Assembly: GCF_013393385.1 (NCBI RefSeq)
Contig: NZ_AP023239.1
Span: forward strand, 744,001 to 808,000
From: Paenibacillus sp. URB8-2
GTDB lineage: Bacteria; Bacillota; Bacilli; Paenibacillales; Paenibacillaceae
Reading direction: 5' to 3'
Length of the DNA: 64,000 nucleotides
The translations under genes and the position numbers were made by a program. Positions within the stretch are counted from its first letter, which is position 1, and each line of letters starts with the position of its first letter. Below are positions 1-64,000 of the stretch, piece by piece. The notes below the pieces were generated by a model that saw only the letters and a list, made by a program, of their open reading frames with translations, was not told the DNA's origin and ran no database searches.

Positions 1-90
1 CGCACAAATTTCATGACCTACATTAAAAAAATAGAAATCGGCAAAATAATCTTCCTTAACAAATACATTCCAATATTTCCGCTTGTTCAT
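1..90 (-). CDS. Partial AraC-like transcriptional regulator (N-terminus only)
   Basis: An open frame runs from an ATG at 90 leftward off the window edge, giving 30 codons (begins MNKRKYWNVF). A GGAGG ribosome binding site lies about 7 bases upstream of the ATG on the minus strand, so the start is credible. The aromatic-rich stretch ending FNVGHEIC resembles the start of the cupin-like sugar-binding domain of AraC-family regulators. It is divergent from the LacS-type permease at 268, the usual arrangement of a sugar regulator and its transporter. The family call rests on a short N-terminus and on context; that this is a real gene start is more certain than the family. Confidence 0.45.
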   Translation of the reverse strand, partial: MNKRKYWNVFVKEDYFADFYFFNVGHEICA

Positions 91-204
91 CGTTGAGCCT
101 CCGTTACTCAAATCTTTCAAATAAAATTACAGTCCAGCGTTACACGAAAGTTCGGAATCTTCTAAAAAAATGTAGGATTTAACAAAATTCATTCCATTCT
201 AAGT

Positions 205-218
205 TGAAAGCGTTGCCT
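205..218 (+). promoter_or_regulatory. Candidate catabolite-responsive element (cre) upstream of lacS
   Basis: TGAAAGCGTTGCCT matches the CcpA-binding consensus TGWNANCGNTNWCA except at the last base. It lies about 50 bases before the permease start. Carbon catabolite control of a sugar permease would be expected. The match is imperfect, so this remains a candidate. Confidence 0.35.
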
Positions 219-267
219 TTACTATTTAACTGTAAGAAATCGGATACATGCAAAGGAGATTCTTAGG

Positions 268-2190
268 ATGGAAAATTCAAAAGGAAACATCGTTTCACGG
301 TTGTCTTACAGTTTTGGCGCTTTTGGGAATGACTTGCTGTTTGGATTACTCAGTACATATTTCATTATGTTTGTGACAACCCACTTGTTTAACAGTGGAA
401 ATAAAGCGCAGGATGCGAAAATGATTGGATTTATTACACTCATTATTTTCTTCTTACGGTTTGTAGAATTAGCTATTGACCCATTTATTGGAAATGCCAT
501 TGACAACACCCATACGCGTTGGGGGAAATTCAAGCCTTGGGTTGTAGTGGGTGGTGTCTTAGGACCAGCGGCTTTAGTCATATTATTCACAGATTTTGGC
601 GGACTGACGAAAAGCAATCCGATGCTATATCTTATCTTGTTTGCTATTTTATATATTATGATGGATATTCTATACAGTTTCAAAGATATTGCATTTTGGT
701 CTATGATTCCTGCATTGTCATTTGATTCACGTGAACGTGAAAAAACAGCCACATTTGCTCGAATCGGGTCAAATGTTGGCGGAGGAACCATTGGTATTGT
801 GGTCATGCCTTTAGTGCTGCTGTTCTCACTCCATGCCAATGATGGAACAGGTGATTCTCGCGGATGGTTCTGGTTTGCGCTGATTATTGGTTGTGCCGCA
901 GCTTTATCAGCAGTTGTAGTGGGATTAGGGACAAAAGAAGTAGACTCTGATTTGCGAAAGAACAAGGAAGCAACAACGTTTAAAGGAGTCTTTCGCGTTC
1001 TTATGCACAACGATCAGCTTATGTGGTTGTCGTTAGCATATGGTCTTTATGCCATTGGTATGTCTTTAACCAACTCCTTTGAACTCTACTACTTCACATT
1101 TATTTTAGGAGATGCATCGAAATTTTCAATTTTGGCATTACTAAATACAATCGTTGGCTTAGCTGCCGTTTCGATTTTTCCCGCATTGGCGAAGAAGTGG
1201 AACCGCCGAAATGTATTTCTGGTAGCCATTGCCTTAATGCTGATAGGCTTAGTGGTATTCAGTCTTGCGAACAGCTCTCTTATTCTAGTGCTTGTCGCGG
1301 CGGAGTTATTTTTCATTCCACAACCCCTAATCTTTTTAGTGGCTTTGATGACTATTACTGACTCAGTAGAATATGGTCAATTAAAATTAGGACATCGCGA
1401 TGAATCGCTGACTTTATCTGTTCGCCCATTGTTGGATAAGCTTGCAGGAGCGATTTCAAACTTAGTTGTTGGGATCACGGCTGTAGCGGCCAGTATGACA
1501 GCAGGAGCCACAGCTGCAACGATCACGAACCACGACCGCTTTATCTTTAAATTCGCTATGCTTGGTGTCCCGGCAGTAATCATTTTAGTTGGTGCATTTG
1601 TCTTTTTCAAAAAAGTGAAGCTTGATGAAAAAATGCATGCTTCAATCGTTGACGAGCTTGAGAGAACATGGGCAAAGGGCTTTGATCGTGATGATGAAAG
1701 TGAGTCAACTGGAAGTCAACCGAATTTCAAAGCTAAACTATCTTATTACGCCCCAGTCGCTGGTGAAGTGATTCCCCTTGAACAAGTTTCAGATGCAGTA
1801 TTTTCGACTGGATCAATGGGGAGAGGGTTTGCAATTAAACCAAGTGATGGGAGAGTTTACGCGCCATTTGATGGCGTAATTGAGGCAACATTCTCAACGC
1901 GTCATACTGTTGGTCTTGTCTCCGAAAATAAAATTGCAACATTGATTCATATTGGGATTGGAACAGTCAAGATGAATGGAACTGGTTTTATCACTTATTT
2001 CGAACCAGGGCAACGTGTTTCACAAGGGGAGCTCCTAATTGAATTCTGGTCTCCAGCCATTAAGAAAGCTGGATTAGATGATACTGTTATTGCGGTAATC
2101 ACGAATTCTGATAATTTATCTGAATTTGAAATCAAAAATAAGGGTGAAGTTACAAAGAATGATATTGTTTTGACTTTAGAAAAAAAATAG
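268..2190 (+). CDS. lacS: LacS-type sugar permease (GPH family) with C-terminal PTS IIA domain
   Basis: This 640-residue protein would import a beta- or alpha-galactoside by cation symport or exchange in the cytoplasmic membrane. Residues ~1-470 are a 12-helix glycoside-pentoside-hexuronide transporter; ~490-640 form a IIA-Glc-like domain that, in LacS proteins, is phosphorylated by HPr to tune transport. Two histidines spaced by 15 residues, H546 (RHTVGL) and H561 (LIHIGIG), match the conserved pair in Streptococcus LacS, the second being the phosphorylated one. An AAAGGAG site precedes the ATG at 268. The gene is visibly AT-richer than everything downstream, which suggests horizontal acquisition. 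The substrate (lactose, raffinose or other galactoside) cannot be fixed from sequence alone; no hydrolase gene is in view. Confidence 0.85.
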   Translation: MENSKGNIVSRLSYSFGAFGNDLLFGLLSTYFIMFVTTHLFNSGNKAQDAKMIGFITLIIFFLRFVELAIDPFIGNAIDNTHTRWGKFKPWVVVGGVLGPAALVILFTDFGGLTKSNPMLYLILFAILYIMMDILYSFKDIAFWSMIPALSFDSREREKTATFARIGSNVGGGTIGIVVMPLVLLFSLHANDGTGDSRGWFWFALIIGCAAALSAVVVGLGTKEVDSDLRKNKEATTFKGVFRVLMHNDQLMWLSLAYGLYAIGMSLTNSFELYYFTFILGDASKFSILALLNTIVGLAAVSIFPALAKKWNRRNVFLVAIALMLIGLVVFSLANSSLILVLVAAELFFIPQPLIFLVALMTITDSVEYGQLKLGHRDESLTLSVRPLLDKLAGAISNLVVGITAVAASMTAGATAATITNHDRFIFKFAMLGVPAVIILVGAFVFFKKVKLDEKMHASIVDELERTWAKGFDRDDESESTGSQPNFKAKLSYYAPVAGEVIPLEQVSDAVFSTGSMGRGFAIKPSDGRVYAPFDGVIEATFSTRHTVGLVSENKIATLIHIGIGTVKMNGTGFITYFEPGQRVSQGELLIEFWSPAIKKAGLDDTVIAVITNSDNLSEFEIKNKGEVTKNDIVLTLEKK

Positions 2191-2324
2191 CGTTCTTCTT
2201 GATTCACCTCCTTTTCTTACCAAGCTATTTAAAAAGTCCGTCAATAAATCGGGCAGAAGGAGCGCAAATTCCGCCAATTTCGCCAATCAAGGCAGGCTGC
2301 AATGACAAAAACATGACAAGGGTT

Positions 2325-2368
2325 GTTCGTTTTCATCATTGACAACTCATGTCATGTCCGCCTAAAAT
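2325..2368 (+). promoter_or_regulatory. pbuG promoter with a PurBox-like site
   Basis: A -35 TTGACA (2339-2344) and a -10 TAAAAT (2363-2368) are separated by 18 bases and sit about 25 bases before the guanine aptamer. Directly upstream, TGTTCGTTTT (2324-2333) reads AAAACGAACA on the other strand and matches the core of the PurR-binding PurBox (CGAAC). The purE promoter has the same GTTCG-to-TTGACA arrangement. Only one box is evident here. Confidence 0.55.
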
Positions 2369-2389
2369 GAGAAAGCATTAGCAACAGGA

Positions 2390-2458
2390 ATATTCGTATA
2401 ATCCCGGGAATCGGCCCGGGAGTTTCTACGAGGTCACCGTAATGACCTGGCTACGATC
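2390..2458 (+). ncRNA. Guanine (purine) riboswitch aptamer
   Basis: The sequence has the purine-riboswitch signature: P1 strand TCGTA, then TATAATC, a P2 hairpin CCCGGGAATCGGCCCGGG, the joining segment GTTTCTAC, a P3 hairpin (AGGTCACCGTAATGACCT), then the closing P1 strand CTACGA. The base before UACG in the last segment is C, the specificity determinant for guanine or hypoxanthine rather than adenine. It controls the purine permease downstream through the terminator at 2529-2557. Confidence 0.93.
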
Positions 2459-2528
2459 AAAGAAAGCTGTCCCGACTTGAATCTGCGGCCACCGTGCTGC
2501 AGCGGCTTCGGGGAGAGCTCTTTTTCAG

Positions 2529-2557
2529 GCCGGCGTCCTCGAGACTCCGGCTTTTTT
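2529..2557 (+). terminator. Riboswitch expression-platform terminator
   Basis: A hairpin GCCGG-C-GTC-CTCGA-GAC-T-CCGGC is followed by six T residues. It lies between the guanine aptamer and the permease start, so guanine binding should favour premature termination. Confidence 0.85.
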
Positions 2558-2595
2558 GCTGCTGCCTCATACCAACACAACAGGGGGAGAACATT

Positions 2596-3996
2596 TTGGA
2601 ACGCTTTTTCAAACTCAGAGAGAACGGCACAACAGTACGTACTGAAATTATGGCCGGTCTGACCACCTTTATGGCAATGGCGTATATTTTGTCGGTGAAT
2701 CCCGGTACGCTGACCGCCTTCGGCCGTATCGATATGGGCTGGTATTCCGTATTTTTGGCGACCGCGCTGGCCGCGGGCATTTTCACAATCGCCATGGGAC
2801 TGTTCATTAACTTCCCGGTTGCCCTCGCGCCCGGCATGGGCCTTAACGCGTATTTCGCATCGGTTGTCCTGTCCTCGGCGACGTCGGATCATCCGTTTAC
2901 TTGGCAGATGGGTCTGACGGCGGTCTTCATCTCCGGTCTGATCTTCATACTGCTGACCATCACCCGGATTCGCCAGATTCTGCTGGATGCGATTCCGGAC
3001 AGTCTCAAGCATGCGATCACGGTCGGCATCGGACTCTTCATCACCATTATCGGCCTGAAGAACAGCGGGATTATGACGATCGGCGTAGAGGCGGGCAATG
3101 CGATCCCGGCCAATACCTTTACCGATGTGCTGTACTTCGAAACGGTGTTTCATCTCGGAAGCCTTCAGAACACGAATGTTCAGCTTGCCCTAATCGGCCT
3201 GCTGCTGATCAGCATCCTGATGGTGCTGCGGGTGAAAGGTGCGATTCTGTTCGGTATTCTCGGCACCACGGTAATCGGTATGCTGATGGGAGCGGTTGAC
3301 TTCTCCACCTTGTCCAATCCGTCTACGCCATGGGTTCCGGATTTCACGCAGCTGAACTTCCTGGAGTTTGATTGGAAAGGCATTCTGCATACTGGCATTA
3401 TTTCCGCGATTGCCACCTTCACCTTCGTTGAACTGTTCGACACCTTCGGCACTCTGGTCGGAACGGCGCAGCGCGCGGGAATTATGGACAAACCGGAAGA
3501 GGGAAAAAGACGCGTCGGGAAAGCAATGCTCGTCGACGCGGCCGCGGTTGCCGGAGGTGCCATCCTGGGCACATCCACCACAACGGCTTATGTGGAAAGC
3601 GCGGCGGGCGTGGCTGAAGGCGGACGTACGGGACTTACCGCCGTTACTACAGGTGTGTGCTTCCTGCTTGCCCTGTTCCTGGCGCCGGTTGCTGCTCTGA
3701 TTCCCGGCTCAGCCACAGCGGCGGCCCTTATCATTGTCGGCGTGCTGATGGCGCAGTCCATCCGCCAGATCGATTTTAACGATATGGTGATTGCCATTCC
3801 GTCGTTCCTGACCCTCGCGATTATGCCTTTTACCTACAATATCGCGAACGGTATTTCTTTCGGCATCGTCACCTACGTGATCTTGGCATTTGTCGCCAAC
3901 GTGTCGGGCAAAAAGAAATACGACATCCACTGGATGATGTGGCTTCTGGCCGTACTGGTGGTGCTTCGTTACTTGCTGATCGGCAGCCAGGGTTAA
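2596..3996 (+). CDS. pbuG: NCS2-family guanine/hypoxanthine permease
   Basis: This 466-residue membrane protein imports guanine and hypoxanthine by proton symport. It is a typical NCS2/AzgA-type permease: conserved N-terminal segment with TTFMAMAYI, the GLNAYF stretch in the early helices, and about 12-14 hydrophobic segments. The frame is open further upstream, but that extension runs through the riboswitch terminator; the true start is the TTG at 2596 with a GGGGGAG site at 2583-2589. Expression is controlled by the guanine riboswitch and probably PurR. A strong hairpin terminator follows at 4013. PbuG and its close paralogue PbuO cannot be told apart with confidence here. Confidence 0.85.
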   Translation: MERFFKLRENGTTVRTEIMAGLTTFMAMAYILSVNPGTLTAFGRIDMGWYSVFLATALAAGIFTIAMGLFINFPVALAPGMGLNAYFASVVLSSATSDHPFTWQMGLTAVFISGLIFILLTITRIRQILLDAIPDSLKHAITVGIGLFITIIGLKNSGIMTIGVEAGNAIPANTFTDVLYFETVFHLGSLQNTNVQLALIGLLLISILMVLRVKGAILFGILGTTVIGMLMGAVDFSTLSNPSTPWVPDFTQLNFLEFDWKGILHTGIISAIATFTFVELFDTFGTLVGTAQRAGIMDKPEEGKRRVGKAMLVDAAAVAGGAILGTSTTTAYVESAAGVAEGGRTGLTAVTTGVCFLLALFLAPVAALIPGSATAAALIIVGVLMAQSIRQIDFNDMVIAIPSFLTLAIMPFTYNIANGISFGIVTYVILAFVANVSGKKKYDIHWMMWLLAVLVVLRYLLIGSQG

Positions 3997-4012
3997 CCGC
4001 GGCCGCTCCTTT

Positions 4013-4044
4013 ACGGCTCCTTCCCAACCGGAAGGGGCCGTTTC
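4013..4044 (+). terminator. Rho-independent terminator after pbuG
   Basis: Inverted repeat GGCTCCTTCC / GGAAGGGGCC with a short loop and a following T-rich run (GTTTCT). Confidence 0.7.
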
Positions 4045-4188
4045 TATATATAAAGATCGAAATCTGCGGCACTTTCGGAAGGGAGGCCGGACTTTTCTTC
4101 ACCCGGCAATTCGATTATATTGAAATGAGGGAAAAATGAGGAAAGTTCATATACATAGATTCGGACGACTAGGGCGAAGGTGGTAACG

Positions 4189-7100
4189 ATGATGAAGAAG
4201 TGGCGTATGGCCGCAAAATTGATGTTTATGCTGCTGCTGTGTATGCTTGCCATACCTCCGGGAACAATGTTTGCGGAAGGGAATCTTTTGCATAATTCGG
4301 GCTTTGAGGAGACGGCTTCGAATGCGCCCGCTTCCTGGAACAAGGACGTATGGGTGCAGGGCGATCAGGCAAGCCTGCTGTCTGTGGAATCCGCGGATGT
4401 CCATTCCGGCAGTTTCGCGGCCGTCGTAGAGAATGTGCAGCAGAATCATGCCAAATGGATTCAGACCGTCGCCGTAAAGCCGGACACCCACTACCGGATT
4501 TCCGGCTGGGTGAAAGTGGTGAACGCGGGAGCGGAGGGCATCGGGGCCAATATCTTCGTCGTCGGCGTAGGCGGGGGATTTCCAAGCACTAAAGACACCG
4601 GCATAGGCTGGCAGCAGCTCACGTTCGTGGGCAAGACGGGCGCGGATCAAAAAGAAATAGGCATCGGCGCCGCCCTCGGCGGGTACGGCAATCTGGCCAC
4701 CGGCAAGGCTTATTTCGACGATTTGTCCGTGGAAGAGCTGACCTCCGCCCCAGCGGGAACTTCCGTCATCTCGCTTGATCCCGGGACGTCCTCTGCGGGG
4801 ACGGCCGGGAAGCCGGTTAAAATATCATCCAAGGATATTTTGCTCTTCTCCGCTCTGTTCGCCTGCCTGTTCGCGTGGGTATACCGGACCGCGCTTCGCA
4901 GCAGACGTCTGCTCAGAAGAGAGAATTACAATTATGGCCTATGGCTGGGGCTGGTTCTTGCCGCGGCTTTCCTGCTGCGCCTGTGGCTCGGATGGACTTC
5001 GCAGGGCTATATGAACGACATGAAGACCTTTATGTACTGGGGGCAGCGGCTGGCCGAGGTTGGACCGGGCCGTTTTTACCAGGAAGGCCTGTTTGCAGAT
5101 TATCCCCCAGGGTATCTTTATATATTGTATCTTCTGCATGTCATACAGGGCGGACTCGGCCTGAGTCCGGATTCTTCGTCCGAGATGCTGCTGTTCAAGC
5201 TGCCGGCGATTCTGTCGGATATTGCGGCCGGCTGGCTTATTTACCGGATCGGAAGCAAAAAGCTCGAAAGCGGCACTGCGCTCGGCCTTGCGGCGCTGTA
5301 TTTGTTTAACCCGGCTGTATTGACCGATTCGGCGGTGTGGGGTCAGGCGGACGCCTTCTTCGTGCTGTTCCTGCTGCTAAGCATCCACGCCGTCTCGGAT
5401 AAACGGCTGGCTGTTTCCGCGCTTTGGTTCGCGGTGGCCACTGCGGTGAAGCCGCAGGCGCTTATTTTTACGCCGGTGCTCCTGTTCGCTTTCCTTCATT
5501 ACCGCGCCTGGAAAGAACTGTTGAAGGGAGCGGTATACGGGCTGATCGCTTTTGCCCTGATTACTCTGCCGTTCTTTTGGGGCAACGGAGGGCTCGGCGG
5601 ACTGATTAATCTGTACAAAAGCACGCTGTCTTCCTATCCTTACTCGACCGTCAACGCTTTTAATCTGTACATGCTTATTGCTCCCAGCTGGGCGCCGATC
5701 GACCAAGCATGGCTTGGAATTCCTTTCCGCGTGTGGGGCAATATCGCTATTATAGCTGCCGTACTTTTGGCCGGGGTGTACTCGTTCCGCAAAGACAAAA
5801 AGGATCTGTCCAAGTCCTTCTTCATCGGTTTGGTTTTGATTGTGGTCATGTTTGTGGTCGGGACCAAAATGCATGAACGGTATATGTTCCCGGCGCTGGC
5901 CTTAAGCTTGTTCACCTTTATGGAGACCAGGGACCGGAGGCTGCTAACGCTGTTCTTCGGCCTGAGCTTGACCCAGTACATCAATGTGGCGTATGTGCTG
6001 CTGCATCTGAATGCGGGGCAGAATCCCGGCTCGGACGGCATCGTCCTCGTTACATCAATCACCAACATCGGGCTGCTGCTGTTTATGCTGTACATCGGGT
6101 GGGATATTTACTTTAGGGGAAAAGTTCTCCCGTTGGCTCCTCCGTATACCGAGGGGCAGCTTCGGGAAACCGACCTGGCGCTCGCCGGGGAACTCCGTCC
6201 CTTAAATCATATCCGCCCGGGCGGCATGATCCCACGTCTGGTGCGGAAGGATTGGCTATGGATGGGGGCTATTACCCTGCTCTATGGGGTGCTTTCTCTG
6301 GTCAATCTCGGCTCGACCTCTTCGCCGGAAACGGTTTGGGCGCCTTCGGCCTCAGGGGAGAGCTTCTATGTGGATTTGGGAGCCGCGAAGCAGCTGGACA
6401 AGGTAAGAATATTCGGAGGCGTGGGCACAGGTGAGTTTACGCTGGATTTTGGCGGCGACACTCCGCAAAGCTGGTCCGGACCCGTCAAGATTAACGAGGA
6501 TGTCGGCAACGTCTTTATCTGGAAAAGCCAGCAGCTTAACGCCACGGCGAGGTACGTCAGAGTTTTTGTGAATAACCCGGGCTTCTATCTGCAGGAGATC
6601 GCCTTTTACGAGAAAGGAAACACCTCGCCGCTGGCCATTGCCGGAGTGTCACCCGATACGGGAGGAACTCCCAAAAAAGGCGAACCGGCCAACCTGTTCG
6701 ACGAACAGCAGCTCATTCCGGCGGGCTCGGGCTTTATGAACAGCACCTATTTTGATGAGATTTATCATGCCCGCACCGCTTATGAATACGCCCATGGCAT
6801 CGTTCCTTACGAGAATACGCATCCGCCGCTGGGCAAGCTGCTCATTTCAGTCGGAATGGCGCTGTTCGGCGTCAATCCGTTCGGTTGGCGGATCGTCGGC
6901 ACGGTATTTGGAATCGCCATGCTGCCTGTCCTCTATATGATGGCGCTGAAGCTGTTCGGACGGACGCGCTATGCGGCGCTTGCGGCAGGGCTGTTCGCCC
7001 TGGACTTTATGCATTTCACGCAGACCCGGATTGCCACTATTGATGTGTACGGCGTCTTCTTCATCATGCTGATGTTCTATTTCATGCAGCGTTATACCGT

Positions 7101-8016
7101 CATGAATTTCTACCGCGATCCGCTGCGCAAGACGCTGTGGCCGCTCTTTTGGGCGGGTCTGTTTTTCGGCATCGGCGTCGCCTCCAAATGGATTGTGCTC
7201 TATGGAGGGGCGGGCCTAGCGATTATGCTCGGCATTTCCCTCTTTGACCGGTTCCGGCAGCACCGGGCGGCCCGTCGCCTGCTTGCCGACGGAAAGAGCG
7301 TAGACCAGGAACTGTCCGCCGCCTGCCAGAGAGCCGCTCGAACGTTCTGGAGCAAAACCGTCATCACGCTGGCGTGCTGCCTTGTCTTTTTTGTAGTCAT
7401 CCCGGCCGTGATTTACAGTCTGTCGTTTATTCCCGTCCTATCCGTCACACCGGAAGGCTATACGCTCAAAGGGCTGCTCGAGGCGCAAAAGGACATGTAT
7501 GATTATCACAGCCAGCTTGTTGCCACCCATCCGTTCTCTTCCCAGTGGTGGCAATGGCCGTTTATGAAGCGCCCGGTATGGTTTTTCAGCGGCGGAGAAG
7601 GGCTGCCGGCAGGCCAGGTTAGCAGCATCGTGACGATGGGCAATCCGCTGATCTGGTGGACCGGAGTTTTTGCCATCCTCGCCGTGCTTTGGCTGACGCT
7701 GAAGCGCCGGGAGAAGCCGCAATACGTCATTTGGATCGGCTATTTTTCACAATATGTTCCGTGGATGCTCGTACCGCGCGAGACCTTCCTTTACCATTAT
7801 TTTGCCATGGTGCCGTTCTTGATTCTGGCGCTTGTCTACATGTTGAAGCTGTCGGACAGCCTATTCCCGGAATCCCGGTCCAGAGTCATCCGTTATGTGT
7901 TTGTCTCGGGAGCGGCGCTGCTCTTTGTTATGTTCTATCCCGTCTTGTCGGGGCTGCAGGTTAGCGGGGATTATGTGACGGGCGTCCTGCGCTGGTTCCC
8001 GACTTGGGTCTTCTAG
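4189..8016 (+). CDS. Double GT-C membrane glycosyltransferase with carbohydrate-binding and discoidin-like domains
   Basis: About 1275 residues. Order: a signal or anchor segment (~1-30); a CBM4/9-like beta-sandwich (~33-175, starting LLHNSGFEE); a transmembrane helix (~215-232); a first multi-helix GT-C transferase (~240-650) with an acidic loop residue D277 (NDMKTF); an extracytoplasmic F5/8-type-C-like domain (~680-775); and a second GT-C module of the PMT/GT39 family (~795-1270) with the conserved loop-1 pair D856-E857 (YFDEIYHAR). GT-C enzymes transfer sugars from polyprenyl-phosphate carriers to acceptors outside the membrane. The next genes encode a polyprenyl-phosphate glycosyltransferase and a GtrA flippase, completing the three-component wall-glycosylation scheme. 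Start: ATG at 4189 or 4192 behind AAGGTGG; the GTG at 4180 lacks spacing. Acceptor unknown. Confidence 0.8.
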   Translation: MMKKWRMAAKLMFMLLLCMLAIPPGTMFAEGNLLHNSGFEETASNAPASWNKDVWVQGDQASLLSVESADVHSGSFAAVVENVQQNHAKWIQTVAVKPDTHYRISGWVKVVNAGAEGIGANIFVVGVGGGFPSTKDTGIGWQQLTFVGKTGADQKEIGIGAALGGYGNLATGKAYFDDLSVEELTSAPAGTSVISLDPGTSSAGTAGKPVKISSKDILLFSALFACLFAWVYRTALRSRRLLRRENYNYGLWLGLVLAAAFLLRLWLGWTSQGYMNDMKTFMYWGQRLAEVGPGRFYQEGLFADYPPGYLYILYLLHVIQGGLGLSPDSSSEMLLFKLPAILSDIAAGWLIYRIGSKKLESGTALGLAALYLFNPAVLTDSAVWGQADAFFVLFLLLSIHAVSDKRLAVSALWFAVATAVKPQALIFTPVLLFAFLHYRAWKELLKGAVYGLIAFALITLPFFWGNGGLGGLINLYKSTLSSYPYSTVNAFNLYMLIAPSWAPIDQAWLGIPFRVWGNIAIIAAVLLAGVYSFRKDKKDLSKSFFIGLVLIVVMFVVGTKMHERYMFPALALSLFTFMETRDRRLLTLFFGLSLTQYINVAYVLLHLNAGQNPGSDGIVLVTSITNIGLLLFMLYIGWDIYFRGKVLPLAPPYTEGQLRETDLALAGELRPLNHIRPGGMIPRLVRKDWLWMGAITLLYGVLSLVNLGSTSSPETVWAPSASGESFYVDLGAAKQLDKVRIFGGVGTGEFTLDFGGDTPQSWSGPVKINEDVGNVFIWKSQQLNATARYVRVFVNNPGFYLQEIAFYEKGNTSPLAIAGVSPDTGGTPKKGEPANLFDEQQLIPAGSGFMNSTYFDEIYHARTAYEYAHGIVPYENTHPPLGKLLISVGMALFGVNPFGWRIVGTVFGIAMLPVLYMMALKLFGRTRYAALAAGLFALDFMHFTQTRIATIDVYGVFFIMLMFYFMQRYTVMNFYRDPLRKTLWPLFWAGLFFGIGVASKWIVLYGGAGLAIMLGISLFDRFRQHRAARRLLADGKSVDQELSAACQRAARTFWSKTVITLACCLVFFVVIPAVIYSLSFIPVLSVTPEGYTLKGLLEAQKDMYDYHSQLVATHPFSSQWWQWPFMKRPVWFFSGGEGLPAGQVSSIVTMGNPLIWWTGVFAILAVLWLTLKRREKPQYVIWIGYFSQYVPWMLVPRETFLYHYFAMVPFLILALVYMLKLSDSLFPESRSRVIRYVFVSGAALLFVMFYPVLSGLQVSGDYVTGVLRWFPTWVF

Positions 8017-8050
8017 AGTCAGGCCTGTCCACAATTTAGGAGGAAAAGAA

Positions 8051-9055
8051 ATGAAAGCCAGATACAGCGTGATCGTCCCGATGTATAATGAAGAAGAGGT
8101 AATCTCCCATACGTATAAGCGTCTGAAAGAAGTAATGGACCGCAGCGGAGATGCGTACGAGCTGATTTTCGTGAACGACGGCAGCCGGGACCGCTCAGCC
8201 GAGATGATCCGGGAGATCGCGGACCGGGACGGACATGTGAAGCTGATCGATTTCTCGCGGAACTTCGGCCATCAGGTCGCGATTACCGCCGGCATGGACT
8301 ATGCCCGGGGCGAAGCGGTCGTTGTTATCGACGCCGATCTTCAGGACCCGCCGGAAGTCATTCTTGAGCTGATTGCCAAATGGAAGCAGGGGTATGAGGT
8401 GGTGTATGCCAAACGGCTGAAGCGCCATGGCGAAACCTTCTTCAAAAAAATAACCGCCAAAATCTTTTACCGCCTGCTCAGCAGCATGACCAGCGTGGAT
8501 ATCCCGACCGATACGGGCGACTTTCGCCTGATCGACCGCAAGGTGTGCGATGTTTTGCGCGATCTGAAGGAGAAGAACCGCTATGTCAGAGGACTTGTAA
8601 GCTGGGTCGGCTTCCGCCAGACCATGGTGGAGTACGTACGAGAGGAGCGTTTTGCCGGGGAAACCAAGTATCCGCTCAAAAAAATGATCCGGTTCGCGCT
8701 CGACGGCATCACATCCTTTTCGCACAAACCGCTAAAGATTGCGTCTTACCTCGGTTTTTTGCTCTCGTTTTCCAGCTTTATTTTTTTGTTCTTCGTCTTG
8801 ATGCAAAAATGGTTCACTTCCCGCACAGTGCCCGGCTGGGCTTCCATTGTAGGTGTGAATCTGCTGTTTAACGGAATTGTGCTTATGATACTCGGGGTAA
8901 TCGGGGAATACATCGGCCGGATCTACGACGAATCGAAGGATCGGCCGCTATATATTGTCCGCCGGACCGTGGGCTACGGAAATCTGAAGGAAGAGGAAGC
9001 CGAGCTCCTTCGCGAGGAAGCCGGACTGCCGCGGAAGGGTGTGCCCTATGAATGA
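8051..9055 (+). CDS. Polyprenyl-phosphate glycosyltransferase, GT2 (GtrB/DPM1/CsbB-like)
   Basis: This 334-residue enzyme should transfer a sugar from a nucleotide-sugar to undecaprenyl phosphate on the cytoplasmic face. The N-terminal GT2 domain shows YSVIVPMYNEEE, FVNDGSRD, and the metal-binding DADLQDPPE; it ends in two transmembrane helices (~235-300), as in GtrB and CsbB. An AGGAGGAAAAG site precedes the ATG at 8051. It is 35 bases after the GT-C gene and overlaps the GtrA gene by 8 bases, so the three are co-transcribed and together supply, flip and attach a sugar to an envelope polymer. The sugar cannot be inferred. Confidence 0.9.
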   Translation: MKARYSVIVPMYNEEEVISHTYKRLKEVMDRSGDAYELIFVNDGSRDRSAEMIREIADRDGHVKLIDFSRNFGHQVAITAGMDYARGEAVVVIDADLQDPPEVILELIAKWKQGYEVVYAKRLKRHGETFFKKITAKIFYRLLSSMTSVDIPTDTGDFRLIDRKVCDVLRDLKEKNRYVRGLVSWVGFRQTMVEYVREERFAGETKYPLKKMIRFALDGITSFSHKPLKIASYLGFLLSFSSFIFLFFVLMQKWFTSRTVPGWASIVGVNLLFNGIVLMILGVIGEYIGRIYDESKDRPLYIVRRTVGYGNLKEEEAELLREEAGLPRKGVPYE

Positions 9056-9518
9056 CAAAAATTTGCGCGGCGATATCATCCAGTTCGTCAAATTTAATAT
9101 TGTCGGTCTGCTGAATACGCTGGTTGATATGGCCGTGTTCGCGCTGCTGAATTCGCTCGGACTGTTCTATGTCGTGGCCCAGATTATCTCCTACGGTGCG
9201 GGAACGGCGAACAGCTTCGTTTTAAATAGCAATATAACGTTCAAGGACCGGAAGCGTTCCAAGGAGGAAGGCTTCGATCATAGGCAGCTGCTACGGTTTA
9301 TTATTTTAAATTTGGTCGTACTGGGCATATCTTTGCTGCTGATGAGCCTTCTCATCGACCGCCTGGGACTGCAGGAACTGGTATCGAAGGTGTTGGCTAC
9401 ATTTGTTACGGTCATCATCAATTTTTTCGGCAGCAGAAAATGGGTGTTCGTGGACCCGAAGCAGCCCCTGCCCGTTTCAGGCGAGGTGGTCTCCGGAGGG
9501 GATGCGGACCAACGTTAG
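9048..9518 (+). CDS. GtrA-family polyprenyl-phosphate-sugar flippase
   Basis: A 156-residue protein with four predicted transmembrane helices and the GtrA signature (FVKFNIVGLLNTLVD near the start; NFFGSRKWVF near the end). GtrA/GtcA proteins are thought to flip the lipid-linked sugar made by the GT2 partner to the outer face. The ATG at 9048 lies inside the end of the GT2 gene, indicating translational coupling; a GTG at 9039 is in frame but less likely. It acts between the GT2 and GT-C enzymes of this locus. Confidence 0.88.
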   Translation: MNDKNLRGDIIQFVKFNIVGLLNTLVDMAVFALLNSLGLFYVVAQIISYGAGTANSFVLNSNITFKDRKRSKEEGFDHRQLLRFIILNLVVLGISLLLMSLLIDRLGLQELVSKVLATFVTVIINFFGSRKWVFVDPKQPLPVSGEVVSGGDADQR

Positions 9519-9530
9519 AGGGTGAGATGA

Positions 9531-10190
9531 TTGCGCAAGCTGTCTTATATCATTATTATCGCAGGCGTTCTGCTGCTGCTGTACCCGAAGACCAGCGAAT
9601 GGTTTGAGGACTGGCAGCAGCAGAAACTGCTGAAGGAAGCGGAACAGAACTTCGAACAAGGAACGGATACGGCTCAGACCTCCGCCGATCTCGATTTGCG
9701 GCTCAAATACGCCAAAGTGACACAACTGCTTGCGGAAGAATCGGCACTGGGCGACCAGGCCGGGCTCCCGGATGATAAAGGCAATTCAGACGCCGGCGAG
9801 AAGGCGATCGGGCTGATTGAGATCGGCACAATCGGTGTAAAGCTTCCCGTGCTTGAAGGAGCTACCAAAGCGAATATGAGGCATTCAGCCGTGCATTTGA
9901 CGGAGACTGTTCCACTCGGGGAAGTTGGCAATGCGGCCATCGCCGCCCACCGCGCCCATACAAAGGGAAGACTGTTCAACCGTCTGAACGAGGTGAAGAT
10001 CGGAGACACGATTACTGTTAGGACCAAAGGTCAGGTCTATAACTATACCGTCTATGATATTTTGATCGTTGATCCGACCGACGTATCTGTGCTGGAAGGC
10101 AATAACAAAGACCGGATTCTGACGCTCATTACGTGTGATCCGCTGATCAATCCTACACATAGGCTTATTATTCATGCAAAACTTCCGTGA
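9531..10190 (+). CDS. Class D-like sortase
   Basis: A 219-residue membrane-anchored transpeptidase. One N-terminal helix (~4-20, IIIIAGVLLLLYP) is followed by the sortase fold. Catalytic residues are visible as H140 (AAHRAHT), C202 (LITCDP) and R211 (THRLIIH). Sortases join surface proteins with an LPXTG-like signal to the wall or to each other. The start is TTG at 9531 behind AGAGGGTGAG. It is 12 bases after gtrA, so it is probably in the glycosylation operon. No protein in this window has an obvious C-terminal sorting signal, so its substrate lies elsewhere. Class D is suggested by the single N-terminal helix and the Paenibacillus context. Confidence 0.85.
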   Translation: MRKLSYIIIIAGVLLLLYPKTSEWFEDWQQQKLLKEAEQNFEQGTDTAQTSADLDLRLKYAKVTQLLAEESALGDQAGLPDDKGNSDAGEKAIGLIEIGTIGVKLPVLEGATKANMRHSAVHLTETVPLGEVGNAAIAAHRAHTKGRLFNRLNEVKIGDTITVRTKGQVYNYTVYDILIVDPTDVSVLEGNNKDRILTLITCDPLINPTHRLIIHAKLP

Positions 10191-10290
10191 CCTTGGTGTA
10201 TAAATGAAAAAAGAGGCCAATGAGCAGGTACAATTTCCTATTGTTCTATTGATGTTTCAGATGAATATGGTAAAATATATGAGAAAAGCT

Positions 10291-10374
10291 AAACACGATA
10301 ACGGCAAACCTATCGAAAGGTAGGGACGCAAAGCTAAAGGGCCTTCCCATAAGGATGGCAGCCAGCTACCGAAT
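10291..10374 (+). ncRNA. c-di-GMP-I (GEMM) riboswitch, first of tandem pair
   Basis: GEMM-I signature: GGCAAACC, a GAAA tetraloop hairpin (CCTATCGAAAGGTAGGG), GACGCAAAGC, a second hairpin closing with GGATGGCAGCC, then the tetraloop-receptor side GCTACCG. It is followed by GAAGAGGC and a run of T (10382-10387), which may form a terminator by pairing with CCTTC inside the aptamer. The class binds cyclic di-GMP. Confidence 0.9.
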
Positions 10375-10445
10375 GAAGAGGCTTTTTTATTTGGTTTTAA
10401 ATATAAATTATGTCATTTATACTAGTTTTTATAATAGATAAAGCT

Positions 10446-10527
10446 TGTGCGACAAAGGCAAACCTGTCGAAAGGCAGGGACGCAAAGCTAAAGGGCCTTC
10501 CCGCGAGGATGGCAGCCAGCTACCGAA
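10446..10527 (+). ncRNA. c-di-GMP-I (GEMM) riboswitch, second of tandem pair
   Basis: A near copy of the first aptamer: GGCAAACC, a GAAA tetraloop hairpin, GACGCAAAGC, AAAGGGCCTTCCC, GGATGGCAGCCAGCTACCG. The AAAGGAG ribosome binding site of the next gene (10526-10532) abuts its 3' end. Ligand binding could therefore control access to the site, unlike the first copy, which is followed by a T-run. Confidence 0.9.
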
Positions 10528-10540
10528 AGGAGTTTTATCC

Positions 10541-11350
10541 GTGAAGAAGTTTTATTTGTTGATCCTCACTTTATTTGTGATAACCGCTTCCGTTCAAGCT
10601 ACCCCCGCAGCCGCAGCGAGCGCCGGTTCCGAATGGCTGGATGCCTCGGATTTAAGCCAAGGCGTTGTCGGCATTCAATATAATGCTCCCCAGAACAAAC
10701 GCACCAAGCTGATGATCACCAAGAATGGCAGCAGCTATACCTACAACCTGTTCACATCGGAGCCTAATGAATCGTTCCCTCTTCAGCAAGGTGATGGCAC
10801 CTACAAAATCTCCATTCTTGAGAACACCAGCGGCAACAAATACAAAGTGGTTTATACCGACTCTGTCGATCTCTCGCTGAGCGATCCCAACGCCGTATAC
10901 CTGAGCTCCGTGCAGAACATTAATTGGAACCCGTCCGATAAAGCTATTCAAAAAGCGAAACAACTGACCCTGAATGCCGCCACCAACAAAGAAAAGGTAA
11001 CCGCCATCTATAACTATATCGTTTCCAATGTGAAATACGACTACGCTTTGGCAGCTAACGTATCCAATGATTACGTACCGGACATCGACAATACGCTAGC
11101 CAGCAAAAAAGGAATCTGCTATGACTATGCTTCCCTCTTCGCCGCTATGCTTCGCAGCGTGAACGTTCCCGCCAAGCTTGTAATGGGGGAAAGCAGTTAT
11201 GTAGCTCAATACCACGCATGGAATGAAGTTCTTATCGACGGCAAGTGGGTGACTATTGATACGACAGTTGATGCCGGATTAGGCAAGAGCAACAAAACAG
11301 CTACCCTGATTAAAAGTTCAAGTAAATACACAGGCGTGAAGTATTACTAA
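10541..11350 (+). CDS. Secreted transglutaminase-like protein under c-di-GMP control
   Basis: A 269-residue exported protein. An N-terminal signal peptide (~1-26, ends ATPAAAASA) is followed by ~130 residues of unrecognised sequence, possibly beta-rich, and a transglutaminase/protease-like core. The triad is visible as C193 (GICYDYA), H225 (YHAWNEV) and D240 (TIDTT). The open frame extends upstream to 10445, but that part is the riboswitch; the start is GTG at 10541 behind AAAGGAG. Tandem c-di-GMP aptamers directly upstream link it to the motile/sessile switch, suggesting matrix or wall cross-linking or processing. It could instead be a cysteine protease of the same fold. A strong terminator follows. 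Confidence 0.85.
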   Translation: MKKFYLLILTLFVITASVQATPAAAASAGSEWLDASDLSQGVVGIQYNAPQNKRTKLMITKNGSSYTYNLFTSEPNESFPLQQGDGTYKISILENTSGNKYKVVYTDSVDLSLSDPNAVYLSSVQNINWNPSDKAIQKAKQLTLNAATNKEKVTAIYNYIVSNVKYDYALAANVSNDYVPDIDNTLASKKGICYDYASLFAAMLRSVNVPAKLVMGESSYVAQYHAWNEVLIDGKWVTIDTTVDAGLGKSNKTATLIKSSSKYTGVKYY

Positions 11351-11384
11351 CTCTATTGAGTTAAAAGGTTAAGATAGTGAATGG

Positions 11385-11419
11385 ACAATCCGCTTAAATA
11401 ATAAGTGGATTGTTTTTTT
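11385..11419 (+). terminator. Rho-independent terminator after the transglutaminase gene
   Basis: Inverted repeat ACAATCCGCTTA / TAAGTGGATTGT with a 5-base loop followed by a run of T. Confidence 0.9.
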
Positions 11420-11430
11420 GTATTTTGGGG

Positions 11431-11459
11431 TTGAAATATTTGCTGAGAAGAGGTACTAT
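11431..11459 (+). promoter_or_regulatory. rRNA promoter P1
   Basis: -35 TTGAAA (11431-11436), 17-base spacer, -10 TACTAT (11454-11459). About 95 bp upstream of a second promoter, the tandem layout usual for Bacillus rrn operons. Confidence 0.6.
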
Positions 11460-11525
11460 AGGTGAGTCGCTCTCGGGAGACAACAAGCTGTTACAGACAA
11501 GTTAAAATAAACTTTTAAAAAAAGC

Positions 11526-11554
11526 TTGCGTTCCTGAAGAGTACATGATATATT
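11526..11554 (+). promoter_or_regulatory. rRNA promoter P2
   Basis: -35 TTGCGT (11526-11531), 17-base spacer, -10 TATATT (11549-11554). The rest of the leader to 11773 holds the TTTGAAAACTGAAC element found near Bacillota 16S genes and no gene. Confidence 0.6.
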
Positions 11555-11773
11555 ATAAAAGTTGCTGCTGAGACATTAAGTTGAACGGCGGCAAACAAGT
11601 TTGATCTTTGAAAACTGAACAACGAGTGAGTGGGAATTCGCTTTAGCGAGTTCCAAAATGAAGAGAATGCAAATTCTCGTCAGATGTTTCAAAATGAGCG
11701 AATCGCTCTATCGATAAACTTTTCGGATGGTTATTTTCTCGGAGTGATTCGGGTGGTAATCGCACGAAAAAAC

Positions 11774-16508
<4,735 letters not shown>

Positions 16509-16658
16509 AAAATAAACGCAAGATTCGTTTCGGTTCCAGTTTTCAGGGAGCAAGGATTCTGTTGAATGCAGCTCTAGTAGTTGCGGTAAACAGAAGTTGC
16601 TATCAGCATTTGGCGATGCTGAAAACCTGATGTATGCATTTGTTCAAGCAAATGCCCG

Positions 16659-16775
16659 TTTGGTGGCGATGGCGGAGGGGTTCCACGCGTACCCATCCCG
16701 AACACGACCGTTAAGCCCTCCAGCGCCGATGGTACTTGGACCGAAGGGTCCTGGGAGAGTAGGACGCCGCCAAGC
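16659..16775 (+). rRNA. rrf: 5S ribosomal RNA
   Basis: About 117 bases from TTTGGTGGCGATGGCGG to GACGCCGCCAAGC; the two ends pair to form helix I, and the CCGAACACG segment is in place. Followed directly by the operon terminator. Confidence 0.95.
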
Positions 16776-16780
16776 ACATG

Positions 16781-16816
16781 AACCACTGCTGAATTTCAGC
16801 AGTGGTTTTTTGTGTT
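16781..16816 (+). terminator. rRNA operon terminator
   Basis: Perfect inverted repeat AACCACTGCTG / CAGCAGTGGTT with loop AATTT, followed by TTTT. Confidence 0.92.
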
Positions 16817-16926
16817 TTTAAGAGGAGAAGCTCTGAATTTTAACGGCGGATTTCATAAAACCTTCAGTAGATTCATAGTAATGATATGAGGCGGATCGTA
16901 ACGATTAATCAGACAGGAGGATGATC

Positions 16927-17421
16927 ATGATGGCGGCGACGATCGAAGAGGTATTGCAGCAGGAGAGTGATATGGAGCTTGATTCGTTCTCGGCGGCGGA
17001 TGCCTTTACGTTGGGAATGAATGTACTGGAAATTGCCGGCGAACAAAGCAGTGGTCTCGTCGTTTCGGTCAGGCGCAATGGAAAGCTGTTATTTTACAAA
17101 GCCGGAACGAATACGGTTATTAATCAAGATGATTGTATTAGGCAAAAGACGAATGTCGTTAACCTGCATGGACACAGCTCGCTGTACCTTTTTCTAAAGT
17201 ATGACGGTGATGAACAAGCCTACTGCCAAGTCAACGGCGTTAGTTCCGGGGATTATGCCCTTAATGGGGGCTGCTTTCCTATTAAGCTGCGAAATGCCGG
17301 AATGATCGGAACGGTGGCGGTTAGCGGGCTGACTTCGGAGGAAGAACATCTGCTATGCCTGAATGCCATTTCCCTCCTTAAGCGGCAGCAATACGAAGGA
17401 GAAGCATCATCCGTCAAATGA
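16927..17421 (+). CDS. UPF0303 / heme-degrading-domain-like protein
   Basis: A 164-residue cytosolic protein of the UPF0303 family, related to the GlcG/HbpS fold (DUF336). Features that fit are the AFTLGMNVLEIA helix, the RRNGKLLFYKAG strand pair and the C-terminal GMIGTVAVSGL segment. Biochemical function is not established; some relatives bind heme. AGGAGG at 16915-16920 favours the ATG at 16927 or 16930, since the ATG at 16921 has no spacing. It stands alone between the rRNA operon and a terminator at 17452. Confidence 0.8.
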   Translation: MMAATIEEVLQQESDMELDSFSAADAFTLGMNVLEIAGEQSSGLVVSVRRNGKLLFYKAGTNTVINQDDCIRQKTNVVNLHGHSSLYLFLKYDGDEQAYCQVNGVSSGDYALNGGCFPIKLRNAGMIGTVAVSGLTSEEEHLLCLNAISLLKRQQYEGEASSVK

Positions 17422-17451
17422 TTACGCTGCGGGGATATACGCTCATACCAG

Positions 17452-17487
17452 CCGGCAGCTCCGGAATCGGAGTTTGACCGGTTTTTG
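17452..17487 (+). terminator. Rho-independent terminator after the UPF0303 gene
   Basis: Nested stem CCGG...CTCCG-GAAT-CGGAG...CCGG followed by TTTTT. Confidence 0.75.
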
Positions 17488-17619
17488 TTATGTGCCCCAT
17501 TTCCGTCTGCAATTGAGAGTTGCTTTTTAACCGGATGGGGCTATACAGTATAAAAAGACTGGATTTTTATTGAAATAAACATGGAATTATAATTTTCGTA
17601 TATGGAACAGGGGTATGTT

Positions 17620-18369
17620 ATGGACAAGTCAACTGCTCTCTTATGGGAGGAAAGTCAAAAGGTCTATGCCAGCGACACGGATTTTCGGGCGGGAGGCAAG
17701 CTTTCTTTTATCCTGGATATGATGCAGCATGCAGCCGATTCGGCCGTAGCCGGTATGGGAGTCAGTCTGGCAGAGATGCTGCGGATGAATATGGGATGGA
17801 TGCTGATGACGTTGGATGTACAGATTGGGAGCCTTCCCCGGCAAGGAGATCAATTAGCGGTTCGTACTTGGTGTAAAGGAACTAAGGGGCCGTTGTGGCA
17901 GAGGGATTACCGCATTTATAATGGTCAGGGTCATGAGGCGGTGTCGGCAAGGTCAGTATGGGCGCTCGTTGATACCACGAAACGGAAGATTTTGCGGCCG
18001 AGCGCATTCCCTGCTGAAGTTCAGTTCTATACCGGCGATTCAGTGGGGGATATTCCCGAAAAAGTCGTCATTCCCCAAGAGATTGTGCTAACCGAGGCTT
18101 ACCGGTATCAGGTCAGGTACAGCGGGCTGGATAATTACGGACATTTGAATAATGCGCGTTATGGGGATTTGTGCTGTGATGCGCTTCCGCTGACGGCTTT
18201 TGAAACGAAACAACTGCGGCGCTTCCGGATTACCTATTTGCAGGAGGCAACCTTTGGGGAGGAAATGGTTATTCAGGCGTCGGCTGAAACAAGTGAAGGC
18301 TTTTATGTGCGGGGCGTTCGGGAAAGTAAGGTGTATTTTGAAGCGAGTCTGGATTTCGATTCCGAATAG
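17620..18369 (+). CDS. Acyl-ACP thioesterase (FatA-like, double hot-dog)
   Basis: A 249-residue cytosolic enzyme that would hydrolyse acyl-ACP to release fatty acid. It shows two hot-dog halves: the N-terminal half with the QHAADSAVAGMG helix and RTWCKGTKG, and the C-terminal half with YSGLDNYGHLNNARYGDLCCDAL, the second-hot-dog signature of bacterial FatA-type thioesterases (N and H catalytic candidates). The ATG at 17620 is preceded by CAGGGG; the upstream in-frame ATG at 17602 has no such site. Monocistronic. Its physiological role in Bacillota is unclear. Confidence 0.85.
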   Translation: MDKSTALLWEESQKVYASDTDFRAGGKLSFILDMMQHAADSAVAGMGVSLAEMLRMNMGWMLMTLDVQIGSLPRQGDQLAVRTWCKGTKGPLWQRDYRIYNGQGHEAVSARSVWALVDTTKRKILRPSAFPAEVQFYTGDSVGDIPEKVVIPQEIVLTEAYRYQVRYSGLDNYGHLNNARYGDLCCDALPLTAFETKQLRRFRITYLQEATFGEEMVIQASAETSEGFYVRGVRESKVYFEASLDFDSE

Positions 18370-18546
18370 CGAGTGTCAATAAGGGCGGCTTATTCTTACC
18401 GGCGAGTGAGAGGAAGTCGTTTTTTTATGATAGCGGAAAGGAAGATGCTCCGATACCGGTGGATCGATAGACCTTCAAGCGGGCGTGCTTGTACCCGTCC
18501 CTCCGCGTAATGGTATAATAGTCCGGTATATGGAAAGGAGCGAGCT

Positions 18547-20691
18547 ATGAAAGTATTGGTACTAGCGGAAAAGCCGTCGGTGGCGCGCGAAATTGCGCGG
18601 GTGATGGGCTGCCGGGAGAAGCAGAAGAGTTATATGGAAGGACCGGGGTATATAGTGACCTGGGCGCTCGGCCATTTAGTGGGTCTGGCGGAGCCCGAGG
18701 ATTATGATCATAAATTTGCGACATGGGCGCTGGAGGATCTGCCGATCCTGCCGGACCGGATGAAGCTGAAGGTGCTACGGGAGACGGGCGGACAGTTTAA
18801 GGCGGTTCAGCATCTGATGAAGCGCCAGGATGTCGGAGAGCTCATTATTGCGACGGACGCGGCGCGGGAAGGGGAACTGCTGGCGCGGTGGATCATGTCC
18901 ATGGCCCAGTGGAAAAAGCCGTTCCGGCGGCTGTGGATCTCTTCCCAGACGGACAAAGCGATTAAGGAAGGCTTTGCGTCGCTTAAGCCGGGCCGGGAGT
19001 TCGACCGGCTGTACGAGTCGGCGCGCTGCCGCGCCGAGGCCGACTGGATGGTCGGCCTTAATGTGACGCGGGCGCTGACCACAAAGTTCGGCGCGCCGCT
19101 CTCGGCGGGACGCGTGCAGACGCCGACGCTTGGCATGATCATGGACCGTGAACGGGAAATCATGAATTTCCGGTCCCAGGAATTCGACACGCTGATCGCG
19201 GACTTTGGGAATTTCCAGGCGCAGTGGAGAGCGGGCGGCGGGGATGGCCGGATTTTTGACAAGGACAAAAGCGCCGCGCTGGCTAAGCAGCTTGAGGGAC
19301 GGAACGGTACGCTGACAAAGGTGCAAAAAAGCGAGAAGAGCGAGCCTCATCCGCTCGCTTACGATTTGACGGAGCTGCAGCGGGATGCGAACCGCAAATT
19401 CGGATTCTCGGCGAAGCAGACGTCGAGCGTGCTTCAGCGACTCTATGAGCAGCACAAGCTGGTCACGTACCCCCGGACGGACAGCCGGTATTTGACGGCG
19501 GATATGACGGGTACCTTGAAGGAACGACTGGATAGTGTAGCGGTCGGTCCTTATGCGGCGCTTGCCCGTCCGCTGCTGCGCAAGCCGCTGAATATTACGA
19601 AGCGGATCGTCGACGACAGCAAGGTGAGCGACCATCATGCGATTATTCCGACGGAGCAAACGGTCCTGCTGAATCAGCTCAGCACGGAGGAGCGGAAGCT
19701 GTACGACTTGATCGTGCGCCGGTTCATCAGCCTGTTCTATCCGCCGGCCCGTTACGATGCGGTAGCCGTAACGGTTACGGTGGACGGGGAAACCTTCACG
19801 GCCAAGGGTACGACCGTCAAGGACGCCGGCTGGCGCGAAGTCTACGGCGGCGACCTCAGTACGGACGATGACGAGGAGTCGGAGTCCGGGGGAGGCGAGG
19901 CGGAAGGGCGCGGCGTGACGCTGCCGGAGGTGCGGCAGGGCGATACGGTACCGATCCGCCGCTGCATGCTGCGCGGCGGCCGAACGCAGCCGCCGGGACG
20001 CTACAACGAGGCGGCGCTGCTGACGCAGATGGAGAAGCATGGCCTTGGTACGCCGGCGACCCGGGCGGACATTATTGAGAAGCTCGTATCATCGGATACA
20101 ATCGAGCGGCAGGGCAATGTCCTGAATCCGACCGGCAAGGGCAAGCAGTTGATCGAACTGGTTTCACCGCAGCTCCGCACGCCGGACCTGACGGCCCGCT
20201 GGGAGGCCGAGCTGGAGCGGATTGCCCGCGGCCAAGGGAAGCCGGAGCCGTTCCTGCAGGGCATCCGCGGCATGGCCAAGGAACTCGTCGCCGAAGTCAA
20301 GAGCAGCGGCGCGGAGTACAAGCCGCATAATGTCTCCAGCAGTCACTGTCCACAGTGCGGCACGCGGCTTCTGGAGAAGAAGTCGAAGCGCGGCATGCTG
20401 CTCGTCTGCCCGGCAGACGACTGCGGTTATACCCGGGCAGGGGAGAAGCGGTTATCGAACCGCCGCTGCCCGCAGTGCCACAAGAAGATGGAGCTGAAAG
20501 AAGGCAAAGCGGGCTTGTTCGTTCAATGTCTCGGCTGCGGAATTACGGAGACCGTGAATAAGGACAGCAAGCATATGAACAAGCGGGAACAGCAGAAGCT
20601 CGTGCAGCAGTACAGCAAGCCGGAGAGCATCGGAACAAGCCTCGGAGATCTGCTGAAAGCTGCAATGGAAGGCAATAAAGAGGGGAAATAA
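18547..20691 (+). CDS. topB: DNA topoisomerase III
   Basis: A 714-residue type IA topoisomerase that decatenates and relaxes negatively supercoiled DNA. The Toprim domain starts at residue 1 (VLAEKPSVAREIARVMG) with DAAREGE further on; the active-site tyrosine is Y308 in TYPRTDSRYL. The C-terminus carries two zinc-ribbon-like motifs (CPQCGTRL...CPADDCGY and CPQCHKKM...CLGCG). The start is ATG at 18547 behind AAAGGAG, with a TATAAT box at ~18515. The lineage matches TopB of Bacillus; length is close to the family norm. Confidence 0.93.
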   Translation: MKVLVLAEKPSVAREIARVMGCREKQKSYMEGPGYIVTWALGHLVGLAEPEDYDHKFATWALEDLPILPDRMKLKVLRETGGQFKAVQHLMKRQDVGELIIATDAAREGELLARWIMSMAQWKKPFRRLWISSQTDKAIKEGFASLKPGREFDRLYESARCRAEADWMVGLNVTRALTTKFGAPLSAGRVQTPTLGMIMDREREIMNFRSQEFDTLIADFGNFQAQWRAGGGDGRIFDKDKSAALAKQLEGRNGTLTKVQKSEKSEPHPLAYDLTELQRDANRKFGFSAKQTSSVLQRLYEQHKLVTYPRTDSRYLTADMTGTLKERLDSVAVGPYAALARPLLRKPLNITKRIVDDSKVSDHHAIIPTEQTVLLNQLSTEERKLYDLIVRRFISLFYPPARYDAVAVTVTVDGETFTAKGTTVKDAGWREVYGGDLSTDDDEESESGGGEAEGRGVTLPEVRQGDTVPIRRCMLRGGRTQPPGRYNEAALLTQMEKHGLGTPATRADIIEKLVSSDTIERQGNVLNPTGKGKQLIELVSPQLRTPDLTARWEAELERIARGQGKPEPFLQGIRGMAKELVAEVKSSGAEYKPHNVSSSHCPQCGTRLLEKKSKRGMLLVCPADDCGYTRAGEKRLSNRRCPQCHKKMELKEGKAGLFVQCLGCGITETVNKDSKHMNKREQQKLVQQYSKPESIGTSLGDLLKAAMEGNKEGK

Positions 20692-20750
20692 GGGCGCGAT
20701 AAGCGGATAAATGCCATAATACAAGTGAAAAAACTTCAGGATCTATCAGA

Positions 20751-20786
20751 AAAGGCCATGGACGGGAAACGTTCGTGGCTTTTTTG
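20751..20786 (+). terminator. Rho-independent terminator after topB
   Basis: Stem GCCATGGACG / CGTTCGTGGC around a GGAAA loop, followed by TTTTTT. Confidence 0.85.
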
Positions 20787-20835
20787 AAATATCAGAAAGG
20801 ATAAGCTTCGCGCTTATCCTTAGCCTGATATTTTT
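20786..20835. repeat. Long perfect-arm inverted repeat with T-run
   Basis: AAATATCAG-A-AAGGATAAG / CTTATCCTT-AGC-CTGATATTT around a CTTCGCG loop, then TTTTA. It is abutted by the topB terminator. It may be a second terminator or a remnant-associated repeat. Confidence 0.7.
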
Positions 20836-20889
20836 ACGAGAAACGGATGCCTTCCTCTTCCAGAGGACGGCGAAGCCGTTTCTTCTTAA

Positions 20890-21027
20890 ATAGGCAAGCT
20901 GGCGGAATGGTATAATCCGCATGTTCCGTTCTATGTCGGCGCGGCATTTGTAACGGTTGCGGTAGGCGTCGTCCGAATGGGACGAGTGTTCCTGCGTTAT
21001 GTGGACGCATCGTCCGGCAGACATTAA
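20890..21027 (+). pseudogene. C-terminal remnant of an MFS transporter
   Basis: The frame before the TAA at 21025 reads KLAEWYNPHVPFYVGAAFVT, then VAVGVVRMGRVFLR and a polar tail. This matches the loop and twelfth helix of MFS sugar or drug transporters (PFYVGAAF). There is no start codon, no ribosome binding site and no earlier part of the gene; a TAA lies in frame at 20887. The fragment is about 44 codons. The rest was probably lost by deletion at the hairpin upstream. Confidence 0.65.
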
Positions 21028-21077
21028 GCGGAATAAACCCGGGCACCCGCAGAGAACCGTCAATCGCGAATCAGAAA

Positions 21078-21127
21078 ACTCCCGCAAAGCGGGTGGGATC
21101 GCCCACAGCCTTGACGGGAGTTTTTTG
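21078..21127. terminator. Bidirectional terminator
   Basis: AACTCCCG / CGGGAGTT outer stem with an inner GTGGG-ATCG-CCCAC hairpin and TTTTTT on the plus side. It ends the MFS remnant strand and lies just beyond the 3' end of the minus-strand oxidoreductase gene. Confidence 0.7.
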
Positions 21128-21166
21128 CAAGCTGGAAGGTTCTTGTCTGAGTACCCTCAAGCCGAT

Positions 21167-22207
21167 CTATTCAAAATGCTCCAATACGATCTTCCCAACC
21201 GTCCGGCCCGTTTCGATCATGACATGCGCTTGGCGAAGATTTGCGGCGTTGATCGGTTCCAGTTTGTCGGTCAGGGTGGTACGGATCACTCCGGAGTCGA
21301 TCAGGCGGGCGGTTTCATTCAGCAGCTCATGCTGCTTGACCATATCCGCGGTTTGGTACAGCGAACGGGTGAACATGAATTCCCACACGAAAGCTGCGCT
21401 TTTATTTTTGAGAAGATCCAGATCAAGCGGCTCGTCGGTTTCGACAATCGAGCAGATTTTGCCTTGTGGAGCAATGGCTTCGGACATATGCCCCCAGTGC
21501 TGCACAGTGGCGTTCAGGCACAAAATATAATCGGCATGCGAAAGTCCCGAGGCTTTCATTTGGGCAAGGAAAGGCTCGTAGTGGCTAATGATATAATCAG
21601 CCCCGAGGCCTTTGGCCCATTCGGAAGATTCGGAGCGGGACGCGGTGCCGATCACGGTCAAGCCAACATATTTGGCCAACTGAATCGCAATGGAGCCAAC
21701 GCCGCCGGCGGCGCCGATAATGAGCAGCGTTTTGCCGGCATTATCCTCTTTGGACATCGAGACGCCCAGTCGATCGAACAGTCCCTCCCATGCGGTAATT
21801 GTCGTTAGCGGGAGCGCGGCCGCTTGGGCAAAATCGAGAGAAACGGGCTTTTGTCCAACGATCCGTTCATCGACAAGATGATATTCACTGTTCCCGCCCG
21901 GACGGTCGATGGCGCCTGCGTAATACACCTCGTCCTCCGGCTGAAACAGCGTGCAATCCGGCCCCGTCTGCTCTACAATGCCCGCGATATCCCAGCCCAG
22001 CACCTTCGGCGACGTTTCCGTCTTCGCTTTGGGAGCGCGAACTTTGACGTCGACCGGGTTGACGGATATGGCGTTGACTTTGACGAGCAGATCCCTGCCG
22101 GCGGGAACCGGCTTTTCGATGTCCAGATCGATCAGGCTTTCGGGATCGGCAATCTCAAGATACTTGTAAAGTCCTACGGCTTTCATCGTTTGCTTACTGC
22201 TGTTCAT
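21167..22207 (-). CDS. Zinc-type alcohol dehydrogenase-like / quinone oxidoreductase
   Basis: A 346-residue cytosolic MDR-superfamily oxidoreductase that would use NADPH on quinones, enones or aldehydes. The GroES-like N-terminal domain (MKAVGLYKYLE...SVNPVDVKVR) is followed by a Rossmann domain with IIGAAGGVGSIAIQLAK. The catalytic and structural zinc cysteines are absent, as in the ZBADH/YogA-like branch. The start is the ATG at 22207 with GGAGTTGGAGAG upstream; the frame stays open to 22252 without a better site. It is divergent from an HxlR regulator, a common pairing for reactive-electrophile stress genes, with a palindromic operator candidate at 22317. Confidence 0.85.
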   Translation of the reverse strand: MNSSKQTMKAVGLYKYLEIADPESLIDLDIEKPVPAGRDLLVKVNAISVNPVDVKVRAPKAKTETSPKVLGWDIAGIVEQTGPDCTLFQPEDEVYYAGAIDRPGGNSEYHLVDERIVGQKPVSLDFAQAAALPLTTITAWEGLFDRLGVSMSKEDNAGKTLLIIGAAGGVGSIAIQLAKYVGLTVIGTASRSESSEWAKGLGADYIISHYEPFLAQMKASGLSHADYILCLNATVQHWGHMSEAIAPQGKICSIVETDEPLDLDLLKNKSAAFVWEFMFTRSLYQTADMVKQHELLNETARLIDSGVIRTTLTDKLEPINAANLRQAHVMIETGRTVGKIVLEHFE

Positions 22208-22316
22208 ATGCTCTCCAACTCCTCGGTAAATTTTTTGTATGCAAAAGCTCAAAAAGGTTCTATGTTTATATTAAACAAATGGTATTAAAATAATAAGTAC
22301 GCACATTTATGTTATG

Positions 22317-22336
22317 TAGTATCCAAATTGATACTA
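22317..22336. promoter_or_regulatory. Palindromic operator candidate for the HxlR regulator
   Basis: TAGTATC-CAAATT-GATACTA, a perfect 7-bp inverted repeat in the divergent intergenic region. It ends at the ribosome binding site of the HxlR gene, so binding would repress its own gene and probably the divergent oxidoreductase. Confidence 0.6.
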
Positions 22337-22348
22337 AGGAGGATTTGT

Positions 22349-22726
22349 ATGCGAAACCGAAAAAACGGATATGGCGAATGCCCGAATGATCAGGGCTGCC
22401 CGGTTGAATATACGCTGGATGTGATAGGGGGAAAATGGAAGGGGGTTCTGTTGTACCACCTGATCGAAGGAACCAAAAGGTTCAACGAGTTCAGACGAAT
22501 CTGCCCTGCCGTTACCCAAAGAATGCTGACCCTGCAGCTGAGAGAGCTGGAAGAAGACGGCGTGATCCACCGGGAAGTGTATCATCAGGTGCCGCCTAAG
22601 GTCGAATATTCGCTGACGGAGTTCGGGCGGACGCTGGTTCCGATTATTTTGCTGATGCGGGATTGGGGCGAGGTGTACAAAAAGAGACCCGGCTCCCCAA
22701 ACGGGCAGCTTCCTTCTCAGTCGTAA
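22349..22726 (+). CDS. HxlR-family transcriptional regulator
   Basis: A 125-residue winged-helix DNA-binding protein. The HxlR signature is clear: GCPVEYTLDVIGGKWK, then RFNEFRRICPAVTQRMLTLQ as the recognition region and GVIHREVYHQVPPKVEYSLT as the wing. Cysteines C11 and C17 lie just before the first helix, as in redox- or electrophile-sensing members (YodB/CatR/HypR). The ATG at 22349 follows AAGGAGG. It probably controls itself and the divergent oxidoreductase. Cys-based sensing is inference from position. Confidence 0.9.
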   Translation: MRNRKNGYGECPNDQGCPVEYTLDVIGGKWKGVLLYHLIEGTKRFNEFRRICPAVTQRMLTLQLRELEEDGVIHREVYHQVPPKVEYSLTEFGRTLVPIILLMRDWGEVYKKRPGSPNGQLPSQS

Positions 22727-22947
22727 CCGGGGTTCCCAAATAACGAGGGCGTCCCGATACGCATTAAGGATATCAGATGATCTCCCGGAAGAACGGAAGA
22801 TAGAGACAAGAAGACGACTGCAGATGAAGCGTCAGGAATGAAGGAAAGAGCGGGGAAATCGGCTTCCGCTGACGGTACTTTGTTGGTTTTTTGCCTGAAA
22901 GGGTAATATAATAGAGGTATAGGGCGGCAGGAGGAGAGGAGCCTGGA

Positions 22948-23211
22948 ATGGTCAAGATTGTGGCGCTTTGGTTTGCAATTATCAACATTATCGGCTATAT
23001 AGTCATGTCGGAGGACAAGGATAAAGCCCGCGGCAGAAGGGAACGTGTGCCGGAGAAAACGCTGTTTCTGCTGGCGGCGATCGGAGGGGCTCTCGGCGTG
23101 ATGACGGCCATGTACCGCAGACGCCACAAGACACGGCATCTTTCCTTTGTCATCGGCATTCCGGTGCTGGTGCTTCTGAACGTCCTGATGTACAGCTATT
23201 TTTTGCAATAA
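22948..23211 (+). CDS. DUF1294 small membrane protein
   Basis: An 87-residue membrane protein of unknown function with the DUF1294 layout: an N-terminal helix (VKIVALWFAIINIIGYIVM), a basic loop with RVPEKTLFLLAAIGGALG, a basic TAMYRRRHKTRH segment and a C-terminal helix. The ATG at 22948 is behind GGAGGAGAGGAG; a TATAAT box lies at 22907-22912. The region from 22727 to 22947 upstream holds no other gene that I can see. Confidence 0.82.
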   Translation: MVKIVALWFAIINIIGYIVMSEDKDKARGRRERVPEKTLFLLAAIGGALGVMTAMYRRRHKTRHLSFVIGIPVLVLLNVLMYSYFLQ

Positions 23212-23254
23212 ACCTTTCATTAGGAAGGACAAATTGAAAAAAGAGGTGGCGTAC

Positions 23255-23689
23255 ATGTTATTCTCTAAAATCTTGCTCGCCTATGACGGATCGAAAGCGG
23301 CCAACAAAGCGTTGGACCGCGCCATCGAACTGGCCAAGGTAACGCCGGGGTCCTCCCTGCATGTCGTACACGCATTTGAATTCCCGCGGTTTTTTATCGG
23401 GGAAGCTCTCGCGCCTCTCCCGGCTTCGGTCAACAAGGATTATTACGATTTGGCGGTGCAGACGACAGAAGAAGTGAAACGGCGGCTTGCGGATGAGGGG
23501 CTGAACGCGAAGGTAGAGCTGCTGCAGGGGGCGCCTGCGGAGACGATTTTGAAATACGCCAAGGATCAGGCGGTGGACGTGATCGTGATCGGCAGCCGGG
23601 GCCTCGGAGGCATTCGCGAGTTCGTGCTCGGCAGTGTCAGCCACAATGTGGTGCAGAGTGCGCGGATTCCGGTATTGGTCGTAAAATAA
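23255..23689 (+). CDS. Universal stress protein (UspA family)
   Basis: A 144-residue cytosolic protein with the Usp alpha/beta fold. It begins LFSKILLAYDGSKAANKA and ends with the ATP-binding G-2X-G-9X-G-S motif (GSRGLGGIREFVLGS) before the final IPVLVVK strand, so an ATP-binding UspFG/MJ0577-like member is expected. I prefer the ATG at 23255 (GAGGTGG upstream); an in-frame TTG at 23234 with AAGGAC is possible. It is 43 bases after the DUF1294 gene and ends with a strong terminator, so the two may be co-transcribed. Confidence 0.9.
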   Translation: MLFSKILLAYDGSKAANKALDRAIELAKVTPGSSLHVVHAFEFPRFFIGEALAPLPASVNKDYYDLAVQTTEEVKRRLADEGLNAKVELLQGAPAETILKYAKDQAVDVIVIGSRGLGGIREFVLGSVSHNVVQSARIPVLVVK

Positions 23690-23703
23690 AAACTTTGTAG
23701 TGA

Positions 23704-23732
23704 AAAGGAACGCTTCGGCGTTCCTTTTTTAA
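23704..23732 (+). terminator. Rho-independent terminator after the Usp gene
   Basis: GGAACGC-TTCG-GCGTTCC followed by TTTTTT. A separate 10-bp inverted repeat, GCGAAAAGAG / CTCTTTTCGC, lies at 23763-23801 between this and the end of the minus-strand nitroreductase. Confidence 0.9.
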
Positions 23733-23822
23733 TAACTAAGAGGGTACTACATTCCCGTACTTGCGAAAAGAGGCATGGAAACGAGTCTCTGCTCTTTTCG
23801 CGTTACGGTTCTATCGAGTTAT

Positions 23823-24395
23823 TTACAAATTAACGATGATGTCTTCCAGTTTCCGCTTCGGCACATGATGAACGCCTTGTTCGTCACGCCAATATTTGAT
23901 ATCCTGCGGGTCCGTCACTTCTTCCAGGACAACAACTTCCTTCGGTTTGCCAAGCGCAATAACCAGTATAACCTCGTATCGCTCCGGAATGTGCAGCGCC
24001 TCTGCTAAAGCCTGCTTATTGCTTGCGCCGAACATGCAGCCCCCGAGCCCCTTCTCGCAAGCGCCCAACAGGATGCTTTGACAAGCGATTCCATGATCCC
24101 AGAAAGGGTTGCCGCTTATCTCCTTGTCGCCCAGCACCACGATATAAGCCGAAGGCCGCTCGCCCTCCTCCGGTCCATCCCAATCCGTCAAATAACCCGC
24201 CCATCTCAGATGCGGAAAGATTAGGCTGTTCTTCTCATCATCATGAGAAAGGATGTACTTCAGGGATTGCAAATTGCCGCCGCTGGAAGACAGGCGCGCC
24301 AGATCAATCAGTTCCTCCAAAGTTTCCCGCTCAATTTTAACATCCTCATAAAACCTTCTGTACGTTCGGTTTTTCTTGACAAGCTCCTTAATCAC
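23823..24395 (-). CDS. Nitroreductase-family protein
   Basis: A 190-residue FMN-dependent oxidoreductase-like protein. The N-terminus VIKELVKKNRTYRRFYED and the SSSGGNLQSLKYIL segment are the FMN-binding features of the family; the middle has GACEKGLGGCMFGA and the C-terminus VILVIALGKPKE. The open frame extends much further upstream, but a GGAGG site places the start at the GTG at 24395. This gives the usual 180-200 residue length. Single gene; substrate unknown. Relatives act on nitro compounds or flavins, and some members lack clear activity. Confidence 0.85.
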   Translation of the reverse strand: MIKELVKKNRTYRRFYEDVKIERETLEELIDLARLSSSGGNLQSLKYILSHDDEKNSLIFPHLRWAGYLTDWDGPEEGERPSAYIVVLGDKEISGNPFWDHGIACQSILLGACEKGLGGCMFGASNKQALAEALHIPERYEVILVIALGKPKEVVVLEEVTDPQDIKYWRDEQGVHHVPKRKLEDIIVNL

Positions 24396-24629
24396 ATTCG
24401 ACAACCTCCATTTTATCGGCTCCATGTTCAGCCTGAGTAATCGACGGCCTTTAGCCGCCCGTCCTCGTAAAGAACACTTCATACTCTTAGTATTTCTATC
24501 AGTATACCATGTTTCACCTAGACTGGAATCTATAGCTTTCGCCCTTAACGGCCAGGGTAACGCGAACTTCTTGTTCAGAGGTGTCCAGGTTCTCGATGAC
24601 AATGAAGTTGTCGCCTATCTGGACAAGGG
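24396..24629. other. Gene-free stretch, possible decayed coding sequence
   Basis: Holds the promoter side of the minus-strand nitroreductase (a TATACT box on the minus strand at 24501-24506). From 24540, both strands read like degraded protein: plus FLFRGVQVLDDNEVVAYLDK, minus VQIGDNFIVIENLDTSEQE. Neither has a start or a ribosome binding site. The plus reading would join the Fn3-like remnant at 24630 through a frameshift. Confidence 0.35.
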
Positions 24630-24842
24630 GTCTTCGTCGCAACCGGGTATAACGTTTACCACAGCACCAACAAGTATTTCGGCTTCACGAAGGTGAACTC
24701 GTCGGCAATTACCGGTACGAGCTACAGCGCGGGCAGCTATGCTTCCGGCACGCATTATTTCCGGATTACCCCAATCGCCAACAACTATAAAGGGGGTACT
24801 CCAACGACGTTGTGGTTACCATCCCTTAAGTTCCGGAAGTGA
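24630..24842 (+). pseudogene. Fibronectin type III-like C-terminal remnant of a surface protein
   Basis: The frame before the TGA at 24840 contains ATGYNVYHSTNKYFGFTKV, TGTSYSAGSYASGTHYFRIT and PIANNYKGGTPTT. These are the C, E and F strands of a fibronectin type III module as found at the ends of secreted Paenibacillus proteins. There is no start codon or ribosome binding site. The upstream plus-strand reading is in another frame, consistent with a frameshift at about 24628. Probably a dead gene tail. Confidence 0.5.
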
Positions 24843-24847
24843 ATAAA

Positions 24848-24886
24848 AAATATCCCCGTAAGCATTCGCACTGCTTATGGGGAAGC
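24848..24886 (-). terminator. Terminator of the minus-strand redox operon
   Basis: On the minus strand, TCCCCATAAGCA / TGCTTACGGGGA encloses a 7-base loop and is followed by TATTTTTT. It lies about 90 bases beyond the end of the DUF1667 gene. Confidence 0.8.
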
Positions 24887-24975
24887 TTAGAAATATTATG
24901 ATTCTGCTGATAATTCTAGCAAAATTACGGCCTGATGTTAATATTGCGCAAGATAAAAAACGCGCGTGATGAAAA

Positions 24976-25386
24976 CTAACACCCTGCACCGGATATGTCA
25001 TGAGCAACTGATGATGATTGATCTTTCGCAACGCTTTTTGAACTGATGACATCAGTTCCGGTTCCCAGAATGCCGGCAATCAGCACTTCTCCTACTCTGA
25101 CGGGGGCCTTCACCCGGAGTTCCTTGACCAGCCGCATCCATTCGCCAATCCGTTCCTTCGGCAGCGGCTCACTGGAGCGAACTGGAAGGCGTTTGCAGAC
25201 ACCGCCCTCAATTGGAACCGTAGTTGTCACAATGCGGGAGGGGCAGAGGATTTCATCATGCGCATACCGTTTTCCCCGCTCACAGGAATACCCGGATATG
25301 TAGGTCACAACCCGATCCAGCGTATAGACGTCCAGGGGGCATTCCTTAGGGCAGACAATGCATGTAAGAGTGCTCTGTTTCATCAT
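24976..25386 (-). CDS. DUF1667 cysteine-rich protein
   Basis: A 136-residue cytosolic protein. The N-terminus has CIVCPKECPLDV and then YSCERGKRYAHDEILCPSRI, the cysteine pattern of DUF1667, likely an iron-sulfur or zinc site. A strand-rich segment TTTVPIEGGVCKRLPVRSS follows. DUF1667 proteins are usually encoded after two FAD dehydrogenases in Clostridia-like glpA/glpB clusters, as here, and are thought to be a small subunit of that complex. The start overlaps the end of the preceding gene by 4 bases, so it is translationally coupled. The last ~25 residues are low-complexity. Confidence 0.8.
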   Translation of the reverse strand: MMKQSTLTCIVCPKECPLDVYTLDRVVTYISGYSCERGKRYAHDEILCPSRIVTTTVPIEGGVCKRLPVRSSEPLPKERIGEWMRLVKELRVKAPVRVGEVLIAGILGTGTDVISSKSVAKDQSSSVAHDISGAGC

Positions 25387-26411
25387 CTGGCGATATGCCT
25401 CCCGTCTTGATGCTCGGGGTCGGACCCCGTCCGGCGGTACTTGTCAAGGATGAATCTGGCGGCAGAACGGCCGGCCAATCTTCCCTGGATGGTGACATAA
25501 TCGGCCAGACTATGGATGGACACCGCGTTCCCGCAAGCAAAGATTCCCTCGGCGCTTGTCTGCAGCCGCTCGTCAACGGCCAGACCGCAATTATCTTCGT
25601 CAATGGCAATTCCGGCTTGAAGAGCCAACTCATTCTCCGGGATAAGGCCGACGGAGAGGAGCAGCGCGTCGCACGGGATCAACGTTTCCGTACCCGCAAT
25701 TGGCTGCATCCGGCTGTCCACTTGAGCAAGCTGGACACCCTCCAGCCGGTCCTTCCCGATCGTGGAAGTGACGGTATGGCCGAGAAGGAGGGGGATGCCG
25801 AAATCGTCGAGGCATTGAATCACATTGCGGCCCAGACCGGAAGGAGCAGGCATGGCTTCGACAACAGCGACAACCTCGCTTCCCTCAAGCGTCAACCGGC
25901 GGGCCATAATAAGCCCGACATCGCCCGATCCAAGGATGACCACACGCTTGCCGATGCGATATCCTTCCAGATTCATATAACGCTGAGCGCTGCCGGCTGT
26001 AAAAATCCCGGCCGGGCGGTCGCCCGGGATGCCGATGGCTTCCCGCGTACGCTCACGGCAGCCGGTAGCCAGCACGAGCGCCTCCGCCCCAATCTCCATG
26101 AACCCGTCGGCAGCATTGACTGCCTTGACGGTTCGCTTCCCCGATATTTCAAGCACAGTTGTATCTGTCTTGTACACAATATCCGACTGCCTGACGGATT
26201 CAATGAAGCGTTCGGCGTATTCGGGTCCGGTCAGTTCCTCCTTGAAGAGATGCAGGCCGAATCCGCTGTGGACACACTGCTGCAGAATTCCGCCTAATTC
26301 CCGTTCCCGTTCAAACAGGATAATGCGCCCTATTCCACTCTTTCTCGCTTCCAGCGCGGCAGCCAATCCCGCAGGGCCGCCGCCGATGACCGCAAGCTCA
26401 AACCGTTCCAT
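25383..26411 (-). CDS. NAD(P)/FAD-dependent oxidoreductase, second subunit of the redox operon
   Basis: A 342-residue flavoprotein. The FAD Rossmann motif is VIGGGPAGLAAALEARKSG near the start; a second dinucleotide motif VVILGSGDVGLIMARRL lies at ~155-171; and the C-terminal GIFACGNAVSIHSLADYVTIQ is a flavin-contacting GD-like motif. The GGILQQCVHSGFGLH segment places a cysteine near the flavin. It resembles the pyridine-nucleotide-disulfide-like subunit that pairs with a GlpA-like dehydrogenase and DUF1667. It probably passes electrons between the partner dehydrogenase and NAD(P). The substrate is unknown; no glycerol genes are nearby, so a glycerol-3-phosphate role is not supported here. 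Confidence 0.82.
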   Translation of the reverse strand: MERFELAVIGGGPAGLAAALEARKSGIGRIILFERERELGGILQQCVHSGFGLHLFKEELTGPEYAERFIESVRQSDIVYKTDTTVLEISGKRTVKAVNAADGFMEIGAEALVLATGCRERTREAIGIPGDRPAGIFTAGSAQRYMNLEGYRIGKRVVILGSGDVGLIMARRLTLEGSEVVAVVEAMPAPSGLGRNVIQCLDDFGIPLLLGHTVTSTIGKDRLEGVQLAQVDSRMQPIAGTETLIPCDALLLSVGLIPENELALQAGIAIDEDNCGLAVDERLQTSAEGIFACGNAVSIHSLADYVTIQGRLAGRSAARFILDKYRRTGSDPEHQDGRHIAR

Positions 26412-26432
26412 GCATTGCCTCCCGTCCGCCTG

Positions 26433-27875
26433 TCAAGGCATTGAATCAGACAAAAGCTCCGACCCGTTATTTTCATATAAAACCTCTTCCATGCGCCGGC
26501 CCAGCTCCTTAGCCAACAAGCTTGTAACCTTCGGCCCGCAGAAGCCGCCCTGACATCTGCCCATTCCGGCTCTCGTCCTGAGCTTGACGCCATTAACGGA
26601 ACATGCTCCCGGCACTCGGTTGATAGATTCGCGGATTTCCCCTTCGGTGACCTGCTCGCATCTGCATACGATGCTTCCGTAGCCGGGATGCTGCTGAATC
26701 CATTGGTTCCTCTCGTCGTTCGGTATGGACTTGAAAGAGACGATGCCGCCGCGATTCGGAACAAAGGCGGAGTTGCGTTTAAGAGCAAGCCCCATTCTGT
26801 CATAAATGGAAGCGATCATGTCCGCGATGTAAGCAGCTATTGCCGGAGAGCAGGTGAGGCCGGGGTTGTTGATGCCGGCGGCATGGATCAATCCTGTCAT
26901 CTCTTCCGATTCTTGGATCAGGAAATCGCCTGCGCTGCATTTGGCCTTTAGTCCCGCAAAAGAGCGAATGACCAGATGCTCCGGAATGCGGCTGGAGATT
27001 TTAAGAGCCGACTTCATCAGCTTTTCCATTTGTCCGGCCGTCGTTTTTTTGCTCGTACGGTCATCGGTTGGCTCCATGCTTGGCCCGATCATCACGTTGC
27101 TGTGAAGGGTGGGGATAAGGAAGACGCTTTTTTCTTTCTCGGACTTGCAGTGGGCTATGATGTGGCTGATCTGAAACTTGGCGCTGCGGTCGAGCACGGC
27201 GTATTGTCCACGCTTCGGCAGGATAGAAAAAGACTCCGAACCCGCCATCCGGTTAATAAGGTCCGTATTGATCCCGGCACAATTGATGACGGCCTTCGCT
27301 TCCAGTGTGCCGTCCGCAGTTTCAACTGCGATTCCGTCCTCCAGCGTCGCAAGTCCGATCACTTCTGTATTCAGTTTAAACTCCACACCATTCGCAGCTG
27401 CGTTCTCCGCCAGAGCGAAGCACAGCTCCCACGGATCAACGATTCCGCATCCCGGATTGAGCAGAGCCGACCCTACCCCTTCATTCAGGAAGGGCTCACG
27501 CTGCAAAGCTTCTTCCCTGCTGAGGACGCGGATGCCAGCAATGCCGTTGGCGGCTGCCCTTTTGCGAAGCTCCTCGATGGCAGCATCGTCTTCGTCGTCG
27601 AAACCGACAACCAGCATGTCGACGGGTTTGAACGCGACATCAAGCTCCCGGCACAGCGCCTCGAACATTTGCCTGCCCCGAAGAGTCAACCGCCCCTTAA
27701 GCTTGTCCGGCCGGGCGGTGTGCCCATTGTAGACGATGCCGCTGTTGGCCTTCGTCGCCCCGCAGGCAATCTCATTATTTTTCTCAAGCACGGTGATACG
27801 AAGCTGATATTTGGACAGTTCCCTGGCAACCGCGGTTCCAACAACTCCGGCACCTATGATGACGATATCGTACAC
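26433..27875 (-). CDS. FAD-dependent dehydrogenase with C-terminal BFD-like [2Fe-2S] domain (GlpA/LhgO-like)
   Basis: A 480-residue flavoprotein of the DAO family. The N-terminal FAD motif is IVIIGAGVVGTAVARELSKY; the substrate domain has a CGATKANSGIVYNGH loop and GAAGINNPG-like flavin contacts (HAAGINNPGLTCSPA). The C-terminal ~75 residues are a BFD-like iron-sulfur domain with C404, C406, C441 and C446 (VCRCEQVTEG...GRCQGGFCGP). It would oxidise a hydroxy acid, amino acid or polyol phosphate and hand electrons to the next subunit. The start is GTG at 27875 behind AAAGGAGG, 24 bases after the 66-aa gene. Annotation as glycerol-3-phosphate dehydrogenase is common for this family but not proven. 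Confidence 0.83.
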   Translation of the reverse strand: MYDIVIIGAGVVGTAVARELSKYQLRITVLEKNNEIACGATKANSGIVYNGHTARPDKLKGRLTLRGRQMFEALCRELDVAFKPVDMLVVGFDDEDDAAIEELRKRAAANGIAGIRVLSREEALQREPFLNEGVGSALLNPGCGIVDPWELCFALAENAAANGVEFKLNTEVIGLATLEDGIAVETADGTLEAKAVINCAGINTDLINRMAGSESFSILPKRGQYAVLDRSAKFQISHIIAHCKSEKEKSVFLIPTLHSNVMIGPSMEPTDDRTSKKTTAGQMEKLMKSALKISSRIPEHLVIRSFAGLKAKCSAGDFLIQESEEMTGLIHAAGINNPGLTCSPAIAAYIADMIASIYDRMGLALKRNSAFVPNRGGIVSFKSIPNDERNQWIQQHPGYGSIVCRCEQVTEGEIRESINRVPGACSVNGVKLRTRAGMGRCQGGFCGPKVTSLLAKELGRRMEEVLYENNGSELLSDSMP

Positions 27876-27899
27876 GCGTTCTTTCCTCCTTTCCGTGAG

Positions 27900-28100
27900 C
27901 TAATCGGTGATTTCCGGCTTGCCGGCCATACAATGATAAGAATCGCTTGTCCATCGCCGAAAATAACAGTTTAGGCAGGATACAGGTTCGTCCGACACCC
28001 ATTCCTCTTCTACATCGGGACGGAAGGAGGAGCAGCGCGATGCTTGTTCCACAGCCAGAAGGTCTTCGGATGAATAGGGGTCATGCTCATTCCCGCTCAT
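27900..28100 (-). CDS. Small cysteine-containing protein of unknown function (66 aa)
   Basis: Begins MSGNEHDPYSSEDLL and ends with a cysteine cluster, SCLNCYFRRWTSDSYHCMAG. The ATG overlaps the stop of the TiaS-like gene by 4 bases (ATGA), the classic sign of coupled translation, and 24 bases separate its stop from the dehydrogenase start. The CxxC-x(11)-C arrangement could bind a metal or iron-sulfur cluster. I do not recognise the family. An earlier in-frame start (28151) would lie deep inside the upstream gene and is less likely. Confidence 0.6.
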   Translation of the reverse strand: MSGNEHDPYSSEDLLAVEQASRCSSFRPDVEEEWVSDEPVSCLNCYFRRWTSDSYHCMAGKPEITD

Positions 28101-28864
28101 TGGCTTATTCTCTGCAGCAGATGAATCTGCTGCTTGGAGCAGGTCTGCCAAACGGGCGCCTGTTCCCCGGTTTCCAGCGGCTGAACAGGAATGACCGCTT
28201 GGCCTTCGGACAAGATGGATTTCACCATATTTCCCACGACCACCGTTGCATCCCCGCCCAGAAGGGCTCCATCAAGGCTTCTGATCCCATCCACCCCGGC
28301 GAGCGCGCAAAGCTCGGCTGCAGTAAGAATGGTTCCCGGCTCTCCGACCTTATGCTTATCTTTGAACGACCCGTCGTTGCCCCCTAGGCGCAGTCCCGCT
28401 CCGGCCATCGCCCCGATTACGCCTTGTCCGGTTCCGCCGTGTTCCGACAGGTGAATTCCAAGCTCCGACGCCAGAACGTATGCATCATTCTTGTCCAGCA
28501 CTTCCCGCTTGGCACGATAACCGTAGTCGATTAACCGCACAGGGTCTGCAAGCCGATCCGGGATTATGACGCATAGGCCGGGATCAGCCTCCGGCTCGCT
28601 CTCCGTTTCCAAATGCTGGACGCTGAAATCAATGACAGCCTGAAGATACTGAGGATCAATCTCCGCTTCAAAACACATCGAGCTGTTGTGTGAGGTATAT
28701 GGGATGTCCTCATGGAGCAGGAGCTGATGCCGGGTAATTCTGCTGGAGTTACCCCAGCCGTTGGATTTAATGGCCCGGGCTATATTTTTCGCTAAATCTC
28801 CTGTTCCCTTTATTCCTTTGGTCGTAAAATTATCCGTATCGTCAATACTCACCAATATTCGCAT
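28097..28864 (-). CDS. TiaS-like protein (IDDTDN motif), first gene of redox operon
   Basis: A 255-residue protein. The N-terminus MRILVSIDDTDNFTTKGIKG and the later EHGGTGQGVIGAMAGAGLRL resemble the kinase-like core of archaeal TiaS, the tRNA-Ile2 agmatinylcytidine synthetase, and its bacterial relatives of unknown function. It lacks the C-terminal OB-fold and zinc ribbon of true TiaS, and bacteria use TilS instead, so tRNA modification is not implied. The core may phosphorylate another substrate. Start: ATG at 28864 with GGAAGGCGAG upstream; the ATG at 28882 has no such site. The first gene of an apparent five-gene unit, with four 10-bp repeats just upstream. Confidence 0.65.
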   Translation of the reverse strand: MRILVSIDDTDNFTTKGIKGTGDLAKNIARAIKSNGWGNSSRITRHQLLLHEDIPYTSHNSSMCFEAEIDPQYLQAVIDFSVQHLETESEPEADPGLCVIIPDRLADPVRLIDYGYRAKREVLDKNDAYVLASELGIHLSEHGGTGQGVIGAMAGAGLRLGGNDGSFKDKHKVGEPGTILTAAELCALAGVDGIRSLDGALLGGDATVVVGNMVKSILSEGQAVIPVQPLETGEQAPVWQTCSKQQIHLLQRISQ

Positions 28865-28894
28865 AAGGTTCTCGCCTTCCATTGATTTTTAGTG

Positions 28895-28934
28895 TCTAAA
28901 TATATCTAAATATATCTTAATATATTTAAATATG
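28895..28934. repeat. Four tandem 10-bp AT-rich repeats upstream of the redox operon
   Basis: TCTAAATATA, TCTAAATATA, TCTTAATATA, TTTAAATATG in direct order, exactly 10 bp apart, ending about 30 bp before the TiaS-like start. One repeat per helical turn puts all copies on one DNA face. The region from 28935 to 29115 is otherwise without a gene I can see. Confidence 0.65.
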
Positions 28935-29116
28935 AATTATATCAGCAAACGACAATCCCAGAAGCGATAGGCTGCAACCGACACAATAATGTAATAAATC
29001 TTCCTATAAATAAGGAAGCAATTCTCACAAACCATTTTCAGGATGCAGACCAACTTCTTCAGGATATGGACAAGTTTTGAAGAAAGACATTCGCAATAAA
29101 GCGAAGAGAATCTGTC

Positions 29117-29162
29117 AAAAAGCGAACAATTTACCTGGAGGCTATGATAATGTTCGTGTTTA
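29117..29162. promoter_or_regulatory. PurR operator: inverted PurBox pair before purE
   Basis: AAAAAGCGAACAATT (box 1, CGAAC at 29123-29127) and ATGTTCGTGTTT (box 2, GTTCG at 29152-29156, reading AAACACGAACAT on the other strand). The inverted orientation and 24-base gap between cores match the Bacillus PurR operator. Confidence 0.75.
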
Positions 29163-29164
29163 AG

Positions 29165-29194
29165 TTGACATACGGTGTAGGGGGTTGTTAAACT
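29165..29194 (+). promoter_or_regulatory. Purine operon promoter
   Basis: -35 TTGACA (29165-29170), 18-base spacer with an extended TGT, and -10 TAAACT (29189-29194). It lies directly after PurBox 2 and 14 bases before the aptamer. Confidence 0.6.
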
Positions 29195-29207
29195 GAAGGC
29201 ATAAACA

Positions 29208-29276
29208 GCTCGTATAAATCCGGGGATAGGGCCCGGAAGTTTCTACCTGGGAACCGTAAATTTCCGGACTACGGGG
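29208..29276 (+). ncRNA. Guanine (purine) riboswitch of the purine operon
   Basis: P1 CTCGTA / TACGGG; then TAAATCC, a P2 hairpin (CCGGGGATAGGGCCCGG), GTTTCTAC, a P3 hairpin (CTGGGAACCGTAAATTTCCGG) and GACTACG. The C in GACUACG indicates guanine or hypoxanthine specificity. Confidence 0.93.
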
Positions 29277-29390
29277 AATTAAAAGACATAAGGCGACATC
29301 GCTTACGGTTTGTCCGGGAGAGTCGATGCTGTCCTTTTTCCTGTCGCCCCTTGAGGGGAATGCCCGGAAAATGTCTATTATTTCCTCCGC

Positions 29391-29436
29391 AGTCCGAATT
29401 TCCCGCAAAATACGTTTGGGAATCGGGCTTTTTTTG
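29391..29436 (+). terminator. Riboswitch-controlled terminator before purE
   Basis: AGTCCGAATTTCCC pairs with GGGAATCGGGCT and is followed by seven T residues. The 115 bases between aptamer and terminator hold the presumed antiterminator strand. Confidence 0.8.
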
Positions 29437-29524
29437 TGCGAATTATGGAAAACTATAGAGAAATGGGTCAAGATAGAGACGAGAGCTGATTTACCATTCA
29501 TATGAACGGAAGGCAGGTTGAACA

Positions 29525-30010
29525 ATGTCGGTGCAGGTAGCTGTCATCATGGGCAGCAAATCGGATTGGGAAACAATGCAGCATGCGTGTGCAGTGCTGG
29601 AAGAGCTTGAGATATCCTATGAGAAAAAAGTGGTATCCGCCCACCGTACGCCGGATCTCATGTTCCGCTATGCGGAGGAGGCCGCGGAGCGGGGCATCCG
29701 CGTTATTATCGCCGGCGCCGGAGGCGCGGCGCATCTTCCGGGCATGGTGGCCGCGAAGACGATTCTGCCCGTTATCGGCGTGCCGGTGCAGTCGAAGGCG
29801 CTGAACGGGCTCGATTCGCTGCTCTCGATCGTACAGATGCCGGGAGGCATACCGGTCGCGACGGTAGCAATCGGCAAGGCCGGCGCGGTCAATGCCGGGC
29901 TGCTGGCCGCGCAGATCATCGGAACGTTCGATCCCGAAGTGCAGCGCCGGGCGCAGCGCCGCCGGGACGCTATCCGCGACGAAGTGCTGGAAGGCAGCGA
30001 CGACCTATGA
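29525..30010 (+). CDS. purE: N5-carboxyaminoimidazole ribonucleotide mutase
   Basis: A 161-residue class I PurE, which converts N5-CAIR to CAIR in de novo purine synthesis. The signature motifs are [10 protein letters not shown] (9-18), SAHRTPD with H40, and [10 protein letters not shown] with H70, the last being the mobile active-site loop. An AAGGCAGG site precedes the ATG at 29525. It overlaps purK by 4 bases (ATGA). It opens the pur operon after the riboswitch. The purE-purK stretch is more GC-rich than the rest of the operon. Confidence 0.97.
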
Positions 30011-31269
30011 GCGGCGGAATAGGCGGAGGCGAGGGAGTGCCGGAGCGCGTTGAACGGACGCTCCGTCCGGGAGCGACCGTCGGCGTGCTCGGCGGCGGCC
30101 AGCTCGGACGCATGATAGCGCTGGCCGGCAGCGCCATGGGCTACCGCTTCGTGGCGCTGGACCCCGCGCCGGATGCGCCCTGCGGGCAGGTATCGCCGCA
30201 GATCGTCGCGGCGTACGACGACATCGCCGCGGCGCGGGAGCTTGCGCGCCGCGCGGATGTGATCACGTACGAGTTCGAGAACGTCGACGCGGGCGTGGCC
30301 GCGCTGCTGGCGGAGGAATCGTACGTGCCGCAGGGCAGCGCGCTGCTGTACACGACGCAGCACCGGCTGCGCGAGAAGGCCGCCATCGAAGCTGCGGGCG
30401 TCCCGGTGGCCCCGTACCGCAAGGTGGCAAGCCTTGCGGACCTCACGGCCGCGGCCGCGGAGCTCGGCCTGCCGGCGGTGCTGAAGACCGTCACCGGCGG
30501 ATATGACGGTAAGGGACAGGCCGTCCTCCGGCGGGAGGACGAGCTTGAGGAGGCGTTCCGGCGGCTCGCGCCGGAACGGGCTGCCTCGGCCGTTCCGCCG
30601 CAAGACGGGCCGGCCGAAGGAGACGCCGGCTTCCCGGCGGGGGAAGACGCCCCGCTTGTGCTGGAGAAGTTCGTGCCGTTCCGGTGCGAAATTTCCGTCA
30701 TCGCCGCCCGCAGCCCGCGGGGCGAGGTGAAAAGCTTTCCACCGGCGGAGAATATTCATGTGAATAACATTCTCCATCTGTCCATCGTGCCCGCCCGGGT
30801 GCCGGAGGCTATCCAGAGCAAAGCCCGCGAACTGGCGGAGAAGCTGATTGCGGGGCTGGACGCCGTCGGGCTGCTGGCGGTGGAGATGTTCGTGACGGAG
30901 GACGGCAAACTGTTCGTCAACGAACTGGCGCCCCGGCCGCACAACTCCGGTCATTACACAATGGATGCCTGCGCCACCTCGCAGTTCGAGCAGCATGTTC
31001 GGGCGGTATGCAATCTGCCGCTCGGCGATACGGAGCTGCTGACCCCCGCCGTCATGGTCAATGTGCTGGGCCAGCATCTGGAGGGGGCAGTCGAACGCTT
31101 TTGCAGCGATGATGAAGAGGCCAACCGGCTTGGAGTAATCCCCAAGCTTCATATATATGGCAAGACCGAAAGCAAGACAGGCCGCAAAATGGGCCATATC
31201 AACCTGCTCTGCAAGGATACGGCGGATGCGCTGGCCTGGGTAGAGCAAACTAACCTTTGGAGGAACTGA
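30007..31269 (+). CDS. purK: N5-carboxyaminoimidazole ribonucleotide synthase
   Basis: A 420-residue ATP-grasp enzyme making N5-CAIR from AIR, bicarbonate and ATP, the step before Pur[17 protein letters not shown] (26-41) is the N-terminal PurK motif; [15 protein letters not shown] binds [16 protein letters not shown] is the C-terminal ATP-grasp motif. About 20 residues precede the usual start, and a GTG at 30037 with GGAGGCGAGGG is an alternative to the ATG at 30007. A proline/glycine-rich insert lies near residue 195-215. Confidence 0.95.
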
Positions 31270-31275
31270 AATCAC

Positions 31276-32571
31276 ATGATCGAACGTTACAGCAGACCGG
31301 AAATGCGTGCTATCTGGACCGAAGAAAATAAATTCAAAGCTTGGCTCGAAGTGGAGCTGTGTGCCTGTGAGGCGTGGGCGGAGCTTGGCGTCATTCCGAA
31401 AGAGGATACGGTCAAGCTGCGGGAGAACGCGGAGTTCAATATCGACCGCATCTACGAAATCGAGCAGGAGACGCGCCACGACGTTATCGCCTTTACACGC
31501 GCGGTATCGGAGAGCCTCGGGGCGGAGCGCAAATGGGTGCACTACGGCCTGACCTCCACGGATGTCGTTGACACGGCGCTTGGATACCTGCTGCGCCAGG
31601 CCAACGAGATTTTAGAGAAGGACATTTTGAATTTTATTGATATTTTAAAAGACAAGGCAGTCGCCTACAAAGATACGCCGATGATGGGACGCACGCACGG
31701 CGTGCATGCCGAGCCGACAACGTTCGGTCTCAAAATGGCGCTGTGGTACGAGGAAATGAAACGCAATCTGGAGCGGTTCCGCCACGCAGCAAGCGGCGTA
31801 CAGTTCGGTAAAATTTCCGGCGCGGTCGGCACCTATGCCAACATCGATCCGTTCGTCGAAGAGTTCGTCTGCCGCAAGCTGGGCACAAGCCCCGCGCCGA
31901 TCTCGACGCAGACGCTTCAGCGCGACCGTCATGCCGAGTACATGGCGACTCTGGCGCTGATCGCCACTTCGCTGGACAAGTTCGCGACCGAAATCCGCGC
32001 GCTGCAAAAGAGCGAGGTGCGCGAAGTGGAAGAGGCTTTTGCCAAAGGACAAAAAGGTTCGTCGGCAATGCCGCACAAGCGCAACCCGATCGGCTGCGAG
32101 AATATTTCCGGCTTGTCCCGGGTCATCCGCGGACATATGGTAACGGCCTACGAGAACGTGCCGCTCTGGCATGAACGCGACATCTCGCACTCCTCGGTGG
32201 AACGGATCATTCTCCCGGATGCGACGATGCTGCTGAACTATATGCTGAACCGCTTCGGCAACATCGTGAAGAACCTGACCGTGTTCCCTGAAAATATGAA
32301 GCGCAACATGGAGCGTACCTACGGGGTTCCGTTCTCCGGCCGGGTTATGACGAAGCTGATCGACAAGGGCTTCAGCCGCGAGCAGGCTTACGATACGGTG
32401 CAGCCGCGCGCCATGCAGGCTTGGGAGACGCAGAAGCATTTCCGCGAAATTGTGGAGAGCACGCCGGAAATAACGGCGGTACTCAGCCCCGAAGAGATCG
32501 CGGACGCGTTCAATCCGTCGTGGCACCTCAAAAATGTCGATACGATTTTCAGCAAGCTGGGCTTGATCTAA
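31276..32571 (+). CDS. purB: Adenylosuccinate lyase
   Basis: A 431-residue enzyme of the fumarase/aspartase superfamily that splits SAICAR to AICAR and adenylosuccinate to AMP, releasing fumarate. Conserved elements: H68 in ETRHDV, H141 in [10 protein letters not shown], and the signature loop [11 protein letters not shown] (261-271) with the catalytic serine. It forms a homotetramer in relatives. The ATG at 31276 follows TTTGGAGGAACTG, overlapping the region just after the purK stop. Length matches Bacillus PurB. Confidence 0.97.
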
Positions 32572-32598
32572 ACTCATTTCTTCAAGGGAGGAAAGACC

Positions 32599-33492
32599 AT
32601 GACATACCCTGCCGTATCGACTGCGGTGGATTTGATCGACGCACCGCTGCTGTATAAAGGCAAAGTGCGCGAGCTGTACGATTTGGGAGAGCATATGCTG
32701 ATCGTCGTGACGGACCGGATTTCCGCGTTCGACTATGTGCTGGAGCCGGCCGTGCCTGAGAAAGGCAATGTGCTGAACCGGCTGAGCGCCTTCTGGTTTG
32801 GGCAGACGAAGGAACTGTTGGAGAACCATGTTGTTCATATTGATGTGGACCGTCTGGGCAGCATTGCGAAGGAGCCGGAGCTGCTGAGAAATCGCATTAT
32901 GGTTGTGCGCAAGGCCCAGCGGATCGATATGGAATGCGTCGTTCGGGGCTACATCACCGGAGGCGGCTGGCGTCAGTATCAGGCGACCGGCGAAGTGAAC
33001 GGCATCAAGCTTCCGGAGGGTCTGCGCAAGAACGGGCAGCTTCACGAACCGATCTTCACCCCGGCGGCCAAGAACGACGTCGGACACGACGAGGACATTC
33101 CTTTTGCCAAAATGCAGGAGCTGATCGGCGAAGAGCTGGCGAACGAGCTTAAGGAGAAGAGCCTGAAGCTGTACGGATTCGCACGGGATTACTGCGCGGA
33201 GCGCGGCATTTTGCTGGCTGACTGCAAATTTGAGTTCGGTATCTTGGACGGCAAGGTCATCCTGATTGACGAAATTTTTACGCCGGATGCTTCCCGTTTC
33301 TGGGCCAAAGACAAGTACACTCTGGATGTTGAAATCGACAGCATGGACAAGGAGCCGGTGCGGGCTTATCTCGCTTCCTCTTCCTGGGACAAGAACAGCA
33401 CTCCGGACCCGCTTCCGGAGGAAGTCGTTGCCGAGACGAGCCGCCGCTACCTGGATATTTACCACCGGATTACCGGCCATTCGCTGAACTGA
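32599..33492 (+). CDS. purC: SAICAR synthase (long form)
   Basis: A 297-residue enzyme joining CAIR and aspartate with ATP to make SAICAR. Motifs KGKVRELYD, VTDRISAFD and the late DEIFTPDASRFW are typical. The protein is longer than the ~240-residue Bacillus subtilis or E. coli enzyme and matches the ~290-300 residue type with an N-terminal extension and LNRLSAFWF. A GGGAGGAAAG site precedes the ATG at 32599, 27 bases after purB. An 18-bp tandem repeat follows it. Confidence 0.95.
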   Translation: MTYPAVSTAVDLIDAPLLYKGKVRELYDLGEHMLIVVTDRISAFDYVLEPAVPEKGNVLNRLSAFWFGQTKELLENHVVHIDVDRLGSIAKEPELLRNRIMVVRKAQRIDMECVVRGYITGGGWRQYQATGEVNGIKLPEGLRKNGQLHEPIFTPAAKNDVGHDEDIPFAKMQELIGEELANELKEKSLKLYGFARDYCAERGILLADCKFEFGILDGKVILIDEIFTPDASRFWAKDKYTLDVEIDSMDKEPVRAYLASSSWDKNSTPDPLPEEVVAETSRRYLDIYHRITGHSLN

Positions 33493-33495
33493 TTT

Positions 33496-33531
33496 TTTGG
33501 ATATTGGGAAATATTTGGATATTGGGAAATT
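33496..33531 (+). repeat. 18-bp tandem duplication between purC and purS
   Basis: TTTGGATATTGGGAAATA followed directly by TTTGGATATTGGGAAATT. It lies in the 93-base spacer between the two genes; no hairpin terminator is evident. Probably a local slippage duplication. Confidence 0.75.
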
Positions 33532-33585
33532 CAATATAAATTAAAATGCTTAACGGCATGAACATTTAGGAGGAACGACAAGGGT

Positions 33586-33831
33586 ATGTTAAAAGCGACG
33601 GTATATGTCACCATTAAAAAAAGTGTGCTTGATCCCCAGGGTGTAGCTGTACAAGGGGCGCTTCATTCTGTAGGCTTCCAGGAAGTTGAAAGTCTGCGCA
33701 TCGGCAAATATATCGAATTGACTCTGGATACGAACGACCGTGAAGAGGCCGCCAAACGGCTTAAAGCAATGTGCGAGAAGCTGCTCGCAAATACGGTAAT
33801 CGAGGATTACCGATACGAATTGGAGGCGTGA
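33586..33831 (+). CDS. purS: FGAM synthase subunit PurS
   Basis: An 81-residue subunit of the three-part formylglycinamidine ribonucleotide synthase (PurSQL). It bridges the glutaminase PurQ and the synthetase PurL. Recognisable by [19 protein letters not shown] and the [13 protein letters not shown] C-terminus ([11 protein letters not shown]). A GGAGGAACG site precedes the ATG at 33586. The ribosome binding site of purQ lies inside its last codons. Confidence 0.96.
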
Positions 33832-33836
33832 ATGTC

Positions 33837-34503
33837 ATGAAATTTGCTGTCCTTGTCTTTCCCGGCTCCAACTGCGATATCGACTGCTACAAAGCGGTAC
33901 AGGAAACGCTTGGCGAGCCCGTTGACTTTGTGTGGCATACGGCGACCGACCTGTCTGATTATGATTGCATCCTCGTTCCGGGAGGCTTTTCTTACGGCGA
34001 CTACCTGCGCTGCGGCGCGATTTCGCAGTTCGCTCCCGTGATGAACGAAGTAGCCAAAGCGGCTGAGCAGGGCAAGTTCGTGCTCGGTATCTGCAACGGA
34101 TTCCAGATTTTGACTGAGGCGGGACTGCTGCCGGGCGCGCTGCGACGCAATGAATCGATGAAATTCCGATGTCATGATACGACGCTTAAGGTCGTTAACA
34201 ATACTACTCCGTTCACGACGGAGTATGCCAAGGATGAGGAGATCGTCATTCCGATCGCCCACGGCGAAGGCAACTATTACTGCGACGATGAGACGCTGGC
34301 TTCGCTTAAAGCGAACAACCAGATCGTCTTCACTTATTCGGACAATCCTAACGGCTCTGTCGCCGATATTGCAGGCATCTGCAATGAACGCGGCAACGTC
34401 GTCGGCATGATGCCGCATCCGGAGCGGGCGGTTAATACCCTGCTCGGCTCGGAAGACGGCAAGCGAATGTTCAGTTCTATTTTGAAGACATGGAGGGATA
34501 CTC

Positions 34504-34526
<23 letters not shown>
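33837..34526 (+). CDS. purQ: FGAM synthase glutaminase subunit PurQ
   Basis: A 229-residue class I glutamine amidotransferase that supplies ammonia to PurL. The nucleophile is C86 in [10 protein letters not shown]; the His-Glu pair lies in MMPHPERAV near the C-terminus. The start is the ATG at 33837 with GGAGG at 33822-33826. The frame is open back to 33771 but that lies within purS; a nearer ATG at 33832 leads to an immediate stop. It overlaps purL by 23 bases. Confidence 0.96.
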
Positions 34527-36734
<2,208 letters not shown>

Positions 36735-36750
<16 letters not shown>

Positions 36751-38231
36751 AGACCGGGAACAAGCAGGCGGAACCCCTCCTGTGGACCGGCGACTTTTAC
36801 AACGAAGGAACGGGCTCGGGAGATATATTTGATACATTGAAAGAAGAATGCGGCGTTTTCGGGGTCTTCGGACACCCGGAAGCCGCTTCCATGTCTTATT
36901 ACGGCCTTCACGCGCTTCAGCACCGCGGTGAGGAAAGCGCGGGGATCTGCGTGGCGAACGGCCGGGATTTCAATTACCACCGCGGTATGGGACTGGTAAA
37001 AGAAGTGTTCGACAAAGATAAAATCCAGTCACTGGTCGGCGACATGTCCATCGGGCATGTTCGTTATTCCACCAGCGGCGACAGCCGGCTGACAAACGCG
37101 CAGCCGCTCATCTTTAAATACCGCGATGGCGATCTGGCGATTGCCACGAACGGCAACATCGTGAACGAGCCGCTGATCCGGCGTAAGCTTGAGAGCAGCG
37201 GCTCGATCTTCCAGACGACAAGCGATACCGAGGTGCTGGCGCATCTGATCGCGCGTTCGCTGAAGGATTTTGTGGAAGCGGCCAAAGAGGCCCTTCAGCA
37301 GCTCGTCGGCGGCTTCGCTTTTCTGCTGATGACCAACGACAAGCTGCTGGTTGCTTCCGACCCGAACGGCCTGCGGCCGCTCGTGATGGGGCGCGTTGGG
37401 GAAGCGTATATTTTCGCTTCCGAATCCTGCGCGCTGGAGACGATCGGCGCGGAGCTTGTCCGTGATATTCAGCCGGGCGAACTGCTTATTCTGGACGAGA
37501 GTGGCTTGACCGAGGACCGGTTCGCCGAGCCGCAGCGCAAAGCGCTGTGCGCGATGGAGTATATTTATTTCGCACGGCCCGACAGCGATATGAACGGAGC
37601 GAACCTGCATGCCGCCCGCAAGCGGATGGGCAGCCGGCTCGCGCTTGAAGGCTTTGTCGACGCCGACATCGTGACGGGCGTACCGGATTCCAGCATCTCC
37701 GCCGCCATTGGCTACGCGGAGCAGACCGGCATTCCTTACGAGCTTGGGCTGATCAAGAACAAATATACTGGCCGGACGTTCATCCAACCGAGCCAGGAGC
37801 TGCGCGAGCAGGGTGTCAAAATGAAGCTCAGCGCCGTCCGCCGCGTCGTGGAAGGCCAGCGCGTCGTCATGATCGACGACTCCATCGTTCGGGGCACGAC
37901 CTCGCGCCGGATTGTGAATCTGCTGCGCGAAGCGGGAGCGACCGAGGTGCATGTGCGCATCACATCGCCGCCTTTCAAGAACCCTTGTTTCTATGGCATT
38001 GATACACCGGATAGACGCGAGCTGATCGCTTCTCATCAGTCGGTTGAAGAAATTCGCCGCGAGATCAACGCGGATTCGCTGGCGTTCCTATCGCCAACCG
38101 GACTAATTCAGTCCATCGGCGGTCTGAGCAGCGGAGATTACAAAGGCGGGCTGTGCCTGTCCTGTTTCGATAACGATTATCCAACGCAGGTTGACTTCGG
38201 CGGGGCGGAGAAGGAAGGGTGCGGCTGCTAA
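36735..38231 (+). CDS. purF: Amidophosphoribosyltransferase (PurF), first committed step
   Basis: A 498-residue enzyme making phosphoribosylamine from PRPP and glutamine. After a propeptide, the mature N-terminal nucleophile is C39 in [12 protein letters not shown]; the 38-residue propeptide is longer than the 11 residues of Bacillus subtilis PurF. Four cysteines for the [4Fe-4S] cluster are visible in [18 protein letters not shown] and [10 protein letters not shown]. The PRPP loop is [14 protein letters not shown]. Start at the ATG at 36735 behind TTGGGAGGATG, inside the end of purL. A 680-bp repeated element separates it from purM. Confidence 0.96.
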
Positions 38232-38911
38232 GGTGGGTCCATCCCCCTAAATCCCCCTTGCCAAGGGGGACCCCGGAGGGCCAGCCCTCCGGCCACCCGA
38301 AAGCTCGGCGTAACGGAGTTTGGTTTGAACTTGCTATGCGGGGATTGGCGCGGGCAGCCGCTTGTCGTCCCTTCCGCTTGCGCGGACGGCGGGACCCGCT
38401 TAACGGCGCTGCGGCTCCCGGCATCCGGCTTACAGCCGCCGCCGGGCGCAGGCGCACCGCTACTTCGCTTAGCGGTGCATAAGGGCTCGTCCAGCCCCAG
38501 CCTGTTCGCTGCGCGAATGCGCTGGCTTGACTCGCTGGGGCACGCGGGTCCACCGCCGCTTCGCATGGCGGTCCCTAAGGGCTCACCCAGCCCGTGCTGT
38601 CGCTTCGCGAAATCGCGGCTGGACTCGCCCCGGGCACGGGCGCCGGTTACATCGGCGCCCGGCCTATCCCGCTCCCCCTCGATTCCGGGAAGGCGTCATG
38701 AAGGGGAAGATTGGAACTGGAGAAGCGTAGCGTTCGCCCGAAAGCTTTCCGTAGGAAAGTTCGCATCGAAAGCATACGCTATGCTCGGATTTCAACCGCC
38801 AAGCGGTCCAATCAGGAATCCGAGCATAACAGCGATCGGAAGTCCAAGCTGTCCACGAAATGACGACTTAACCGGAATCTTTTGCTTAACTACATGAAAT
38901 GAGGTGTCCAA
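38232..38911. repeat. GC-rich, hairpin-dense element with 96-bp repeats inside the purine operon
   Basis: No recognisable gene. It opens with TCCCCCTT-GCC-AAGGGGGA (38252-38270) and GGAGGGC-CA-GCCCTCC (38275-38290). Two copies of a 96-bp unit follow (starting 38455 and 38551): each has CACCGC, a small TTCG-containing hairpin, TAAGGGCTC at the same offset (38480, 38576), CCAGCCC, then a large hairpin. It ends with a hairpin ATGCTCGGATT / AATCCGAGCAT (38780-38827) enclosing ACCGCCAAGCGGT. One plus frame (38325-38897) stays open with the 32-residue repeat in phase, but has no credible product. Base composition differs from the flanking genes. Confidence 0.65.
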
Positions 38912-39955
38912 GTGTCGGAAGCTTACAAAAACGCCGGTGTGGATATTGCGGCGGGCAATGAAGCAGTAGAACGAATGAAGAAGCATGTGAAGCGCACATT
39001 TCGCCCCGAGGTCATGACGGAGCTCGGCGGATTCGGTGCGCTGTTTGGCTTAAATAAAGATAAGTACGAGGAGCCCGTGCTGGTATCGGGAACGGACGGA
39101 GTCGGCACGAAGCTGAAAATCGCCTTCGCTGCGGACCGTCACGATACGATCGGCATCGACGCGGTCGCCATGTGCGTGAACGATATTGTAGTACAGGGCG
39201 CGGAGCCGCTCTTTTTCCTGGATTATCTGGCCTGCGACAAAGTGGTGCCGGAGAAGATCGAAGCGATCGTTTCGGGGATCGCGGAAGGCTGCCATCAGGC
39301 GGGCTGCGCGCTGATCGGCGGAGAGACGGCGGAAATGCCGGGCATGTATGCGGAAGGCGAATATGATATCGCAGGCTTTACGGTTGGTGTCGCCGATAAG
39401 GCCAAGCTGGTAACCGGAGCAAATATCGCGCCCGGCGATGCGGTGATCGGACTTGCCTCCAGCGGTGTGCACAGCAACGGATTCTCGCTGGTGCGCAAGC
39501 TTTTGCTGGACGGAGAAGGCGGGCATGGTCTGGATCAGGTGCTGCCGGAGTTGGGCGCGCCGCTTGCCGACGTGCTGCTGGCGCCGACCAAAATTTATGT
39601 TAAGCCGCTTCTCGCTCTGCTGGAACAGCTTCCGGTGAAGGGCATGGCGCATATTACAGGCGGCGGCTTCATCGAGAACATTCCGCGTGTGCTGCCGGAT
39701 GGCGTCAATGTGGACATCCAGTACGGCTCGTGGCCGATTTTGCCGATTTTTGAGCTGCTTCAGCGTAAAGGCAGTGTGACCAACCGCGATATGTTCACGA
39801 CCTTTAATATGGGTATCGGCCTGGTGCTGGTAGTGGGCGCGGATGACGCGGATAAAGCGCTGCAACTGCTGAAAGACAGCGGCGAGGAAGCGTATGTGAT
39901 CGGCAAGGTCACGGAAGGAGAACGAAAGGTCACCTTTACGGGAGCGGATGTATGA
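38912..39955 (+). CDS. purM: AIR synthase (phosphoribosylformylglycinamidine cyclo-ligase)
   Basis: A 347-residue ATP-dependent enzyme closing the imidazole ring (FGAM to AIR). Motifs include [29 protein letters not shown] and [11 protein letters not shown], then [17 protein letters not shown] and [13 protein letters not shown] in the second half. The start is GTG at 38912 with GAGGTG upstream. It overlaps purN by 4 bases (ATGA). Expression must cross the 680-bp element upstream, or a promoter within or near that element may serve it. Confidence 0.97.
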
Positions 39956-40569
39956 TGGATTACAGCCGGATCGCCGTGTTTGCTTCGGGGCAGGGCAGCA
40001 ATTTTGCGGCGCTGGCGCAGGCGCAGCGTGAAGGGCGGCTGGGCGGTGGCACCATTGAACTGCTCGTGTCCGACCGGCCGGAAGCGCTTGTGGCGCGCCG
40101 GGCGCAGGAGGCCGGGGTTCCGGCCCTTCTGCTGCGGCCCAAGGATTTTGACAGCCGCGAGCAGTACGAAACGCGGATTGTAGAGGAGCTTCAGCAGCGC
40201 GGGATCGGCCTTATTGTGCTGGCGGGGTATATGCGGCTCATAACCCCGGTGCTGCTGTCCCCCTATGAGGGACGCATCATTAATATTCATCCGTCGCTGC
40301 TGCCGGCTTTCGCCGGGAAGGATGCCATCGGACAGGCGCTGGCTTACGGAGTAAAGCTGACGGGAGTGACGGTGCATTTTGTCGATGGAGGCATGGATAC
40401 GGGGCCTGTCATTGCCCAGCGGGCGCTTGCGGTAGAGGACGACGATACGGCGGATACTCTCGCTGAGCGCATTCACCGGATCGAGTACGAGCTTTATCCG
40501 GAAGTGGTCGCCGCTTTTGCAGCCGGAAAAATCGAACTGGACGGAAGAAAAGCAACGGTTCGGCAATAG
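39952..40569 (+). CDS. purN: GAR transformylase (formyltetrahydrofolate-dependent)
   Basis: A 205-residue enzyme transferring a formyl group from 10-formyl-THF to glycinamide ribonucleotide. It begins [20 protein letters not shown]; the active-site segment [10 protein letters not shown] and the [14 protein letters not shown] strand are conserved, with the catalytic Asn-His-Asp set. ATGA overlap with purM indicates coupling. About 270 bases without a gene I can identify separate it from purH. Confidence 0.96.
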
Positions 40570-40839
40570 CGGCAGGGCGGTTCAGTCGTCAGCTTCATTC
40601 GACATTTGAATGATGGAGCCCTTGGATTTTGATATTTCTCGGGAAATATTGCACAAGCGGTGAGAAATGTCGGATAGGCGGGCCCTTGAACCTGAAATGG
40701 GACATATTAAGCAGCAAGAGCCATCAAACGGCGAGCGGCTGCCGGAAACCCCAAATAAAAAGTTTAAAAATAGAAATATTCATGCAGTCAATGTTTTACC
40801 CAATTAACCGTAAGTCAATATGGAGGAGGACTATACAAA
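40570..40839 (+). other. Intergenic spacer purN-purH without recognisable gene
   Basis: About 270 bases, AT-richer than its neighbours. A short imperfect palindrome GATATTTCTCGGGAAATAT lies at 40631-40649. No promoter pair or terminator stands out; the last part holds the GGAGGAGG site of purH. Confidence 0.5.
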
Positions 40840-42387
40840 GTGAGTATCAAAAGAGCGCTGGTCAGCGTATCGGATAAACGGGGCATCGTGGTCTTTTGCC
40901 GCGAGCTGTCGGCATTGGGCGTAGAAATCATCTCCACGGGCGGAACGAGCACCCTTTTGGCAAAAGAAGGCGTGCCGGTTATCGGTATCTCCGACGTGAC
41001 GGGCTTTCCCGAAATCATGGACGGGCGCGTCAAAACGCTGCATCCCGCCGTTCACAGCGGTCTGCTGGCGGTTCGGGACAACGAGGAGCATACGCGCCAG
41101 ATGACCGAACTCGGTCTGGATTACATCGACCTGGTTGTCGTGAATCTGTACCCGTTCGCGGAGACGATCGCAAAGCCGGATGTAACATACGAGGAAGCGA
41201 TCGAGAACATCGACATCGGCGGACCGACCATGCTGCGTTCGGCGGCGAAGAACCATGCGTTTGTAAGCGTGGTGGTGGATGCCGACGATTACGCGAGCGT
41301 GCTTGAAGAAGTGCGCGCGGGCGGCGACACGACGCTTGAAACCCGCAAACGGCTTGCGGCAAAAGTATTCCGCCACACGGCGGCTTACGACGCTCTGATC
41401 TCCGACTATCTGTCCAATGTGACCGGCGAACCGCTGCCGGAGCGCTACACGGTAACTTACGAGAAAATCCAGGATCTGCGCTATGGCGAAAACCCGCATC
41501 AAAAGGCGGCATTCTATCGTACACCGCTGGCGGCTCAGGACACGCTGACCGGCGCCGAGCAGCTGCACGGCAAGGAATTGTCCTACAACAACATCAACGA
41601 CGCCAACGCGGCGCTGCAAATCGTCAAGGAGTTCAATGAACCGGCGGTTGTGGCGGTGAAGCATATGAATCCATGCGGTGTCGGCATCGGCGAGAGCATC
41701 TTGGAAGCTTACCAAAAAGCTTACAACGCCGATCCGGTCTCCATCTTCGGTGGCATCGTGGCGGCTAACCGCTACATCGATTCCGATACGGCGAATCTGC
41801 TCAAGGAAATTTTCCTGGAAATCATTCTGGCTCCCGGATTTACGGACGAAGCGCTGGAAATTTTATCGAAGAAGAAAAATATCCGTCTGCTGAAAATCGG
41901 CGGGCTTGGCGCGGCCGCAGAGCGGAAGAGCAGCTTTGTCGTCACAACGGTTGAGGGTGGCATGGTCGTACAGGAAAGCGACGTTCACTCCATTAACCCG
42001 GACGATCTTAAAGTCGTAACCGACCGCAAACCGACCGAAGAAGAACTGAAGCAGCTTCTGTTCGGCTGGAAGGTTGTCAAGCATGTGAAGTCGAACGCTA
42101 TCGTGCTTGCAGCGGACGACATGACAGTCGGCGTGGGCGCGGGACAAATGAACCGCGTGGGCGCTGCGAAGATTGCCATCGAGCAGGCCGGAGACAAAGC
42201 CAAAGGCGCGGTGCTGGCTTCAGACGCATTCTTCCCAATGGGCGATACGCTAGAATTTGCAGCTAAAGCGGGCATTACGGCAGTCATCCAGCCGGGCGGC
42301 TCCGTCCGGGACGAGGAATCGATCAAGGTTGCGAATGAGCACGGAATCGCTATGGTCTTTACCGGCGTCCGTCATTTCAAACACTAG
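40840..42387 (+). CDS. purH: AICAR transformylase / IMP cyclohydrolase
   Basis: A 515-residue bifunctional enzyme catalysing the last two steps to IMP. The N-terminal cyclohydrolase domain (1-~195) has [12 protein letters not shown] and GGTSTLL; the C-terminal transformylase has the [15 protein letters not shown] linker, [15 protein letters not shown] with the catalytic Lys-His, and [20 protein letters not shown]. The start is GTG at 40840 behind GGAGGAGG. Length matches the family. Confidence 0.97.
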
Positions 42388-42411
42388 AACGGACCGGAGG
42401 TTTTATAAGGT

Positions 42412-43686
42412 ATGGATATTTTGGTGATTGGCGGCGGCGGACGGGAGCATGCAATATGCTGGAGCCTGTCCAAGAGCCCCAAAGCGGATAAAATTTACTG
42501 CGCGCCGGGCAATGCTGGGATCGCGGAGGTTGCGGAATGCGTGCCAATCGGCGTATTTGAGTTCGATAAGCTGGCCGCGTTCGCGAAGGAAAAAGAGGTC
42601 GGTCTTGTCGTCGTGGGACCGGACGACCCGCTGGCTGCGGGTATTGTAGACGTTCTTGAAGGAGAAGGGCTCAAGGTCTTCGGGCCGCGCAAAAACGCGG
42701 CCGAGATTGAAGGCAGCAAGGCGTTCATGAAGGACCTGCTGCATAAATACAATATTCCGACGGCGGCTTACCGTAAATTCAGCGACCACAGCGAGGCGCT
42801 GGCATATTTGCGGGAGCAGCCGCTGCCGATTGTCATCAAGGCGGACGGCCTTGCGGCGGGCAAAGGCGTAACCGTTGCCTATTCCCGCGAGGAAGCGGAG
42901 AAGGCGCTGGAGGATATGATGGTATCCCGCATCTTCGGAGAGTCCGGCAGTCAGGTCGTAATCGAAGAGTTTCTGGCGGGACAGGAGATGTCGATTCTGG
43001 CCTTCGTGGATGGCGAGACGGTGCGTCCGATGCCGGCGGCGCAGGACCACAAGCCGGTCTTTGACGGCGACAAAGGTCCCAATACCGGCGGGATGGGCAC
43101 CTACTCTCCGCTGCCGCATATCGATGATTCCATCATTCGCGAAGCGGTGGAGAAGATTATCGTCCCCACGGCCAAGGCCATGGTCTCCGAAGGCCGGCCT
43201 TTCCGGGGCGTCCTGTTCGCGGGATTGATGATTTCGCCGGACGGTACACCCAAAACCGTCGAATTCAACGCCCGCTTCGGCGATCCGGAGACTCAGGTCG
43301 TCCTGCCGAGGCTGAAGAGCGATCTGCTGGAGATCTTCCTGGCGGCGGTGGAAGGCCGTCTGGAGAGCTTGGATATCCAGTGGACCGACGAGGCGGCCGT
43401 CTGTGTCGTATTGGCTTCGGAAGGATACCCGGGTACCTATCCGAAAGGCGTGCCGATCACCGGGCTGGGCGAAGGCGGACGTGAAGGGCTCATTTTTCAT
43501 GCCGGTACGGCATTTGGTCCTGACGGCGGCATCGTGACCAGCGGCGGACGGGTGCTCGGCGTTGTCGGGCTCGGTGCCGGGATCGCGGAAGCGCGGGAAG
43601 CCGCTTATGCGAACGCGAACCGGATTTCCTTTGACGGCAAGCAGAACCGGACCGATATCGCAGCCAAAGCGTTATTAAGACAATAG
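42412..43686 (+). CDS. purD: GAR synthetase (phosphoribosylamine-glycine ligase)
   Basis: A 424-residue ATP-grasp ligase joining glycine to phosphoribosylamine. It begins MDILVIGGGGREHAICWSLS; the ATP-grasp core has IKADGLAAGKGVTVA, IEEFLAGQEMSILAF and NTGGMGTYSPLP, and EFNARFGDPETQVVLPRL is the C-terminal metal-binding motif. CGGAGG precedes the ATG at 42412. It is the last gene of the operon; a strong promoter then a terminator follow within 160 bases. Confidence 0.97.
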   Translation: MDILVIGGGGREHAICWSLSKSPKADKIYCAPGNAGIAEVAECVPIGVFEFDKLAAFAKEKEVGLVVVGPDDPLAAGIVDVLEGEGLKVFGPRKNAAEIEGSKAFMKDLLHKYNIPTAAYRKFSDHSEALAYLREQPLPIVIKADGLAAGKGVTVAYSREEAEKALEDMMVSRIFGESGSQVVIEEFLAGQEMSILAFVDGETVRPMPAAQDHKPVFDGDKGPNTGGMGTYSPLPHIDDSIIREAVEKIIVPTAKAMVSEGRPFRGVLFAGLMISPDGTPKTVEFNARFGDPETQVVLPRLKSDLLEIFLAAVEGRLESLDIQWTDEAAVCVVLASEGYPGTYPKGVPITGLGEGGREGLIFHAGTAFGPDGGIVTSGGRVLGVVGLGAGIAEAREAAYANANRISFDGKQNRTDIAAKALLRQ

Positions 43687-43743
43687 TCGGATTTTAGTTC
43701 GGGAGAACCCACAAATTTTTATGTTAAATGTCCTAAAAAAGGA

Positions 43744-43772
43744 CTGACAAGGCGTGAGAGAAGTGCTATAAT
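43744..43772 (+). promoter_or_regulatory. Strong promoter downstream of purD
   Basis: -35 CTGACA (43744-43749), 17-base spacer, -10 TATAAT (43767-43772). The transcript would begin near 43779 and meet a terminator after about 65 bases. Confidence 0.6.
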
Positions 43773-43778
43773 ACATCT

Positions 43779-43846
43779 CGTACGGGGGAAAATGTACGGA
43801 TATATACAGAAGAAAGGGTCTTTCCGGTGACGGAGGGACCCTTTTT
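43779..43846 (+). ncRNA. Candidate short transcript (small RNA or attenuated leader)
   Basis: The region from the predicted start to the terminator is about 68 bases and has no ORF with a ribosome binding site. It contains a GTAC-based hairpin (CGTACGGGGGAAAATGTACGG) before the terminator stem. It may be a leader that attenuates the SEC-C gene downstream, or a free small RNA. Not a known family that I recognise. Confidence 0.35.
43816..43846 (+). terminator. Rho-independent terminator
   Basis: An 11-bp stem GGGTCTTTCCG / CGGAGGGACCC (two G-U pairs) with a GTGA loop, followed by TTTTT. It also ends read-through from purD. Confidence 0.85.
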
Positions 43847-43959
43847 AAATGCCGGAAATGCTATAATGTTTTCATGGACAGTCACGCGGAAGCGTAGCTT
43901 AAGCAAATGTGCGGGCTGTTTACTTTTTGGCGTGCTGCAGATTTAAGGAGGAATTTGTT

Positions 43960-45291
43960 TTGATCAAGATTGGAAGAAACGACCTGTGTCCGTGCGGAAG
44001 CGGCAAAAAATATAAAAAGTGCTGTCTCGGAAAAGAACGGGACGCCGCAATTCCTGTACTCAGCCTGGTGGGTGCGGCAGCTGAAGCGACTGTGCAGGGC
44101 ACGATCGTGCAGCCCCCCGCGGAGGAGCAACCCGCTTCAGGGAGGAAGTCCGCTTCCAAAGGGGACAAGCTGACGCTTCCCAAGCTTAGAAAATTAGTTA
44201 CGCGCGACCTGCAGTGGGAGAGTCCGGCGCATGAAAGCCTGGCTCTCACGCTGATCGAGCAGATGAGATATGAGTATGACAAGGAACTGATCGCGGAAGC
44301 GCTGATGCTGTGGAACGGCTTTTCACGAATCGTGAAGCCGACCGTGAAGAAAGAAGGAGCCTTTTGCTCGGCAATAGAATATTTTCTGTCCGAGGAATAC
44401 GGCTTCATGCTGACCCAGGGCGAGCTTGCCGGGAAATATGAAGTAACCCAAGCCACGATTGCCCGCAGATTTAAGGAACTGTGTGCCTTTGTGGAGGAGC
44501 ATACGGTTGGAGGAACGAATGAGATGCTTCCGCCTGAAATTGTCATCGGGTCGCTCAAGGGCAGCGATAAGGAGAAGGCGGAAGAACTGGTATACAGAGC
44601 GATGGAGGCCGGCTCGCCTAAGTCAAGATCGCAGTTGGCCAAAGCCGCGCTTGAATTTGATCCGGACAGCGCCGGCGCGTATCTTATACTGGCCGATGAG
44701 GCGGAAAACGAGGATGAGGCGAGAGCTCTCTTAAAAGCGGGAATGGAAGCTGGCAGGCGGGAGCTGGGCAGCGCCTTCTTCGCTGAGAATAAAGGGTATT
44801 TCTGGGGGATTCCCGAGACCCGTCCTTATATACGGCTGTGCACAAGCTATGCGGATTCGTGCTGGTTCGCCGGGGCTGCGGACGAAGCCGCCAAAGTCCT
44901 GGAGCATATTCTGGAGCTCAATCCAAATGATAACACAGGCGCGCGTTATCTACTGCTTGCCGTTTATCTGTACAGCGACCGTCTGAAAGAGGCGGACAAG
45001 CTCTTGAAAGCATACGGAGAGGAAGATGGTGCCGCTTCGTTTGCCTATGACCGGATGGTGCTCGAATTCAAACGCCATGGCGTAACCTCCCGCCTGAAAA
45101 TGCTGTATCGCGTAGCAAAGGGCGTGAACAAGCATGTCCCGGATTATCTGCTCGGCGCCAAAATTCTTCCCCACAATCTGCCCGATTTTATCGGGATGGG
45201 CGATGCCAACGAAGCAATCGAGTACGTGATCATGCATTCGCGGCTGTGGGCGAGCGTACCGGAGCTGCTGAAGTGGATGCTGAAGCAGTAG
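43960..45291 (+). CDS. SEC-C motif protein with TPR-like repeats
   Basis: A 443-residue cytosolic protein. The N-terminus [20 protein letters not shown] is the zinc-binding SEC-C motif also found at the end of SecA, which binds SecB or ribosomes in other proteins. A helical region (~80-190) has a helix-turn-helix-like segment ([16 protein letters not shown]), and ~195-440 look like tetratricopeptide repeats ([20 protein letters not shown]). Function unknown; perhaps protein-protein or ribosome-related. The start is TTG at 43960 with AAGGAGG 8 bases upstream; the open frame back to 43909 lacks a site. A second TATAAT-like box is at 43862-43867. Confidence 0.75.
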
Positions 45292-45308
45292 AATAAGCCT
45301 TTCATTAG

Positions 45309-45346
45309 AGCCTTTACTCCCTGTACACAGGAGTGAAGGCTTTTTT
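45309..45346 (+). terminator. Rho-independent terminator after the SEC-C gene
   Basis: AGCCTTTACTCC / GGAGTGAAGGCT around CTGTACACA, followed by TTTTTT. Confidence 0.88.
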
Positions 45347-45419
45347 GATGCATAAAAGTCCAAATTTCGACATCGACATATAGCTGACATATTTTTTGAT
45401 AGAAAACCTGACATTCCCC

Positions 45420-45447
45420 TAAATAACTCCAAAATGAAATCCGATAG
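45420..45447 (+). promoter_or_regulatory. Candidate SigD (flagellar/chemotaxis) promoter
   Basis: TAAA (45420-45423), 16 bases, TCCGATAG (45440-45447), near the SigD consensus TAAA-N15-GCCGATAT. It is about 175 bases before the chemotaxis receptor start, and SigD control of such receptors is common. The remaining bases to 45623 hold no gene. Confidence 0.35.
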
Positions 45448-45623
45448 CAAGTATAAAGGCATTTTCTGAAATCGGACTTTCATTTCTTCACACTTTGTTC
45501 GAATGTCGTTGTTAAACGGTAAAGGAGTAAAGTAGAATTTTGTAGAAATAAGTCGAAAAAGAGATATTCTTTCTCAGAAAACAAACAAGTATGTTTATAA
45601 TTTATGTTGAAGGCGGGATCATC

Positions 45624-47903
45624 ATGGTACAAAAATTATCTCCTAATGAAAAAAAAGAGTCGGCTTCCAAGCCGTTAGAGGAGAGTCACTCTGCAGACAA
45701 TCGCAAACCGTGGTCAAAAGGAATGATCCCGTCAAAGCTGAAGCTTCGCTGGCCGAACAAACGGCAGCCTAAAGGGCTGTCTAAACCTATGGCGGAAGCG
45801 GCGCAGTCAGGAGAGCGTGCGGAAGAAAAGGCGGGATTCAAGGGCTTAGCCGGTAAATTACTGCACGGTTTCTCCGACATGGGGATCAGAGGCAAGTTGT
45901 TTTTGTCCGTTATCGTGTCCGTCGTTATCATCTTTACAATCATGGCATCCGTCATTTACGTCAACGCCAAAAAGGTTATCGTCAATGATTTGCGCCAATC
46001 GCTTGATTATGAGAAAGGCCTGATCTCATCAAAAGTGAACGATCTGCTGCTGCCGGCCGGCGACAGTGTGCAGCTGCTGGGCGTCAACGCTTTTGTGAGA
46101 GACTACATCGCAAGCGTACCTTCGCCGGACCAAGTCAAGACGACGGAAGGATACACCGAACTTGTTCGCACACTGAATCTTACCAAGGGCAACAACAAGA
46201 ATCTGCAGAACGTATATATCGGTCTGGATGGCGTCAACAAGGTCATAACCCAGGATGAATTCGAGCCTCCGGCTGACTACAACATGAAGGAGCGAGCTTG
46301 GTATACCACAACGGTTAAGAACAACCGTCTTACGGTGACAGACCCTTATATTGACGCCGGCTCCGGCAAAATGGTTGTTACTCTTAGCGCTCCGATTCTG
46401 GACGACAGCGGCAAGCTGATCGGCGTGGCGGGTGCGGACATTTCCATTGAGCAAATCACGAAGGAACTGAAAGATTTCAACTACAGGGGCAGCGGATTTG
46501 CGCTGCTGGTCAACAAGACGGGCACCTTCATGTACCACCCGAACAGCGACTATATCCTGCTTAAGAAGATCGGCGAACTGGGTGCGGACTGGAAAGCGGT
46601 CGGCGACAAAATGGTACAATGGGGCGCAAATGTTATGAAGACGGATATTGACGGCCGCTCCAATTATGTTTCTTATGCTCCCGCAGTAGACCATCAATGG
46701 GCGGTAGCGCTTGTCGTGCCTTCGGGGGACGCGGAGAGCGCCCTGAAAACTTTCCAGCTTATTTTCATTTTGTCGATTCTGGCTTCGATTGTCATTCTGG
46801 GCCTCCTGCTGTATTTCGTTTCCGGCAGTCTTTTGAAGCCGATTCCGGTCTTGACCTCCGCCTTCGGGGCCGCGATGAACGGGGACCTGTCGGTACGAGC
46901 CAATTTCAAGGCCGTAGGGGAAATGAAGCTTTTGGCCATGGGCTTTAATGAAATGATCTCCTCCCAGCAAATTATGATTGGAGAAATCATGCGAACCTCG
47001 CGCAGCATTTCGAGTGCGGTGGAAAATACGGAGAAAAATATCTTCGCTCTGGACGAGAACATTGCGGACGTGTCCGCCACGACCGAAGAATTATCGGCGG
47101 GAATGCAGCAAACGGCTGCCTCCATGGAGGAAATGAACGCCAGTACGCTGGAGATCGAGAGCGCCATTAATAACATCGCCTTGAAGGCGCAGGAAGGCGC
47201 AGGGTCGGCCAGGGAGATCAATGAGCGCGCCGAGCGGCTTAAGCAGTCGGCCATCGAGTCCCGCCAGGCGGCGGACCGGCTCTACGGGCAGAGCGAAGAG
47301 AAGCTTCGGAACGCGATCGAGCAGTCCCGGTCGATCGAACAGATCAAGGTTCTGACGAAAGCTATACTGGAGATTTCCGCGCAGACGAACCTGCTGTCGC
47401 TGAACGCCTCCATCGAGGCGGCGCGGGCTGGAGAAGCGGGGCGGGGATTCGCCGTGGTCGCTGAGGAAATCCGCAAGCTGGCGGAAAATTCCCGGGAGGC
47501 CGTAGGAGAAATTATGCAGGTCACTGGCTCGGTTGTTACGGCGGTGGGCAGTCTCGTCGAAGGGGCAGAGGATATCCTGCAATTTGTGGACAAGCAGGTC
47601 CTGCACGATTACGACGCCATGCAGCAGACGGGCTCACTGTACAGTGAAGACGCCAAGTATGTAGAAGATCTGGCGACGGATTTCAGCGCCACTACGGAGG
47701 AACTGCTTGCCTCTATCCAAAATATGCTGAGCGCCATCAGTGAAACGACGATAGCCACGAACGAAGGCGCCGAGGGCGCGGGCAGCATTGCCGAAAGATC
47801 GGAGCAGATTATCAGCCAATCCAGCGGCATTGTGACGGAGATGGAAGAGATCCGGCAGAGCGCGTCGGCGCTGCTGAATACTGTGTCCCGTTTTAAGGCA
47901 TAA
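45624..47903 (+). CDS. Methyl-accepting chemotaxis protein (dCACHE sensor)
   Basis: A 759-residue membrane chemoreceptor. It has an unusual basic, Lys/Pro-rich cytoplasmic N-terminus of about 90 residues, a first helix (~91-113), an extracellular dCACHE domain (~120-390) with [20 protein letters not shown], a second helix (~395-420), HAMP, and a long signalling coiled coil with the hairpin tip [20 protein letters not shown]. Ligands of dCACHE domains are often amino acids or organic acids; none can be named here. The ATG at 45624 follows AAGGCGGG. It would feed a CheA array elsewhere. Single gene, followed by a terminator. Confidence 0.92.
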
Positions 47904-47930
47904 ACTGTAAATCATTGCGCCAGCATCGTT

Positions 47931-47967
47931 CGGCCCCGGCGATTACTAAACGCCGGGGCCGTTTTTG
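47931..47967 (+). terminator. Rho-independent terminator after the chemoreceptor gene
   Basis: GGCCCCGGCG / CGCCGGGGCC with loop ATTACTAAA, followed by GTTTTT. Confidence 0.9.
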
Positions 47968-47979
47968 CGCCCCCAATGC

Positions 47980-48008
47980 TTGAAAAATTTCCGCCGGGGG
48001 AGTATGTT
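47980..48008 (+). promoter_or_regulatory. Promoter of ilvA
   Basis: -35 TTGAAA (47980-47985), 17-base spacer, -10 TATGTT (48003-48008), about 50 bases before the ilvA start. Confidence 0.5.
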
Positions 48009-48056
48009 ACAAGAAGGCTACGAAATGCTAACAAGATAGTGAAGCGAGGAGAATTC

Positions 48057-49319
48057 ATGAAGGAAAGCGACAACCGGATCGTGGGGCTGGAAGACATCGT
48101 GCGGGCGCATCACATGCTGCGGGAAGTCATTGTCCGGACTCCGCTGCAGCGCGACGCGGTGCTGTCGGCCAAGTACGATTGCAATGTATATTTAAAGCGC
48201 GAGGACCTTCAGGTCGTGCGCTCATTCAAAATCCGCGGGGCTTACAATATGATCCGCAGCCTGTCCGAAGAGGAAAGAAACCGGGGGATCGTCTGCGCCA
48301 GTGCGGGCAACCATGCGCAGGGCGTCGCCTTCTCCTGCCGTGCGCTCGGTATTCACGGCAAAGTGTATATGCCCAGCACCACTCCCAATCAGAAGGTGAA
48401 ACAGGTTCGGCGGTTCGGCGGTGATTATGTCGAAGTGGTGCTCAAGGGAGATACGTTCGACGACGCCTACGAAGAAGCGATGCAGGCCTGCGTTGAGCAC
48501 GGCATGACGCTCATTCATCCGTTCGACGAGCCCAAGATCATTGCCGGCAACGGAACGATTGCGATGGAAGTGATGGAGAGTATGAGCGAACCGGCCGATT
48601 TTGTGTTCGTGACGATCGGCGGCGGAGGGCTGGCGGCGGGCGTGGGTTCCTATGTGAAGACGGTCAGCCCTTCTACCAAGGTTATCGGCGTGGAGCCGTC
48701 GGGAGCTGCCTCCATGAGCGAGGCGTTCAAGCGGGGAGAGGTCGTTACGCTGCCGGAAATCGACAAGTTCGTCGACGGCGCGGCGGTGAAGCGGGTTGGA
48801 GGACTTACGTACGATATCTGTTCCCGCGCGCTGGACGACATCGTCAAGGTGCCGGAGGGCAAGGCCTGCACAGCGATATTGGAGCTGTATAACGAGAATG
48901 CCATCGTGGTGGAGCCGGCAGGCTCGCTGCCGGTCGCGGCACTGGACCTGTACCGAGATCAGATCCGGGGCAAGACGGTCGTCTGCATCGTGAGCGGCGG
49001 CAATAATGATATCGACCGGATGCAGGAGATTAAAGAGCGCTCGCTGATCTATGAAGGATTGAAGCATTATTTTATGATTAACTTCCCCCAGCGGGCGGGC
49101 GCGCTGCGCGAATTTTTGTCAGAGGTGATCGGTCCCGAGGACGATATTACCCGGTTTGAATATACGAAGAAGAACGACAAGGAGAACGGTCCGGCCCTCG
49201 TCGGCATCGAGCTGCTGTCCAAGGAAGCCTACGAGCCGCTTCTTGAGCGGATGAAGCTCAAGGGCGTGGATTATGTAGAACTGAACAAGGACTTGAATCT
49301 GTTCAATATGCTGATCTAG
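48057..49319 (+). CDS. ilvA: Threonine ammonia-lyase, biosynthetic
   Basis: A 420-residue PLP enzyme that deaminates threonine to 2-oxobutyrate, the first step to isoleucine. The PLP lysine is K58 in VRSFKIRGAYN; the phosphate-binding loop is TIGGGGLAAGVGS. The C-terminal ~80 residues (HYFMINFPQRAGALREFLSE) form one regulatory ACT-like domain, the single-domain type found in Bacillus, so feedback by isoleucine is expected. The ATG at 48057 follows GCGAGGAG. The frame is open back to 47976, but that part covers the promoter. Confidence 0.95.
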   Translation: MKESDNRIVGLEDIVRAHHMLREVIVRTPLQRDAVLSAKYDCNVYLKREDLQVVRSFKIRGAYNMIRSLSEEERNRGIVCASAGNHAQGVAFSCRALGIHGKVYMPSTTPNQKVKQVRRFGGDYVEVVLKGDTFDDAYEEAMQACVEHGMTLIHPFDEPKIIAGNGTIAMEVMESMSEPADFVFVTIGGGGLAAGVGSYVKTVSPSTKVIGVEPSGAASMSEAFKRGEVVTLPEIDKFVDGAAVKRVGGLTYDICSRALDDIVKVPEGKACTAILELYNENAIVVEPAGSLPVAALDLYRDQIRGKTVVCIVSGGNNDIDRMQEIKERSLIYEGLKHYFMINFPQRAGALREFLSEVIGPEDDITRFEYTKKNDKENGPALVGIELLSKEAYEPLLERMKLKGVDYVELNKDLNLFNMLI

Positions 49320-49334
49320 TCATTAGCATGCACA

Positions 49335-49367
49335 AACAGCCCCGCGGAAAAGTCCGCGGGGCTGTTC
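49335..49367 (+). terminator. Terminator after ilvA
   Basis: AACAGCCCCGCGGA-AAAG-TCCGCGGGGCTGTT, a near-perfect long hairpin followed by a short T-containing stretch. Confidence 0.75.
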
Positions 49368-49378
49368 TGACTGGATGA

Positions 49379-49538
49379 AGAGGGGAAGCTCCTGTTTCCA
49401 GCTTGGGCATTGACCATGTCCATTTCAACAACCGTAACGTCAGGATCGATAATCCCGAATGTAAAATGTCAACCATATTTGTGGAGCTTAGTCACGACAA
49501 GAAAAGAGAAACCGAAAAGAAACTCCAGGGGCTATAAA
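49379..49538 (+). pseudogene. Possible gene-tail remnant of unknown family
   Basis: A plus-strand frame ending at TAA (~49536) reads SLGIDHVHFNNRNVRIDNPE and then CKMSTIFVELSHDKKRETEK, which looks like a real protein end. It has no start codon with a ribosome binding site and a TGA lies just upstream in frame. I do not recognise the family. It may also be chance. Confidence 0.25.
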
Positions 49539-49560
49539 GCCTATTCAGATAGCTTTGTAT

Positions 49561-50556
49561 TTATCGCCCCATTGATCGTTTCTCAGAGATGGACGTTTGC
49601 GGGTAGGCGGACAACTCCTGAGGCGCCGCCTGCCTGCGGTATAGCTCGATTTCATCGGTCAGCTTGTAGTCATGCTCCTTCGCCAGCTTCATGAAGCCGT
49701 CCAGCTTCTCCAGATAAGCGCTTTTGCCGGTGCTCTTGGCCAGAATCATGCCGTAGGCTTTCTGCGCTTCCAGATCCATCTCCTGATTGTCGTAATGAAA
49801 CAGCGGCGTGTTGTTCAGGCCATAGAACGTATCGGTCTCGTACATCCGGTACAGCTGCTTTACGGTCCCCAAACGGTTGGACCGGGGATAATCGGCAATG
49901 AAGGCTTCCTGAGCCAACGCTCGGGATACCACCTCGGCCCAGGCAATGACAAGACCATTATCCTTGTTGGACGGGAAATTCGATTCGACTGCCATAATGG
50001 AAATATAGTCGCGTATGTCACCTGTGACATACGACTTGTATTTCCGATAAGCGTCATAATCGATAACCGGGAAGAACGAACCTTCGGCGGTCTCCAGCTT
50101 GTATCCGCATGCTGCGGCCCGCCGCAGCATCAGACGCAGGTTCACATTCTTCGTCTTGTCCGCCAGCTGCGCAAAACGGTCTCCAGGCTCATAAATATCC
50201 GTCAGCTTGCGCTGAACTACGGAATTGTAAAATTTATCTTCCCAAGCTGGCAGCGCGGCCTTTTGGGCATTTTCAAGCCTAAGAGTCATGATCGCAGCCC
50301 GATAAGAACCGACCGCGTACATATTGGCGTTTAGGTAAGAGATTGCCTCAGGCAGCTTGTTCGGGGACAGGAGCAGCGGCAGCGAAGCTTTGTAGACGGC
50401 TTCCGCATGGCTTGTGCCCGCCGTAATGGACGCCGCCGCGGTTGTTCCCGCAGAGGAAGAGCCGGCGCCAAGGACGGAGACCGGTTCGGCTATCGTGAAC
50501 AGCAGTGTAAGGACGGAGGCCAAGGCAGCCGTCAAAATAGAATGTTTCTTAGTCAA
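49561..50556 (-). CDS. Exported protein of unknown function
   Basis: A 331-residue protein with a signal peptide (~1-31, hydrophobic AALASVLTLLFTIA ending SVLGA) and a mostly helical mature part. Segments such as EPGDRFAQLADKTKNVNLRL and DIRDYISIMAVESNFPSNKD are not from a family I recognise. There is no lipobox cysteine, sorting signal or repeat. The start is TTG at 50556 with GGAGGAG upstream. It is encoded 33 bases after the DUF1129-like membrane protein and is probably co-transcribed with it. Likely a Paenibacillus-specific secreted protein. Confidence 0.7.
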   Translation of the reverse strand: MTKKHSILTAALASVLTLLFTIAEPVSVLGAGSSSAGTTAAASITAGTSHAEAVYKASLPLLLSPNKLPEAISYLNANMYAVGSYRAAIMTLRLENAQKAALPAWEDKFYNSVVQRKLTDIYEPGDRFAQLADKTKNVNLRLMLRRAAACGYKLETAEGSFFPVIDYDAYRKYKSYVTGDIRDYISIMAVESNFPSNKDNGLVIAWAEVVSRALAQEAFIADYPRSNRLGTVKQLYRMYETDTFYGLNNTPLFHYDNQEMDLEAQKAYGMILAKSTGKSAYLEKLDGFMKLAKEHDYKLTDEIELYRRQAAPQELSAYPQTSISEKRSMGR

Positions 50557-50589
50557 TTGAACTCCTCCAGTCTATGCATGAGGCAGAGG

Positions 50590-51252
50590 TTATTTGCGGC
50601 GGAACAACAGTCTCTGGCCGATCAGCCCTGCCGTGAATACAATCAGGCTGACCCACGGGGATAGGGGGAACGTCGGCAGCCATTTGCCGAGAAGAAGACC
50701 GGCGGTAACGATGATAACGGCGACGGCGACATAGGTGCCGAGAGACTTCAAATCGAATTTTCCGGCCTTGGGCGCGTCGTCTTCCGACAAGGAACCGAGC
50801 CATTTCATAATCAGTCCCACAAAAATAATCGATCCCAAGCCGACGCCGATTAACGTAAACAGGCTGATTTGTCCGAACATGCCGGCGGTTCCCGTAAACC
50901 ATAGGGAGATCAGGCCGCCGGCCGCTAGAACCCCGAACAGCCAGGTCAGGGCAACCCAGGGAATCATGAGCACTATTTTTTGCCTGCTAAACGCAGGGCG
51001 TTCGGGTGTTTCATCCATGATCTTTCTAAAATATTCTTCGGGTTTGTCCCCGAATACCTGCTTCGCGTTTTTCCCCCGGGCCTGGGCTTCGAGCAGGGTA
51101 TGGGCGGCTTCCAGCAGAAGCTCTTCCGTGCGCAGCTTATCGATCCGGCTTGCCCGCAGCGCGATAATCATATCCTCCATATAGGAGCGGTTGAAGGGCG
51201 TCATTTGTTCCCGCAAACGGTTATTTTCTTTAATCATATCTTTCACTTTCAT
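50590..51252 (-). CDS. DUF1129-like membrane protein
   Basis: A 220-residue protein. The N-terminal ~95 residues are soluble and helical (MKVKDMIKENNRLREQMTP, ASRIDKLRTEELLLEAAHTL), and four hydrophobic segments follow (~98-118, ~127-147, ~170-188, ~192-212). The arrangement resembles DUF1129 proteins of Bacillota, which have no known function. The ATG at 51252 has GGAGG at an unusually long distance (about 13 bases), so the exact start is uncertain. It lies upstream of an exported protein in the same direction. Confidence 0.65.
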   Translation of the reverse strand: MKVKDMIKENNRLREQMTPFNRSYMEDMIIALRASRIDKLRTEELLLEAAHTLLEAQARGKNAKQVFGDKPEEYFRKIMDETPERPAFSRQKIVLMIPWVALTWLFGVLAAGGLISLWFTGTAGMFGQISLFTLIGVGLGSIIFVGLIMKWLGSLSEDDAPKAGKFDLKSLGTYVAVAVIIVTAGLLLGKWLPTFPLSPWVSLIVFTAGLIGQRLLFRRK

Positions 51253-51503
51253 GCTCTTAACGCCAACCTCCGTGTGATGAATCGGTTTGTCTCCACTACC
51301 CAAAGTATACGGCCCCGCCGGCGGACAGTGCAAGGATATGCGCTTTGCGGCTGCTTCCGCGCCTCAGCTCCAGGCTTCGACCATCAGTCAACGGAGCGGG
51401 CATTGCTGCAAGCGCCGGTCTCCTGCGTGTATAAACGCATCTGAACGGTTAACACTGATAGGACGCCGCGGAGGCGGCGATAACGGCAAAAGGAGGATGC
51501 TTT

Positions 51504-51698
51504 ATGGAGCCCGTGAATCCAAGCGGCATGGAAGAGAATGCGGGGAGCGGAACCGCGCCCCGGAACGGTATCACCGATTGGGGAGGCTCGGACGGGTTCA
51601 GTCTATTGAACTCAGCCGCCGACGCTCCAAGGGAAAAGCTTCAGAGCACGGAAGCCGGACAAGAGACCGGCGATGCCTCCGACAGCGGCTATGAATAA
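51504..51698 (+). CDS. Small acidic protein of unknown function (64 aa)
   Basis: Begins MEPVNPSGMEENAGSG and ends EAGQETGDASDSGYE. It has no helix-forming hydrophobic segment and is rich in G, S, A, E and D, so probably disordered and soluble. An AAAGGAGG site is 8 bases before the ATG at 51504, giving good translational support. The C-terminal pattern E-x-x-QET-x-D-x(4)-YE recurs in the next small ORF at 51814, so the two look related. Confidence 0.55.
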   Translation: MEPVNPSGMEENAGSGTAPRNGITDWGGSDGFSLLNSAADAPREKLQSTEAGQETGDASDSGYE

Positions 51699-51813
51699 TC
51701 AACATTAGGTTGTTTGCGATATTTTGCCCATGAATAGTCTCTCCTTAAAGAGCGCACACTGACTGTTGAACGGCGCCTGAGAAGGTTCGCTCAAAAGAAA
51801 GGCGGGATGAAAC

Positions 51814-52014
51814 GTGGAACAACGGCGTGACAAGGCGGGGAGTGGGCAGCCGAAGAAGAACCCTGCGGAAGAAATGTCGGTCGGTCATGCGGAATTGCCC
51901 GAGGAGTGCTCGGCCAGCTTATGGGAATGCGCCCCCGGCGCTCCTGAGGAGTGGCTGAAGGGCTGGGAAGGCAGACAAGAAACGCACGACATGTTCAAAT
52001 ACAGCTACGAATAG
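51814..52014 (+). CDS. Small acidic protein of unknown function (66 aa), relative of the preceding one
   Basis: Begins MEQRRDKAGSGQPKKN and ends EGRQETHDMFKYSYE. It shares the E-x-x-QET-x-D-x(4)-YE tail with the 64-aa protein 115 bases upstream. The middle contains two cysteines (EECSASLWEC). The start is GTG at 51814 behind AAAGGCGGG; an ATG at 51805 is in another frame and stops after seven codons. It is followed by a terminator at 52042. No family recognised. Confidence 0.5.
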   Translation: MEQRRDKAGSGQPKKNPAEEMSVGHAELPEECSASLWECAPGAPEEWLKGWEGRQETHDMFKYSYE

Positions 52015-52041
52015 CTGGCCGTTTAAGGACGGACGTCCCGT

Positions 52042-52082
52042 GAAGACCCTTTTTGTCCTTCAGGATAAAAGGGGTCTTTTCT
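52042..52082 (+). terminator. Rho-independent terminator
   Basis: AGACCCTTTTTGTCC... pairs with ...GGATAAAAGGGGTCT, followed by TTT. Confidence 0.75.
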
Positions 52083-52083
52083 A

Positions 52084-52113
52084 TTGACAACAGCAGGATG
52101 CAGGGGGTAAGAT
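52084..52113 (+). promoter_or_regulatory. Candidate promoter of the alpha/beta hydrolase gene
   Basis: -35 TTGACA (52084-52089), 18-base spacer, -10 TAAGAT (52108-52113). Just after the preceding terminator and about 95 bases before the gene. Confidence 0.4.
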
Positions 52114-52206
52114 GAGTATATATAATTCATACTAAATTAATCGGATTTATGTGAAATTGAATATACAATGAAGTTGGAATAAACAATGTACAGGGAGGAT
52201 TCTCGT

Positions 52207-53037
52207 ATGGAACGGGCTATCGTCATCAGACATAATCAAGAGGAGCTGACCGCCAGCATTCACTATCCGTCAAAGGTGCAGGGAGCGACCGGACGGTGTA
52301 AGGACCGGGTCCCGCTCGCCGTCATCTGCCACGGGTTCGTCGGCAGCCGTATCGGTGTGGATCGTCTGTTCGTCAAGGCCGCCCGCGAGCTGGCGAAGGA
52401 CGGCTATATGGTGATCCGCTTTGATTATATCGGCTGCGGTGAAAGCAGCGGCAGCTACGGCAGCGAAAGTCTGGAATCCATGATCGCGCAGACTCGGACT
52501 GTGCTTGATTACGGCCTGAGCTGCACCGATGTCGATCCGACTCGTGTGACGCTGATCGGGCACAGCCTGGGCGGAGCGGTAGCCCTGCTGACGGGAGTCC
52601 GCGACCGCCGGGTGAAGACTCTGGTGATGTGGTCGGCGGTCGGGTATCCTTTCAATGATATCGTCAAAATCGTCGGGCGCGAGGCTTACGACATGGCGGT
52701 GAAGACGGGCTCGGCGGATCATGCGGGTTATGCCTTCACCCCCGTATACTTCAATTCGCTGGCCGAATTTCAGCCTTTTCAGGAAGCCGACAAATTCAGC
52801 GGCGATGTGCTTCTGGTTCACGGTACCTCCGACGAAGTCATCCCGGTGGATTATGCCTTCCTGTATCAGAAGCTGTTCTGGAAACGTCCGGAAGGCCGCT
52901 GCGACAAAGAGATCATATTCCAGGCCAATCACACGTTCTCCTCGGGCGACGCGCAGTCCCAGGTCATCGGAGCAACGCGGGAGTGGATGAACCGGCAGGA
53001 GCAAATCCAGCAGGAATGGCAGAACTGGATGATATAG
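52207..53037 (+). CDS. Alpha/beta hydrolase
   Basis: A 276-residue serine hydrolase, probably a carboxylesterase or acyl hydrolase. The oxyanion segment is CHGFVGSRIG (41-50), the nucleophile S120 lies in LIGHSLGGAV, the acid is in VHGTSDEVIPV, and the histidine in FQANHTFSSGD. It resembles the BAAT/dienelactone-like small hydrolases (COG1073). No signal peptide, so cytosolic. The ATG at 52207 follows GGGAGG; the in-frame ATG at 52186 has no site. Substrate unknown. Confidence 0.85.
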   Translation: MERAIVIRHNQEELTASIHYPSKVQGATGRCKDRVPLAVICHGFVGSRIGVDRLFVKAARELAKDGYMVIRFDYIGCGESSGSYGSESLESMIAQTRTVLDYGLSCTDVDPTRVTLIGHSLGGAVALLTGVRDRRVKTLVMWSAVGYPFNDIVKIVGREAYDMAVKTGSADHAGYAFTPVYFNSLAEFQPFQEADKFSGDVLLVHGTSDEVIPVDYAFLYQKLFWKRPEGRCDKEIIFQANHTFSSGDAQSQVIGATREWMNRQEQIQQEWQNWMI

Positions 53038-53121
53038 GGCAGGGCGGTATGCTCGCAATAGCAGGCAAGAAGCGGTAAAATAAAGATGCAGACCACATAC
53101 TGGTTACGGAGGTAGGCATCG

Positions 53122-53898
53122 ATGAAAATACCGGCATTTTTTATCGCGCACGGTTCCCCGCTGCTCGCCCTCGAGGATAACGAATATACCCGCTTTCTGG
53201 AGCGGCTCGGCGCAGATTTACCCAGGCCCCGGGCTATTGTCGTCTTCTCGGCGCATTGGGACAGTCCGCATCAGCTGCTTACGGCCGACGAGCATTACGA
53301 AACGCAGCATGATTTCTACGGCTTTCCGGAAGATATGTACCGGCTGACTTATCCTGCTCCGGGAGATCCCGAGCTGAGCCTGCGGATTCGTGAGTTGTTC
53401 ACGAGCCATAACCTGCCCCACCAGCCCGTGTTGGGCAGGGGGCTTGATCATGGGGTCTGGGTAATTTTGAAGAAAATGTTCCCGCAGGCCGACATCCCGG
53501 TTGTCGCGCTGTCCGTCGATTCCCTGCGCTCCCCGAAGGAGCAGTATGAGATTGGGCGAATGCTTTCGCCTCTCAGAGAGGAAGGCGTGCTGTTCATCGG
53601 CAGCGGAGGTCTTGTCCATAATCTTCGGCTGCTTATCAACAGCGATCAGCCCGGAGAATGGGCGCTGAAATTCGACGCCTGGATTGCGGAAGCGCTGGAG
53701 TCCTGGAATCTTCAGGAGCTGTTCAATTACGACAAGAAGGCGCCTCACGCCAGGGAAGCGGTCCCGTCCTACGGCAAAGAGCATTTTGTCCCGCTATTCT
53801 ACGTTTTGGGAACGGCGGCCAAAGGCACGAAGGCGCAGCGGATGTTTCAGGCGTACCAATACGGAACACTTAGCCTGAACTGCTGGAAATTCGAATAA
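53122..53898 (+). CDS. DODA-type extradiol dioxygenase family protein (YgiD-like)
   Basis: A 258-residue enzyme of the class III extradiol dioxygenase fold. The metal-binding histidines are visible at H10 (FFIAHGSP) and H45 (VFSAHWDS), with further catalytic candidates H110 (RGLDHGVW) and H166 (GGLVHNL). Relatives such as E. coli YgiD open the ring of L-DOPA-like catechols using zinc or iron; the natural role is unclear. An acceptable GGAGGTAGG site precedes the ATG at 53122. Monocistronic; a terminator follows. Confidence 0.88.
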   Translation: MKIPAFFIAHGSPLLALEDNEYTRFLERLGADLPRPRAIVVFSAHWDSPHQLLTADEHYETQHDFYGFPEDMYRLTYPAPGDPELSLRIRELFTSHNLPHQPVLGRGLDHGVWVILKKMFPQADIPVVALSVDSLRSPKEQYEIGRMLSPLREEGVLFIGSGGLVHNLRLLINSDQPGEWALKFDAWIAEALESWNLQELFNYDKKAPHAREAVPSYGKEHFVPLFYVLGTAAKGTKAQRMFQAYQYGTLSLNCWKFE

Positions 53899-53934
53899 TA
53901 TAATAGATGATTGAAAGCTATGCTGAACAGTAAC

Positions 53935-53981
53935 CCGTAAGATGAACACTTGAAAAAGTGATTCTCTTACGGTTTTTTTTG
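53935..53981 (+). terminator. Rho-independent terminator after the dioxygenase gene
   Basis: CCGTAAGA / TCTTACGG outer stem with an inner CACTT-GAAA-AAGTG, followed by TTTTTTTT. Confidence 0.88.
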
Positions 53982-54053
53982 TTGCGGATTTTCAGAAGTG
54001 GTTCCGTCTCTATCCGGTTTATGGAATACTTTACCTCCACAGCTTTACAAAGC

Positions 54054-54082
54054 TTGAAGCCCCCGTTAATCCTCGGTAAACA
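54054..54082 (+). promoter_or_regulatory. Candidate promoter of the organophosphate operon
   Basis: -35 TTGAAG (54054-54059), 17-base spacer, -10 TAAACA (54077-54082). The operator at 54106 lies just downstream of the expected start, a roadblock position. Confidence 0.4.
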
Positions 54083-54104
54083 ATCTGACGTTAAAGTTGG
54101 TTTT

Positions 54105-54120
54105 GTGGGACCGATCCCAC
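54105..54120. promoter_or_regulatory. LacI-type operator 1
   Basis: GTGGGACCGATCCCAC, a near-perfect palindrome centred on CG, as LacI-family sites are. It fits TGNNANCGNTNNCA exactly and shares TGGGANCGNTCYCA with operator 2 at 57435. A LacI-family gene lies within the operon. Confidence 0.7.
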
Positions 54121-54144
54121 GTTATTTCATAAGAGGGGAGGCGT

Positions 54145-54612
54145 ATGATGCTGCTGAACGTGAGCGGACAGCTTGCTCCTATTGATACCAAGCATCATAT
54201 CACACATAAATTTCGGTTGGACAAGCCTGCTGCAGCCATCCAAATTCGGTTCGCCTACGAGCCCAAGCTACTGGAGGACGACGGACAGGCCATGGATTTA
54301 ATTATGCAATCTATCGACTCCTATATTGCTCCTGAGTATCAGAGCCCGGTCCGGGAAGGCTGGAAACGATTTTTGCCGCTCAAAAATCTCCTCACCCTGT
54401 CGATAGACGATCCTAACAGATATAGAGGCGCGTGTCACAGACATGATGCGGAACAAAGTCTTTTTCTGTCGGAACAGGAAGCGTCCGAGGGACTATTATC
54501 CGGGAAATTGGCTTTAGGAGAGTGGAGCGTTACGATCAGCGTTCACTCCGTCGTAACGGAACATTGCTCTTATGAATTGTCAATTTGGACGGAGGAGGCG
54601 GATACGGCATGA
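54145..54612 (+). CDS. Unknown protein at head of the PHP/GDPD/ABC operon
   Basis: 155 residues if the first ATG is used. GAGGGGAGG stands 4 bases before the first ATG (54145) and 7 before the second (54148). The sequence is strand-rich and opens LLNVSGQLAPIDTKHHITHK; later parts are FAYEPKLLEDDGQAMDLIMQ and LGEWSVTISVHSVVTEHCSY. It resembles a beta-sandwich domain that often accompanies CehA/McbA-type PHP proteins, but I cannot name a family. No signal peptide. It overlaps the PHP gene by 4 bases (ATGA), so the two are translationally coupled and may act as one unit, the first perhaps a substrate-binding subunit. Confidence 0.6.
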   Translation: MMLLNVSGQLAPIDTKHHITHKFRLDKPAAAIQIRFAYEPKLLEDDGQAMDLIMQSIDSYIAPEYQSPVREGWKRFLPLKNLLTLSIDDPNRYRGACHRHDAEQSLFLSEQEASEGLLSGKLALGEWSVTISVHSVVTEHCSYELSIWTEEADTA

Positions 54613-55631
54613 GATGGCTGGCTTCCGAACTTCATACACATACCTTTCACAGCGACGGCAGACAGTCACTGCTGGAACTGGCTTCAGGTGCGGCGAAGCT
54701 GGGCTTCGACTGCATCGCGCTTACCGATCATAATACGATGTCGGGGCTTGGAGACAGTGAGCTAATCGAGCGGGAAACGGGTGTCGTCATCATACCGGGC
54801 ATGGAGTGGACGACCTTCTACGGGCATATGGTAACGATCGGCCTGCAGGATTTTGTGGATTGGCGCAAGACGGGACAGTCTGAGATTCACGAAGGAATCT
54901 CCATGGTTCACGGGCGGGGCGGGCTTGCCGGAATGGCGCATCCTTTTCGGATCGGAAATCCCGTCTGTACCGGTTGTTACTGGGAATATGAAATCAAAGA
55001 TTGGAACGACCTTGATTACATCGAAGTGTGGTCGGGAACGTTCGCATCCGTCAAGCCCGAGAATCGGCGGGCCTTCGCTTTGTGGACGGACCGGCTGAAC
55101 GCCGGTATCCGCATCGCGGCTACATCCGGACGGGATTGGCATGAGCAGGCGAACACGGACGAGCCTCTCTCGGTCACTTATCTGGGACTGGACGACGAGC
55201 CGGGAACTATCTCGCAAAAAGCGGTTCGGGCGCTTGCGCAGGGGAGGGTCTCCGTAACGGTCGGTCCGCTGGTAACGATGGAGGCAGAGGCCGCCGGCGC
55301 ATTGTACAGTATCGGCGAATCGGTCTCCGTGCGAAATGAAGCAGACACAATTCAACTCCATGTGAAGCTCGACTTTTCCGTTAGACAGACGTTGTGGGAA
55401 CTGCCGAAACAGGATTTTACGTTAAAGATTATGGGTAATTCGGGCACACTCGCACAATGCGCCGCAGGTTCCGCCGATCAGCTCTACGGGTTCAGCATCC
55501 CGGCATACGGGTTGATCTGGGCGAGGGCCGAATTATGGGGAGTTGTAAAAGGCGTGCGAACGATGATCGCTTTTACGAATGCCACTTACTTTGATACCGT
55601 CTCTACTAAAATAAGGGGGATGAAAGAGTGA
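54609..55631 (+). CDS. CehA/McbA-like PHP-domain metallohydrolase
   Basis: A 340-residue cytosolic hydrolase. The PHP motifs are LHTHTFHSDG (H9, H11, D16), ALTDHN and GMAHPFRI, with a late SGRDWHE, giving the ligands of a multinuclear metal centre. PHP enzymes of this type hydrolyse phosphoester or related bonds; in CehA/McbA they cleave carbamates. The genes on either side favour a phosphoester substrate. A C-terminal ~100-residue segment is strand-rich. The ATG at 54609 overlaps the previous stop, and the 3' end overlaps the GDPD gene by 4 bases. Confidence 0.8.
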   Translation: MRWLASELHTHTFHSDGRQSLLELASGAAKLGFDCIALTDHNTMSGLGDSELIERETGVVIIPGMEWTTFYGHMVTIGLQDFVDWRKTGQSEIHEGISMVHGRGGLAGMAHPFRIGNPVCTGCYWEYEIKDWNDLDYIEVWSGTFASVKPENRRAFALWTDRLNAGIRIAATSGRDWHEQANTDEPLSVTYLGLDDEPGTISQKAVRALAQGRVSVTVGPLVTMEAEAAGALYSIGESVSVRNEADTIQLHVKLDFSVRQTLWELPKQDFTLKIMGNSGTLAQCAAGSADQLYGFSIPAYGLIWARAELWGVVKGVRTMIAFTNATYFDTVSTKIRGMKE

Positions 55632-56359
55632 ATGCTGTTCCGCTTGTTACCGCGCATACCGGATGTATGAATACGCCCGATAACTCTCTGCTCTCGATCG
55701 AGACGGGTCTTGCGAACGGTGCGGATATTATTGAAGACGACATTCGGGTTACCCGCGACGGCGTACCCGTGCTCAGCCATGATAATGAGGTCCGCCTCGC
55801 AGACGGCTCCGTGGGCAGCCTTTCCCAAATGACGATTTCGGAGCTGAATGAGAGTCTTTCCATTCCGATCGTCAAGCTGGAGCAGGCTTTGCATTTAGTG
55901 CGGTGTGCTGGGAAGACGATGAATCTCGACCTGAAGACGGATGACTGCCTTGAGCCGGTATCCGAGTTGGTTGAACAGCTTGGCATGATCGACCGCACAT
56001 TTCTATCGGGCTGCGAGGTAGACAGGGCCCGCAAAGCCAAGCATAGCAACTCTAGATTGCGTAAGCTTCTCAATGTGGATGCCAGCCTGTTTCTTGCCCG
56101 GAGCTATACTGAAGCCGTCTTGCAGACACTTCAAGATGCTGAAAGCGCCGGCTGCTTCGGAATTAACGTACCTTACCGTTTAGTCGAATCGTATCTGCTG
56201 GAGAAGGCGGCTGAATACGGGTTTCAAATCTACATCTGGACTGTTGATCGGGAAGAAGAGATGAGACTATACGCGGCTATGGGCGTGCATTCCATCACTA
56301 CAAGAAACGTTGCCGACCTCGTTCGGGTTAAAAAGGAAATGTTGGCGGAAGGAAGTTGA
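55628..56359 (+). CDS. Glycerophosphodiester phosphodiesterase-like protein
   Basis: A 243-residue TIM-barrel enzyme with no signal peptide. GDPD residues present are H10, E36-D38 (IIEDDI) and H51-D52 (VLSHDN), plus the NLDLKTDD strand. The usual HR of the first motif is HT (T11), and PENT is PDNS. This departs from the canonical GDPD signature and may change specificity, although the core acid and histidines remain. It should release a sn-glycerol-phosphate or similar from a phosphodiester. GTG start at 55628 overlapping the PHP gene. It overlaps or abuts the LacI gene. Confidence 0.75.
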   Translation: MNAVPLVTAHTGCMNTPDNSLLSIETGLANGADIIEDDIRVTRDGVPVLSHDNEVRLADGSVGSLSQMTISELNESLSIPIVKLEQALHLVRCAGKTMNLDLKTDDCLEPVSELVEQLGMIDRTFLSGCEVDRARKAKHSNSRLRKLLNVDASLFLARSYTEAVLQTLQDAESAGCFGINVPYRLVESYLLEKAAEYGFQIYIWTVDREEEMRLYAAMGVHSITTRNVADLVRVKKEMLAEGS

Positions 56360-56361
56360 CC

Positions 56362-57363
56362 GTGGGCTATAACATAAAAGAAATCGCCTCATTGGCAGGC
56401 GTCTCCAAATCGACTGTTTCCAGAGTGATCTCGGGCTCCGGCTACGCCAGTCAGGAAGCGCGCGAACGCGTAATGAAGGTGATCGAAACACTGCAATACA
56501 AGCCGAGCGCGGTGGCGAGAGCGATGGTGGCGCAGCGGACACACAATATCGGCGTTATCATTTTCCGGGAGCAGCAGCCAATCGTGTCCCATCCGCTGTA
56601 TGGAAAAATTGTTGACGCCATCCTGATGGCCGCCGGGGCAAAGGGCTATTCCGTGTTCCTTACCACCGACCATGAGATGTCGCTGCGTTCCACCGATTTT
56701 ATGCTGGAAAAGCGGGTTGACGGATTAATTCTGATCAGCCGGCTTCGTCAAAATGTCATTGATTACGTAAAATCATTCAATATTCCGTATTTGATGGTCA
56801 ACGGATCGACAGACGATCCGGAAGTCGTTCAGATCGTAAGCAAGGACGAAGAAGGAGGGGAGCGCGCCGCCTCTTACCTGTACCAGCTCGGGCATCGTCA
56901 AATCTTTGTAATCGCTGGTCCGCAGGAGCACAGAAGCCATAATTTACGACTGAAAGGTTTTTGCAGCAGTATGGAAAGATTGGGCAACAGCGGAGGACTG
57001 ACTGTAGTTTCCTCGCCGGAATCCAGCTTTGATATGGGCTACCGGGTCATGCTGGAGCATTGGGACTTTTTCATGCAGGGAGCCTATACGTCTTTATTCG
57101 CAACGAACGACATGCTAGCTCTCGGAGCAATGAAGCTTCTGGCCGAGAGATCGGTCCGGGTACCTGAGCAAATCGCAGTTATGGGCTTTGACGATATCGA
57201 TTTCGCTTCCATGTATTCTCCTTCGCTGACAACCGTGAGGGTGGAGAAGGATAAAATGGGACAGGATGCGATATGGATGCTGGACCGGTTGATCCGGAAG
57301 GAAGACGGCCTCCCCAAGCTGAACGAGTATGCGAGCGAACTGATTATTCGACAGTCTACCTAA
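56362..57363 (+). CDS. LacI-family transcriptional regulator
   Basis: A 333-residue repressor. The N-terminal helix-turn-helix is YNIKEIASLAGVSKSTVSRV followed by a hinge (YKPSAVARAM), and then a type-I periplasmic-binding-like effector domain (~60-333). The GTG at 56362 has GGAAGG 9 bases upstream; a TTG at 56356 is an alternative. Located inside the cluster, it is the likely ligand-responsive regulator. The two operators at 54105 and 57435 are its best candidate sites. The effector is probably the imported compound or its product. Confidence 0.88.
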   Translation: MGYNIKEIASLAGVSKSTVSRVISGSGYASQEARERVMKVIETLQYKPSAVARAMVAQRTHNIGVIIFREQQPIVSHPLYGKIVDAILMAAGAKGYSVFLTTDHEMSLRSTDFMLEKRVDGLILISRLRQNVIDYVKSFNIPYLMVNGSTDDPEVVQIVSKDEEGGERAASYLYQLGHRQIFVIAGPQEHRSHNLRLKGFCSSMERLGNSGGLTVVSSPESSFDMGYRVMLEHWDFFMQGAYTSLFATNDMLALGAMKLLAERSVRVPEQIAVMGFDDIDFASMYSPSLTTVRVEKDKMGQDAIWMLDRLIRKEDGLPKLNEYASELIIRQST

Positions 57364-57375
57364 TGCCGCGTATGC

Positions 57376-57404
57376 TTTACCGTTTATGTAATTTCGGATA
57401 ATAC
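57376..57404 (+). promoter_or_regulatory. Candidate internal promoter before the ABC genes
   Basis: -35 TTTACC (57376-57381), 17-base spacer, -10 TAATAC (57399-57404). It precedes operator 2, allowing separate expression of the importer genes. Confidence 0.35.
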
Positions 57405-57434
57405 TGCTCAAATACTAAGAAATTAAAATAAACA

Positions 57435-57448
57435 TGGGAACGGTCTCA
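57435..57448. promoter_or_regulatory. LacI-type operator 2
   Basis: TGGGAACGGTCTCA fits TGNNANCGNTNNCA and matches operator 1 in the pattern TGGGANCGNTCYCA. It lies 40 bases before the first permease gene. Confidence 0.65.
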
Positions 57449-57487
57449 CATTGAGACATTCATCCCGGAAAGGAGCTTTACAGGGAC

Positions 57488-58312
57488 ATGAGTTGGTACT
57501 TTAGAGCCATCGGTTTTCGGAAAATATTCGAGTTCCTGCTGCTTGTCGCTTTTGTCGTCTTCTTCGTCGGCCCGCTCTTGAATCTCGCCGTGCTTGCTTT
57601 CAGCAGCAAGTGGAATTATCCCGACCTGCTGCCGCGGCAGTGGTCCTTGCAGTGGTGGCGCTTCGTACTCCAGGAGGAGGATATCGCCAAATCCATCGGA
57701 CTTTCGTTTCTGATCGCCGCGTTAGTTACGGCATTGTCCATCGTCATTTGCATCCCGGCCGCTTATGCCTTTGCCCGAATCCGATTCCCGCTGAGCCGCT
57801 TCTTTCTGTTTTCCTTTCTGCTAACGCACGCTTTTCCAAAAATGGGGCTGTATGTCTCGATTGCCGTCCTTTTTTATAAACTGGGGCTAATGAATACGCT
57901 GCTCGGCGTAGTCCTGGTTCATATGATTAACGTTCTGATGTTTATGACCTGGATTCCGACGGCAGCCTTCCGAAATGTTCACACCGCCCAGGAAGAATCG
58001 GCGAGGGATGTGGGGGCAACGCCGTTCCGCGTATTCCGCAGTATTACGCTGCCGATGGCGATGCCGGGTATTCTGGTCGCTTCCATCTTCACTTTTCTGA
58101 ACTCTTTGGACGAAGCCCAGGGCACTTTCCTGGTCGGTATTCCCGATTTCAAGACGATGCCGATCGTCATGTACTCGATAATCGCCGATTTTCCCAGCAG
58201 CGCCGGCGCCGTATTCTCAATCATTCTTACCGCTCCGACCATTATTCTGCTGTTAGCCGCCCAGCGTTTTGTCAGCGCGGATATTATGGCCAGCGGTTTC
58301 CAAGTTAAATAA
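57488..58312 (+). CDS. ABC transporter permease, importer subunit A
   Basis: A 274-residue inner-membrane subunit with six hydrophobic segments. The EAA loop that docks the ATPase is EESARDVGATPFRVFRSITL, near residue 175. The Fe3+/polyamine/organophosphate-type (CUT1-like or PotB/PhnU-like) family is indicated. An AAAGGAG site precedes the ATG at 57488. It starts a second sub-operon (permease, ATPase, binding protein, permease) after operator 2. The order, with one permease before the ATPase and one after the binding protein, is unusual. Confidence 0.88.
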   Translation: MSWYFRAIGFRKIFEFLLLVAFVVFFVGPLLNLAVLAFSSKWNYPDLLPRQWSLQWWRFVLQEEDIAKSIGLSFLIAALVTALSIVICIPAAYAFARIRFPLSRFFLFSFLLTHAFPKMGLYVSIAVLFYKLGLMNTLLGVVLVHMINVLMFMTWIPTAAFRNVHTAQEESARDVGATPFRVFRSITLPMAMPGILVASIFTFLNSLDEAQGTFLVGIPDFKTMPIVMYSIIADFPSSAGAVFSIILTAPTIILLLAAQRFVSADIMASGFQVK

Positions 58313-58361
58313 CAGTCCCGGGACAATAACCGGATTAATATCCGGATCACGGAGGAATTAC

Positions 58362-59399
58362 ATGAGTACACAGCTTTCGATTCGCAATTTGACCAAACGT
58401 TACAAGACGGGTGAGGGCGTAACCGATATTTCGCTCGACGTTAAAAAAGGTGAATTGGTCACCCTGTTAGGCCCTTCCGGCTGTGGCAAAACAACAGTGC
58501 TGAGAAGCATCGGCGGCTTTCTTGAGCCCGATTCGGGCGAAATTATGATTGCAAGCCGGAATGTGGTCAAGCTCCCCCCGGAGAAACGGCCAACCTCGAT
58601 GGTCTTTCAGGGATACAATCTGTGGCCGCATATGTCCATCTACGAAAATCTCGCATTCGGGCTCAAAATTCGCAAGACGCCCAAAGCGGAAATCAAGAGC
58701 GCCGTTGAGGATGCGCTTCGGCTTGTGCGGCTGCCCGGCGTGGAGAAGAAGTTCCCCAGCCAGCTTTCGGGCGGACAGCAGCAGCGAATCGCCGTCGCCA
58801 GATCCTTACTGCTGAAGCCCGAGGTATTGCTGCTGGACGAGCCTTTCTCTGCGCTGGATGCCAAGCTTCGTCATGAGATGAGGGAAGAGCTGCGCGAGAT
58901 TCAGACGGAGACCGGCCTGACGATGGTATTCGTCACTCATGACCAGAAGGAAGCCCTGTCTCTATCCGACCGGATCGTCGTGATGAATCAGGGGAATATC
59001 GAGCAGATCGCGGCGCCTCAGGATATATACGATTCGCCGGATACGCTGTTTGTCGCTCAGTTTATCGGCAAAATGAACTTTTTGGAGGGGGTGGTGGAAG
59101 AGGACAAGCTGCGAATAGGAGGTTTGGTCTTTCCGAATACGAAACGTCTTGCGGGGTCAATCGTCATCGCCGTCAGGCCGGAAGATGTCATGATAGGTCT
59201 GGATTCCGGAGACGGAGACGGCTTGAATGGAACAATCAAACAAATGATGGTGCTCGGCCATTATGCCGAGGTGTCGGTTGAACTTGACGGGCACGGCACC
59301 ATTCGGGCGTTTCAGCCGAGAGATAAGGTGAAGGAACTTTCGATGGGTCAACATGTGACCGTCGCTTTTGCCAAAGTGATCGCATATCCGAACAAGTAA
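58362..59399 (+). CDS. ABC transporter ATP-binding protein
   Basis: A 345-residue ATPase. Walker A is GPSGCGKTT, the signature is LSGGQQQRIAVAR, Walker B is VLLLDEPFSALD, and a C-terminal TOBE-like domain (~240-345) follows. This is the MalK/PotA/FbpC-type subunit of importers. Start at the ATG at 58362 with GGAGG upstream; the open frame back to 58269 is inside the permease gene. It powers the importer encoded by its neighbours. Confidence 0.93.
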   Translation: MSTQLSIRNLTKRYKTGEGVTDISLDVKKGELVTLLGPSGCGKTTVLRSIGGFLEPDSGEIMIASRNVVKLPPEKRPTSMVFQGYNLWPHMSIYENLAFGLKIRKTPKAEIKSAVEDALRLVRLPGVEKKFPSQLSGGQQQRIAVARSLLLKPEVLLLDEPFSALDAKLRHEMREELREIQTETGLTMVFVTHDQKEALSLSDRIVVMNQGNIEQIAAPQDIYDSPDTLFVAQFIGKMNFLEGVVEEDKLRIGGLVFPNTKRLAGSIVIAVRPEDVMIGLDSGDGDGLNGTIKQMMVLGHYAEVSVELDGHGTIRAFQPRDKVKELSMGQHVTVAFAKVIAYPNK

Positions 59400-59424
59400 G
59401 GACAAACAAGGGAGGAAATTTTAC

Positions 59425-60609
59425 ATGTTTCGTATGAAAAAACGTTTCACTATGCTGTCGGCGCTGGCATTGTCGTTCGCGGTTCTGGCAGGCTGCGGCA
59501 GTGCGGCGAATAACAATTCAGCGAGCTCCGCCGCAAATTCCAATTCCACAGCAGCAAGCAATTCCGCCTCTTCCGCACCGGTAGAAATTCAATTTTATTT
59601 TACAGGTTCCCAGAACGTAAAAACCCTGTGGGATGAACTCACGCCCATGTTCGAGGAAAAAAATCCGGACGTTAAGGTGAAGCTCGTGTACATTCCCTCC
59701 GGTACCGGCGCCCAACCGACCTATGACCGTATTTTGGCCGCCAAGCAAGCAGGCAAGGGATCGGGCGATATTGACCTCTATGAAGACGGTCTGCCTTTCG
59801 TCACCAGAGGCCAGGATGATGATCTCTGGGATACACTGAGCACAAGCTCCGTTCCAAATCTCGCAAAAGTAAACTCAAAAACGATGGAAGATGTTGCGAA
59901 CCTAGCGGTGCCTTACCGCTCATCAGCCGTCGTACTTGCTTATAACAGTGAGAAGGTGACTGCGCCTCCGACCACGCTGGACGAGGTATTTGACTGGATT
60001 AAGAAGAATCCCGAGCGCTTTGCTTATAACGACCCTTCCACCGGGGGCTCCGGCAGTTCCTTCGTAACGACGACCCTTTATAAAGATCTGCCTGAAGATG
60101 CGATTCATAGCGACGATCCGGCCATTGAGAAGGATTGGGCCAAAGGCTTTACGACGCTGAAGGAACTCGGCCCTTACCTGTACGGAAAAGGCATTTACCC
60201 GAAAAAGAATCAAGGCACGCTTGATCTGCTGACGAGCGGAGAGGTGGACATGATCCCCGCCTGGTCCGACATGGTGCTTGAACAGCTGGATAAAGGCCAA
60301 CTGCCGACAACGACCAAAATGCAGCAAATTACACCGGGCTTCAATGGCGGACCGACCTATCTGATGGTGCCGAAGCTGTCCGAGAAGAAAGAAGCGGTCT
60401 ATAAATTCCTGGACTTTGTTCTGTCGCCCGAGGCGCAGGCTGTCATGGTGAAGACGATGCACGGCTTCCCGGGAATCGAGCTGACGAGCATGCCGCAGGA
60501 TATTCAGGATTCTTTTAAAGGCGTTTCGGAAGGCTTCCGTAATTTCAACGTCGGCGAGCTCAGTAAAGAGATCAACAAACGCTGGCAGAGCGACGTGGCA
60601 GCCCAATGA
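59425..60609 (+). CDS. ABC transporter substrate-binding lipoprotein
   Basis: A 394-residue lipoprotein with signal peptide and lipobox LAGC (cysteine ~24), then an Asn/Ser-rich linker. The mature part, from VEIQFYFTGSQNV, is a type-II periplasmic binding protein of the Fe3+/polyamine/2-aminoethylphosphonate group (LPFVTRGQDDDLWDTLS, PYRSSAVVLAYNSEK). It should capture the imported solute outside the membrane. GGGAGGAAAT precedes the ATG at 59425. The family has many possible ligands, and the neighbouring GDPD and PHP genes favour an organophosphate. Confidence 0.9.
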   Translation: MFRMKKRFTMLSALALSFAVLAGCGSAANNNSASSAANSNSTAASNSASSAPVEIQFYFTGSQNVKTLWDELTPMFEEKNPDVKVKLVYIPSGTGAQPTYDRILAAKQAGKGSGDIDLYEDGLPFVTRGQDDDLWDTLSTSSVPNLAKVNSKTMEDVANLAVPYRSSAVVLAYNSEKVTAPPTTLDEVFDWIKKNPERFAYNDPSTGGSGSSFVTTTLYKDLPEDAIHSDDPAIEKDWAKGFTTLKELGPYLYGKGIYPKKNQGTLDLLTSGEVDMIPAWSDMVLEQLDKGQLPTTTKMQQITPGFNGGPTYLMVPKLSEKKEAVYKFLDFVLSPEAQAVMVKTMHGFPGIELTSMPQDIQDSFKGVSEGFRNFNVGELSKEINKRWQSDVAAQ

Positions 60610-61445
60610 GGAAAGAAGTGAAAATGGGGATATTCGGACTTTGTCTGGTTATCCCCTCCTTTCTCTTGCTGTCGGTGATCGTAGTTATTCCGATTATATT
60701 ATCTTTCATAGAAAGCCTTCGGGATGAATCCGGCGGTTATGGCCTCAGCCGTTATGTGTATTTGTTTACCGACGCGGGGATGCGGGCAAATATCGTGTTT
60801 ACCCTTCAGGTGACGATTGTTTCCTGTGTGATTGTGCTGGCGGTCAGCTACGCATTGGCGGTATACATGCGCTTCAGTACCGGCAGGCTGGTTGATTTAA
60901 TCCGCAAAACCTATATGATTCCGATATTTATTCCCGGGGTTATCGCAACCTACGGCTTGATCAACCTTCTGGGGAACCACGGCTGGCTGTCCCGATGGTT
61001 GCTGTTGTTCGGAGGAACGCTTCCGCGCATTATTTTTGATCAGAAGGGCATTATCATTGCGAATCTCTGGTTCAATATCCCGTTTACGGCAATGCTGCTC
61101 AGTTCGGCGCTGGCGGGAATCCCGAATGCGGTCATAGAGAGCGCCAAAGATATCGGGGCGGGCCGGTTGCGTATCTTTTTCCGGATCATACTTCCGTTAT
61201 CGTACAAAACGTTTCTCGTTGCGGTCACCTTCGTATTCATGGGTGTCATCGGTTCGTTTACCGCTCCGTTCCTGGTCGGTCCGAATGCTCCCCAAATGCT
61301 CGGCGTTTCGATGGAGCAGGTATTCAGCGTCTTCCAGGAGCGCGAACAGGCTGCGGCGATTTCATTCTTCACGTTCCTGCTGTGCTCGCTGCTAGGTTAC
61401 TTCTATATCCGTTCTATGGTTAAAGAAGAGACGGTCAGGCCATGA
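60606..61445 (+). CDS. ABC transporter permease, importer subunit B
   Basis: A 279-residue membrane protein with about six helices. The EAA loop is IESAKDIGAGRLRIFFRIIL, near residue 180. The start overlaps the binding-protein gene by 4 bases (ATGA). It pairs with the permease at 57488 to form the importer pore. It overlaps the next gene by 4 bases, so translation is coupled to the unknown 305-aa protein. Confidence 0.9.
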   Translation: MRKEVKMGIFGLCLVIPSFLLLSVIVVIPIILSFIESLRDESGGYGLSRYVYLFTDAGMRANIVFTLQVTIVSCVIVLAVSYALAVYMRFSTGRLVDLIRKTYMIPIFIPGVIATYGLINLLGNHGWLSRWLLLFGGTLPRIIFDQKGIIIANLWFNIPFTAMLLSSALAGIPNAVIESAKDIGAGRLRIFFRIILPLSYKTFLVAVTFVFMGVIGSFTAPFLVGPNAPQMLGVSMEQVFSVFQEREQAAAISFFTFLLCSLLGYFYIRSMVKEETVRP

Positions 61446-62359
61446 TTGAAATCTATACGCATGAATGGAAGTCGGTCAGCGCGAAATTGGCCGGGGCGAT
61501 GCGGGATGGAAAAGTTACCGTCCAGGAAACATGCGCCACTATCATTCCCGTGCTAGATCTGATGCGCAGCGTATTTCCGGATGACGCCGAAATCCCGGCA
61601 AGGCAGGGAGAATACTATCATCTCGACGGGCAGCTCCGCCGGGCGGGACAAGCCTATCGGAGGGCGCTGGAGCTTGAACCCCTCCTTATGCTTACGGAAC
61701 GGGAAGCCGCCGCGATCCGCCGCCATTGCCCGCTGCTGCTCACAACCGAGGCGGAATGCTTTCCCCTGAAGGATATCGCAGCCGTCCATCATCCCGCGAA
61801 GCCGCTCATTGGTTATCATCTGTTCTGGGAGGATGATTTCGACTTTCCGGATGATTATGAGCCTTGCGATCACGAAGAGATATGGGTGGAGTACGATCCT
61901 GCCGAGGAGACGGTCACCCAGGTTATGACGTTCTTCCACAGCTCGGTAATCTCCTCGGAGGAGGCTGTACAGGAAGCCAGGGAGCATGGGGAACGGCCGA
62001 TTATCCGAATCGAGTGGGGGAAACACGGGTCGCTGCTCAAAGGTTGGGAAACAATCGACATTCCAATGAAGAACATGACCATGCAGGATTGGATGCGGCA
62101 AACGTATGAGCATGTGAAGGCGGGCGGGCGCCTGCCGGACCATCCGCTGAAGCGTTTTTGGCCGCGGGGGTACGAAGGCTCCTACGAGTCTTATATTGAA
62201 TTCCCGGTTCCGGTCGATCCGCTGCTTTATTTGGATCGCAAGCCGCTTATGTTCAAGTCGCTCCATGCGAATGCGGTTTTGTTTACACAGGCCATCCCCT
62301 ATAATTTTCACCCGAAAATGGAATGGCCGGACCGGTTCGCCCGGGCATTACTGGATTAG
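61442..62359 (+). CDS. Unknown protein at the end of the PHP/GDPD/ABC operon
   Basis: A 305-residue soluble protein without signal peptide. Residues ~50-85 resemble one or two TPR-like helices (QGEYYHLDGQLRRAGQAYRR), and the rest is aromatic-rich with acidic WEDDFDFPDDYEPCDHEEI and HPLKRFWPRGYEGSYESYIE. I do not recognise a family. The start overlaps the permease stop by 4 bases (ATGA), so it belongs to the operon. A metabolic or accessory role is possible; it might be an enzyme, given its conserved-looking His and Asp-rich central block. A terminator follows at 62380. Confidence 0.7.
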   Translation: MIEIYTHEWKSVSAKLAGAMRDGKVTVQETCATIIPVLDLMRSVFPDDAEIPARQGEYYHLDGQLRRAGQAYRRALELEPLLMLTEREAAAIRRHCPLLLTTEAECFPLKDIAAVHHPAKPLIGYHLFWEDDFDFPDDYEPCDHEEIWVEYDPAEETVTQVMTFFHSSVISSEEAVQEAREHGERPIIRIEWGKHGSLLKGWETIDIPMKNMTMQDWMRQTYEHVKAGGRLPDHPLKRFWPRGYEGSYESYIEFPVPVDPLLYLDRKPLMFKSLHANAVLFTQAIPYNFHPKMEWPDRFARALLD

Positions 62360-62379
62360 GGAACACCGGATTTGCACTT

Positions 62380-62453
62380 AAACAGGCACTGCCGTGCCGC
62401 CCGCAGATGATGAAATCATGCATCGCGGGAGGATGACGGCGGTGCCTGTTTAT
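62380..62453 (+). terminator. Terminator of the PHP/GDPD/ABC operon
   Basis: A large hairpin, AAACAGGCACTGCCGT / ACGGCGGTGCCTGTTT, with an inner GCCCGC / GCGGG element, followed by ATT. Confidence 0.8.
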
Positions 62454-62598
62454 TCATTACGGTTGTTGTAATACCCTGGTCTGTTCTATTATAGGGGGGT
62501 CCCCGTAAAGTACCGGAGTATACTACATAGCCAGCTCTTCACATTGGGGATTATATGAAGGGTAGGCATGACTTGAATAAGGAGGGACTCACCCTTTT

Positions 62599-63684
62599 AT
62601 GATCAATCGTACTCATTCCCTGCTGCTCGGCAGCATTCTGCTGGCTTCGCTTCTGCTCTCCGCCTGCGGTCCGCAAGATGAAGGCGGCAGCGTTCTACCT
62701 ACGGCTGAACCTGTTATCGCCACTCCGCAGCAGACCGCTTCGGCCGAGCCGTCGCCCGCCACCAACCCATCAGCTGTGGCCCTGTCAGGACTCACCGGCC
62801 TTCCGGTCACAGAATCGCCGCTTCCCCGGCCGCTTGCCGTGATGATCAACAATGCTCCGCCCGCCCGTCCCCAATCGGGACTGACCCGGGCCGACATCTT
62901 GTACGAGGTACTGGCCGAGGGGGGCATAACACGGCTGATCGCGATTTATCAGAGCCAATCGGGAATAGATAAAATCGGGCCGGTCCGCAGCATTCGTCCG
63001 TATTTGATCGATATCGGCGAGTCTTATAGCGGCGTTACCGTACATGCTGGCGGCAGTCCGGCTGCTTATGCCATTTTGCAAAGCGGGAAGAAGGACGATA
63101 TGGACGAGATTGGCCGGGCCGGCGCCTATTTCTGGCGGGACAAGGACCGTAAGGCGCCCCATAATCTGTACACGAGCGAAGAGAAGCTCCGGAAAGGAGC
63201 GGAGAAGCTCGGATACGCCGGAGCGGTGAATGTTCCCGACTATACGTTTACCGATCCGGATTATGTGCCGATAGGCGGAGAAGCCGCCGCCGGTTTCAAT
63301 GTGCATTTTCTGCTCAAAAGCTATGCGGTCGATTACAAGTACGATTCCGCTTCGCGCACCTATGCAAGATGGGTTAACGGGAAGCCGCATCTGGACCGGG
63401 ATAACGGCCTGCCGGTTGAAGCCGCCAACGTGATCGTTATGGGCGCCGACCATACCGTGCTTGACAATGCCGGACGGCTGTCCATCAATCTGGAATTGGG
63501 CGGGGAGGCGCTGCTGTTCCAGCGGGGCCAAGTCATCCAAGGAAGATGGGCCCGCAAAGCCGGCGATGTCGTCCGCTTTGTGCAGGACGGGAAGGAAGCG
63601 GCGATGTATCCGGGGATTACCCATATTTTAATTGTGCCGAATACCCCTTCTTTTGACAGTCACGTATTGATATCGGCGTCCTAG
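62599..63684 (+). CDS. DUF3048 lipoprotein (YerB-like)
   Basis: A 361-residue lipoprotein with signal and lipobox LLSAC (cysteine ~23), then a Pro/Ala/Ser-rich linker. The DUF3048 body starts at ~65 (LAVMINNAPPARPQSGLTRA) and includes GGITRLIAIYQ, KIGPVRSIRPY and APHNLYTS. The C-terminal half has the WVNGKPHLDRDNG and IVMGADHTVLDN segments. Bacillus YerB is of unknown function, perhaps with an envelope role. The ATG at 62599 follows AAGGAGGGAC with a longish spacer. It is a single gene. Confidence 0.88.
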   Translation: MINRTHSLLLGSILLASLLLSACGPQDEGGSVLPTAEPVIATPQQTASAEPSPATNPSAVALSGLTGLPVTESPLPRPLAVMINNAPPARPQSGLTRADILYEVLAEGGITRLIAIYQSQSGIDKIGPVRSIRPYLIDIGESYSGVTVHAGGSPAAYAILQSGKKDDMDEIGRAGAYFWRDKDRKAPHNLYTSEEKLRKGAEKLGYAGAVNVPDYTFTDPDYVPIGGEAAAGFNVHFLLKSYAVDYKYDSASRTYARWVNGKPHLDRDNGLPVEAANVIVMGADHTVLDNAGRLSINLELGGEALLFQRGQVIQGRWARKAGDVVRFVQDGKEAAMYPGITHILIVPNTPSFDSHVLISAS

Positions 63685-63775
63685 TACCCATTTCGTTCCA
63701 GTCATTCCGAAGATAGCGCATTCTTTCGTAACATTCGACAAACTATTACCTGCGATGTAAAAAAGTTCGCCGGTT

Positions 63776-63804
63776 TTGCTATCTATCCTTCCTGACGATA
63801 TGTT
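63776..63804 (+). promoter_or_regulatory. Candidate promoter of the DUF47 gene
   Basis: -35 TTGCTA (63776-63781), 17-base spacer, -10 TATGTT (63799-63804). Confidence 0.4.
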
Positions 63805-63896
63805 AAGATAACAAAGGTCGTCATTCAATTTAATACTGCGTTTACATTTGAATGCTACCGCCGTTCCAAGGAACTTTATGTAAAGGAGTTTATAAT

Positions 63897-64000
63897 ATGA
63901 AGTTGAGAAAAAAGGACATCTTCTTCGAGACGCTTGAGAATATGGCTGACACGATCGTACAGGCTGCCGATTATTTTGCCCAGCACCTTTCCGATCTGAG
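63897..64000 (+). CDS. Partial DUF47/PhoU-like protein (N-terminus only)
   Basis: The ATG at 63897 follows TAAAGGAG and begins MKLRKKDIFFETLENMADTI, then VQAADYFAQHLSDL before the window ends. This is the start of the DUF47 family of PhoU-like helical proteins, usually encoded upstream of a PitA-type phosphate transporter in Paenibacillus and Bacillus. Only 34 residues are visible. Confidence 0.75.
   Translation, partial: MKLRKKDIFFETLENMADTIVQAADYFAQHLSDL

Follow-up and report, generated by a model that had tools for sequence, protein, structure and literature searches.

What is imported and degraded by the products of nine neighbouring plus-strand genes (54145-62359) in the Paenibacillus sp. 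URB8-2 genome, and do these genes form one regulon? Positions here are those of the window, i.e., the whole stretch of 64,000 nucleotides that was analysed. The cluster is common in its family, yet its parts bear generic names only. The initial annotation had listed nine same-strand genes and had read them as one regulon for import and hydrolysis of an organophosphate or phosphodiester; the gene order was borne out by the ORF list of the window, and Pfam and NCBIfam agreed with each family that had been named. We give a probability of about 0.6 to the reading that they form a local regulon through which a phosphodiester, most probably one of a sugar or a polyol, is imported and used. The features are as follows.

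54106-54119: putative operator 1, TGGGACCGATCCCA, a perfect palindrome 5' of gene 1 (exact pattern match; conserved in relatives)
54145-54612, plus strand: gene 1 (155 aa), detached N-terminal beta-sandwich domain of a CehA/McbA-type hydrolase (fusion elsewhere; structure model)
54609-55631, plus strand: PHP hydrolase (340 aa; ATG start at 54609), CehA/McbA family, likely a cytoplasmic phosphomonoesterase (NF038032, PF02811)
55628-56359, plus strand: GDPD-like phosphodiesterase (243 aa), no apparent signal peptide, AHTG motif (PF03009, 88.8 bits against a cut-off of 23.6)
56356-57363, plus strand: LacI-family regulator (335 aa), recognition helix SKSTVSRV (N-terminal LacI HTH, PF00356, 67.9 bits; C-terminal periplasmic-binding-protein-like domain, PF13377, 105 bits; both above cut-off)
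57435-57448: putative operator 2, TGGGAACGGTCTCA, one half-site mismatch, 5' of the importer genes (exact pattern match)
57488-58312, plus strand: ABC importer permease 1 (274 aa), PhnV/PotC-like (PF00528; best NCBIfam model PhnV)
58362-59399, plus strand: ABC importer ATPase (345 aa; start codon at 58362), FbpC/PotA/UgpC type (PF00005, TOBE_2; best NCBIfam model PhnT2)
59425-60609, plus strand: substrate-binding lipoprotein (394 aa; SBP_bac_8, structure model)
60606-61445, plus strand: ABC importer permease 2 (279 aa), PotB/ModB-like (PF00528)
61442-62359, plus strand: gene 9 (305 aa), optional accessory protein (relatives in similar clusters; no Pfam match)

Five gene junctions overlap. The repeated ATGA overlaps described earlier were found at three of them (54609, 60606 and 61442), and the other two read GTGA (55628) and TTGA (56356).

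The importer was compared with models of known systems. The best-scoring NCBIfam models for the ATPase and permease 1 belong to the 2-aminoethylphosphonate importers (PhnSTUV, PhnT2/PhnU2); however, both scores were below the cut-off (PhnT2, 377.8 vs. 457.7; PhnV, 78.8 bits vs. 358.7), as were PhnT (298.6 vs. 499.15) and PhnU2 (89.3 vs. 593.25), and no phosphonate-degrading family was found among the nine genes by Pfam and NCBIfam. Ugp models likewise fell short (UgpC, 318.6 vs. 432; UgpA, 28 vs. 335). Since the importer models, among the best 25 listed per protein, scored below curated cut-offs, these comparisons support the earlier claim that the system is distinct from Ugp and from known phosphonate systems. 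The model of the binding protein (pLDDT 81.9) resembled PotD/FbpA/AfuA-type and sugar-binding folds, and its structural matches included uridylyl-phospho-guanosine- and AfuA-type binders, although the fold alone proves nothing and is compatible with polyamine, iron, sugar-phosphate and sugar ligands alike. An alpha-mannoside substrate, hinted at by GH38 neighbours, was not carried over to the window, as the ORFs of the 80 loci included no relative of GH38.

UgpBAEC-UgpQ, a system for glycerol-3-phosphate and glycerophosphodiesters, pairs an ABC importer with a cytoplasmic GDPD-family enzyme, as the cluster does. The nine genes could thus encode a divergent analogue of it, which would import glycerophosphocholine, -ethanolamine or -inositol and cleave it by the GDPD for phosphate or carbon supply. 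Such an assignment would fit the family membership of the GDPD, the permeases of one locus (L055), which match the UgpA and UgpE models best (below cut-off) and lie beside gene 1, PHP and GDPD genes, and the inositol-monophosphatase-family gene found in operons without PHP. On the other hand, the window's importer is below the Ugp cut-offs, the cluster additionally encodes the gene-1/PHP pair and a LacI regulator, and no glycerol-3-phosphate enzyme was found among the nine genes by Pfam and NCBIfam. The GDPD itself also deviates. Specifically, the canonical motif of glycerophosphodiester phosphodiesterases is HRG, as read in another GDPD of the same genome (L250), whereas the window's enzyme reads AHTG and lacks the usual Arg after the first His; AH[TSCA]G was found in 57 of 59 homologues, the other two being sequences that the regular expression did not read. 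In addition, the enzyme has Asp at a position where the GDPD consensus has Glu. Because of the missing Arg and this Asp, the GDPD may act on a substrate other than a classical glycerophosphodiester, and we regard a glycerophosphodiester system as unlikely, though worth keeping in mind.

The PHP protein matched PF02811 and, as expected of CehA/McbA metallohydrolases, the whole NF038032 model (residues 2-329; 280.4 bits against a cut-off of 80), and its metal-ligand-type residues H9, H11, D16, H41, E66, H111, D176 and H178 each showed a conservation of 97% or more across 80 sequences. Gene 1 had no Pfam or NCBIfam match; its structure model (pLDDT 95.9) was nearest to PPC/GOLD-like folds. In distant Firmicutes (L107-L110, L118) gene 1 and the PHP domain are fused as one protein, whereas in the window the N-terminal domain is a separate, overlapping gene. 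Genes 1 and 2 encode one split CehA/McbA-type enzyme, a point absent from the initial annotation. The GDPD is an inconstant partner of this pair, being absent from several gene-1/PHP clusters (L054, L056, L059, L062 and L063, among others).

In six genomes with a related LacI (L254, L256, L259-L262), the operon contains an inositol-monophosphatase-family gene, and gene 1 and PHP are missing from the stretches examined; no relative of the inositol-monophosphatase-family gene was found in 80 PHP loci. Note that five of these six loci also have a different importer, that the GDPD is absent from three (L254, L259, L260), and that one further locus (L253) has a GDPD with neither PHP nor the inositol-monophosphatase-family gene. 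That operons lacking the PHP pair contain an inositol-monophosphatase-family gene leads to a concrete prediction, namely that CehA/McbA-type hydrolases act on phosphate esters. Gene 9 points in the same direction. Its relatives occur within such clusters in other genomes, in two of which they are fused to a calcineurin-like phosphoesterase, and the C-terminal two thirds of gene 9 resemble the C-terminal region of a protein with PF00149 (L257; 33% identity, 228 columns). A correspondence, suspected by eye, between gene 9 and a 440-aa protein of unknown function encoded 5' of gene 1 in L062-type loci was rejected by profile comparison (probability 0.2%).

The regulon might nevertheless be real and serve some other soil or plant compound, with PHP as an ester or carbamate hydrolase and a GDPD-like protein that has lost phosphodiesterase chemistry. 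Named CehA/McbA enzymes, after which NF038032 is called, hydrolyse carbamate and not phosphate, the usual GDPD Arg is missing from all 57 sequences that could be read out of 59, and the gene-1/PHP pair often occurs without a GDPD. However, GDPD residues H10, E36, D38, H51 and D101, which we take to be catalytic-type His residues and metal ligands, were invariant in all 59 sequences, and the phosphatase-family gene of another fold and the phosphoesterase fusions of gene 9 relatives speak against such a substrate, which we regard as quite improbable. Because of the GDPD in the operon, the inositol-monophosphatase-family gene in six PHP-less genomes and the gene 9 fusions, the proposed import and hydrolysis of a phosphodiester is supported, if indirectly.

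We then consider whether the genes are controlled together. Both 14-bp sites noted earlier, at 54106 and 57435, matched the pattern TGGGANCGNTCYCA exactly, and without mismatches this pattern occurs in the 5.58-Mb genome at these two places only. Of the 295 genomes in the family, 70, counting the window's own, gave a LacI match at E ≤ 1e-80. Among 53 relatives with an orthologous LacI, 52 had the site (at most one mismatch; 49 exact) no more than 150 bp from the gene that opens the operon, and the remaining one (L022) had two sites before permease 1. The position of the site followed whichever gene came first, both in the 30 loci with one gene order and in the 23 with the other, and 1.07 Mb of the relatives' loci held no additional exact copy. 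In a sample drawn by LacI first, the site was present in 25 of 25 new loci with a LacI at 57% or above (24 exact, one with one mismatch), so that the scan of related genomes proposed earlier revealed conservation in both sets. Furthermore, regulators with the helix SVTSVSRV paired with TGGTANCGNTACCA (at most one mismatch) in eight of eight loci, and no exact copy of TGGTANCGNTACCA was found in the leaders of the 53 relatives. In its own genome, SKSTVSRV was unique among 21 distinct helices read from 30 LacI-type HTH matches. A CG-centred palindromic putative operator near its own operon is in keeping with a LacI-family regulator. Since the site is conserved in relatives, helix and operator change together, and the exact sites are unique in the genome, the sequence comparisons strongly support a single LacI regulon, as had been claimed, and the operator pattern makes this regulon directly testable.

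The sites might instead serve catabolite repression, since cre sites are likewise 14-bp palindromes with a CG centre and are recognised by CcpA, a member of the LacI family. This is very improbable: the genome contains just two exact matches, both in the cluster, site presence tracks the cluster LacI, a different LacI goes with a different operator, and the half-site TGGGA is unlike the cre half-site TGNAA. The second site, before permease 1, was found in three of the 30 relatives whose genes are ordered as in the window (L001, L006, L050) and also in L022 and L181; the two-site arrangement is a minority arrangement. Candidate promoters had been proposed upstream of both sites. A sigma-70 scan gave no match upstream of 54106 and one weak match (9 of 12, 57348-57376) before the second site.

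A wider regulon in this genome was rejected. With up to two mismatches, the pattern occurred at 11 places in the window against a mean of 9.9 expected by chance, i.e., it was no commoner, and with up to one mismatch the whole genome gave 7 forward and 12 reverse places against 6 and 5 for the control, no clear excess. Of 12 further one-mismatch places, 11 lay within ORFs; three of these ORFs are short (80-131 aa) and may not be genes. The single intergenic place (2239489) precedes a lipoprotein gene, is next to a different LacI gene (HTH at 2238463, helix SKTTVSRV), and is probably the site of that regulator.

The operator form is, according to the available parts of two reports, already known in Actinobacteria, which the initial annotation did not mention: the CelR operator of A. 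cellulolyticus is TGGGA(A/T)CG(A/T)TCCCA (PMC3377646), and the deduced CebR2 consensus is TGGGAACGTTCCCA (PMC9953190). The likeness is one of operator sequences; these LacI-family regulators differ in that they are described as controlling cello-oligosaccharide or cellulose use.

Taken as a phosphodiester regulon, the cluster might work as follows. When substrate is absent, LacI on the operator before the operon, and here also before the importer genes, would block transcription. The intact diester would enter by way of the binding lipoprotein and the importer of two permeases and one ATPase. In the cytoplasm, the GDPD-like enzyme would cleave it to yield an alcohol plus a phosphomonoester, from which the gene-1/PHP pair, as a split metallohydrolase, would then remove the phosphate. 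The imported or an intermediate compound would relieve repression. What we infer here is repression, the reaction order, the substrate class and the inducer, and also that the inositol-monophosphatase-family gene does the work of the PHP pair elsewhere.

The arrangement recalls agrocinopine catabolism. According to the portion of PMC4526662 available to us, the Agrobacterium operon encodes an AccA-AccBCDE importer, the phosphodiesterase AccF, the putative phosphatase AccG and the repressor AccR, and the intact sugar phosphodiester is imported, with the released phosphomonoester as the AccR effector. Likened by this published description only, the proposed LacI-regulated phosphodiester operon would resemble it in diester import, a cytoplasmic phosphodiesterase, a phosphatase and a dedicated repressor; it would differ in its LacI-family regulator, FbpC/PotA-type importer and usually split PHP phosphatase. 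In Xanthomonas, as far as the available text of PMC12807533 goes, the sugar phosphodiester xanthosan is likewise imported and hydrolysed as a nutrient, but by other protein families (the TonB-dependent transporter XanT and the 2H-phosphoesterase XanP), and the GDPD-type protein of that system, AvrBs2, is a synthetase. Judged by titles and the starts of abstracts, no literature on the present cluster was found; the main text of PMC4052901 does not mention phosphodiester, glycerophosph or Paenibacillus, and PMC7793946, in its available part, treats glpQ and not this cluster.

More tentatively, and at somewhat less than even odds, Paenibacillaceae and more distant Firmicutes may share an unrecognised module, functionally akin to the Agrobacterium opine pathway, for the catabolism of a sugar or polyol phosphodiester that is taken up as a nutrient, and whose core phosphomonoesterase can be swapped for an inositol-monophosphatase-family enzyme. 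As parts of this joint reading, the CehA/McbA-type core would be split in Paenibacillaceae and fused elsewhere, and the phosphatase would be exchanged with regulator and operator type retained, as is the GDPD in half of the observed cases. Importers would vary (FbpC-type, CUT1-type, perhaps PTS), and the regulators would comprise two LacI lineages with two operators and one GntR. If the ligand is a defined sugar or inositol phosphodiester, it would point to a plant- or microbe-derived source of phosphorus and carbon for soil Paenibacillus.

In one LacI lineage, an operator was also located inside the regulator gene itself.

The nine same-strand ORFs of the cluster (54145-62359, +) and both 14-bp predicted operators, ahead of gene 1 (54106-54119) and permease 1 (57435-57448), lie where the initial annotation placed them. 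Pfam and NCBIfam searches identified a PHP (CehA/McbA) protein, GDPD, LacI, two BPD_transp_1 permeases, an ABC ATPase with TOBE_2 and an SBP_bac_8 lipoprotein, and genes 1 and 9 had no match in either database. Of the repeated ATGA overlaps described earlier, three junctions have the motif and two others have GTGA and TTGA, respectively; the proposed promoters ahead of the sites turned out to be weak, with no scan match for site 1 and one 9-of-12 match for site 2. Exact copies of the CG-centred palindrome in the strain's own genome were limited to the two cluster sites. Note that, with up to two mismatches, the pattern occurs at chance-level frequency in the window.

Relatives' genome contigs were scanned with the PHP protein, and the best 80 of 102 confirmed loci were analyzed. 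As determined by tblastn with the nine proteins, the cluster is present in two orders, gene 1-PHP-GDPD-LacI-importer or LacI-importer-gene 1-PHP-GDPD. Of the 53 loci (30 and 23 by gene order) whose LacI was at least 59% identical to that of the window, 52 have the site with at most one mismatch, and 49 have it exactly, no more than 150 bp ahead of the first operon gene, irrespective of which gene comes first. The site is therefore conserved near orthologous clusters, as predicted for a shared operator; since these loci come from related species, they do not represent 53 independent events. The remaining locus, L022, had two sites, one of them exact, ahead of permease 1, and exact sites were also found in L043 and L044, whose LacI falls just under 59%. 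Two sites preceded the first gene in 14 loci. Apart from the operon and permease-1 leaders, no exact site occurred in 1,070,807 bp of loci.

A LacI match at E ≤ 1e-80 was obtained in 70 of 295 family genomes, and loci from 60 of these formed a second sample, in which 29 repeated the first (identical 500-bp stretch) and 31 were new. All 25 new loci with LacI of at least 57% identity had the site: exact and at most 200 bp ahead of gene 1 or LacI in 21, exact and immediately ahead of a GDPD gene, ~800 bp upstream of LacI, in L153 and L175, exact and ahead of permease 1 in L181, and with one mismatch in L199. In the other six, LacI identity was below 57%. The sample scan found no site in L200 (56%), whose genome shows, over a longer stretch (L256), two one-mismatch sites in the interval from LacI to permease 1. 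In L201-L205 (51-53%), LacI is preceded at a distance of 25-43 bp by the one-mismatch form TGGGAACCTTCCCA.

In a LacI lineage of 51-57% identity, an exact operator also occurs inside the regulator's own coding sequence, in codons for W-E-R-S-H:

L055:5904, exact operator within LacI
L057:5900, exact operator within LacI
L058:5907, exact operator within LacI
L064:7729, exact operator within LacI
L201, +708 of LacI, exact operator
L202, +708 of LacI, exact operator
L205, +708 of LacI, exact operator

These seven 14-mers vary solely at the operator's second N position. The four genes found first use the same codons across the intragenic operator, although codon identity holds for just 47 of their 238 invariant residues (excluding M and W). 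L203 and L204 have the site with one mismatch; L061 and L200 have no operator at that LacI position.

Eight loci (L068, L073-L077, L079 and L080) contain another LacI (27-29%) beside the gene-1/PHP pair, with the recognition helix SVTSVSRV rather than SKST[VA]SRV or SRSTASRV. The cluster or pair is preceded by TGGTANCGNTACCA (at most one mismatch) in every one of these loci, and no copy of TGGGANCGNTCYCA was found in them even with one mismatch allowed. Conversely, exact TGGTANCGNTACCA was absent from the leaders of the 53 LacI-ortholog loci, four of which (L006, L032, L033 and L034) have hybrids one mismatch from it. Judged from these sequences, regulator and operator change together. The own genome has 30 LacI-type HTH matches; among the 21 distinct recognition helices read, SKSTVSR belongs to the cluster LacI only and SKSTVSQ to two others. 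We estimate a probability of roughly 0.9 that the cluster would constitute one LacI regulon. An intergenic TTGGGAACGTTACCAA site in the own genome (C1:2239489, L099:3990), next to a different LacI gene (helix SKTTVSRV) and upstream of a lipoprotein gene, is probably a separate local regulon. The eight SVTSVSRV loci all contain a gene of one further cluster, the member tested, that of L068, being a MATE-type transporter; in seven other loci, the pair or importer has beside it genes that group in a single cluster, and the member tested there, from L062, is a GntR-UTRA regulator.

With regard to the enzymes, PHP residues H9, H11, D16, H41, E66, H111, D176 and H178 were at least 97% conserved (80 sequences) and fit what we take to be PHP metal ligands. 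GDPD residues H10, E36, D38, H51 and D101 were kept in 59/59 sequences, with AH[TSCA]G instead of HRG in the 57 of 59 whose motif was read. The N-termini of gene 1, PHP and GDPD, judged by eye, have no apparent signal peptide, suggesting that hydrolysis is probably cytoplasmic and that the diester would be imported intact. Six genomes whose LacI is 51-56% identical carry an inositol-monophosphatase-family gene in the operon (PF00459, 240 bits in L256 and 217 bits in L254, the two tested; tblastn, 64-66% identity, in L259-L262), and gene 1 and PHP were not found in the fetched stretches; no relative of this gene was found in the 80 PHP loci. L256 retains the window's importer type and a GDPD gene. 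Of the remaining five, all with another importer, L261 and L262 have a divergent GDPD gene, and L254, L259 and L260 have none. This phosphatase in PHP-less operons is the strongest clue to the chemistry, and L253, having neither PHP nor phosphatase, indicates that any replacement would not be universal. Phosphodiester import followed by GDPD and then PHP action is the course we somewhat favor.

According to the portion of PMC4526662 consulted, agrocinopine catabolism involves an importer, the phosphodiesterase AccF and a putative phosphatase AccG, and the repressor AccR binds the released phosphomonoester; it is the functional parallel to the pathway proposed here. The operator form is already known from an actinobacterial CelR-like site (PMC3377646, in part) and CebR2 (PMC9953190, in part). 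Thus, the regulator class, operator class and enzyme families are known, and no description of the gene combination and split hydrolase was found in the literature searched.

Among the curated models listed, the importer scored best with 2-aminoethylphosphonate, polyamine, molybdate and Ugp types, none of which reached its cut-off. The binding-protein model (pLDDT 81.9) matched PotD, FbpA/FutA, AfuA and sugar binders with no clear winner. CUT1-like importers (L055 type) accompany the gene-1/PHP pair as well, and in distant Firmicutes the fused form adjoins ABC importer and GH38 genes. GH38 proteins of L107, L109 and L112 (three tested) were mannosylglycerate hydrolase-like, below the curated cut-off, and tblastn found relatives in L108, L110, L118 and, weakly (24%), L117. 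In L112, gene 1 and PHP are separate, and a PTS permease gene lies between the pair and the GH38 gene. These neighbors point to sugar-like substrates, not necessarily one and the same. Fused or paired gene-1/PHP lies near GH38 genes in L107-L110, L112 and L118.

Gene 9 is optional, with a profile match in 10 of 290 family genomes. A gene 9-like domain is fused to a calcineurin-like phosphoesterase in two loci (fusion tested in both):

L257:6798-8525, gene 9-like/phosphoesterase fusion
L258:6176-7885, gene 9-like/phosphoesterase fusion

Nearby are CUT1-like importer genes, two PHP-type proteins and a DeoR-type regulator (families tested in L257). A conserved protein of ~440 aa or more occurs in ten loci (L054, L056, L062, L063, L065-L067, L069, L070 and L072), directly upstream of gene 1 in eight of them, those with maps printed; the one tested (L054) had no Pfam or NCBIfam match. 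In the P. sacheonensis record (L060:8007-8700), the binding-protein match covers ~1/10 of the query and the ATPase match ~0.6, and the regulator, operators and enzymes are retained.
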